From Pseudomonadota bacterium (GTDB taxonomy: Bacteria > Pseudomonadota > Gammaproteobacteria > Burkholderiales > Methylophilaceae): DNA of 42,133 nucleotides. Below the pieces are notes generated by a model, which was not told where the DNA came from, made no database searches, and saw only the letters and a program-made list of their open reading frames with translations. The position numbers were made by a program, and so were the translations under genes. Shown piece by piece: positions 1 through 42,133 of the stretch (its first letter is position 1; the number at the start of each line of letters is the position of its first letter). The stretch lies in assembly GCA_029569495.1 (NCBI GenBank), contig JAKQTB010000001.1, positions 1-42,133 of the forward strand, read 5' to 3'.

Positions 1-36
1 CAGAGCATCGAAAAAGGTTGGGGTTAAATTTAGTGC
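1..36. repeat. Partial copy of dispersed palindromic intergenic repeat (copy A)
   Basis: The first bases of the window, beginning CAGAGCATCGAAAAAGGTTG, equal the right half of the palindromic element found whole at 11422, 19204 (inverted), 26782 and 31198. They match exactly the reverse complement of the flank at 19206-19224. The following TTAAATTTAG resembles the flank after copy B. The left arm lies outside the window. Confidence 0.7.
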
Positions 37-244
37 TGTTTTGAAGTTGCGGAACCATTCAAACTGCCGTATTTTTTCAATAGTCAATTTTTGTCATACC
101 TGACGAAAAACTAACAAGTTACATTTATTCAATGCCAATAAAAATACATATCCACTTGTTTAATATGAATAATTTAACATCAATATCAATGGCATAACTT
201 TTGCTTCATTTCCATCAAATATTAACTTATTGAAATGTTAAAAA
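37..244. other. AT-rich upstream region of the rpfC-like gene
   Basis: This is a noncoding, strongly AT-rich leader before the sensor kinase, with no convincing Shine-Dalgarno sequence ahead of the ATG at 245. I see no rpfG-type response-regulator gene reading into the kinase from the left within the window, so the kinase appears to be transcribed from its own promoter here. No -35/-10 pair can be called with confidence. Confidence 0.4.
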
Positions 245-2467
245 ATGAACACTACTACACGACCAGCAAACAAAGCGTTAAATTGGCTACTTGGTATTCA
301 ACCCAAGTTAACCGGTTTAAAAAACTTCGTAGGATTCAACCAGTTTGGTGATGAGTACCAACAATCAGTATTTAGAATATTGATTATTAGCTTAATCATC
401 TCGTCCATTTTTTTTCAATATGACGAAGTTGCAACATCAACGATGCTAATCATGGCGTGGTTTACCATTTTTAGCATTTCAATCATCTTCAATATTAGAA
501 AAAACCCAGCCCAAAGTAGAAAAAGACAGCTTTTTGCAATGTTCAACGATGTTGCTGGCACCTCTATTTCACTCTACGTTACCAATGATATTGGTGGTGT
601 TTTTGTTGGTGTGTATTTGTGGCTCATCATCGGTTATGGCTTCAGATATGGCAAAACCATGCTGATTGCTACGTTTCTGAGTAGTCTAGCTGGGTTTGTC
701 ATCTCCAGTTTAATGAGCCCATACTGGCAAACACATTTGGTTGGTTTTTATGGCTTGTTAATCACCATGATTGCTATTCCATTACACGCGTTGGCATTAC
801 TGAACAAGCTAAAAGATGCCACAAAAAAAGCTGAAGCGGCAAACAAAGCTAAGAGTGAGTTCTTATCACACATCAGTCATGAAATTCGCACCCCGCTCAA
901 TGGCATTGTCGGTGCTTGTGATTTGTTAGGGTCAGCTAACCTTAATAAAGATCACGCGATGTTATTTAACGTGATGAAGTCCTCTTCAAACATGCTGCTG
1001 GAATTAGTCAACAATGTACTTGATTTATCAAAAATCGAGAGCGGCAAAGTGATTAACAACACTGAAGATTTTTATTTACGAAATCTTGTTACCAGTACGG
1101 TCAATTTATTTGAAACACAGGCCTCGCAAAAGGGCGTTTCAATTGCTTATGAAATCAGTAAAGAGACACCGTTGCGCGTTCATGGCAACATGCTCCACAC
1201 CAAACAAGTGCTGATTAACTTGGTAGGTAACGCTGTGAAATTTACCGAGCAGGGTTCAGTGAAAATATTGGTCACAACAACGGACCAAGGCCATTCACAA
1301 GCCAACATTAAATTTGAAGTAATTGACTCAGGCACAGGCATTGCTGATGACTCATTACCGCATATTTTTGAAAGCTTTGTGCAAGCCAAAGAATCAAAAC
1401 ATAAATTAGGTGGCTCTGGCTTAGGGACGACCATTTCAAAAAATCTGGTTGAACTCATGCACGGCCAAATTGGCGTTGAAAGCACATTGGGACAAGGTTC
1501 TAACTTCTGGTTTGAGATTCCGTTTGAAAAACTCAGCAGCGGTAATTCACAAGCAGAAGGTGTTTCATCTGAGATTATTCCATTCAAAAAAACCGTCGGC
1601 AAAAAGAAAAAAAATGCTTACCGCATTTTGGTGGCAGAAGATAACGACACCAATATTTTAATCATTTCACAAATGCTAACTATGCAAAACCATACGTTTG
1701 ATATTGTGAAAAATGGTGAATTAGCACTTGATAAATTACGTGACGAAACTTACGACCTGATGATTCTAGACTGCAACATGCCCGTGATGGGCGGCTTTGA
1801 AGCACTTAAAATCTATCAAGCCATCAATATTGGTTTACCACAAATTCCTGCCATTATTTTAAGTGCTGATGCCACCAATGATACCCGAGCATTATTTGAA
1901 GGCTTGGGCGTTGCAGCTTTTCTCACTAAACCCATGCAAAGTGAGCCGCTTGCAGAGGCCATTGAAAATGCGGTAGCCAGTGCCAAGCGTGTAAAAGCGG
2001 ATGTTATTCACTATCATGAAGCAGCACTAAACAAAACAAAACCCAATGAAGTTGCTCAACCAGTGACTGAAAAAATCAACTCTCAAATTCAAATACAAAT
2101 GTTAGATGTGGACAGGTTAGAAGCCTTAGCAAATTTGGGTAAAAGCCCTAACTTTTTGCAAAATTTAGTGCAAGGCTTTATTTCTGATACCGAAAAGAAT
2201 TTTGTGCAACTGATTACGCATATTTTGAAGCGCGATTATGTCAATATCAACGATTGTGGCCATGCAATTGCTGGCAGTGCCGCCAATATTGGCGCAGATG
2301 ATTTAGCCAAAATTACCAGAACCATTAATTTGATTAAGCCAACCGATAGTGAAAACCTAGATGCGCTTTTATCAGCCGCGGTTGATAGTTATGAAAAAAC
2401 AAAATTGGAACTCACACACTATTTAGAGCAACACAATACGGGCGAAAATCTATCAAAGGCGCTTTAA
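245..2467 (+). CDS. rpfC: RpfC-like hybrid sensor histidine kinase (DSF receptor candidate)
   Basis: This is a 740-aa inner-membrane hybrid kinase, close to the length of Xanthomonas RpfC. About five hydrophobic segments occupy residues 42-187, preceded by a short N-terminal stretch (DEYQQSVFRI) that resembles the DSF-sensing N terminus of RpfC. The H-box SHEIRTPLNG follows with phospho-acceptor His212, then an ATPase domain with N, G1 (DSGTGI) and G2 (GGSGLG) boxes. A receiver domain carries Asp509 in ILDCNMPVMGG, and a C-terminal HPt domain carries His673 in GHAIAGSAA. It converges on an rpfF-like gene with a 22-bp gap, so a DSF-type sensing role is likely. A partner RpfG (HD-GYP) is not in the window. 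The domain architecture is certain; the ligand is inferred. Confidence 0.85.
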   Translation: MNTTTRPANKALNWLLGIQPKLTGLKNFVGFNQFGDEYQQSVFRILIISLIISSIFFQYDEVATSTMLIMAWFTIFSISIIFNIRKNPAQSRKRQLFAMFNDVAGTSISLYVTNDIGGVFVGVYLWLIIGYGFRYGKTMLIATFLSSLAGFVISSLMSPYWQTHLVGFYGLLITMIAIPLHALALLNKLKDATKKAEAANKAKSEFLSHISHEIRTPLNGIVGACDLLGSANLNKDHAMLFNVMKSSSNMLLELVNNVLDLSKIESGKVINNTEDFYLRNLVTSTVNLFETQASQKGVSIAYEISKETPLRVHGNMLHTKQVLINLVGNAVKFTEQGSVKILVTTTDQGHSQANIKFEVIDSGTGIADDSLPHIFESFVQAKESKHKLGGSGLGTTISKNLVELMHGQIGVESTLGQGSNFWFEIPFEKLSSGNSQAEGVSSEIIPFKKTVGKKKKNAYRILVAEDNDTNILIISQMLTMQNHTFDIVKNGELALDKLRDETYDLMILDCNMPVMGGFEALKIYQAINIGLPQIPAIILSADATNDTRALFEGLGVAAFLTKPMQSEPLAEAIENAVASAKRVKADVIHYHEAALNKTKPNEVAQPVTEKINSQIQIQMLDVDRLEALANLGKSPNFLQNLVQGFISDTEKNFVQLITHILKRDYVNINDCGHAIAGSAANIGADDLAKITRTINLIKPTDSENLDALLSAAVDSYEKTKLELTHYLEQHNTGENLSKAL

Positions 2468-2489
2468 AGCTCGCCGCCAAAATTGTGAA

Positions 2490-3428
2490 TTAGCCCGCGG
2501 TACGTTGAATGGAAACAATATTATCTGACGTGCCTGTTGCTAAATGTTGCGTGTAGTTTGGCAAATAGAGCTTCTCTTGCATCTGAATAAACCGATCCAT
2601 GATGCTAAATTCACGTTCAGAGAGTTGCAAGGCAACGTCTACCCAGAGTCGCGTAATATCCATTAACTCGTCATAAGTGATGGGGTGAACACGATTTTTG
2701 GCCTTTTGAATTGCTAAATACGCGTTTGACGAACGCTTATTCTTTTCTATCCACTTATAAACCGCCTGCTCACCCTCGCCGTCTTCCACTAATACATCTA
2801 CAATTCCCAATTCATAAGCTTGCTCAGCCGTATATTGCTTACCACTAAGAATCATTTCGTCGGCAATTTTTACACCCGCTTTTCGCATCACCAAACTGTG
2901 CGCACCCATGCCCGGAAACATATTAAACAACACTTCAGGAAAGCTAAATAAGCTTTTACGCTCGGCAATAATTACATCACTAGTCAATGCGCCTTCTAAG
3001 CCAGCGCCCAAGGCCAAACCCTGTACCAAGCTAATGTTAATAATGGGGCAATCATTAAACCGTGTCAGGCGGCTATTTAAAATATCAATGGCCTTTGTTG
3101 CATAAGCCAACAATGCTTCTTTATTCTTGTTTTTTGCTAACCCTCTGATTAACGCTAAATGACCACCCAAGTTAAACACGTTAGGGGTTAATGAAGCCGC
3201 GACAGCGTATTTGATGTTGTAAACATGATCATTTAAGTACAACACGCCACGCGTATTTTCAACTTCTTGTTGATGTTGAATAATTTCGCTAATGATTTCA
3301 CGATTAGCACAAGGCACCATATTGGGTTGATTGAAAAAAGTCCAGAGTACTTCATGACTTTGATCGTAACGGATAGACAGCTGTTTAAAATTGTTCCTTA
3401 AGCCGCAATCTTCAATTTTCATCAGCAA
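2490..3428 (-). CDS. rpfF: RpfF-like DSF synthase (crotonase fold, dehydratase/thioesterase)
   Basis: This is a 312-aa enoyl-CoA hydratase-superfamily protein. Known RpfF enzymes dehydrate 3-hydroxyacyl-ACP and release a cis-2-enoic fatty acid signal by thioesterase action, using two glutamates 20 residues apart (E141 and E161 in Xanthomonas). Here the equivalents are Glu145 in GAGLEGALTS and Glu165 in FSFPEVLFNMFPGMGA, the same spacing and motif context. It is therefore more likely an RpfF than an ordinary enoyl-CoA hydratase. It faces the rpfC-like kinase tail to tail and is divergent from an ACP/ketosynthase pair that could supply its acyl-ACP substrate. The start could also be the Met two codons downstream. 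Confidence 0.85.
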   Translation of the reverse strand: MLMKIEDCGLRNNFKQLSIRYDQSHEVLWTFFNQPNMVPCANREIISEIIQHQQEVENTRGVLYLNDHVYNIKYAVAASLTPNVFNLGGHLALIRGLAKNKNKEALLAYATKAIDILNSRLTRFNDCPIINISLVQGLALGAGLEGALTSDVIIAERKSLFSFPEVLFNMFPGMGAHSLVMRKAGVKIADEMILSGKQYTAEQAYELGIVDVLVEDGEGEQAVYKWIEKNKRSSNAYLAIQKAKNRVHPITYDELMDITRLWVDVALQLSEREFSIMDRFIQMQEKLYLPNYTQHLATGTSDNIVSIQRTAG

Positions 3429-3526
3429 ACCTTAATTTTTTATACATATTTTTGTGGAGTTTATGGCATTATAACGTTGCTTTTTAAAAACAATATAGCC
3501 TTTAAGGGTGATTCTTAGGACATTGC
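3429..3526. promoter_or_regulatory. Divergent promoter region between rpfF and the ACP/KAS pair
   Basis: A 98-bp AT-rich gap separates two divergent transcription units, so it should carry both promoters. On the minus strand a TATAAT hexamer sits at 3468-3473, but the best -35-like match (TTGTTT, 3488-3493) is only 14 bp away, so the promoter is uncertain. On the plus strand AGGA precedes the ACP start by about 8 bases. Confidence 0.4.
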
Positions 3527-3796
3527 ATGACACAACAAACAATTACAAGTGAAGACGTTAAGAATTTTTTGCAAAACTTGTTATTAGAAGAAAAAAAAAT
3601 AGACTTAAAAGGGGTAGACCTTAATACAAATTTAAAAGAATTGAATATAGATTCCTTTGGATTTTTAGAAGTTATTTTTAGTATTGAACATCATTACAAC
3701 ATTTTTTTTCCGCAAGGCATTGATAACATTAACACCCTGCAAGATGTCATTGATGTGACCTATGACCTAATACAACAAAAAGCTAAAGCAGCATAA
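3527..3796 (+). CDS. Discrete acyl carrier protein
   Basis: This is an 89-aa phosphopantetheine-binding carrier protein. The attachment serine is Ser43 in LNIDSFGFLEVIFSIE, where the usual DSL motif is DSF. It is not the housekeeping AcpP, which normally sits with fabD/fabG/fabF. The gene is notably AT-rich with runs of A and T, and is followed after 2 bp by a ketosynthase gene, implying translational coupling. Its position divergent from rpfF suggests that it carries the acyl chain used for signal synthesis, but this is an inference from position. It could instead serve another specialised lipid. Confidence 0.85.
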   Translation: MTQQTITSEDVKNFLQNLLLEEKKIDLKGVDLNTNLKELNIDSFGFLEVIFSIEHHYNIFFPQGIDNINTLQDVIDVTYDLIQQKAKAA

Positions 3797-3798
3797 CC

Positions 3799-5043
3799 AT
3801 GACCGATTTGCGCCGCGTAGTCATTACTGGCTTTGGGTTGGTTTCGCCACTTGGCAATACGGTTGAAGCGTTAAAAGAAAACATCTTCGCAGGTAAATCA
3901 GGCGTTAAGCCGTTTATGGGCGACTTTGCAGAGTTACTTAATTGCAAAGTGACCGCACAGGCTGACTTTGACCCTGCAAATCATTTTAGCAAAAAAAGTG
4001 ATTACGCCATTTTAGACCGTAATGGCCAAATGGCGCTGCATGCTAGCATTGAGGCGGTCAAGCATGCAAACCTGACGTTTAATGACGCACTGAAAAAACA
4101 GTCTGGCGTATACATTGGCACGGGCATGGGCGGGATCTTGTCTGTTGAAGATGGCTACCAAACACTCTATAAAAATGGTGAAAATCGCCTGAAGCCCTAC
4201 ACAGTGCTCATGTGCATGTACAACAGCGCGGCTTCAGCGATTGCTACACATTTTCAAGTTTCTGGGCCTAATTTAACGTTTACGACCGCGTGTTCATCTT
4301 CTGCTGTGGCCATTGGCCAAGCTTACAAAGATATTCGGCTTGGTGACATTGATGTAGCGCTGGCAGGCGGCACCGATGCAATTTTAGCTTACGCCAGCAT
4401 TAAATCATGGGAGGCGATTCGCACCCTTGCAGATGCAGACGCTGTTGACATTAGTGCTTCATGCAAGCCATTTTCTGCAGACCGGTCAGGTTTGGTGATA
4501 GGCGAAGGTGCGGCGACTTTAGTGTTAGAAGAATACGAGCATGCTAAAGCGCGTGGTGCAACGATTTATGCAGAAATCGTGGGCTATGGCGCGGCCAACG
4601 ACTACCAACATATTGCGGTTCCATCTGTTGAAGGGCAAGCGGCCACAATGGCGGCCGCCATGAAAAACTCCGGTCTGCAAACCAGAGATATTCAGTATAT
4701 TAATGCGCACGGCACAGGTACTAAATTTAACGATGAAACCGAAACCAATGCCATTAAGCAAGTGTTTGGGGAACATGCACAACGATTAGCCATCAGCTCA
4801 ACCAAATCCATGCACGGTCATTTAATGGGCGCTGCTGGCGCACTTGAAGCCATTATCACCACACTAGCTGTATACCATAACGAACTACCGCCGACCATTA
4901 ACCTTAAAAACCCTGATCCTAAATGTGACCTAGATTACGTGCCGAATGTGTCAAGAAAAGTTGAGCGGCTTGAATATGCGATGTCCAATTCATTCGCCTT
5001 TGGCGGCACGGGCGCTACATTAATTTTCAAGAAAACCAATTAG
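3799..5043 (+). CDS. Beta-ketoacyl-ACP synthase II (FabF-like), paired with the ACP
   Basis: This 414-aa thiolase-fold condensing enzyme has a complete catalytic triad: Cys165 in FTTACSSSAV, His304 in NAHGTGTKF and His339 in SMHGHLMGAAGA. The spacing agrees with E. coli FabF. It would extend an acyl chain on the adjacent ACP with malonyl-ACP. It is encoded 2 bp after the ACP in a pair that lacks fabD/fabG/fabZ, so it probably relies on the housekeeping enzymes for the other steps. Whether it makes the RpfF substrate or another product cannot be read from the sequence. Base composition is less AT-rich than that of the ACP. The gene ends 24 bp before a convergent membrane-protein gene. Confidence 0.9.
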   Translation: MTDLRRVVITGFGLVSPLGNTVEALKENIFAGKSGVKPFMGDFAELLNCKVTAQADFDPANHFSKKSDYAILDRNGQMALHASIEAVKHANLTFNDALKKQSGVYIGTGMGGILSVEDGYQTLYKNGENRLKPYTVLMCMYNSAASAIATHFQVSGPNLTFTTACSSSAVAIGQAYKDIRLGDIDVALAGGTDAILAYASIKSWEAIRTLADADAVDISASCKPFSADRSGLVIGEGAATLVLEEYEHAKARGATIYAEIVGYGAANDYQHIAVPSVEGQAATMAAAMKNSGLQTRDIQYINAHGTGTKFNDETETNAIKQVFGEHAQRLAISSTKSMHGHLMGAAGALEAIITTLAVYHNELPPTINLKNPDPKCDLDYVPNVSRKVERLEYAMSNSFAFGGTGATLIFKKTN

Positions 5044-5067
5044 AACAAAAGGTTAACAAGCACATAC

Positions 5068-6213
5068 TTAGTATTTCATCATAACAACTGGCGGTGCAGT
5101 CTTCACTTCTGTGATCGTAAATTCCTGAACCGCCACGGTTTTTTCATTTTCCGTTTCTACACTCACCTTCCACTCACCCGCTTGTAACTGCTGTTTGTAA
5201 GTGTAGCCTCTAAAACCGTCGTATCGCCCGCCTGACAACGTAAAGCCAATACGTGACATGGTTCTCCAGCCCTGTTTTGAATCATAATGCTGCCAGCGGT
5301 GGTACAAACGTGTTTTTAATCCGCTTGGTGCAAAGACTGAAGAAAAGCAGTACACCCGCTGTCCTGGGATGACTTGTAAATCATGACTGGTGTTTCGCCA
5401 AAACTCCCACCAACTTGCCGGTTGCTGACTTAATTGATAACTACCCTCCACCTTGTTGAGTGCATAACCGACAGCAATATCACGCTTTACAAGCGGCACT
5501 GGCGGTATCATGTCAGCCGCATAGGCCAGCATCAGCAGCGCTGCGATGACTCCAACGGGTGCAATGCTACCTAAATGATTGGGTGTTTTTTTATACAGCC
5601 AGTAAGCTGCGCCTGCCCCTAACAAAGTGCTAAGGTAAAACCAAATAGCGTGCATGCTTCCCACCATGAAAGGCAGGCAAAAATTAAAAAGTAACATGGC
5701 ACAAAAGCCAAATAACGCCCAACTCAAGGTGAATTGTTTATATTCGTCTTCTAAGTATTCATTGGCCACCAGCATGACACCCAATAAAAAGGCAAGTAGC
5801 CAGGCTAGCCAATGACTCGCACTTTTAAAATACAAAATAAAGAGCGCACTTAACAGGTTGCCAAAAATAAACTGCAATAAAAAATAGGGCAGTTGAGGAT
5901 AGTGAAAACGTGCATAACCGCGAGACAACAAACCCTTAAGCCACTTAAAATAACGGCTTTTAGATTGAGTAGTTGGCTGAGGAAAACCAATTAATATATA
6001 GCTCGGCCGACTAATAATAAAAAGAATTAGCCCTGCCACCAACCAGTAGCCAGAAAATATCAATAAATCGGAGGCGGCTACGTTGCGGCCAATAGTGAGC
6101 GCATCCCACAAAAAACCACCAAAGAAGAAGATTGCAGGAAAGAAGTCAGTTAATTTTCTAACGTGATGCTTCAGGTGGTAGAGCCAGGAAGTTAAATCTA
6201 ATAGCGGCAACAT
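5068..6213 (-). CDS. DUF5924/DUF2914-like membrane protein
   Basis: This 381-aa protein has about eight hydrophobic segments through residue ~245, followed by a soluble C-terminal domain of about 120 residues. The N terminus (FFPAIFFFGGFLWDALTIGR) looks like DUF5924. The C-terminal domain, with VIPGQRVYCFSSVFAPSGLK and RTMSRIGFTLSGGRYDGFR, looks like DUF2914, a beta-rich domain found outside the membrane. Function is unknown; the family assignment rests on recalled motifs. It is probably cotranscribed with the small membrane protein upstream (21-bp gap). Confidence 0.7.
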   Translation of the reverse strand: MLPLLDLTSWLYHLKHHVRKLTDFFPAIFFFGGFLWDALTIGRNVAASDLLIFSGYWLVAGLILFIISRPSYILIGFPQPTTQSKSRYFKWLKGLLSRGYARFHYPQLPYFLLQFIFGNLLSALFILYFKSASHWLAWLLAFLLGVMLVANEYLEDEYKQFTLSWALFGFCAMLLFNFCLPFMVGSMHAIWFYLSTLLGAGAAYWLYKKTPNHLGSIAPVGVIAALLMLAYAADMIPPVPLVKRDIAVGYALNKVEGSYQLSQQPASWWEFWRNTSHDLQVIPGQRVYCFSSVFAPSGLKTRLYHRWQHYDSKQGWRTMSRIGFTLSGGRYDGFRGYTYKQQLQAGEWKVSVETENEKTVAVQEFTITEVKTAPPVVMMKY

Positions 6214-6234
6214 TTAATACCTTTAGCTACTTCA

Positions 6235-6678
6235 CTAGACGTAATGGCCAATAATGTAGCCAATGACAATGCCTGTAATCAGGGCGATAGTGAGCCCGCG
6301 ATAGGTGAGTACATCTTTTGAGTAGCCGCGCTTGATAGCGATATAAGAAACCAAATAGCCAATTGCATTGAGCAACCAGATGACGCCAATCGAAAGCACC
6401 TTAACGATTAAAGGCCCAATAATTGGAATTAAGCCGATTACCCCGACTAACCAGGCAAAAGCACTGGTTAAAATGCCATAAACCACCGCGCCACTGGCTA
6501 CTACCCGATTATCTAATCCAAAATATAGCCCAGTCCAAACAAGCACTGCTAATAGCAGTAGCAATGGCAGCATTTTGTGCCAACTACCGCGTTTTGGTTT
6601 TTCAAACAGGGTTTCTTCTGGGCTTATTTCAACAAATTCAACACGCGTTTCTTTAGGTGGCGTTTGCTCAGACATCAT
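6235..6678 (-). CDS. Small integral membrane protein, unknown function
   Basis: This 147-aa protein has a charged cytoplasmic N terminus of about 35 residues (ending GSWHKM) and three or four hydrophobic segments rich in Ile, Leu and Gly, finishing with IALITGIVIGYIIGHYV. I do not recognise a family. It lies 21 bp upstream of the DUF5924-like gene on the same strand, so the two are likely cotranscribed and may work together in the inner membrane. There are two adjacent Met codons at the start; the first is used here. Confidence 0.6.
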   Translation of the reverse strand: MMSEQTPPKETRVEFVEISPEETLFEKPKRGSWHKMLPLLLLLAVLVWTGLYFGLDNRVVASGAVVYGILTSAFAWLVGVIGLIPIIGPLIVKVLSIGVIWLLNAIGYLVSYIAIKRGYSKDVLTYRGLTIALITGIVIGYIIGHYV

Positions 6679-6690
6679 GCATTTCTCATA

Positions 6691-6714
6691 AAAGTGTGTT
6701 TAAAACACACCTTT
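6691..6714 (-). terminator. Hairpin downstream of acnB, possible terminator
   Basis: The inverted repeat AAAGTGTGTTT/AAAACACACCTTT lies about 25 bp after the acnB stop. In the minus-strand sense the stem is followed by a short run of four T residues, so it could end acnB transcription. The T-tract is weak. Confidence 0.45.
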
Positions 6715-6738
6715 GCAAGCGCTACTGTATGAATAGTT

Positions 6739-9333
6739 CTAAATAACTTCAGCAATCGGAATCACTTTCTTAACTTTGTCGAAAGCCCCTTTGTATTCGG
6801 TCATTTGGTCAAAATTTAAATATTTGTAAATTTCAGCCGTATTACTTAGTTTATTACCAACGGTCTCTAAATACTCGGCGTGGGTTGGCATACGGCCAAG
6901 TTTGGCGCACACGGCTGCAAGCTCTGCAGACCCCAGATAAACACGCGCATCGCGGCCCATGCGGTTATCAAAATTACGCGTGCTGGTTGAAAACACGGTT
7001 GCTTTATCTGCCACACGGGCTTGGTTACCCATACACAATGAGCAGCCAGGAATTTCGGTTCTTGCGCCAGCCACACCAAAAGTTGAGTACACACCTTCAT
7101 CACGCAATTGCGCTTCATCCATGCGAGTTGGTGGTGCAATCCACAACCGGGTAGGTATATTGTTTGAGCCTTCCAAAACTTTTGCCGCTGCGCGATAATG
7201 GCCGATATTGGTCATACAACTGCCAATAAATACTTCATCAATTTTGTCCCCCACGACGGCTGACAATGGTTTGATGTCATCCGGATCGTTCGGACATGCC
7301 ACGAGTGGCTCTTTAATGGTATTTAAATCAATTTCAATCACATGCGCGTATTGGGCATCAGTGTCTGGTGTTAATAACTCAGGTTTAGCCAACCAAGCCT
7401 GCATATTCTCGATACGACGCTGCAAAGTCCGCGCATCTTGGTAGCCGTTATCTATCATATTTTGTAGCAACACAATATTAGAGTTTAAAAACTCAATGAC
7501 TGGTGCATTGTTTAGCAACACAGTACAACCATTGGCGGAACGCTCTGCAGAGGCATCGGCAAACTCAAACGCTTGCTCAACTTTTAAATCCGGCAGACCT
7601 TCAATTTCTAAAATACGCCCGTTAAATACATTCTTTTTGCCTGTTTTACCTACGGTGAGCGACCCTTCTTGAAGGGCCGCGTAAGGAATCGCATTCACCA
7701 AATCACGCAATGTAATTCCTGGCTGCATGGTACCTTTAAAGCGCACTAATACTGACTCTGGCATATCTAACGGCATGGCGCCTGTAGCCGCAGCGAAAGC
7801 TACCAAGCCTGAACCCGCGGGGAATGAAATACCAATTGGAAAACGCGTATGTGAGTCGCCCCCCGTACCCACGGTGTCGGGTAAAATCATACGGTTTAGC
7901 CATGAGTGAATCACGCCATCACCGGGTCGCAATGAAACGCCACCTCGGCTTGATATGAATTCAGGTAATTCGTGTTGCAGCTTAATATCAACCGGTTTTG
8001 GGTAAGCGGCGGTATGACAGAAGCTTTGCATCACCAAATCGCTACTAAATCCTAAACACGCTAACTCTTTGAGTTCATCACGCGTCATGCCGCCAGTGGT
8101 ATCTTGTGAGCCTACTGTGGTAGCTTTGGGCTCGCAATAAGTATTTGGCCGCACGCCCACGCCTTCTGGCAAGCCGCAAGCGCGGCCAACCATTTTTTGC
8201 GCAAGGGTGTAGCCTTTGCTTGAGGTAACCTCAGGTGTTGCTTTAATAAAAATATCCGTATCATTTAAGCCCAATGCCTTACGTGCATTAGCTGTTAATC
8301 CGCGACCAATAATCAGCGGTATACGGCCACCCGCGCGCACTTCATCTGGCATCGTGACTGGGTTTAGGGTGAACGTCGCGATAATTTCACCTGCTTCGTT
8401 GAGTACTTTGCCTGCATAGGGTTGAATGGTAATTACATCCCCCGTTGCCATTTTTGAAACATCGCATTGAATTGGCAGTGCGCCAGAATCTTCGGCAGTA
8501 TTAAAGAAAATAGGCGCAATTTTGCCGCCTAAAATCACACCACCTGTGCGCTTGTTTGGAATATGCGGAATATCATTACCCATAAACCATTGCACTGAGT
8601 TAATAGCAGATTTGCGTGATGAGCCTGTACCGACCACATCGCCGACATAGGCGAGTGGCAAACCTTTTTGCTTCAAAGCATCAATGCGCTTCAAGCCATC
8701 AGGCATTTTATTAATCAGCATGGCTTTTGCATGCAATGGAATATCAGGCCGACTCCACGCATCTTGTGCCGGGCTTAAATCATCGGTGTTGGTTTCGCCG
8801 TCTACTTTAAACACAACCATTTTTATTTCTTGTGCGAGCGCTGGCGCATTAGTGAACCACTCAGCATTGGCCCAAGATTCAATCAGCTTTTTAGCGTGCG
8901 CGTTACCGGCCTTCATTTTTACATCAACATCATGAAACGCATCAAACATGAGAATAGTGCTACTTAACGCTTTTACGGCATGCTCCGCCAAGGTAGGATT
9001 AGAATCAGATAAGTCTAGCAGTGCAACCAACGCTTGTACGTTGTAGCCACCCAACATTGTGCCGAGTAACGCTACCGCCTTTTCTGCTGAAATGAGTGGT
9101 GAACTCGCATTACCATTGGCAATATCTGCCAAAAATGCGGCTTTAACATAAGCCGCTTGATCAACACCGGCTGGTGTACGATTAGCAATCAAATCAAGCA
9201 GGATTTCACCCTCACCGGATGGCGGGTTTTTTAATAAAGCAACGACAAGCGCTACTTGCTCTGCGTTTAACGGTAGTGGCGGAAGTTGTAGTGTGGCACG
9301 CTCTTGCACGTGCGCTGTATAGGCTTTTAGCAT
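6739..9333 (-). CDS. acnB: Aconitate hydratase B / 2-methylisocitrate dehydratase
   Basis: This is an 864-aa AcnB-type aconitase, matching the 865 aa of the E. coli enzyme. It has the N-terminal HEAT-like domain (residues ~1-160), then the swivel domain, then the catalytic domains. Iron-sulfur cluster cysteines are recognisable in [15 protein letters not shown] and in [12 protein letters not shown] near the C terminus. AcnB interconverts citrate and isocitrate. In the methylcitrate cycle it also hydrates 2-methylaconitate to 2-methylisocitrate, after PrpD. It stands alone on the minus strand, with fumarase and the sdh operon further upstream and prpBCD 14 kb away. No dedicated AcnD/PrpF is present, which fits AcnB doing this step. 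Confidence 0.97.
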
Positions 9334-9431
9334 GGCTGATTCTATTTAGGTTAGTTTAAAAAATTAGCATTATTATAAACCAGCCTAACAGCCATGAGGT
9401 TCGAGTTCAAACTCACTTCATGAAAATCAGG

Positions 9432-9749
9432 CTAATTATTTACATAAAAATCTTTGGCAAATGGCGTATTGCAACTGGTGCCGCGCATGGAGGCCTCAAA
9501 TTTATCCAGCACTGCGCTTTGGTAACCTTTGCCATTAATCAGTTCTAAGTAGGCGCGCACTTCTGAGGCGTCTGCAAAGCCGTTTTTATCTTTATCCATC
9601 AGGGCAATATTATCTTCAACCGTCGGGCCAGTATATTTGCCATTGGCATCTGTTAAATAATCCAAAACGCTGGCAGCGTGCGAAAGTGTTGCCATGGCCA
9701 ATAAAGTGGCCGCAAATATAGTCTTTATAAAACGACGTTGTGTGTGCAT
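9432..9749 (-). CDS. Secreted EF-hand-like small protein
   Basis: This 105-aa protein has an N-terminal signal peptide (basic start, hydrophobic core, predicted cleavage after SHA at residue 25). It carries one canonical 12-residue EF-hand loop, Asp52 to Glu63, reading DKDKNGFADASE with acidic or Asn ligands at positions 1, 3, 5, 9 and 12. There is a single Cys near the C terminus (TSCNTP). It has a strong ribosome site AAGGAG before the ATG. The loop has Lys at position 2, not the Pro typical of lanmodulin-type lanthanide loops, so calcium binding is the default guess. It lies between fumarase and acnB on the same strand. Its role is unknown. Confidence 0.65.
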   Translation of the reverse strand: MHTQRRFIKTIFAATLLAMATLSHAASVLDYLTDANGKYTGPTVEDNIALMDKDKNGFADASEVRAYLELINGKGYQSAVLDKFEASMRGTSCNTPFAKDFYVNN

Positions 9750-9820
9750 GATTCACTCCTTGTGCGATTATGACTCATGTTACACACAAACATTCATACA
9801 CTATGTGACTTTACGCACAA

Positions 9821-11323
9821 TTAGTGTTTAAGCTGTATCTTCGCCCAAAGCGCTGGGCCAGTTTGGTGCACTGACTCTCCGCGCGATGTCACCGCAACCG
9901 TCACTGGCATATCCACAATATCAAATTCATAAATCGCTTCCATGCCTAAGTCTTCAAAGGCTAACACACGCGATTTTTTAATGGCCTTACTGACCAAATA
10001 TGCTGCCCCACCCACCGCAGTTAAATATACAGCCTGATGCTTTTTAATCGCTTCTATTGCTTCATCGCCCCGCTCGGCTTTGCCCACCATGCCAATCAAA
10101 CCCGTTTGCGAGAGCATCAACTCAGTATAACTATCCATCCGCGTAGCTGTGGTGGGGCCGGCCGGGCCCACCGCTTCATCGCGTACGGCATCCACTGGGC
10201 CTACATAATAAATAAAGCGATTTTGTAAACTTACTGGCAACGGCTCACCTTTTGCCATCATATCGGCCATCCGTTTATGTGCGGCATCACGGCCTGTGAG
10301 CAATTTTCCACTGAGTAATAATGTTTCACCCGCTTGCCAAGTGGCAGTTTCAGTCTTTGTAATGGTGTCTAAATTCACCCGTTTAGAAGCCGCACTTGGC
10401 TGCCAATGCACCGCTGGGTACATGCTTAAATCGGGTGGCGTGAGTTCAGCAACACCACTGCCATCCAAAACAAAATGTACATGCCGCGTGGCCGCGCAAT
10501 TTGGAATAATGGCCACCGGCAAACTGGCCGCATGGGTTGGGTAATCTAAAATTTTCACATCCAACACCGTAGTCAGACCACCTAAGCCCTGCGCACCAAT
10601 ACCTAAATTATTCACTTTTTCAAAAATTTCTAAGCGCAATTCTTCTAGCCGATTGGTGGCGCCTTTGGCCTTCAGTTCATGCATGTCAATTGGCGCCATG
10701 AGTGATTCTTTTGCCAACAGCACAGCTTTTTCGGCACTGCCGCCAATGCCAATCCCCAACATGCCGGGTGGACACCAACCTGCACCCATTTGGGGCACGA
10801 CTTCTAAAATCCAATCCACAATGCTCTCATTGGGGTTGAGCATAGCAAGTTTTGCTTTATTCTCTGAGCCACCGCCTTTTGCTGCAATCTGCACCTCTAC
10901 TTGATCACCCGCCACCAATGAAACATGCACTACCGCCGGCGTGTTATCTTTAGTGTTGGCGCGCTTTCCAGCGGGGTCGCTCACAATAGAAGCGCGTAAT
11001 TTATTCTCTGGCAGCAAGTAAGCTTGCCGCACTCCTTCGTTCACCATTTGCTCAATGTCTAATATTGCATCCCACTGCACACACATCCCTACTTTAACAA
11101 AAGCAACAACAATGCCAGTATCTTGGCAAAGCGGGCGTTTGCCTTCGGCACACATGCGCGAGTTCGTTAAAATTTGCGCAATTGCATCTTTTGCGGCGGG
11201 GGATTGCTCTGCTTCGTATGCGCGACCCAGCGCCTGAATGTAATCTGCTGGGTGATAATACGAAATATATTGCAGGGCATCTTTAATGCTTTGAATGAAG
11301 TCACTTTGTTTGATTGTGGTCAT
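9821..11323 (-). CDS. fumA: Fumarate hydratase, class I (iron-sulfur)
   Basis: This is a 500-aa class I fumarase, within the usual 500-550 aa. Motifs include LCQDTGIVVAF in the N-terminal domain, AQGLGGLTTVLDV, and the cluster-region IPNCAATRHVHF. The C-terminal beta domain includes GPAGPTTATRMDSYTE. It converts fumarate to malate in the cytoplasm and so follows succinate dehydrogenase, encoded upstream on the same strand. It is separated from the preceding CoA-ligase gene by 208 bp containing a palindromic repeat, so it probably has its own promoter. Class I enzymes are oxygen-sensitive. Confidence 0.95.
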   Translation of the reverse strand: MTTIKQSDFIQSIKDALQYISYYHPADYIQALGRAYEAEQSPAAKDAIAQILTNSRMCAEGKRPLCQDTGIVVAFVKVGMCVQWDAILDIEQMVNEGVRQAYLLPENKLRASIVSDPAGKRANTKDNTPAVVHVSLVAGDQVEVQIAAKGGGSENKAKLAMLNPNESIVDWILEVVPQMGAGWCPPGMLGIGIGGSAEKAVLLAKESLMAPIDMHELKAKGATNRLEELRLEIFEKVNNLGIGAQGLGGLTTVLDVKILDYPTHAASLPVAIIPNCAATRHVHFVLDGSGVAELTPPDLSMYPAVHWQPSAASKRVNLDTITKTETATWQAGETLLLSGKLLTGRDAAHKRMADMMAKGEPLPVSLQNRFIYYVGPVDAVRDEAVGPAGPTTATRMDSYTELMLSQTGLIGMVGKAERGDEAIEAIKKHQAVYLTAVGGAAYLVSKAIKKSRVLAFEDLGMEAIYEFDIVDMPVTVAVTSRGESVHQTGPALWAKIQLKH

Positions 11324-11421
11324 TTTTTGAATTTACTACACTCCAATTTTCGAAGCGTTTTACCTTTTTAAATGTGCGGTTATTATTGCAGTTTTCGTGT
11401 TTAAATCACGCGCAAAATTCC

Positions 11422-11491
11422 TCGAGAAAAATTTAATGCTCTGCGAGCCTTTATTTATAAGGCTCGCAGCCCTGCCAAAAAGGTTGCATCT
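11422..11491 (+). repeat. Dispersed palindromic intergenic repeat (copy B)
   Basis: This element runs from TCGAGAAAAATTTAATGCT to AAAAAGGTTGCATC. The core hairpin is CTGCGAGCCTT (11441-11451), loop TATTTAT, AAGGCTCGCAG (11459-11469). It lies between the 3' end of the acyl-CoA ligase gene and fumA, both on the minus strand, so it could end the sdh-operon transcript. No strong U-tract follows the stem on either strand. Confidence 0.75.
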
Positions 11492-11531
11492 AAATTTAAG
11501 CTAAAAAATGCAAATTTTCAGCCAATATTAA

Positions 11532-13190
11532 CTAACGCGAACTCTTAGCTACTGCAATTTTTGGGCTTATATCTTTGCGCAAAATTTTACCATTTTTAGT
11601 ACGTGGAAAATCTTGGGCCAAGTACACCGTTTTAGGCATTTTGTATGCGGCCAAATGCTGTTTGCCATAGCCTAACAATTCGTCTGGGCTGGTGCTTGCC
11701 TCTGGTTTTAAAATCACGTAAATCACTACCAGTAATTTATCTTTCTCAATTTCTTCGCCCACTGCGGCACAGTCGGCTACATCTGGGTGGCCTTTATAGA
11801 CGCGCTCAATTTCATAAGGTGACACGCGATAGCCAAAACTTTTAATAATGTCATCTTTACGGCCTAAAAACCAAATGTAGCCATCTGCATCGTATTTTGC
11901 ATAATCTCCAGTGAAAAAGTAGCCATCATGCTTATACTTTGCAGTTTCATCATCTAAATTCCAATAGCATAAAAAGAGCCCTGGGTCGTTATCTGGCACA
12001 CAAATCATACCTTCCTCACCCGTTTCAACTGCTTCTAAAGTTTCAGGATTGAGCAATTGAATATCGTGGCCAGGCTGTGGAAAGCCTGCTGAACCCGCAC
12101 GAATGGGACGAAATTTGCTTTGTGATAAATAATACGAAAACTCACTCATGCCCACCGCTTCATAAATTTCTAAGCCAAAACGCTCGCGCCACTGGCTCAA
12201 TACCTCATCGGACAAATGCTCACCCGCACTCATGTAATGGCGCAAACTGGGCAACTGCGCGCCAGTAGTGGTGGTTTTTTGCAGAATTTGTCGATAAATC
12301 GTTGGTACGCCAATAAAAATGGTGGCGGCATGTTTTTGAATTAAATCTAGCCATTTTTGCGCATCATTTTTGCCTTCATGCACAATCACCGTTTTGCCTA
12401 GGTAAAGCGGGTCCATTAGGCCAGTGCCTAGCACGTAAGTCCAATTAAACTTGCCTGAATGCATAATGCGGTCTTGCTTTTGGCTTCCATTTGCATCTGC
12501 GGCATCACTGTAATTAAACCAATACTGCGCGGCAGGCTGGCGCCCTAGCAAAGCGCGATGCGCATGCAGCACCCCTTTTGGGTAACCTGTTGTGCCTGAG
12601 GTGTAAACCAAATAGGCAGGGTCATTCGCTTGTGTTTTGTAGGGCGCTTCGCACTCATGCGTTTCATGCAATGAAGCCGCTAAATTCAACACATTAAAAG
12701 TGCTGTGCGGTTTGGTTTCTATCGCTTGTGACAACAACACATGTTTTAAAGTCGGTGATTGACCCAAGGCATTTTCAATTTCACCCGCCATCACTTCCCA
12801 CGCGGCGGCGTCTGTCACCAAAACAGTTGCGCCAGAATCTTTGGCTAAATATGCCACTTCTTCTGCGGTGAGCAAGGTTGAAGTGGGTACGGAAATCGCG
12901 CCCATTTTCATCGCGCCTAAAAAGGCTATTGGATAATCTAAGCTATTGGGTAAGCGAATCAACACGCGGTCACCCACTTGTACATTGAGATTGCGTAGCA
13001 CTTGCGCAAATTGGTCGGTTTTACGCGACAATTCATTAAAGGTAATTTGCGAAGTGCCTAATACGTCGTCTTCAACAATCATGGCAATATTGCTGGCCTG
13101 CGGCGTGCCTAAATGGCGGTCTGTGCAGGCCACGCCTATGTTAAACGCTTTGGGAATATGCCATTCCCATGCTGGAAATTTTGTAAACAT
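11532..13190 (-). CDS. AMP-forming acyl-CoA ligase, last gene of the sdh operon
   Basis: This 552-aa member of the adenylate-forming superfamily has the P-loop YTSGTTGYPKGVLHAH, the A5-type motif YEAVGMSEFS, FTGDYAKYDADGY (A7), GRKDDIIKSFGYRVSP (A8) and the catalytic lysine in TKNGKILRKD near the C terminus. It is shorter than PrpE/Acs (about 630-650 aa) and looks like the group containing medium-chain and benzoate-type acyl-CoA synthetases. Its substrate cannot be read from sequence. It overlaps by one base the end of a CitE-like lyase gene and closes the maeB-sdh operon. A dicarboxylic or branched acid feeding the lyases (for example mesaconate or citramalate) is one guess. Confidence 0.85.
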   Translation of the reverse strand: MFTKFPAWEWHIPKAFNIGVACTDRHLGTPQASNIAMIVEDDVLGTSQITFNELSRKTDQFAQVLRNLNVQVGDRVLIRLPNSLDYPIAFLGAMKMGAISVPTSTLLTAEEVAYLAKDSGATVLVTDAAAWEVMAGEIENALGQSPTLKHVLLSQAIETKPHSTFNVLNLAASLHETHECEAPYKTQANDPAYLVYTSGTTGYPKGVLHAHRALLGRQPAAQYWFNYSDAADANGSQKQDRIMHSGKFNWTYVLGTGLMDPLYLGKTVIVHEGKNDAQKWLDLIQKHAATIFIGVPTIYRQILQKTTTTGAQLPSLRHYMSAGEHLSDEVLSQWRERFGLEIYEAVGMSEFSYYLSQSKFRPIRAGSAGFPQPGHDIQLLNPETLEAVETGEEGMICVPDNDPGLFLCYWNLDDETAKYKHDGYFFTGDYAKYDADGYIWFLGRKDDIIKSFGYRVSPYEIERVYKGHPDVADCAAVGEEIEKDKLLVVIYVILKPEASTSPDELLGYGKQHLAAYKMPKTVYLAQDFPRTKNGKILRKDISPKIAVAKSSR

Positions 13191-14329
13191 TATAAAAGTA
13201 CTCCGTATGGCCAGTTTTGACGTACCACTTGCGCGGGTAATAATTGCAACACATGTACTGCAAAATCCATGTCACTTGTTTTTAGCGCTCGTAAAGCGTG
13301 TGCTCGTAATAAGGTTTGCAGCGCTTTACCAAACATGGGCGGATCTAACATCTCACCCTCAAATTTAATCGCGCCTCCATGCAAGGCATCCGCCTCTATC
13401 GCAGCTTTTAAAATGGCTACTTTCTGCGCCACATCGGTGGGTGATGGCGTGTAAGCGGTTTTACATAAATGAATATGGGCTGGGTGTATCACTTGCTTGC
13501 CCGTCAGCCCCATCGCCGCTTCTTGGCAAGCATGCTTGTACACCACGCGAGATTCGTTATCGCCATGTAAATCCAGCCAGCGGCGCACATCATGCGGCTC
13601 TAAAAATTTTTCTGGCATGGCGCTGGCACCAATAAGTGTTTCTACACCGCCAATCACGCCTTTGCCGGCAATACGCGCTTCAAACATGAGTTGATTCATG
13701 TAAAACTGCAATTCTTCAATCCAGTTTTCTGGCGTAATGTGGATGCCCATCGCTTTTGAAAAGTCATGAATACCAAACACCACATGTTTTACTGTGTTGT
13801 ATTGCATGAGTTCAGGCGCAATTTTGAGCGATTTTGGATGCTCAATAATCGGCTGAATGGTGATGTTGGGGTTGACGCTGAGTAAAAAGCTCGATAAATC
13901 GCGCACTTCAGCCGCACCGTACGCCTCACCCGCTTTAGCTAGCATGACCACGTCGATATATTCACCCATTTCGCATACCAACTTCATGTCCAGCTCGTAT
14001 TCATCGGTGCGGAAAGAGTTACAGCGAATTGCCACCGTGACGCGCGGATTCATTTTTTTGAGCATCGGCAACTCTTGCCGCAACAAATCGCGACTCATTA
14101 CTTTTTGTCGACAGCCATCTTCTAAGTCAAAAATAAGCGTATGCGCACTGGTAAAATGCGCGTGCTTTTTCATCCGCGCTGAAGCTTGCGCCATGTCCTC
14201 ATAAATACCCAAGCTCGGGGCATATTTCACGGGGGGATAATACAGCTGAATGCCAGGCCAGTAATCTCCCAACGCACTTGCATCAAGTGATAACGCCTGC
14301 TCGCCCATGTGCATCGTCATCTCAAGCAC
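13190..14329 (-). CDS. HpcH/HpaI (CitE-like) CoA-ester lyase, 379 aa
   Basis: This is a CitE-like TIM-barrel lyase of the HpcH/HpaI aldolase superfamily. Family hallmarks are visible: the acidic motif DLEDG at residues 68-72, the metal-ligand glutamate Glu163 in IIEHP and metal-ligand aspartate Asp189 in GIHDFSKAMG. A late GKQVIHPAHI motif lines the active site in relatives. Such enzymes cleave or form CoA esters of 3-hydroxy acids (malyl-, methylmalyl-, citramalyl-CoA). It is longer than typical CitE (about 290-320 aa), with extra N-terminal and C-terminal residues. It overlaps sdhE upstream and the CoA-ligase downstream, so ligase and lyase are translationally coupled and probably act in sequence. 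Several in-frame Met codons make the exact start uncertain. Confidence 0.8.
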   Translation of the reverse strand: MLEMTMHMGEQALSLDASALGDYWPGIQLYYPPVKYAPSLGIYEDMAQASARMKKHAHFTSAHTLIFDLEDGCRQKVMSRDLLRQELPMLKKMNPRVTVAIRCNSFRTDEYELDMKLVCEMGEYIDVVMLAKAGEAYGAAEVRDLSSFLLSVNPNITIQPIIEHPKSLKIAPELMQYNTVKHVVFGIHDFSKAMGIHITPENWIEELQFYMNQLMFEARIAGKGVIGGVETLIGASAMPEKFLEPHDVRRWLDLHGDNESRVVYKHACQEAAMGLTGKQVIHPAHIHLCKTAYTPSPTDVAQKVAILKAAIEADALHGGAIKFEGEMLDPPMFGKALQTLLRAHALRALKTSDMDFAVHVLQLLPAQVVRQNWPYGVLL

Positions 14330-14606
14330 CCTCCTGATCGTTAAATCGTACCGCTTTTATTTTGTGAATGACTGCCGTTAAATGCGCATCATTTTCTGGC
14401 TGTTTTGAGCCGTTAAGTAAATCCCAAAAATCGTTATCAGGCAGCTCTAGCATGGCATCAAACACACGCAACTCACCTAAATTTAGCTGATTGAACTCTG
14501 CCTTCACAAAGCGCTGCAAGACAATATCAAGCTCTAGCATGCCTCGCCTGCAACGCCATGCAAGCCTTTTTTGTTCTGCATCGAGTATATTTTCTGCGTT
14601 CATCAT
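14322..14606 (-). CDS. sdhE: Succinate dehydrogenase assembly factor 2 (SdhE)
   Basis: This 94-aa protein of the SdhE/YgfY family promotes covalent FAD attachment to SdhA. The signature RGMLELD (RGxxE motif) is visible near residue 21, followed by the helical-bundle sequence FDAMLELPDNDFWDLL. It lies 3 bp after sdhB and overlaps the start of the CitE-like lyase gene, placing it inside the sdh operon as in many beta-proteobacteria. Confidence 0.92.
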   Translation of the reverse strand: MMNAENILDAEQKRLAWRCRRGMLELDIVLQRFVKAEFNQLNLGELRVFDAMLELPDNDFWDLLNGSKQPENDAHLTAVIHKIKAVRFNDQEGA

Positions 14607-14609
14607 GAT

Positions 14610-15347
14610 TTAACCTACCTTAATGCCAAAGATTTTTTTAGCTGGTTTTTTATCTTTTGCCCGTGCAATTTTTAAATCTTTAATATTGGCAATGGCCGCA
14701 TTTGGGTTGAGTTTTTTCGGACACACTTCAACACAATTCATAATGTTATGGCAGCGGTATAAACGGTATGGGTCTTCTAGGTTTTCAAGCCGCTCTTCTA
14801 TTGCCTGATCGCGTGAATCCATAATAAAACGATTGGCTTGCATTAAGCCTGATGGGCCAACAAACTTATCTGGGTTCCACCAAAAACTGGGGCATGAAGT
14901 GGTGCATGCACCGCATAAAATACACTCGTACATGCCATCGAGTTTGGCGCGGTCTTCAGGGCTTTGCAGGCGCTCAGTTTCGGGTAATGGGTCATGATTG
15001 ATTAAATAGGGTTTGACCGAGTTGTAATGCTCAAAAAACTGCGTCATATCAACAATTAAATCGCGTATCACCGGCAAGCCTGGCATGGGGCGCAGCACAA
15101 TTGGCTCTTCTAAATCCGCCAATTTGGTGATGCAAGCCAAGCCATTTTTACCGTTGATATTCATCGCATCGCTACCGCAAACACCTTCACGGCATGATTT
15201 ACGCAAGCTTAAAGTGTCATCCAGTTCTTTAATGCGTAGCAATGCATCCAGCAACATGTGGTCTTCTTCTTGCAATGCCACATCAAACTCTTGCATGTAT
15301 GGCTTTGCATCTACATCGGGGTTATATCTGTAAATACTAAATTTCAT
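14610..15347 (-). CDS. sdhB: Succinate dehydrogenase iron-sulfur subunit
   Basis: This is the electron-transfer subunit of complex II. The start at 15347 (MKFSIYRYNPD) gives 245 aa, agrees with SdhB homologues, and lies just after the sdhA stop with an AAGGG ribosome site inside the sdhA end. A longer start at 15374 would add nine residues overlapping sdhA. Cluster ligands are visible: CREGVCGSD plus CIT for 2Fe-2S, CILCGACTTSC for 4Fe-4S, and CHNIMNCVEVCPK for the 3Fe-4S set. Confidence 0.97.
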   Translation of the reverse strand: MKFSIYRYNPDVDAKPYMQEFDVALQEEDHMLLDALLRIKELDDTLSLRKSCREGVCGSDAMNINGKNGLACITKLADLEEPIVLRPMPGLPVIRDLIVDMTQFFEHYNSVKPYLINHDPLPETERLQSPEDRAKLDGMYECILCGACTTSCPSFWWNPDKFVGPSGLMQANRFIMDSRDQAIEERLENLEDPYRLYRCHNIMNCVEVCPKKLNPNAAIANIKDLKIARAKDKKPAKKIFGIKVG

Positions 15348-15348
15348 A

Positions 15349-17130
15349 TTAATAAACCCTTTTCTTAGGCTCAAAACTCTCTACCGTGAGCGGTGTTAAT
15401 CGCACAGGCTTATACGTGATTGCATTGTTTTGTTTAAAAAACAATGAATGCTTTAACCAGTGCGTATCATCGCGCTCAGCAAAATCTTCACGCGCATGGG
15501 CGCCACGGCTTTCTTGGCGGGCATGCGCGGTACGCATGGTGGCCACAGCCACTTCAATTAAATTATCCAATTCCAACGCCTCAATACGGGCGGTGTTAAA
15601 CACTTGGCTTTTATCTTTAATGGTGATGTGCTGCGCGCGTTTTGCCACAGCATCCATCGCACCAACGCCTTCAGATAACAACTCTGGAAAGCGGAACACT
15701 CCACAGTGCGTTTGCATGGTTTTGCGCATGGCAGCCCCTACTTCACTCACATTTTCGCCCTGTGCATTTTCGCCCTGTGTATTTTCTAGCCGCGCAATGC
15801 GTGCCAAGGTGGCATCTGCCACATTGGCAGGCAAGGGTTTATGGGCTTTGTTTTGTGCGATTTCTTGCACCATTTTGTCGCCAGCGGCTTTGCCAAATAC
15901 AACTAAGTCAAGCAATGAATTTGAACCCAAACGGTTTGCGCCGTGCACTGAAACACAAGCACATTCGCCTACCGCATATAATCCACTCACAGTTTTTTCA
16001 CCTGTTTTTTCATCAAACAGCACCACTTGTCCATCTAAATTGGTAGGAATGCCGCCCATCATGTAATGCGCCGTTGGCACCACAGGAATGGGGTCTTTGA
16101 TTGGGTCCACATTTGCGAATGTTTTAGCAATTTCGCGGATGCCAGGCAAACGTTTACTGATGAGCTCTTCACCTAAATGGTCTAGTTTTAAATAAACCGC
16201 ATCTTTATTTTTGCCTACGCCTCGGCCGCACTTTATTTCGGTGGCTGAAGCACGTGAAATCACATCGCGGCTGGCTAAATCTTTGGCGTGCGGCGCATAA
16301 CGCTCCATAAAGCGCTCGCCCTCACTATTGACTAAATAACCACCCTCACCGCGAACACCCTCGGTAATTAGCACACCTGCATGTAATACGCCTGTGGGGT
16401 GAAACTGCCAAAATTCCATATCTTGCAGAGGCAAGCCGGCGCGTGCCGCCATACCTAAGCCATCGCCCGTGTTAATAAAAGCATTGGTGCTGGCCTGAAA
16501 AATTCGCCCTGCACCGCCCGTGGCCAGCAGTGTGGTTTTGGCGTGTAAAATATGAATCTCGCCTGTTTCAATTTCCAGCGCAATCACACCCAGCACATCG
16601 CCATCGGCATCGCGAATTAAATCCAGCGCAAACCATTCTACAAAAAACTTGGTGTTGGCTTGAATATTGCGTTGATACAGCGTGTGTAACATGGCGTGGC
16701 CCGTACGGTCTGCCACTGCACAGGTGCGCGAAATGGGCGTTTCGCCAAAATTTTGCGTCATGCCACCAAACGGGCGCTGAAAAATTTTGCCGCTGGCTAG
16801 CCTATCAAACGGCATACCAAAATGCTCGAGCTCGATAATGGCTTTTGCAGCGTTTTTGCACATAAACTCAATGGCATCTTGGTCGCCCAAAAAATCACTG
16901 CCTTTAATGGTGTCGTACATGTGCCACAGCCATTTATCGTCGCTCACATTGCCTAAGGCCGCTGCAATGCCACCCTGCGCTGCTACGGTGTGCGAGCGGG
17001 TAGGAAACACTTTCGACAGCACCGCCACCTTCACGCCTGCTTCCGCTAGTTGTAACGAGGCGCGTAAGCCCGCCCCGCCGCCGCCGATAATCACGGCATC
17101 AAATTGATGTATCTGTAAGCTCATAGACAC
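15349..17130 (-). CDS. sdhA: Succinate dehydrogenase flavoprotein subunit
   Basis: This 593-aa catalytic subunit oxidises succinate to fumarate with covalent FAD. It has the N-terminal dinucleotide fold [14 protein letters not shown], the FAD-attachment histidine His47 in [10 protein letters not shown], and the substrate-site region [21 protein letters not shown]. An unusual low-complexity insertion [12 protein letters not shown] lies in the C-terminal half, encoded by a 15-bp tandem repeat. It follows sdhD directly and is followed by sdhB. In this window it would oxidise succinate made by PrpB, linking the methylcitrate cycle to quinone reduction. Confidence 0.97.
15751..15786 (-). repeat. 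15-bp in-frame tandem repeat within sdhA
   Basis: Two adjacent units ATTTTCGCCCTGTGC / ATTTTCGCCCTGTGT (plus-strand reading) are followed by a partial third ATTTTC. They encode the repeated pentapeptide ENAQG/ENTQG in SdhA. The length is a multiple of three, so the reading frame is kept. It probably arose by slippage in a surface loop. Confidence 0.75.
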
Positions 17131-17481
17131 CTATAAATTCCACAAAATAAAACACAACCAAACAAAATAAATGACCAGTAAAACATCTACAATGATTTGC
17201 AAATAGCCACGCAAACCCTGATTAAATACGTAGTCTCGCAGCACATCGCGCACCCCTAGCCATGCGTGCATACAAAGTGAAGCAAAAAACAAAATCGTGG
17301 CTAACCTAAACCAAACGGGTGATACTAAGGCATGCCAAGCCTCAAACCGCGCTGGCTGAACAATGACTAAAAGCAATATCACCAACACCAAGTAAGCCGC
17401 CATCACCAACGCCGTTAAGCGTTGCGTCAGCCAAAAGCGCATGCCTGGATATTTATCGGTTAACAGTTCAATTAGCATCAA
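17131..17481 (-). CDS. sdhD: Succinate dehydrogenase membrane anchor subunit
   Basis: This 116-aa protein has three transmembrane segments and the conserved MHAWLGVRDVLRDYV region. In SdhD this region carries a quinone-site or heme-linked histidine (here His in CMHAWLG) and an Asp in RDVLRDY. It lies between sdhC and sdhA with near-zero spacing. Together with SdhC it anchors complex II and reduces quinone. Confidence 0.93.
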   Translation of the reverse strand: MMLIELLTDKYPGMRFWLTQRLTALVMAAYLVLVILLLVIVQPARFEAWHALVSPVWFRLATILFFASLCMHAWLGVRDVLRDYVFNQGLRGYLQIIVDVLLVIYFVWLCFILWNL

Positions 17482-17482
17482 T

Positions 17483-17872
17483 TCACCAAATACTTATGCC
17501 AAAAATCACCACAGAAACGCCCACCAACCACAACACCACACGGCTGGAAAAACGCGCTTTTTGGAGTGAAGTCATCCAATGTACGTCTTGCAATAAATGT
17601 CGGATACCAGCAAAAAAGTGATGAAAAAACGCCCACGACAAGCCAATGAGTAGCAATTTAACCCACCAAGCGCCGAATATATTCGCCACTTCCACGTAAC
17701 TTTCTGGCGACTTCACTGAGGCCTGAAAGGCCAACAGCAGCAAGGGCAACACCAAAAACAAGGCCACACCAGAAGCGCGATGCAATATCGACACCACCGC
17801 ATTAATCGGTAGCCGAATCGTGAACAGATTCAGATTTTTTGGCCTATTTTTTTGTTGGTTTTTTTTCATCAC
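17483..17872 (-). CDS. sdhC: Succinate dehydrogenase cytochrome b556 subunit
   Basis: This 129-aa protein has three transmembrane helices. The conserved SILHRASGVALF motif lies in the first helix region, and AFFHHFFAGIRHLLQD contains His84, the likely heme b ligand. It is encoded 17 bp after the malic enzyme gene and 1 bp before sdhD, so maeB and sdhCDAB are probably one transcript. The gene start lies in a Lys/Asn-rich stretch. Confidence 0.93.
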   Translation of the reverse strand: MMKKNQQKNRPKNLNLFTIRLPINAVVSILHRASGVALFLVLPLLLLAFQASVKSPESYVEVANIFGAWWVKLLLIGLSWAFFHHFFAGIRHLLQDVHWMTSLQKARFSSRVVLWLVGVSVVIFGISIW

Positions 17873-17889
17873 ACTTAACTTAGCGAATA

Positions 17890-19083
17890 TTATTTTGCCG
17901 CCTTGGCCACCGCACCCGCCACCCGTGCTAACAGGCGCGGGTCAAACGGTTTAGGGATAATGTATTCCTTACCAAATTTTAATTCTGTTAAATTGTAAGC
18001 TTGCAGCACTTCAGCTGGCACTGGCTCACGTGCCAATTCACTTAAGGCGTGGGCGGCGGCAATCTTCATTTCTTCGGTAATTTGGCGGGCTTTGGCATCG
18101 AGCGCCCCGCGAAACAAATACGGAAAGCACAAGGCATTATTCACTTGGTTTGGAAAATCACTGCGGCCTGTCGCCATTAATACATCATCGCGAATCGCGT
18201 GCGCCACACTGGGCAACACTTCAGGGTCAGGGTTCGCTAGCGCAAAAATAATCGGATTTTTGGCCATACTTTTTATAAGGCTTGCATCTAGCGCATTTTT
18301 GGCAGATACACCAATAAATACATCGGCATCTGGCATCACATCTGCCAACACTTTCGCATCACTCGGTACAACAGCTAATTCACGATTGTTATCATGCAAA
18401 TCAGACCGATTTGTATCTAAAATACCGCTTCTATCGGTCATGGTGATATTTGTTGCGCCCATCAGTTTAAGTAATTTTGCACATGAACAACCCGCCGCGC
18501 CCGCACCTAAAAATACAATTTTTGCCTTAGAGAGCTTTTTGCCCTGAATACTTAGCGCATTGAGCAAGGCAGCGGCCACAATTACCGCAGTGCCATGCTG
18601 GTCATCATGAAAAACGGGAATATCCAAACGTTTTTTTAGTTCGTTTTCGATGTAAAAGCAGTGCGGCGCGGCAATGTCTTCTAAATTGATGCCGCCAAAC
18701 GTAGGCGCGATATTCACCACGGTTTCAATAAAATCATCAGGCGTTTTTGCGTTCACTTCAATATCAAACACATCAATGCCTGCAAACCGTTTAAACAGCA
18801 CGGCTTTGCCTTCCATCACAGGTTTACTGGCTAACGCGCCCATATTGCCTAAGCCCAGCACCGCTGTACCGTCTGTAATCACCGCCACTAAATTGCCTTT
18901 GTTGGTGTATTTATAGGCATTGGCTGGGTCTTCATGAATCTCACGCACAGGCGCTGCCACGCCAGGTGTATAGGCCAAAGATAAATCATCTTGTGTGGCG
19001 CAGGGCTTAGAGGACTCTACACTGAGTTTTCCTGGTATTGGAAACTGATGATAATCCAAAGCGCGTTTTTTTAAGTCGTCCAT
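17890..19083 (-). CDS. maeB: Malic enzyme, short form without phosphotransacetylase domain
   Basis: This 397-aa enzyme decarboxylates malate to pyruvate with NAD(P)+. Visible motifs are LAYTPGVAAPVREI, VITDGTAVLGLGNMGALA, GGINLEDIAAPHCF (metal site), FHDDQHGTAVIV and the Rossmann loop VFLGAGAAG. It ends where MaeB-type enzymes of about 750 aa would continue into a phosphotransacetylase-like domain, so it is the single-domain type. It is the first gene of the sdh operon, the position that malate dehydrogenase occupies in many beta-proteobacteria as far as I recall. NAD versus NADP preference cannot be told. Confidence 0.93.
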   Translation of the reverse strand: MDDLKKRALDYHQFPIPGKLSVESSKPCATQDDLSLAYTPGVAAPVREIHEDPANAYKYTNKGNLVAVITDGTAVLGLGNMGALASKPVMEGKAVLFKRFAGIDVFDIEVNAKTPDDFIETVVNIAPTFGGINLEDIAAPHCFYIENELKKRLDIPVFHDDQHGTAVIVAAALLNALSIQGKKLSKAKIVFLGAGAAGCSCAKLLKLMGATNITMTDRSGILDTNRSDLHDNNRELAVVPSDAKVLADVMPDADVFIGVSAKNALDASLIKSMAKNPIIFALANPDPEVLPSVAHAIRDDVLMATGRSDFPNQVNNALCFPYLFRGALDAKARQITEEMKIAAAHALSELAREPVPAEVLQAYNLTELKFGKEYIIPKPFDPRLLARVAGAVAKAAK

Positions 19084-19203
19084 TTATTGCCTTTCAGTGC
19101 AGTTATTTTTCTTTTATTGATGACCACATTGCGACCATCAACCAACCAAATTAAAGCGCAAAATTCAATGCATAAAACTCGGATTTTTTCCCAATTTTAC
19201 TAA

Positions 19204-19267
19204 CAACCTTTTTCGATGCTCTGGAAGCCTTAAAAATAAAGGCTCTCAGAGCATTATTTTTTTCTCG
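19204..19267 (-). repeat. Dispersed palindromic intergenic repeat (copy C, inverted)
   Basis: Read on the minus strand this copy runs CGAGAAAAAAATAATGCTCTG, then the hairpin with loop region TTTATTTTTAA, then CAGAGCATCGAAAAAGGTTG. The outer stem (ATGCTCTG/CAGAGCAT) is perfect and the inner part has mismatches. It lies in the 238-bp gap between the 3' end of the GntR gene and the start of maeB, both on the minus strand. Confidence 0.7.
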
Positions 19268-19321
19268 TAGATTTTATTGTGTTTAAACGCATTTAATTTG
19301 TTGTTCTAATTGCGGCTAAAT

Positions 19322-20068
19322 TTACTCTAACTCACTCATGTAATGATGGTCGTCCGTTAAGCAAAGTCCAAGCCGCCATTCCATCGGTTTATCGCCATAA
19401 GTAAATGAAACACGCTCAATACTTAATAAAGGATAACCTTCTTTCAACCCTAATGCTTTTGCCACATCTTGACTGGCGGCCACCGCCTTTAGGCGCTCTT
19501 CCGCACGTATCATGCGCACGCCAAACTGTGACTCATACATGCTATACATTGACCCGTTACTTTCTTCCACCTTGGCACTATTTAAGCCTTTAAAAGGTGC
19601 GGCTGGCACAATAATGTGGTCGTATATTAAGGGCCTGCCTGAAAAAGTCAGCAGCCGCTTCACTTCAATCGTGGCAGCACCTGCTTTAATATCAAGCACT
19701 TGTGCAATGTGCGCATCGGCTTTTGATTTTTCACAAGAGATAAACTCATTATTCAATAATTCTTTTTGGCCGCTGACTGCCGTCAGCCTCAAAAACCGCA
19801 ACTTCATACCTTCGGCTTCATGCGTGGCAACAAAAGTACCCTTGCCCTGACGCCGAATCAAAATATTTTCTGCCGCCAAACTATCAATGGCTTTTCTTAC
19901 CGTGCCTTGGCTGACCTTATACCGCGCTGCCAGTTCAACCTCGCTTGGAATCATCTCGCTTGGGCGCCATTCACCTGCAATCAGGCTTTGCGTAATCAGC
20001 ACCTTGATTTGATCATATAGCGGGCGATAACTGGGTGAATTTGATTGCTTGTCCATTTTTCTAACCAT
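19322..20068 (-). CDS. GntR family regulator, HutC/UTRA type
   Basis: This 248-aa transcriptional regulator has an N-terminal winged helix (residues ~14-80, with IPSEVELAARYKVSQGTVRKAID and the wing RRQGKGTFVATHE). A UTRA ligand-binding domain follows, ending GDKPMEWRLGLCLTDDHHYMSELE. It is divergent from the lyase-mch-lyase-prpBCD operon across a 177-bp gap with an AT-rich palindrome, and lies upstream of maeB-sdh on the same strand. It therefore probably controls the plus-strand operon and possibly itself. Ligands of such proteins are often small acids or sugars; the ligand here is unknown. The start could instead be the Met at 20056. Confidence 0.88.
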   Translation of the reverse strand: MVRKMDKQSNSPSYRPLYDQIKVLITQSLIAGEWRPSEMIPSEVELAARYKVSQGTVRKAIDSLAAENILIRRQGKGTFVATHEAEGMKLRFLRLTAVSGQKELLNNEFISCEKSKADAHIAQVLDIKAGAATIEVKRLLTFSGRPLIYDHIIVPAAPFKGLNSAKVEESNGSMYSMYESQFGVRMIRAEERLKAVAASQDVAKALGLKEGYPLLSIERVSFTYGDKPMEWRLGLCLTDDHHYMSELE

Positions 20069-20155
20069 TTCAAAGTATATTTCGACTCAATCGGCATGTG
20101 ATATTTCAGCGTTTCGATATTTATAGCATGACCCATTTAATATGTCTGGCATTTT

Positions 20156-20175
20156 ATATCTTATATAAGACATAT
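20156..20175. promoter_or_regulatory. Candidate GntR operator palindrome
   Basis: ATATCTTATATAAGACATAT is a near-perfect inverted repeat centred on the 12-bp perfect palindrome TCTTATATAAGA (20159-20170). A second AT-rich partial palindrome CATATGATATATG (20171-20183) abuts it. The site sits immediately upstream of the -35 box of the lyase-mch-prp operon and in the intergenic region of the divergent GntR gene, as expected for its operator. Binding is inferred from position and symmetry. Confidence 0.5.
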
Positions 20176-20183
20176 GATATATG

Positions 20184-20213
20184 TTGACATTTTCATTCCA
20201 CTCTCTATATAAT
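20184..20213 (+). promoter_or_regulatory. Sigma-70 promoter of the lyase-mch-prpBCD operon
   Basis: A consensus TTGACA (20184-20189) and a consensus TATAAT (20208-20213) are separated by 18 bp. The predicted start near 20220 gives a leader of about 25 bases before the ATG at 20246. Both hexamers are exact matches, so this is the best-supported promoter in the window. Confidence 0.75.
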
Positions 20214-20245
20214 CGTTTTAACTTTAATCAACCCAACTAAAAATA

Positions 20246-21127
20246 ATGGAATATTGCCTACGCCCTCGACGATCCATGCTGTATGTGCCGGGTTGCAACC
20301 AGCATTATTTGGATCGCGCTCGCACGCTGGCTGCCGATTCGGTTATCTTGGATTTAGGTGACCCAATACTTATTGATGCAAAATTGGAGTCCAGAGACAA
20401 CGTCGTTGCCGCTGTGAAACAAGGCGGCTACGGCTCGCGAGAGGTAGTTGTGCGCGTGAATAATCTGGATTCAATTTGGGGGCACGATGACATCAAGGCC
20501 GTGGCCAATATTGGTGCCGATGCCATTTTGTTTCCTAATATCGAGTCTGCCGAGCACGTGCATACTGCGCTTGAGTTGCTTGATGCGGCCGGTGGCGGCC
20601 ACATGCCGATTATGGTGATGATTGAAAGCCCGCTGGCTGTGCTGAATGCTAAAGAAATTGCCAGCGCGTCAGACCGTATCACCTGTATTGTGATGGCAAC
20701 TTCGGATTTAATTTCTCAGCTGCATGCGCGCGTTACGCACGAGCGCTCGGCGATATTGACTTCACTTTCATTAGTTGTATTAGCAGCGCGCGCTTATGGT
20801 CGCTGCGTCATTGACGGTATCACCAGTGATTTTAAAAACATGCATTCTTTTGAATATGCTTGCCGATTAGGGCGAGACATGGGGCTGGATGGAAAGTCCC
20901 TCGTTCATCCAGCACAAATCGCTTACTGTAATGATGCCTACACGCCAAAAGCTAGCGAAGTTGCCAACGCAAGACTGATTATCAAAGCGTTACAAGAAGC
21001 CAACGAAGGCGGCTTAGGCACCGTTGTTGTTAACGACAAATTAGTTGAACAGCACCATGTAAAAGCTGCGCAACGGTTACTAAAACTGAGCGACATGATT
21101 ACAGAACTTGAAGAAGACTTTATATAA
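20246..21127 (+). CDS. CitE-like CoA-ester lyase with altered acidic motif
   Basis: This 293-aa HpcH/HpaI-family protein has CitE length. It starts RRSMLYVPG and ends its barrel with DGKSLVHPAQI, both typical of CitE. Metal ligands appear kept (Glu127 in MIESPL, Asp154 in ATSDLI), but the usual DLED motif reads DLGD at 36-39 and the usual G-x-E-D reads ATSD. It is the first gene of the plus-strand operon and abuts mesaconyl-CoA hydratase with no gap, so a role in methylmalyl-CoA or citramalyl-CoA cleavage or formation is plausible. Alternatively it may have a shifted activity or be an accessory subunit; the altered residues make catalysis uncertain. Confidence 0.8.
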   Translation: MEYCLRPRRSMLYVPGCNQHYLDRARTLAADSVILDLGDPILIDAKLESRDNVVAAVKQGGYGSREVVVRVNNLDSIWGHDDIKAVANIGADAILFPNIESAEHVHTALELLDAAGGGHMPIMVMIESPLAVLNAKEIASASDRITCIVMATSDLISQLHARVTHERSAILTSLSLVVLAARAYGRCVIDGITSDFKNMHSFEYACRLGRDMGLDGKSLVHPAQIAYCNDAYTPKASEVANARLIIKALQEANEGGLGTVVVNDKLVEQHHVKAAQRLLKLSDMITELEEDFI

Positions 21128-22207
21128 ATGACACTTTCTACCAAAATCAATGCAGGCCGTTTTTTTGAAGACTTTGTGCTGGGCGAAGTGATTTTACATG
21201 CCACGCCACGCACCATTACCGCAGGGGATGCGGCGCTTTATATCGCGCTAACTGGGTCACGCAACCCATTGCATTGCAGCGAGCCATTTGCGCAATCGTT
21301 AGGCTACAAAACCACACCGATTGATAATTTATTGGCTTTTCATATCGCTTTTGGCAAAACCGTGCCCGATATTTCCGTGAACGCGGTTGCCAATTTAGGT
21401 TATGCCGAAGCTAAATTTATTCAACCAGTGTTTGTAGGTGATACGCTGACTACAAGTAGCGAAGTCATCGGCCTGAAACAAAACTCCAACGGCAAAAATG
21501 GCGTGGTTTGGGTGCGCTCCACCACGGTTAATCAGCACAAAGTGGCTGTTATGAGCTGGGTGCGCTGGGTTATGATTCATAAAAGTGAGCATCATCAAAC
21601 CAATCTTTCTGCACCTGCGCCAGAGACGGTGATTCCAAAATTGGCGCCATTTGTCAGCGTTGAACACTTGCAGTTATCGCCTTATATGTCGGCCAAATAT
21701 TACCAAACCAACGCCACAGGCGGCGACTATTTGTGGGAAGACTATCAAATTGGTGAGCGCATCAATCATGCCGCCGGCATGACCATCAATGAGAGCGACC
21801 ACAGCTTGGCGACAAGGCTTTATCAAAACAATGCCAAATTACACTTTGACGCGCACTTGATGAAAAACTCAGCCATTGGCCAGCGTTTGGTTTATGGCGG
21901 CGTGGTAATTTCTGCTTGTCGCGCGTTGAGCTTTGATGGTTTAGAAAACGCCCTCAGCATTTTAGCCATCAACGGTGGTACGCATGCAAATCCATGCTTT
22001 GCGGGCGACACCATTTACACATTTACTGAAGTCTTGGACGCATGGCCACTGCCAAAACGTACCGATATTGGCGCATTGCGCTTGCGTATGGTGGGCATTA
22101 AAAATATGGCCGCCCATGAAATAGGCGAAATTAAAACTGAAAATGGCTATCACCCGAATGTGGTGCTAGACCTTGATTACACCGTGCATATGCCACGCAA
22201 ACATTAA
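21128..22207 (+). CDS. mch: Mesaconyl-CoA (2-methylfumaryl-CoA) hydratase, double hot-dog MaoC type
   Basis: This 359-aa protein consists of two MaoC-like hot-dog halves (about 1-155 and 195-350). The N-terminal half, with FFEDFVLGEV, HATPRTITAGDAALYIALTG, HIAFGKTVPDIS and LGYAEAKFI, closely resembles mesaconyl-CoA hydratase of the ethylmalonyl-CoA pathway in Methylobacterium and Rhodobacter. That enzyme interconverts mesaconyl-CoA and beta-methylmalyl-CoA. The second half carries YLWEDYQIGERINHAAGMTI and a fully formed second domain. It sits between two CoA-ester lyase genes and upstream of prpBCD. This supports a mesaconyl-CoA to methylmalyl-CoA to glyoxylate plus propionyl-CoA sequence. 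The direction in vivo cannot be read. Confidence 0.85.
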   Translation: MTLSTKINAGRFFEDFVLGEVILHATPRTITAGDAALYIALTGSRNPLHCSEPFAQSLGYKTTPIDNLLAFHIAFGKTVPDISVNAVANLGYAEAKFIQPVFVGDTLTTSSEVIGLKQNSNGKNGVVWVRSTTVNQHKVAVMSWVRWVMIHKSEHHQTNLSAPAPETVIPKLAPFVSVEHLQLSPYMSAKYYQTNATGGDYLWEDYQIGERINHAAGMTINESDHSLATRLYQNNAKLHFDAHLMKNSAIGQRLVYGGVVISACRALSFDGLENALSILAINGGTHANPCFAGDTIYTFTEVLDAWPLPKRTDIGALRLRMVGIKNMAAHEIGEIKTENGYHPNVVLDLDYTVHMPRKH

Positions 22208-22238
22208 TAACAAAGTATTACAGCTAAAGGAAAGCACC

Positions 22239-23228
22239 ATGGCAACCCTTGTCCACCCTTCTGAAGCACTTTTTGGCGGCGAAAAACCTTTCCCGCTCAT
22301 CCCTGCCTGCGAGCATTTTGCAGGGAGCGAAAAACTTATTTTAAAAGCGCTTTCGCTGCAAGATACTATCGGACCAGTATTTGATATTACCTGTGACTGC
22401 GAAGATGGCGCAGCTTCAGGCTTAGAACGCGAACACGCTGAGATGATTGTGCGCGTACTGAATTCAGACGCCAATCAACACAAAATGGCTGGCGCGCGTA
22501 TTCATGATTACACACACCCTGCCTGGAAGTTAGATATTGATATTTTGGTGGCAGGTGCTGGGCAAGTATTAAGCTACATCACTATTCCAAAATGCACGGA
22601 TATCGCGCAGGCTAAAGAAATGATTGCCTACATTCAAAAAGTGGCAACCTTTAGCGGCATCGCCCGCGTGATTCCTATACACATTTTAATTGAAACGCAC
22701 GGCGCCCTCTATCAAGTGCATGAAATCGCCAAGTTACCTTGGTTGCAAGTGCTTGATTTCGGTTTAATGGATTTTGTCAGCGCGCATCATGGGGCCATTC
22801 CTGCCCTTGCCATGCGTAGCCCTGGCCAATTTGAGCATCGCTTACTTGCCCGTGCCAAAACCGAAGTGGTTGCCGCGGCCCTCGCCAATGGCGTTGTACC
22901 AGCGCACAACGTGACGCTTGATTTAAAAAACGTTGAGACCACCCTAAGCGATGCCACACGCGCACGTAATGAATTTGGCTTTTTACGCATGTGGAGCATT
23001 TACCCCACGCAAATTCAAGCCATTGTGGATGCCATGAAACCTAATTACGATGAAGTGATAGATGCTGCCAATATTTTAATTGCCGCACAAGATATGGCAT
23101 GGGGGCCAATTCAATATGCGGGCGAACTTCATGACAGAGCAACCTACCGTTATTTCTGGGAAGTGTTGCAAAAGGCCAAACTCACTAATGTGACCATTCC
23201 AGACGAAGCGCAGAAAAGGTTTTTTTAA
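22239..23228 (+). CDS. HpcH/HpaI family CoA-ester lyase, 329 aa
   Basis: The start at 22239 is chosen because AAGGAAAG precedes it; an upstream Met at 22173 would overlap mch. It is the third CitE-superfamily protein of the window. It keeps the acidic motif DCEDG (53-57), the ligand glutamate in ILIETHGAL (Glu152) and the ligand aspartate in [13 protein letters not shown] (Asp178). The C terminus ([20 protein letters not shown]) is typical of a long CoA-ester lyase subgroup that, as I recall, lies near sdh/mdh genes in other beta-proteobacteria. Malyl-CoA/beta-methylmalyl-CoA lyase activity is a reasonable proposal given the adjacent hydratase. Its stop overlaps the prpB start by one base. 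Confidence 0.85.
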
Positions 23229-24115
23229 TGTCAAATTTAATCACGGCAGGCGCACGTTTTCGTGCAGCTATTGCACAAGAAAAGCCGCTACAAATTATCG
23301 GTGCAATCAACGCTTACCACGCCATGCTTGCCACCCAAACTGGCTTCAAAGCCATTTATTTATCGGGCGGCGGTGTGGCGGCTGGCTCACTCGGCTTACC
23401 TGATTTAGGTATTTCCACGCTTGAAGATGTGCTTGTGGACGTGCGACGCATCACCGATGCCGTCGATACGCCTTTATTAGTGGATATAGACACGGGTTTC
23501 GGTGGCGCTTTCAACATTGCCCGCACCATTAAAAGCGTGGCAAAAGCAGGTGCTGCCGCCGTACATATTGAAGACCAAGTATCCGCCAAACGCTGTGGTC
23601 ATCGCCCCAATAAAGCGATTGTCAGCTTAGAAGAAATGGCCGACCGTGTAAAAGCTGCTGTGGATGCAAAACCATACGATGATTTTGTGGTTATGGCGCG
23701 CACCGATGCGCTGGCTGTAGAAGGTTTGCAATCTGCCATTGCCCGCGCTTGCGCCTGTGTTGAAGCAGGGGCTGATATGATTTTTCCTGAAGCGATAACT
23801 GATTTAACCATGTATAAACAGTTTGTGGATGCAGTAAAAGTACCAGTATTAGCCAACATTACCGAATTTGGCGCAACACCGCTTTTTACTGTGGATGAGC
23901 TAGCCAGCGCCGACGTGAGCATGGTGCTGTATCCGCTTTCACCGTTTCGCGCCATGAATCAGGCCGCGCTGAATGTTTATCAGGCGGTAAAGAAAGACGG
24001 CACACAAAAAAATGTGCTCAACACCATGCAAACCCGCATGGATTTGTACGACCACTTGGGTTATCACTCTTTTGAACAAAAGCTCGATGCCTTATTTAAT
24101 CAAAACAAATCATAA
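23228..24115 (+). CDS. prpB: 2-Methylisocitrate lyase
   Basis: This 295-aa member of the isocitrate lyase/PEP mutase superfamily cleaves 2-methylisocitrate to pyruvate and succinate. The catalytic motif KRCGH is at 121-125 with Cys123, the same number as in E. coli PrpB. Other near-identical blocks are [20 protein letters not shown], the HIEDQ metal motif and [13 protein letters not shown]. Length (295 versus 296 aa) and prpC/prpD neighbours exclude ordinary isocitrate lyase (about 430 aa). Confidence 0.97.
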
Positions 24116-24130
24116 CTGAGAGGAAACTGC

Positions 24131-25285
24131 ATGTCTGATGCCGCAACCACTTTAGAACCTAAAAAGAAAAAAGGCGTGGCTTTAGCAGGTGTCGCCGCCG
24201 GAACAACAGCCATTTGCACCGTTGGCCACACCGGTAACGACCTGCATTATCGTGGCTATGACATTATTGAACTCGCCAAACACACCACGTTTGAAGAAGT
24301 TGCTTATTTGCTCATTCATGGCGCATTACCGAACCAAGCGGAACTTACTGCCTACCATGCGCGTTTAAAAAAACTGCGCGGCATTCCTCAGGCCTTAAAA
24401 GAAGTGCTGGAGCGTATTCCAAAAACAGCACACCCAATGGACGTGATGCGCACAGGTTGCTCTGTGCTCGGCACACTCGAACCTGAAACGGCTGACCGCA
24501 ATATTCATGATGCCAAAAAGCTGGGAGACCGCTTAATTGCCTGCTTTGGTTCCATTTTGATTTATTGGTATCAGTTTAGCCACAATCACAAACGCATTGA
24601 TGTGGAAAGTGATGAAGATTCAATCGCCGCGCACTTTTTGCATTTATTGCACGGCAAAAAACCTTCTGACTTACACATTGCCGCGATGAACACTTCGCTC
24701 GTCTTGTACGCAGAGCATGAATTTAATGCTTCTACGTTTACCGCACGTGTGATTGCTGGCACTTTATCAGATATGTATTCCTGTATCACGGGTGCCATTG
24801 GTGCATTGCGTGGACCAAAACATGGCGGTGCAAATGAGGCGGCAATGGAAATCATTGAGCGTTATAAAACAGCAGATGAAGCCGAAGCTGACATCATGGC
24901 ACGTATGGCTCGCAAAGAAATTATCATTGGTTTTGGCCATCCTGTGTACACTATTGCCGACCCTAGAAACGAATCCATCAAAGCCGTTAGCCGCAAGTTA
25001 AGTGAAGATAACGGCAATATGACGCTATTTGATGTTTCTGCACGCATTGAAGAAACCATGTGGCGTGAAAAGAAAATGTTCCCAAATCTCGATTGGTACA
25101 GCGCCTCCAGCTACCACATGATGGGCATCCCGACAGGCATGTTCACACCGATTTTTGTCATTTCACGCACCACAGGCTGGGTTGCGCACGTGATTGAACA
25201 ACGCATTGATAACAAAATCATTCGTCCAAATGCCGAATATACGGGGCCAGACAACCGTCCCTATGTTCCACTCGCTCAACGTTAA
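24131..25285 (+). CDS. prpC: 2-Methylcitrate synthase
   Basis: This is a 384-aa citrate-synthase-family protein of the short PrpC type (E. coli PrpC 389 aa). It condenses propionyl-CoA with oxaloacetate. Motifs include [61 protein letters not shown] with a catalytic His, [10 protein letters not shown]-like [15 protein letters not shown], and [10 protein letters not shown] with the catalytic Asp region. A good ribosome site (AGAGGAAA) lies ahead of the ATG. The gene order prpB-prpC-prpD supports PrpC over housekeeping citrate synthase, though some activity with acetyl-CoA is common in this family. Confidence 0.97.
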
Positions 25286-25302
25286 TTTTAAGAAAGCTTT
25301 TC

Positions 25303-26763
25303 ATGTCTAGTCATATTTCTAATGTACGCCCCGCGCCAGACCAAGTGATTGTCGATATTGCCAACTACGTGGCCGATTATCAAATCAACTCGGATGAAGC
25401 CTTTGATACCGCTCGCAATTGCTTGATGGATACGCTGGGCTGTGGTTTTGAAGCCCTAGATTACCCAGCTTGTACTAAGTTGCTAGGCCCAGTAATTGCT
25501 GGAACTGTGGTACCCAATGGCGCAAAAGTGCCCGGCACTTCATATCAATTAGACCCGATCTTAGCTGCCTTTAACATCGGCGCGATGATACGCTGGTTAG
25601 ACTTTAACGATACCTGGCTTGCCGCAGAATGGGGTCATCCATCAGATAATTTAGGCGGCATATTAGCGGTGGCTGATTATATTTCACGCAAAAATGTGAG
25701 TGAAGGTAAAGCCCCGTTAACCATTAAAGACGTGCTCACCGCCATGATTAAAGCGCATGAAATACAAGGCGTATTAGCGCTAGAAAATAGCTTTAACCGC
25801 GTGGGGTTAGACCATGTAATTTTAGTCAAAATCGCCTCAACGGCCGTGGTGACTAAGCTACTTGGTGGTGATAAAGAAGACATTATCAACGCCGTTTCTA
25901 ACGCGTTTGTGGACGGCCAAAGCTTGCGCACTTACCGCCATTCACCTAATACTGGCTCACGTAAATCATGGGCAGCGGGCGATGCCACTTCACGCGCAGT
26001 ACGCCTAGCCTGGATGACTTTGCAAGGTGAAATGGGCTATCCATCTGCACTCACAGCAAAAACCTGGGGCTTCTACGATGTGTTGTTTAAAGGCAATGCG
26101 TTTAAATTTCAACGCCCATACGGTAGCTATGTGATGGAACAAGTCTTGTTCAAAATCTCATTCCCAGCTGAATTTCACGCACAAACCGCGGTGGAATGCG
26201 CAATTCAGCTCAATGCGCAAGTCGGCAGCAAATTGCAGACGATGGAACAAATCGCGGCGATTGATAAAATTGTGATTACAACACACGAATCAGCCATCCG
26301 CATTATTGATAAAACGGGTCCATTAGATAACCCAGCAGACCGCGACCACTGTATTCAGTACATGGCTGCCATTGGATTACTAAAAGGCAATTTAACTGCG
26401 CAAGATTACGAAGATGCTGTAGCGGCTGACCCTCGTATAGATGCAATTCGCGCAAAAATGGTTTGTGTAGAAAAAGCTGAATACACGCGTGATTACCTAG
26501 ACCCAGAAAAACGCTCGATTGCTAACGCGATTCAAGTGTTCTTCAAAGACGGTTCAACTTCAGAAAACATTGCAGTGGAGTATCCAATTGGCCACCGTCG
26601 TCGTCGCGGTCAAGGCATTCCAGAACTCGTTAAAAAATTCAAAGTGAATTTAGCGCGTCGCTTTGATGCTAAAAAACAGGATGAGATTTTGGCTTTGTGT
26701 TTAGATCAAAATAAATTAGAAGAAACTTCTGTGAATACGTTTGTAGATATGTTATCTGCTTAA
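25303..26763 (+). CDS. prpD: 2-Methylcitrate dehydratase
   Basis: This 486-aa MmgE/PrpD-family protein (E. coli PrpD 483 aa) dehydrates 2-methylcitrate to 2-methylaconitate, which AcnB then rehydrates. Recognisable blocks are [52 protein letters not shown] and the C-terminal [16 protein letters not shown]. It is the last gene of the six-gene plus-strand operon and is followed by palindromic repeat copy D. A degenerate second copy of its final ~170 bp lies at 29841-30042. Confidence 0.97.
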
Positions 26764-26781
26764 AAATTTCAAAAATAAGCT

Positions 26782-26850
26782 GCGAGCAAAAAATACTGCC
26801 CTGCAAGCCTTTATTTATAAGGCTTGCAGGGCAGTACTATAGGAGACCGC
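26782..26850 (+). repeat. Dispersed palindromic intergenic repeat (copy D), likely bidirectional terminator
   Basis: An 18-bp perfect stem (26794-26811 paired with 26819-26836) encloses the loop TATTTAT. The flank GCGAGCAAAAAAT on the left matches the other copies, while the right flank GGAGACCGCAATTCT is diverged. It lies in the 130-bp gap between convergent prpD and haoB, which suits a terminator, although the T-tract after the stem is absent. Confidence 0.75.
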
Positions 26851-26893
26851 AATTCTAAAGAAAACTTATATTGTTAACGGCACGCTTTTACGC

Positions 26894-27898
26894 TTACGGG
26901 CTGGTTGCTTTAAACTCTATTTTATAGATTGATAAATAACCACCCCAACGACTCTGATAAACCAAATCAACATTTTCTGGGAGTTTTTTAAGAGAATCTA
27001 CAAAGGGTAGCAATCTGGCTAGAAGCGTATTGTCTTCTGCATCAGAGTTTTTTGGCGTTGTCCAAGCGCGGTAGTAACTGCCTTCCTTTTGCACTAGATA
27101 ATTACCATCCCCTTCCTCATTCGCCCAACGCCTGATTTGATTAATATCTCCGTGTAAATCATCTCGAGCCTGCAATGCTATAGTATTAAACAAAAGCGGC
27201 GTACCGCCGTAATCTTCCATTTCCCTTACACGCATGAGTAAATCATTATTCACAACAAAATAAATAGGGCGCTGTGAGCCAAAAGTGCTTCTAATTTCGG
27301 TCAATGCTTTATCGCTATCCATGGTGAGCCAGCGTGCCATTTGATTTAAACGACTCTTCTCAGCACTTGGGGCCAACAACAAATTTCCCTGTAGCTTTTT
27401 CCACAGATTACTTTTAAAAGTTTCAGTAGAGGGCTTGTTTAACCACCCTTCACGACCACTTAAAAAATTAATTCGCTGACCATCATCCCACCAACTTAAA
27501 ATAAGTGCATTCTCTGGGGTGTGTGTCTGAATTAACTTAGCTGTCTCCACCCAAATAGATTGCCTTAATGCAGTGGTATTAGGGGTAAGACTGTCGTGTG
27601 TTCCTGCGGGAAAAAGTATGGCGTTACTTGCCTGTGCGTTTTGGTTTTTATAATTAGCAACCAATAAACTAAACGCATCTTTACCATTTTTCTGAAAGGT
27701 ATACCGGCTATTCTCATCAACAGGAAAAACACCTCGGAGATCAGATGTTTTTTCCTGAGTTCGCTTTACCATCAAGGGTGCATCTGCGTCCTGCTTCATG
27801 CTACTCAGCTTATATTGCTTATATAGTAGCGTACCGCCAGCTATCAGCAGTACGCCACTAAACAACACCAGACAAGCTTGTTTTAAACTTTTGAGCAT
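26894..27898 (-). CDS. haoB: HaoB-like protein of the hydroxylamine oxidoreductase pair
   Basis: With the ATG at 27898 this is 334 aa; an alternative GTG start at 27913 would overlap haoA by 11 bp. It has one N-terminal transmembrane segment (ACLVLFSGVLLIAGGTLLY) and a large periplasmic domain without heme motifs. Blocks such as ENALILSWWDDGQRINFLSG resemble what I recall of HaoB, the protein of unknown function encoded directly after hao in nitrifiers and some methanotrophs. It immediately follows haoA in one operon. A role in maturation or function of the HAO-like cytochrome is inferred from this linkage only. Confidence 0.75.
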   Translation of the reverse strand: MLKSLKQACLVLFSGVLLIAGGTLLYKQYKLSSMKQDADAPLMVKRTQEKTSDLRGVFPVDENSRYTFQKNGKDAFSLLVANYKNQNAQASNAILFPAGTHDSLTPNTTALRQSIWVETAKLIQTHTPENALILSWWDDGQRINFLSGREGWLNKPSTETFKSNLWKKLQGNLLLAPSAEKSRLNQMARWLTMDSDKALTEIRSTFGSQRPIYFVVNNDLLMRVREMEDYGGTPLLFNTIALQARDDLHGDINQIRRWANEEGDGNYLVQKEGSYYRAWTTPKNSDAEDNTLLARLLPFVDSLKKLPENVDLVYQSRWGGYLSIYKIEFKATSP

Positions 27899-27902
27899 GG
27901 TG

Positions 27903-29564
27903 TCACTTGTCACTTAGCTTGCGTCTTTTTGAGCGGAAGCTAAGTAAGCTTGAACGTAAGGCAGGAAAGCCAACCAATGTACCCGCAATCATTAACAGCA
28001 AGCCCCCGCCACCCAACATATTTTCACTACCCAGTTGGCTCGCATCGCTTACTTTAACCTCTTTACCAGCTTTAGCGGCATCTGCTGCTTCACGTAAACG
28101 CGTGTCTTCATCCATAATTTCAGCATAACCACGCATTAATTCAGACCAGCCTTCGCTATAAGTATAGCCACCTGGATTCACATGGAAAATTCCCTTGTAA
28201 TGTTTAATGACATCATGTTCCCACATGTCAGCGTAAAGTCGCTCTATCCGGCTTGGGTTGTTGCCCTTTGCCCAAAATAGCTGGAAGAATCCACCAGCTG
28301 CATCTTTTTCGGGTGCAGGTGGGGCTGGGCGATTAGTTTTTTGCCCAACCAGCAAGCCGTCTTCATATAGCTTATTCACTACCTTCTTGGCACTTTGCTC
28401 AACATTTAAACCTTGAATAGTACCTTTATCCGCGGTATCTAAGTAAGCTTTGGCAAAGCTTTCTGAGTGACACAAAGTACAGGTTTGCACCCACGCCTTT
28501 TTACGATCTTCAAACCAAGGGTGAGAAAGATTATTGGCAATTTCAGGCGTAGGGTTGAAACCCCAGCGTACTTTACGCACTAGATTGTGTGAATACTCGC
28601 CTTTATATTCAAAATGGCAAGTCTGGCAAGTTGGTGCGGTATAACCACCTTTGCCAACAGCTTCCTTCAAAGGCACTTCAAAATTCCATTTGGTCTTGCC
28701 CATCGTCAAGTATTGAGTACCATGCTTGGATAACATGTAGTTTTCAAACTCATTATGATCCACACCATTGTGACAGGTTGCACAAGCCTCTGGTTGTCTA
28801 GCCTCTGCCGCAGAAAAAGTATGGCGAGTATGGCAACCATCACATTTATTTTGTTGGTAATGGCAAGAATCGCAACCTTGTGCTACTTCACGCTCAGGCA
28901 TAGCAGCCCACGTTGCAGTTTCAACATTCGCCTCCCAATCAACGGCATGGGAAGGGTGTCCTTTAGCCCACTGCTTTTGAGGCCACTCTTGCTCTTTTTC
29001 AGACTCAGCTTCAGCAAATTCGTTTAAGTGGCAAGTACCACAAGATACGCGATCAGGCATGACTAGCGCTTTAGCATGGTCAATCTTTGTAACGCCTACT
29101 CCACCATGACAATCAATACAACCAACTTGCTTGAGTGGCTCACCTTTTTTCAACAAATTTAACTTGCGTAAATTATTTTCAACTTCCGTTATTTTTTGTT
29201 TCTTGTAAGCACGAGCGTCACTATCAGGTAATTTACGAATAGCTTCTAAATCACTATGTGAGCTACTTTTCCATGCGTGAAAAGCACCTGGCGTTGTTGT
29301 TTGGTGGCACCCCACACAATCAGACTGCGTAAATTCACCTTTTATCGTTTGGGGAGGCGAGTAAAAATCTTTTGGATTCCAGTATTTTTGAATCGGGATA
29401 GGCTCCCAAAATTTGCCGTGGCTACCTTTTCCAGGATGCGTATCGTAATAATTTTTCTTAATCTTCTCAAAGTCATGCTCTACAGCCCAAGCGGTATTGA
29501 TAAGACCCAATCCAATTAAGCTAGCTAAAAATGTAGTTAAAATCCACCCTATTAGATTTTTCAT
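27903..29564 (-). CDS. haoA: Octaheme hydroxylamine-oxidoreductase-like cytochrome c, membrane-anchored
   Basis: This 553-aa exported protein has a signal peptide ending AWA (residue ~27) and exactly eight CxxCH heme motifs: CVGCH, CIDCH, CGTCH, CDSCH, CDGCH, CATCH, CQTCH and CTLCH. The block HYKGIFHVNPGGYTYSEGW near residues 455-473 matches the HAO region that holds the tyrosine crosslinked to the P460 heme; Tyr467 or Tyr469 is the candidate. That suggests an oxidising HAO rather than a tyrosine-free reductive type. A hydrophobic C-terminal segment plus basic tail (residues ~517-550) would anchor it to the inner membrane. A strong AAGGGG ribosome site precedes the ATG. No amo, c554 or cM552 genes adjoin. 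Confidence 0.88.
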   Translation of the reverse strand: MKNLIGWILTTFLASLIGLGLINTAWAVEHDFEKIKKNYYDTHPGKGSHGKFWEPIPIQKYWNPKDFYSPPQTIKGEFTQSDCVGCHQTTTPGAFHAWKSSSHSDLEAIRKLPDSDARAYKKQKITEVENNLRKLNLLKKGEPLKQVGCIDCHGGVGVTKIDHAKALVMPDRVSCGTCHLNEFAEAESEKEQEWPQKQWAKGHPSHAVDWEANVETATWAAMPEREVAQGCDSCHYQQNKCDGCHTRHTFSAAEARQPEACATCHNGVDHNEFENYMLSKHGTQYLTMGKTKWNFEVPLKEAVGKGGYTAPTCQTCHFEYKGEYSHNLVRKVRWGFNPTPEIANNLSHPWFEDRKKAWVQTCTLCHSESFAKAYLDTADKGTIQGLNVEQSAKKVVNKLYEDGLLVGQKTNRPAPPAPEKDAAGGFFQLFWAKGNNPSRIERLYADMWEHDVIKHYKGIFHVNPGGYTYSEGWSELMRGYAEIMDEDTRLREAADAAKAGKEVKVSDASQLGSENMLGGGGLLLMIAGTLVGFPALRSSLLSFRSKRRKLSDK

Positions 29565-29840
29565 TTCACCACCCCTTAAATTTAGAACAAAATTTCAATT
29601 AACTAAAACTATTGCTAACTGAGTGTTGCGTTATCACTATTCAAAACAATGACTAATTTTTATACTTATGTGATTAGATACCAATGCTAGGATTATGGGA
29701 TTACATTCACAACAACCAGATTTAAAAATTTAAATGGTCCAGTAAGTTACATATGTCAACGGTATTGAATGGTCGTTGTAGTTATTTAAATCCTACTTAA
29801 AACTGGTATGCAAAGAAGATTTACACGCCATGCCGACACT
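29565..29840. other. Noncoding region upstream of haoA
   Basis: This AT-rich 276-bp stretch should hold the haoA promoter on the minus strand. I found no convincing -35/-10 pair, FNR-type or NsrR-type palindrome by eye. No ORF of note is present. It borders the degenerate prpD fragment that starts near 29841. Confidence 0.4.
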
Positions 29841-30042
29841 ATGGAGAGTATTGCTGTTGGAAATGCAAACGACCACTGTCGTCGCGGTGAAAACATTCCG
29901 TAATTGGATGAAGAAATTTTAGTGAATTTAGCGCGTTAATTTGATGATAAAAAAACAGGATGAGATTTTGGCTTTATTTTTAGACCAGACTAAATTAGAA
30001 GCGACTTCTGTGAATACATTTGTCAACTTTCTCACATTTTGA
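29841..30042 (+). pseudogene. prpD: Degenerate fragment of prpD 3' end
   Basis: This stretch aligns along its length with the last ~190 bp of prpD (from about 26565 to 26763). Shared blocks include AGTGAATTTAGCGCGT, AAACAGGATGAGATTTTGGC and ACTTCTGTGAATAC. It is broken by in-frame stops at 29901-29903 and 29937-29939 and by a one-base insertion in the A-run near 29950. No 5' portion is recognisable and it has no start, so it is a relic, not a gene. It has the same orientation as prpD and lies 3.1 kb beyond it, on the far side of the haoAB operon. Confidence 0.85.
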
Positions 30043-30170
30043 TTTAGTAAATTACAGCAAAAAAAATAGCACTCAACTAGGCGCCAAAATACACCCAATT
30101 GGGTGAAAGACAACCCCAATATTGAGTGATATTGTGAGTATACTAAAATTTACAAATTAGGAGGTGTGAG
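30043..30170 (+). promoter_or_regulatory. Upstream region of the PEP-CTERM gene with a 14-bp palindrome
   Basis: The perfect palindrome CACCCAATTGGGTG lies at 30092-30105, about 65 bp before the start codon, a good size and place for an operator. A TATACT hexamer at 30139-30144 could be the -10 box, but no good -35 lies 16-18 bp upstream, which may mean activator dependence. A perfect AGGAGG (30159-30164) precedes the ATG by 6 bp. Confidence 0.45.
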
Positions 30171-31007
30171 ATGAATTTTAAAATAGCTACAATTGGGTTG
30201 TTGTCTTTATTTGCAGCGTCTGCACAAGCGGCAGTGATTGGGAGCGATGCAGGTATCAAGGCTGACATCGTTGCCAGTGGCAACTTCAACAATGAGGGCG
30301 CCGATGGCGCGCTAGGTTTATCCTACAACGGTAAAGAGTGGATTAATTGGGGAACTCATTCCTCTTGGACGTGGTTATCAGCGTCTAATTTAGCATCCCC
30401 CGTTAACACATTGGGTGGCAACAACCCACTTGGTGCATCAATTTTGGCTTCAGGCTCAAATTTCGTTCTGAATGGTTTTTTTGACGGCCTGACATTTATT
30501 CAAACCGCAACTCTTAATAACCCAAACCAAATTGGTTTTACGATTTCTTTAACCAATAATACAGGCAAAGATATTACCGACGTATTTTGGGGCGTAGGTC
30601 TAGACCCAGATATCAATATCGCTTTTGGTACTAGTAATTACGCTACAATCAACGCCATTACAGGTCTTGGTGGTAATGCTGCTGTCAGCGCGTCTGGTTC
30701 TGGTCAAACATTGACTTTAGCAAATACTACCAGCGCTTCAGCCTTTAATATTGCAGCCTATATTAATGGTGGTGATTGTTGTAGCCCTGTCGACCCAGCA
30801 GTCGCACTTGCAGCTGGTCAAATACTAGGCTATTCAACCAACTCCGATGATTCAATTAGCTTGGCATACGGCTTGGGAACGATTGGTATTGGCAAAACCG
30901 TGACCTTCGGCTACAGCATTGCTGCGGTTCCAGAACCTGAAACTTACGCCTTAATGCTTGCTGGTTTGGGGTTAATTGGTTTTACTGCACGTCGCAGAAA
31001 AAACTAG
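30171..31007 (+). CDS. PEP-CTERM sorted exported protein
   Basis: This 278-aa protein has a signal peptide (MNFKIATIGLLSLFAASAQA) and a classical C-terminal PEP-CTERM tail: VPEPETYALMLAGLGLIGF, followed by the basic cluster ARRRKN. Such tails are recognised by exosortase (EpsH/XrtA type), linked to exopolysaccharide and envelope display. The mature domain is Gly/Asn/Ser/Thr-rich and beta-like, with one CC pair (GGDCCSPVD). No function is known. It stands alone with a strong AGGAGG site and its own terminator, so it is monocistronic. No exosortase gene is in the window. Confidence 0.9.
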   Translation: MNFKIATIGLLSLFAASAQAAVIGSDAGIKADIVASGNFNNEGADGALGLSYNGKEWINWGTHSSWTWLSASNLASPVNTLGGNNPLGASILASGSNFVLNGFFDGLTFIQTATLNNPNQIGFTISLTNNTGKDITDVFWGVGLDPDINIAFGTSNYATINAITGLGGNAAVSASGSGQTLTLANTTSASAFNIAAYINGGDCCSPVDPAVALAAGQILGYSTNSDDSISLAYGLGTIGIGKTVTFGYSIAAVPEPETYALMLAGLGLIGFTARRRKN

Positions 31008-31035
31008 CTCGCAATAAAATTAGTCTGGTCGAAAG

Positions 31036-31066
31036 GCCCTGCTAAATTTAGCAGGGCTTTTTTATT
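31036..31066 (+). terminator. Rho-independent terminator of the PEP-CTERM gene
   Basis: A perfect inverted repeat GCCCTGCTAAATTTAGCAGGGC (31036-31057) is followed by TTTTTTATT. It lies 28 bp after the stop codon. The GC-rich outer stem and immediate T-tract make this the clearest intrinsic terminator in the window. Confidence 0.9.
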
Positions 31067-31197
31067 GCGCCATTCATCAAGTTATAAATATTTATTGTCT
31101 CTTAATTCTAAAATTCTCACTAAAATCATTTTTTAGAAAGAAATTAATATTCACAAAAGTACATCTATGGTAAGTAATTTGTAGATGGGAAACTGAC

Positions 31198-31266
31198 CGA
31201 GAAAAAATTACTGTCCTGCAAGCCTTTATTTATAAGGCTTGCAGGACAGCTCTAATGGTTGCATCT
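31198..31266 (+). repeat. Dispersed palindromic intergenic repeat (copy E)
   Basis: The 16-bp perfect stem CTGTCCTGCAAGCCTT (31211-31226) / AAGGCTTGCAGGACAG (31234-31249) encloses the loop TATTTAT. It is flanked by CGAGAAAAAATTA on the left and GGTTGCATCTTC on the right. It lies within the 429-bp gap between the PEP-CTERM gene and purB, separate from the intrinsic terminator, so a terminator role is not needed here. Confidence 0.78.
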
Positions 31267-31370
31267 TCGGAAGTTGCAATCTTTTGACTAAGAACTTTCA
31301 TTTCAAGATTATTAATCCCATGCAAATTGAATAGTTTTGAATCGCATACTATACATATAAATAAAAGCTT

Positions 31371-31398
31371 TTTGCACACCCTGCGACTAGGGTAAAAT
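31371..31398 (+). promoter_or_regulatory. Possible purB promoter
   Basis: TTGCAC (31372-31377) and TAAAAT (31393-31398) are separated by 15 bp, slightly short. The TAAAAT box lies about 40 bp before the purB ATG at 31437. It is the best candidate in the gap but not strong. The rest of 31067-31370 outside the repeat holds nothing I recognise. Confidence 0.4.
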
Positions 31399-31400
31399 AG

Positions 31401-32807
<1,407 letters not shown>

Positions 32808-32853
32808 TGTTGCTGGGATGAAGTCAACATTGCAACACTTCAGCCCAACAACC

Positions 32854-34650
32854 ATGAATAGCCAGCTTGGTGTTATTGGCCGGCTTTTTTTTCAGTCTAT
32901 ATTTCTACTGGCTTTTTTACTCGCCTGCCCGAAAACACAGGCTGCAGAGCTTCAATATCAAGTTGAAATTAATGTTACTGCAGAAAACGCGAATGGCCAG
33001 ATGACCGCAATCAAATCGCTGCTTGAGAAGCATTTACCCATTATTAAATGGCGTGAAAATTCTAGGTTAACCCCAGCCGAATGGCAGCGCCTCGTCAGCG
33101 TGGCCCCGCAAGACATTAGAAACCTGCTTAAAACTGAAGGTTATTTCTCTCCCAACATCACCTCCGCCATAGAAAAAAAAGGTGAAACCTCGCTTGCCAC
33201 CTTTACCATTGCGCTGGGTAAGCCTGTGACAATCAGTAAAGTCAATATTCAATTTGATGGCGCAATTCTACAACAGGATAATGACGCCTCACCCAACATT
33301 GAAGCGCTTAACAAAGAGTGGTTGTTACCAATAGGCGAGCAGTTTCGCCAAGAGTATTGGAGTTTAGCTAAACAGAAACTATTGACCAGCTTACTCGTAG
33401 AGCGTTATCCCAATGCCCACATCAGCAACAGCAAAGCTGAAGTGGATTTAAAAGCACATAGCGTTGCATTAACGGTAGAAGTCGATAGCGGGCCAGTGGT
33501 GAGATTTGGCGAATTAACGATTGAAGGCCTAGAACGCTACTCAGAAAGTGTTGTCAGAAACAGTAACCCCATTAAACCTGGAAAAGTTTATAACCAGACC
33601 GATTTGTTGACCTTTCAAACACGCTTACAAGAAACTGGCTACTTTAAAAACGTTGCAGTTACTGCGGATACGCAATTAGCCAACCATGAAAACAATGATG
33701 GCCCCATTAAAGTGGTGGTAGAAGAAAATAAAAGCATCAAAGTGGGGGTTGGTGCGGGCTACAGCACCAATACGGGTGCGCGGGTGCAATTCACCTATGA
33801 TGACCTGGATTTTATGGATCGTGACTGGCGATTTGCCAGCAGTTTAAAGATTGAGCAAAAAGCGCAGTTTCTTGGCGGACAAATTCAGTTTCCTGTGACC
33901 AGCAAAGGTTATCGAGACAGCATGAGCGCCGACATGAACCGCACCGCATTTGAGGGACAAACAGTAACTTCCAGCCAACTCGGCATTAAACGTACATGGG
34001 GTCCACGTAAACGAGAACAATATTTAGGTGCCAATTATCTGATTGAGCAGCAGGATGTAGATGGTGGCGAAACCACCACTAAAAAAGTGGGTACCCTTAA
34101 TTATGGCATCACCCTCAGGCGCACAGATAACGATTTAGCACCCATGCGAGGTTATTTATTTAATGCGCAATTTGCAGCCGCCCCGCTAGATTCACTATCA
34201 AATGGCCGCTTTTTACACAGCTATATTAAAACGCAGGCCTATTACCCCATTTCCAGTAGCACTCAGTTGATTGCCCGCGCCGAACTAGGCATGGTGAATG
34301 GCAAAAATAGCGCGCCTGAGACGTTTTTGTTCCGCGCTGGTGGCGACCAATCGGTTCGCGGTTACGCATTTCAAAGCTTAGGCATCAAAGAGGCCGATGC
34401 AACGGTCGGTGGTCGCTACCTTGCCACAGGCAGTGTTGAAATTGTGCAATGGCTTACGCAACAATGGGGGGCAGCTGTTTTTGTGGACGCAGGCAATGTT
34501 GCAAATCTATGGCAAGACTTAAAACCTGTTTATGGCTATGGTTTAGGTGTTCGCTGGAAAAGCCCGCTTGGCCCAATTGGGGCAGACATCGCCTATGGGC
34601 AAGAAGTGGATGACTATCGACTGCACTTTAATATTGGGGTGGCTTTTTAA
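32854..34650 (+). CDS. tamA: Translocation and assembly module outer-membrane subunit TamA
   Basis: This 598-aa Omp85-family outer-membrane protein has a signal peptide ending TQA, then about three POTRA domains (residues ~35-285) and a 16-strand beta-barrel. The barrel has VGVGAGYSTNTGARVQFTYDD near its start and the conserved FRAGGDQSVRGY block late. It ends in a terminal beta-signal (DDYRLHFNIGVAF, C-terminal Phe). The start at 32854 gives the cleanest signal peptide; ATG at 32818 is possible, and still longer starts run inside purB. The stop overlaps the tamB start by one base. It works with TamB in envelope biogenesis. Confidence 0.93.
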   Translation: MNSQLGVIGRLFFQSIFLLAFLLACPKTQAAELQYQVEINVTAENANGQMTAIKSLLEKHLPIIKWRENSRLTPAEWQRLVSVAPQDIRNLLKTEGYFSPNITSAIEKKGETSLATFTIALGKPVTISKVNIQFDGAILQQDNDASPNIEALNKEWLLPIGEQFRQEYWSLAKQKLLTSLLVERYPNAHISNSKAEVDLKAHSVALTVEVDSGPVVRFGELTIEGLERYSESVVRNSNPIKPGKVYNQTDLLTFQTRLQETGYFKNVAVTADTQLANHENNDGPIKVVVEENKSIKVGVGAGYSTNTGARVQFTYDDLDFMDRDWRFASSLKIEQKAQFLGGQIQFPVTSKGYRDSMSADMNRTAFEGQTVTSSQLGIKRTWGPRKREQYLGANYLIEQQDVDGGETTTKKVGTLNYGITLRRTDNDLAPMRGYLFNAQFAAAPLDSLSNGRFLHSYIKTQAYYPISSSTQLIARAELGMVNGKNSAPETFLFRAGGDQSVRGYAFQSLGIKEADATVGGRYLATGSVEIVQWLTQQWGAAVFVDAGNVANLWQDLKPVYGYGLGVRWKSPLGPIGADIAYGQEVDDYRLHFNIGVAF

Positions 34651-37600
34651 TGCTACGCCGCACTTACCTTTGCATTTATGCTCTATGCCTGATGCTGGCA
34701 GCGCTATTCGTCATTCAAACAGCCCATGGTGAAATGTCCATTAGCGTTAATTCCAGTCTCGATTCATTTAGCCATGATTTAGAAGGCATGCATTTAAAAC
34801 TTGAAAAACTAGATGCTTCATGGCAACTCTCACCCTTTGGTGATGGCCAATTGACTGTAGATAAAATCCGTGCAAAAAGACTCACTATTACCTTTAAAAC
34901 CCAGCCAAAAAACGCTGGTGATAACGCGCTTCCTGAGCGCATTAAACTGCCATTTCCTGTCAATATTCGTCAAGCCGAGGTAGCTGAGTTGTTACTTATG
35001 AGTGGTGACCAATCTTACCAATTCAATCAAGTAAGGTTTGCTTTAGAAGCAGATACGCAAACGATTCACATTAAACAGTTGCGCGCCGATACGCCGTGGG
35101 GTGAAACTAACCTAAAACTTGATGTAAATACACTGAAGCCGTTTGTGCTTTCCGGTGAGGTTTCGCTCAAACAAAGCACCGATAATGTACCTTATGATGT
35201 GCTGGCGCAATTTTCTGGCGACTTGCACCACCTTACCTTTGCAAGCAAGGCAATGCTCTCAAAACAAGCGGGTAAATTCATGATTCACCAACAAAACCCG
35301 CAACAACTGGCCCCAGCCGCGTTAGTTGCATTAAATGGTCAACTAGATTTAATTGGAGATTACCCCCTTGCTGTTACCGCAAACATAAGCCAGCTGAACC
35401 CCGAACGTTTAGGTGACTACCCTGCAGCAATGCTTAATTTTAATATCGATTTACAAGGCACGCTTTTACCTGAAACCAATGTTGACGTTACGTTCAAATC
35501 GCACGATAGTGTTTGGCAAAATCAGCCATTTACCAGCACAGGCAAATTCAGCTTAACTGCCGAGAAAATACGCAATTTCGACCTTGAAGCTGCCATTAGT
35601 AACAACCACATTAAAGCTAATGGTATCCTGAATGAAATAGCCAGCCGTATTGAGTGGCAGGCCAATTTAACAGATATCAGCAAGCTCGGCCAAGGCTATT
35701 CTGGAACGCTGCGTGCCGATGGCGTGGTTGAAGGTATGCTTAAAGATTTATTTGCAGGTGAAAAAAATCAATTTTCACTCCAGTTCAATTTAGCCGGAGA
35801 AAAACTAAGCCTACCACAAGGCCTGAAAATAGCGCAACTCAATGGCCAAGCAGCAATGAAACCTGAAGCAGATGGGACTGTGACGGGGGAATTCAAAGCA
35901 AATGGTCTTCAATATAATCAATACCCGCAGCTTGATAGCCAAATCACCTTAGCTGGCACTAAACGCAACCACAAAATCAACATTAACGCAGTCGGTAAGC
36001 ACATGCAATTCGACTCGTTACTTGAAGGCGGAATATCTGAGAATCAATGGCAAGGTTTGCTGCAAAAATTAAGCTATACCGGTCAACATCCGGTTCAGCT
36101 TGTTAAACCAGCTAACCTCAAATTTGGACTGTCTAATCTTTCAGCTGACAACGTGCAGTTACAACTGACTAAAGGCCGCGCCTTGATTGACCAATTGAAA
36201 TTCAACCAACAAGAATTGACGACAACTGGCCGACTTGAAAATATCGCACTAGATGATTTACCAAAAGAACGCCTACATTTGCCTGACACCCTTCAGGGAG
36301 AAGCCACGTTTTCGGGAAGGTGGGATGTACACGCAAAAGAAAATTTAAATGGGCAGTTAAAATTTTGGAAAGAATCTGGCGATTTGACTCTTGCCAGTCA
36401 TGATGGCTCACAAAGGCCACTAGGTTTAGAAACTCTAGCACTTGATATCGCAATTACGAATAACGAAGCGGTGTTGTCAACACAACTCAAAGGACGCAAT
36501 ATTGGCAATGCAGAACTCCTTTTTACAACAATTTTGACTAAAACTGACGCAGGCTATGCTTTGCTTGCGGAGGCGCCTTTGTCAGTAAAAGGCACTGTGC
36601 AATTACATACTTTGGCTTTGCTGCCACTCCCTACGTCTCTTATGGATGCAACGCTGGATGGTGAGCTTGATTTATCAGTCAATGGGCAAGGTACATTGCG
36701 TACACCTAATCTTAGTGGCAGTGTACGAGCAAAAAATCTGCAATTCATGTTACCTTCTGAAGGTGTTGCGCTGACACAAGGCTTGCTTGACGCGCAATTT
36801 GAAAATGACCAGCTCACCATTCAAAAAGCTTCTTGGCAAGGCGGCGAAGGTTTTGTTGAAACCAATGGATTTATGCGTTTAGATAAAGGCAAACCCATCA
36901 TCAACCTAGCATGGAATGCGCAAGAGTTCACTGTAATTTCACGTGCTGATCGGTTGTTAGTCATGAGCGGCAAAGGCGCTACTGAATTAACTGACAACAT
37001 ACTCAGTATTTCAGGCAATTTTACTGTGAATCGCGGTTTAGCAGAGCTTGCCAATGAAGACACGCCCGTTTTGGGGGATGATGTGATTGTGTTAGGCCAA
37101 TCAGAAGCCATACAGGAGCGGGCATTACAAATACTACTCAACGGCTTACGCGTTAGTTTGGGAGATGATTTCAGATTGCGCGGCCGCGGGCTGGATGCAG
37201 AGCTGGCTGGCGCTCTTACCTTCACCGGTTTGACGCAGTACCGTCCGCATACAGAAGGCAGCATTCAGATAACAAAAGGCACTTATATGGCTTATGGGCA
37301 AGTGCTGACAATAGAACGAGGTATCTTCAATTTTAACGGCACCGTTGATAACCCAGGCATCAATGTGCGCGCCATGCGAAACAGTAAGCCCGTGAATGCC
37401 GGTGTTGAGATTACAGGTAGTGCGCAAATTCCAGCAACCAAACTGGTTTCCGACCCGAGCGTTTCAGATAGTGAAAAACTTTCATGGCTAGTCTTAGGCC
37501 ATGGCATGGATCAAACAACAAAGAACGATTACGGGCTGCTATCGCTTGCTGCGGGCGCCATTTTGTCGCAAGGGCAGTCTGTGCCGCTACAAACACAAAT

Positions 37601-37835
37601 TGCCCATGCTGCTGGACTGGATGAGTTGAGCTTTTCAGGTGGGGATGCCAACAGCGCCTCGCTGGTGTTTGGCAAACGCCTCACCTCAAGACTTTACTTA
37701 AGTTATGTTAAAAGCATTAGCGGCTTACTTGATGTCGCTCGGTTGACCTACAATGTCACCTCGCGCTGGTCTCTACGTGCCGAAGCAGGCACTGAAAGCG
37801 CGGTAGATGTGCTGTATACTTTTAGCTTTAAATAA
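34650..37835 (+). CDS. tamB: Translocation and assembly module inner-membrane subunit TamB
   Basis: This 1061-aa AsmA-like/TamB protein has an N-terminal signal anchor (CIYALCLMLAALFVIQTAHG) and a long repetitive beta-rich periplasmic region. The C-terminal DUF490 domain includes ARAMRNSKPVNAGVEITGSA, DSEKLSWLVLGHGMD and SLVFGKRLTSRLYLSYVKS, ending LYTFSFK. Such proteins form a periplasm-spanning hydrophobic groove linked to phospholipid movement and to TamA. It is somewhat shorter than E. coli TamB (about 1259 aa). It is coupled to tamA by an overlapping stop/start. Confidence 0.93.
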   Translation: MLRRTYLCIYALCLMLAALFVIQTAHGEMSISVNSSLDSFSHDLEGMHLKLEKLDASWQLSPFGDGQLTVDKIRAKRLTITFKTQPKNAGDNALPERIKLPFPVNIRQAEVAELLLMSGDQSYQFNQVRFALEADTQTIHIKQLRADTPWGETNLKLDVNTLKPFVLSGEVSLKQSTDNVPYDVLAQFSGDLHHLTFASKAMLSKQAGKFMIHQQNPQQLAPAALVALNGQLDLIGDYPLAVTANISQLNPERLGDYPAAMLNFNIDLQGTLLPETNVDVTFKSHDSVWQNQPFTSTGKFSLTAEKIRNFDLEAAISNNHIKANGILNEIASRIEWQANLTDISKLGQGYSGTLRADGVVEGMLKDLFAGEKNQFSLQFNLAGEKLSLPQGLKIAQLNGQAAMKPEADGTVTGEFKANGLQYNQYPQLDSQITLAGTKRNHKININAVGKHMQFDSLLEGGISENQWQGLLQKLSYTGQHPVQLVKPANLKFGLSNLSADNVQLQLTKGRALIDQLKFNQQELTTTGRLENIALDDLPKERLHLPDTLQGEATFSGRWDVHAKENLNGQLKFWKESGDLTLASHDGSQRPLGLETLALDIAITNNEAVLSTQLKGRNIGNAELLFTTILTKTDAGYALLAEAPLSVKGTVQLHTLALLPLPTSLMDATLDGELDLSVNGQGTLRTPNLSGSVRAKNLQFMLPSEGVALTQGLLDAQFENDQLTIQKASWQGGEGFVETNGFMRLDKGKPIINLAWNAQEFTVISRADRLLVMSGKGATELTDNILSISGNFTVNRGLAELANEDTPVLGDDVIVLGQSEAIQERALQILLNGLRVSLGDDFRLRGRGLDAELAGALTFTGLTQYRPHTEGSIQITKGTYMAYGQVLTIERGIFNFNGTVDNPGINVRAMRNSKPVNAGVEITGSAQIPATKLVSDPSVSDSEKLSWLVLGHGMDQTTKNDYGLLSLAAGAILSQGQSVPLQTQIAHAAGLDELSFSGGDANSASLVFGKRLTSRLYLSYVKSISGLLDVARLTYNVTSRWSLRAEAGTESAVDVLYTFSFK

Positions 37836-37858
37836 TATCTAACAGCAGACAAACGCCA

Positions 37859-39285
<1,427 letters not shown>

Positions 39286-39347
39286 ATGCCGGTGGTTTCG
39301 GATAATAAGTGCATGTTAATCAATAAAAAGAATCGAGCGAGTATCAA

Positions 39348-40073
39348 ATGCGTTTAGCTAACGAGGCATTACAATTTCTGCGAAGCACCCGTAGTGGTGT
39401 ACTTTCCACTTTTTCTGCAAAATATGCAGGTTATCCTTTTGGCTCGGTTGCGCCTTTTGTGCTGGATCATTCTGGTCAACCAGTGATTTTAATCAGTACC
39501 ATTGCAGAACACACCCATAACATTGTTGCCAACCCAAAAGTGTCTTTATTAGTGTTTGCGGGCGATGACGATTTACAGGCAAACGCACGGCTAACACTGA
39601 TTGGTGAAGCAAAACTGATAGATAAACAAGATGTCGATTTGCGCGCGCGTTATTTACGCTATTTACCACAGGCTGCGAGCTATTTTGATATGCATGATTT
39701 TAATTTCTATCGCATTGAAATTGCACATATACGCTATATTGCCGGGTTTGGTCGCATGGGCTGGATTGATGGCACTGAAATGCCGCACACTCAGCCGTTA
39801 GCAAGTAGCGTGCTTTCAACGCAAGAGGCTTCAATTATCGAGCATATGAATACCGACCACGTACATAGCTTAGTGGCTTACTGCAAACATTTTCACCAAA
39901 TTGAAGCAACGCACGCGCAGATGCTGGGGATTGACCGTGATGGTTTTGATGTAAAAGTAACAGACGCACAACACAACACGCAGGTGTTACGGTTTCATTT
40001 CAACCAGCCTATTGAAGACGCACAGTCGGCTAGAGTAGCTTTAGTTGCCATGTCAAAAGCGGCAACAACATGA
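39348..40073 (+). CDS. HugZ-like FMN-binding split-barrel protein with DUF2470 domain
   Basis: This 241-aa protein has a pyridoxamine-phosphate-oxidase-like split barrel at ~5-145 (FLRSTRSGVLSTFSAKYAGYPFGS, ISTIAEHTHNI, YRIEIAHIRYIAGFGRMGWI). A C-terminal DUF2470 domain starts EASIIEHMNTDHVHSLVAYC. This two-domain arrangement occurs in HugZ-type heme-degrading enzymes and in uncharacterised relatives, so heme use is possible but unproved. Its stop overlaps the next gene (ATGA). Confidence 0.82.
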   Translation: MRLANEALQFLRSTRSGVLSTFSAKYAGYPFGSVAPFVLDHSGQPVILISTIAEHTHNIVANPKVSLLVFAGDDDLQANARLTLIGEAKLIDKQDVDLRARYLRYLPQAASYFDMHDFNFYRIEIAHIRYIAGFGRMGWIDGTEMPHTQPLASSVLSTQEASIIEHMNTDHVHSLVAYCKHFHQIEATHAQMLGIDRDGFDVKVTDAQHNTQVLRFHFNQPIEDAQSARVALVAMSKAATT

Positions 40074-40414
40074 TTCAAATACTAAGACTTGGTGCCTCCA
40101 TTAGCTTAATTTCGCTCATTTTATTGTGCCTGTGTTGGGAGGCGTTTTTAGCCCCACTTAAGCCCAATGGCAGCATGCTGATACTCAAAACCGTGCCACT
40201 GTTACTGCCTTTATTTGGTGTGCTGCATGGTAAACGCTACACCTACCAATGGGCCAGCATGTTTATACTGTTTTACTTTACCGAAGGCGTGGTGCGCGCG
40301 TGGTCAGATACTGGTTTATCGGCCAATTTAGCGCTGATTGAGGTAGTACTTTGTGTCATCTTTTTTGTTTGTGCAATTTTTTATGCAAAACTCACGCGAA
40401 AGCCAGTTCAATAA
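40070..40414 (+). CDS. DUF2069 family membrane protein
   Basis: This 114-aa protein has four hydrophobic segments, with the family-like motifs LKTVPLLLPLFGVLHGKRYTYQW-type core, FYFTEGVVRAWSD and a short basic C terminus. DUF2069 proteins are small inner-membrane proteins of unknown function commonly found next to wrbA in proteobacteria, as here. It overlaps the upstream gene by four bases. Confidence 0.85.
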   Translation: MIQILRLGASISLISLILLCLCWEAFLAPLKPNGSMLILKTVPLLLPLFGVLHGKRYTYQWASMFILFYFTEGVVRAWSDTGLSANLALIEVVLCVIFFVCAIFYAKLTRKPVQ

Positions 40415-40479
40415 TTTATAATCAGGCTCATGATAGCTCACCCTTTAAAATCACGTAAAAAATTACGCACCAATCTTGT

Positions 40480-41223
40480 ATGAAAATTCTTCTCTCAAAC
40501 GATGATGGCTATTTTGCACCCGGCCTCAATATTCTTGCAGAACATATCGCGCAACTGGCTGAAGTGATGGTGGTAGCCCCTGAGCGCAATCGTAGTGGCG
40601 CAAGCAATTCACTCACGCTGGATCGGCCGCTAAGTGTGCGTAAGGCAAGTAACGGCTTTTATTACGTGAATGGTACCCCAACTGATTGTGTGCACATTGC
40701 CTTAACTGGGCTGATGGAAGACATGCCCGACATGGTGATTAGCGGCATTAACGATGGTGCCAATATGGGCGATGATACGATTTACTCAGGTACCGTCGCC
40801 GCCGCAATGGAAGGCTATTTGCTGGGCATTCCATCAATTGCTGTTTCCATGTCGCAACATAATTCAACGCACTTTGAAACAGCCGCAAAAGTAGCTGTTG
40901 AGCTAGTGCAGCATTACCAAAAACACGGTTTTAGTTCACCCACTTTGCTCAATGTGAATGTGCCTGATATTCCTTACAATGAACTGCAAGGCACTGTGGT
41001 CACACGATTGGGTAAGCGCCACAAAGCTGAACCTGTTGTGCAGCTTAAAACACCGCGAAATGAAACGGTATATTGGGTCGGTGCTGCTGGCCTGCCGTAC
41101 GATGGCGGTGAAGGCACAGATTTTTATGCAGTTGCCAATCACAAAGTGTCAATCTCGCCTATTCAAGTCGATTTAACCAATCATGCACAACTGTCAGACA
41201 TCAATGATTGGCTGAAAAGCTAA
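40480..41223 (+). CDS. surE: 5'/3'-nucleotidase SurE
   Basis: This is a 247-aa SurE phosphatase (family about 250 aa) acting on nucleoside monophosphates. The metal-binding start [14 protein letters not shown] is followed by [36 protein letters not shown] and [27 protein letters not shown], all signature blocks. It is followed 15 bp later by pcm, then an nlpD-like gene. This is the conserved stationary-phase/stress order surE-pcm-nlpD, often followed by rpoS, which would lie beyond the window. Confidence 0.97.
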
Positions 41224-41238
41224 GTCAATTGAAATGGA

Positions 41239-41928
41239 ATGCGTGGAACACCCAAATTGGCGTTAACTAGACCCCCAACACAAACTGGCATCGGCATGAC
41301 ATCGCTGCGTACGCGCGAGCGTATGCTCACGCGCCTTCGTGATCAAGGCATTAAAGATGAAGTGGTGCTTTCTGCTATCTCAGCGATTCCGCGCCATATT
41401 TTTGTAGATGAAGCCTTATCAATTCGTGCTTATGAAGATGTTTCATTGCCAATTGGTTTTGGCCAAACCATTTCGCAACCTTACATTGTGGCGCGTATGT
41501 CTGAGGTATTGCGTAACGGCAAGCCGCTACAAAAAGTGCTTGAGGTGGGCACCGGTTGCGGGTTTCAAACGGCGGTTTTATCAAAATTAGCCAAAGAAGT
41601 GTATTCCGTCGAGCGTATTCGCCCATTGGTGATGAAAGCGCGCGGGCATTTGCGTGAGCTTAAATGCATTAATGTACGGCTAGGCCATTCAGATGGTGCG
41701 ATGGGTTTACCAGAACACGCACCGTTTGATGGCATTATCGTCACCGCAGCGGCCAGCCACATTCCACAAGATTTGTTAGACCAACTTGCAGTGGGTGGGC
41801 GTTTAGTGATTCCTGTAGGCGTTGATGAGCAAATACTGGTGCTAGTTGAGCGCAGAACTGAGGCTGACTACCGCCAAACCAAGTTAGAGCCTGTTAAATT
41901 TGTACCGTTGCTCGGTGGTGTCAGTTAA
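41239..41928 (+). CDS. pcm: Protein-L-isoaspartate O-methyltransferase
   Basis: This 229-aa SAM-dependent methyltransferase repairs isoaspartyl residues. Signature sequences are [33 protein letters not shown], the SAM-binding motif [24 protein letters not shown], and [17 protein letters not shown] start at 41239 gives an N-terminal tail of about 20 residues relative to E. coli Pcm (208 aa); an internal Met at 41296 would give about 210 aa and is equally possible. Confidence 0.96.
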
Positions 41929-41931
41929 CTT

Positions 41932-42133
41932 ATGCCTTTATTGATTAAGCCCCTTCGTTTTATTGGTTTTTGCGCATTAGTCATGACATTGACAGCCTGC
42001 GGTAGCAACCCGCCAGCACCGGTCACAGACCGTACACCGACCAAGCCCAGCAAACCTGTAGCTACCAGCCAAAGCACCACCACTAGCAGCAAAGCCAACC
42101 GCCCAACTTACAAACCTGGTGATTGGCGGCCTG
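41932..42133 (+). CDS. nlpD: NlpD-like lipoprotein, 5' part only
   Basis: The window ends inside this gene. The first 67 codons encode a lipoprotein signal peptide (MPLLIKPLRFIGFCALVMTL) with lipobox LTAC (Cys at codon ~24). A Pro/Ser/Thr/Lys-rich linker follows, then RPTYKPGDWRP, which resembles the stretch before a LysM domain. It starts 3 bp after pcm. Position after surE-pcm and the lipobox support NlpD, the amidase-activating murein hydrolase regulator. The M23 peptidase-like domain is not visible. Confidence 0.82.
   Translation, partial: MPLLIKPLRFIGFCALVMTLTACGSNPPAPVTDRTPTKPSKPVATSQSTTTSSKANRPTYKPGDWRP

Follow-up and report, generated by a model that had tools for sequence, protein, structure and literature searches.

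Cells are presumed to take their DSF signals from general fatty acid synthesis, which leaves open what determines the particular acid sent. For the xanthomonad Rpf/DSF system (RpfF, RpfC and RpfG, with RpfB), a study of Xanthomonas campestris derives the DSF precursors from the fatty acid pathway, to which FabG2, a reductase encoded by a lone gene, contributes without being required (PMC5941067). Gene order in a review agrees with the initial annotation that Xanthomonas-type rpf loci are built without a pair of acyl carrier protein (ACP) and condensing-enzyme (KAS) genes; the same text names rpfF-rpfG-rpfC clusters in Methylobacillus, Methylophaga, Thiobacillus and Leptospirillum, and places DspI of Pseudomonas aeruginosa, an RpfF homologue whose sensor is unknown, among clustered genes for fatty-acid metabolism enzymes (PMC4504480). 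Since the clusters of Methylobacillus and Methylophaga were already known, an rpf module lacking the pair is itself no novelty. No earlier description of an ACP-KAS pair at rpfF was found in literature covered mainly as titles and abstract openings.

The locus described here lies near the start of the window (the whole stretch of 42,133 nucleotides analysed, from contig JAKQTB010000001.1), and its assignment to a probable methylotroph is supported by membership in the methylotroph family Methylophilaceae. The four-gene arrangement first proposed was borne out, with all frames open: an rpfC-like hybrid sensor kinase gene (245..2467, + strand; 740 amino acids) converges on an rpfF-like DSF synthase gene of the crotonase family (2490..3428, − strand; 312 amino acids; TTG start, with an ATG two codons further in), from which diverge acp, for a second acyl carrier protein (3527..3796, + strand; 89 amino acids), and, after a gap of 2 bp, the gene for a KAS II-like (FabF-like) condensing enzyme (3799..5043, + strand; 414 amino acids). 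The 98-bp region between the divergent rpfF and acp starts (3429..3526) contains TTATGGCATTATA, which is common to five of six aligned loci and whose reverse complement contains TATAAT; a consensus scan of this region recognised no sigma-70-type promoter, and divergent genes need not belong to one pathway, both of which count against an acyl supply dedicated to RpfF. The convergence of an RpfF-like synthase with an RpfC-like hybrid kinase recalls the xanthomonad system, but the locus has no rpfB beside rpfF and has the divergent ACP-KAS pair. Methylobacillus-type clusters share its core genes, and the Methylobacillus glycogenes locus L130 has a convergent rpfC, but neither L130 nor five loci of genus g14 (L070, L074 and L076-L078) carry ACP or KAS genes within 4 kb of rpfF. 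DspI, going by that description, is alike in being an RpfF homologue among fatty-acid metabolism genes.

The RpfF-like protein scores 317.7 bits against PRK08788 (cut-off 177), where a stretch of the PDB chain 5fus scores 394.3. That it is a metabolic crotonase (hydratase or isomerase) and no DSF synthase is very improbable. It does miss the cut-off of the NCBIfam RpfF equivalog NF053515 (182.5 versus 550 bits), and of its four top-scoring PDB chains two bear the label enoyl-CoA hydratase/crotonase, but the 5fus stretch, which differs at two residues from the PDB-listed RpfF 6dgn across the printed stretch, also falls under this cut-off (183.1 bits), as does a Methylobacillus-type protein in the same search (242.3 bits). 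Because both do so, this cut-off delimits a narrower lineage, and the window protein is classed as RpfF-like and not as this equivalog. The best hydratase model, moreover, reaches just 72 bits, the PDB chains 6dgn, 3m6m (RpfF), 5fus and 7zq7 match at E values of 1e-40 to 1e-42 (142-149 bits) versus 5e-16 and 62 bits for the next hydratase chain, and an rpfC-like gene converges on the rpfF-like one. A grouping with ordinary hydratases, which the initial annotation had named as fatal to its reading, is not what we find: the protein is closer to the RpfF models and chains. Its two glutamates at the proposed 20-residue spacing, Glu145 and Glu165, align with those of 5fus and 6dgn, which we take to be catalytic. 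A structure predicted with AlphaFold (nine-row alignment A1; mean pLDDT 48) was too poor for structure search.

The RpfC-like kinase combines a membrane sensor, in which a hydropathy scan places five candidate membrane segments between residues 41 and 186, with the domain order HisKA-HATPase-REC-Hpt; HisKA, HATPase_c and REC lie above the Pfam cut-offs and Hpt just short of it (22.3 versus 24.6 bits), and His212, Asp509 and His673, named from the start, fall in HisKA, REC and Hpt, respectively. Compared with homologues adjoining rpfF elsewhere (a set without Xanthomonas RpfC), its sensor region (residues 1-190) matches that of L130 (31%, 1e-14) and others. An rpfC-like gene also converges on rpfF in loci of the Methylophilaceae, and the identity of both proteins is supported by sequence. 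The contig begins 244 bp ahead of rpfC. Upstream of rpfC, the close relative G140 carries a gene with REC and HD-GYP (REC and HD by Pfam), a further likeness to the xanthomonad system, and G139 carries an HD-domain tail; the assembly of the window's genome, in which the contig ends before this region, yielded no REC-HD-GYP protein elsewhere. Given these relatives, and since the three HD-GYP-type proteins found in this genome are all DUF3391-HD proteins without REC, its rpfG may fall within a gap of the assembly.

RpfF and RpfC are ordinary for the Methylophilaceae; what sets this locus apart is the ACP-KAS pair. The ACP exceeds the Pfam PP-binding cut-off (25.2 versus 20.8 bits), with its serine within 'NIDSFGF', and is 20% identical to the acpP-like protein adjoining fabF in the same genome. 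Helix II, after the carrier serine, is altered, reading DSFGFLE(V/I)IFSIEH in four loci versus DSLDTVELVMALEE in the genome's own second ACP, a change consistent with private partners. The KAS keeps a Cys-His-His/Lys active site (Cys165, His304, Lys336 and a second histidine) and scores above the cut-off of PRK07314 (449 versus 387 bits) but under the housekeeping FabF equivalog cut-off of TIGR03150 (461 versus 493.75 bits). A separate acpP-fabF is present in the window's genome, and this acpP-linked FabF falls in a group with ten further FabF-like proteins (100/100) that excludes the window KAS. Relative to that FabF, the KAS pocket has Met for Ile at position 108 and Trp for Phe at position 202; both residues also occur in KASs of an aminotransferase cluster (below) and so are no marker of the rpfF pair. 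On one pairwise estimate, against G140, the KAS is shown to be under purifying selection, with a dN/dS of about 0.035-0.045, close to the acnB value, though dS is high; just the kas and acnB values were used, rpfF and rpfC giving no usable dS and acp a dS of 3.1.

The pair lies within 4 kb of rpfF at seven of the nine judgeable window-type rpfF genes of the family and at none of the 40 others, two of which have less than 0.4 kb upstream of rpfF; its expected co-occurrence with rpfF in relatives therefore holds in one subclade and fails elsewhere in the family. It is divergent from rpfF in six genomes of two genera. Both genes are near rpfF, but split, in G040, and in G071 a KAS next to acnB, at the end of a contig, belongs to the same clade as the rpfF-linked ones. 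Two rpfF genes of the subclade, that of G039 and G142-C23 (with just 1.8 kb upstream available), have no adjoining pair, which counts against a dedicated supply; G039 and G142 have an ACP-KAS pair in an aminotransferase cluster instead. This Methylophilaceae cluster (L216, L225) carries class-III aminotransferase, phosphatase, hydrolase, EamA and FemAB-like genes and resembles the window locus in having an ACP gene ahead of sister KASs (64-69% identical), but it has neither rpfF nor rpfC. The rpfF-adjoining KASs form one clade (100/100; tree of 44 of 48 rows) nested among those of the cluster, and the pair was therefore probably recruited from it. It is unlikely to serve that cluster in the nine genomes with the pair or a window-type rpfF, because the cluster's aminotransferase gene is absent from all nine, five of which are drafts of 76-91% completeness.

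In an RpfF tree (115 of 130 rows, 2 short and 13 duplicate rows omitted), the window clade is sister to genus-g15 genes at the same acnB locus. Identities of 42-47% versus at least 56% had suggested in-situ replacement by a distant rpfF at that locus; this was rejected, as the tree shows two sister lineages and the distant type is the other Methylophilaceae rpfF. The RpfF and KAS trees conflict on G040, a long branch in the former, and the G040 ACP has no DSFGF motif, both points against a dedicated supply. The single KAS clade makes one origin in the family likely, as expected had the pair landed once, by chance, beside rpfF in the subclade ancestor and stayed as a neutral neighbour or spare elongation pair. 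We nevertheless consider such hitch-hiking improbable: the KAS is, on the single pairwise estimate, under purifying selection, the pair is retained in two genera and, split, in G040, and linkage also occurs in RpfF lineages that fail to group with the window's in a single clade. Given its recurrence in relatives and the low KAS dN/dS, the arrangement is more than a chance neighbourhood.

Across 178 distinct rpfF genes (20 duplicate and 8 short frames left out), scanned with neighbour profiles trained partly on linked loci, an ACP or ACP-KAS pair was near 21 (14 outside the family) and neither was found at 132, while 25 lay too near a sequence end to be judged; at 26 of the 30 class-sample loci (L264-L293) flanks were just 1.5 kb, so that farther pairs, as in L321, would escape. 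Pfam confirmed ten ACPs and five KASs among the outside-family neighbours, and at L294, L323 and L335 the ACP stands alone. Among plasmid RpfFs, 16 records matched, and none of the four examined had an ACP or KAS annotated next to rpfF, the gene tables being incomplete. With 63 of the 178 rows (21 linked, 12 chosen and 30 random draws), a single clade of all linked rpfF genes was rejected (p-AU 4.4e-6), as was one clade of the window group and the gamma group (4.6e-7), in trees with several long RpfF branches; a tree of 44 chosen KAS rows derives the rpfF-adjoining KASs from three separate lineages. A conserved, non-random association of the pair with rpfF is supported, including in RpfF lineages outside the family. 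Among rpfF genes whose flanks reach 4 kb or more on each side, a CFAS-like methyltransferase gene lies within 6 kb of 6 of 12 linked versus 3 of 88 unlinked ones, in related rows and with seven of the eight linked matches in the profile's training set; it also occurs at two further linked loci with shorter flanks, and Pfam CMAS confirmed all six tested of these eight (L032, L033, L120, L132, L321 and L330). We treat this methyltransferase link as a lead; no CFAS-like orthologue was found in the window's genome at E 1e-40.

An alternative interpretation is that the pair makes some other lipid or small metabolite under quorum control while RpfF takes its substrate from the common fatty acid pool. 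Within the family, sister pairs do sit among aminotransferase, alpha-beta hydrolase and FemAB-like genes with no rpfF near, some linked loci carry extra enzymes (methyltransferase, acyltransferase, radical SAM), and most scanned rpfF genes have no pair within 4 kb (the 40 in the family and 132 of 178 more widely), a majority that also counts against a dedicated supply. We consider this alternative unlikely, however, because, in the window and in G140 alike, DUF2914, a gene for a 147-aa protein and acnB come after the pair and no other biosynthetic gene intervenes, and because linkage occurs in separate RpfF lineages, sometimes with the ACP alone.

The best explanation, and in our judgement a likely one, is that the genes form a DSF-type cell-cell signalling module whose RpfF draws on a dedicated acyl supply, because the linkage recurs in separate RpfF lineages. 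Using the private ACP as carrier, the KAS would condense malonyl units with an acyl primer that general fatty acid synthesis provides, and a housekeeping reductase, the module having no reductase gene, would yield the 3-hydroxyacyl-ACP. RpfF would dehydrate this to the cis-2-enoyl thioester and free the acid, as characterised homologues do (PMC4504480). RpfC would then sense the acid and start a phosphorelay, via REC and Hpt, that ends at an RpfG-type HD-GYP protein; in close relatives, the gene for such a protein sits immediately ahead of rpfC. The pair would thereby determine which chain type the signal has and keep signal flux apart from membrane-lipid flux. More tentatively, and with clearly less confidence, we propose a convergently assembled DSF subtype across Gamma- and Betaproteobacteria, in which each lineage makes its own kind of cis-2-enoic signal, perhaps methyl-branched or cyclopropanated, on an acyl line kept separate from membrane lipid synthesis (private ACP and KAS, in some cases joined by a CFAS-like or radical-SAM enzyme); acquiring a new ACP-KAS pair would then switch the dialect.

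If a dedicated supply is confirmed, an ACP-KAS pair beside the synthase, with linkage in several separate lineages, would directly explain what determines the acid that is sent, and signal dialects would become predictable from gene order. Similar pairings in other bacteria suggest that the cells studied here may build the signal on a dedicated supply line, and the locus offers a small, testable system in methylotrophs.

The window comprises the entire contig C9 of its genome, and its first genes are rpfC (245-2467, plus strand) and the convergent rpfF (2490-3428, minus strand), from which acp (3527-3796) and then kas (3799-5043) diverge on the plus strand, with 98 bp between the rpfF and acp starts and a 2-bp acp-kas gap. 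Downstream of kas follow genes for a DUF2914 protein and a 147-aa protein, then acnB on the minus strand. The residues that the initial annotation had named in the window proteins, including the phosphorelay residues of RpfC and the catalytic glutamates of RpfF, all proved correct in a sequence check. Elsewhere in the window, a multi-haem cytochrome is encoded at 27903-29564 (PF13447, 502 bits), and a run of HpcH/HpaI lyase, MaoC/mesaconyl-CoA hydratase-like, PEP-mutase/isocitrate-lyase family, citrate synthase family and MmgE/PrpD genes (20246-26763) probably specifies a methylcitrate-type pathway.

Against PRK08788 (cut-off 177) the window RpfF scored 317.7 bits; the RpfF equivalog model, with its cut-off of 550, gave 182.5 bits. 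The control, 262 residues of PDB 5fus, which we take to be the Burkholderia synthase BCAM0581, scored 394.3 and 183.1 bits, respectively. Although 5fus is labelled a putative enoyl-CoA hydratase, it differs by two residues from 6dgn, labelled RpfF, in the stretch compared. The equivalog cut-off thus shuts out at least one RpfF that scores as the window protein does. At E 1e-40 to 1e-42, the best four PDB sequences for the window RpfF were 5fus, 7zq7 and two entered as RpfF, 6dgn and 3m6m; the fifth was a hydratase (E 5e-16). An RpfF-like crotonase (32% over 66% of the query) is also encoded on the faecal E. coli plasmid NZ_CP060058.1 (L366, 6806-7639), within a run of ABC/FtsX transporter and lipoprotein-sorting genes.

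Clusters of rpfF-rpfG-rpfC are described from Methylobacillus and others in PMC4504480. The window RpfC has five hydrophobic segments and HisKA, HATPase, REC and weak Hpt domains. Since the contig begins 244 bp ahead of rpfC, the relatives G140 and G139 (rpfF fragment 92% identical) have a REC-HD-GYP gene and an HD-domain tail, respectively, upstream of rpfC, and the assembly of the window's genome encodes three HD-GYP-type proteins, each DUF3391-HD without REC, and no match spanning both domains of G140 RpfG, the window rpfG plausibly sits in an assembly gap.

Matches to the RpfF query were found in 50 of 187 Methylophilaceae genomes; G042, a weak 30% fragment, was left out, and 50 neighbourhoods were taken from 48 other relatives. 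An rpfC-like gene converges with rpfF in every fetched region except the incomplete L079. Ten genomes, the window's among them, have an RpfF of the window's type, defined by 56% identity or more plus the fragment in G139. The initial annotation had joined the ACP-KAS pair to rpfF as one module, and this association held in part among relatives: the pair is divergent from rpfF in six genomes (the window's, G140, G079, G070, G067 and G072) and split in G040, where ACP adjoins rpfF and KAS lies on the far side of rpfC, but it is absent from rpfF in G039 and G142-C23 (the latter reaching only 1.8 kb upstream), and neither ACP nor KAS showed up within 4 kb of the family's other 40 rpfF genes (upstream sequence <0.4 kb in L059 and L072; G080 in two pieces). 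The G139 region ends too early to judge, and G071, in which no rpfF was found, carries at a contig end, beside acnB, a KAS that belongs to the clade of those at rpfF. G142 carries two rpfF-rpfC systems of different types (L037, L040). Four loci of genus g15 with the window's RpfF type have a CFAS-like methyltransferase beside rpfC (L032 12309-13181, L033 11842-12714, L034 5280-6167, L035 13442-14317); a scan of L041-L053, where the other RpfF type sits at that acnB site, found none.

ACP-KAS pairs without rpfF also occur in the family, in a cluster with a phosphatase, a class-III aminotransferase, an alpha/beta hydrolase, EamA transporters, a FemAB-like protein and a DegT aminotransferase or sometimes an arginase-like protein (L216 5158-13031; L225 5690-9434). 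The rpfF-linked KASs group in a single clade (8 rows, support 100/100) nested among the KASs of this cluster and apart from the clade with the window genome's own acpP-linked FabF. An alternative interpretation is that the pair at rpfF serves the aminotransferase cluster, but we consider this unlikely because no aminotransferase orthologue was found in G000 (the window's genome), G140, G139, G079, G070, G067, G072, G071 or G040 (best match 32% or none; five of these nine drafts are 76-91% complete). Orthologues (at least 87%) are present in G039, G142 and G158, and G039 and G142, with no pair seen at rpfF, thereby show the converse arrangement, which is suggestive though limited to two genomes. 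A second ACP-KAS setting in the family (L238 2958-7758, L239, L240) includes an FAD-dependent oxidoreductase and, by eye, methyltransferase-like and type-III-synthase-like genes.

The window KAS keeps its active site and has Met and Trp at positions 108 and 202 (FabF numbering), compared with Ile and Phe in its own genome's FabF. PDB 4ls5 and 4ls6 differ by Ile/Phe at position 108; such a change limits chain length. Met and Trp are common to the aminotransferase-cluster KASs and so are not exclusive marks of the rpfF pair. Around its carrier serine, the ACP has DSFGFLE(V/I)IFSIEH in the window, G140, G079 and G072; this motif is absent from the G040 ACP, and the window genome's other ACP reads DSLDTVELVMALEE there. 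Between the window and G140, KAS (dN 0.075, dS 1.7-2.2) is close to acnB (dN 0.072-0.078, dS 2.2-2.6).

Beyond the family survey, ACP-KAS genes lie near rpfF in 8 of 80 genome_contigs loci, four being family loci already counted (L081-L084) and four MAG loci from Gammaproteobacteria or Proteobacteria (L118, L120, L132, L135). Among 369 class-sample genomes, 68 matched at E 1e-25, including the window's own, and 10 of the other 67 had a linked gene: ACP and KAS in G268, G266, G546, G526, G399, G500 and G277, and ACP alone in G436, G201 and G287 (G436 has a gamma-type KAS elsewhere). Across 178 distinct rpfF genes, 21 were linked (18 ACP and KAS, 3 ACP only), 132 were not and 25 could not be judged. 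In gammaproteobacterial loci, CMAS-type methyltransferase genes accompany rpfF, ACP and KAS in L120 (418-7145), L132 (1855-8843) and, from G266 and G546, L321 (4971-10900) and L330 (5028-10900), the last two with an RpfC-like kinase; L120 also encodes an acyltransferase (PF01553) and a GGDEF-EAL protein. In the G268 locus (L295 1934-11123, single-contig genome), rpfF, KAS and ACP stand with a radical SAM gene and, by eye, with genes for an RpfG-resembling REC protein and two RpfC-like proteins.

On the RpfF tree, linkage requires five changes, at least two forced by well-supported branches. A single clade of all linked genes was rejected (p-AU 4.4e-6), as was one uniting the window and gamma groups (4.6e-7), each with 63 of 178 rows and with both groups defined only after inspection of the first trees.

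CFAS-like methyltransferases lie near 6 of 12 linked versus 3 of 88 unlinked rpfF genes with full flanks. For some lineages, though not for the window's genome, in which no orthologue was found, the association hints at branched or cyclopropane signals. RpfF substrates in vivo are given in PMC4504480 as presumably fatty acid biosynthesis intermediates, and X. campestris FabG2, a reductase from a lone gene, is presented in PMC5941067 as aiding DSF production without being required. No earlier description of an ACP-KAS pair at rpfF was found among the titles and abstract openings searched. Because linkage is phylogenetically separate, KAS is under selection and a separate acpP-fabF exists elsewhere in the genome, a dedicated acyl supply is the predicted role that best fits the ACP and KAS genes at rpfF.
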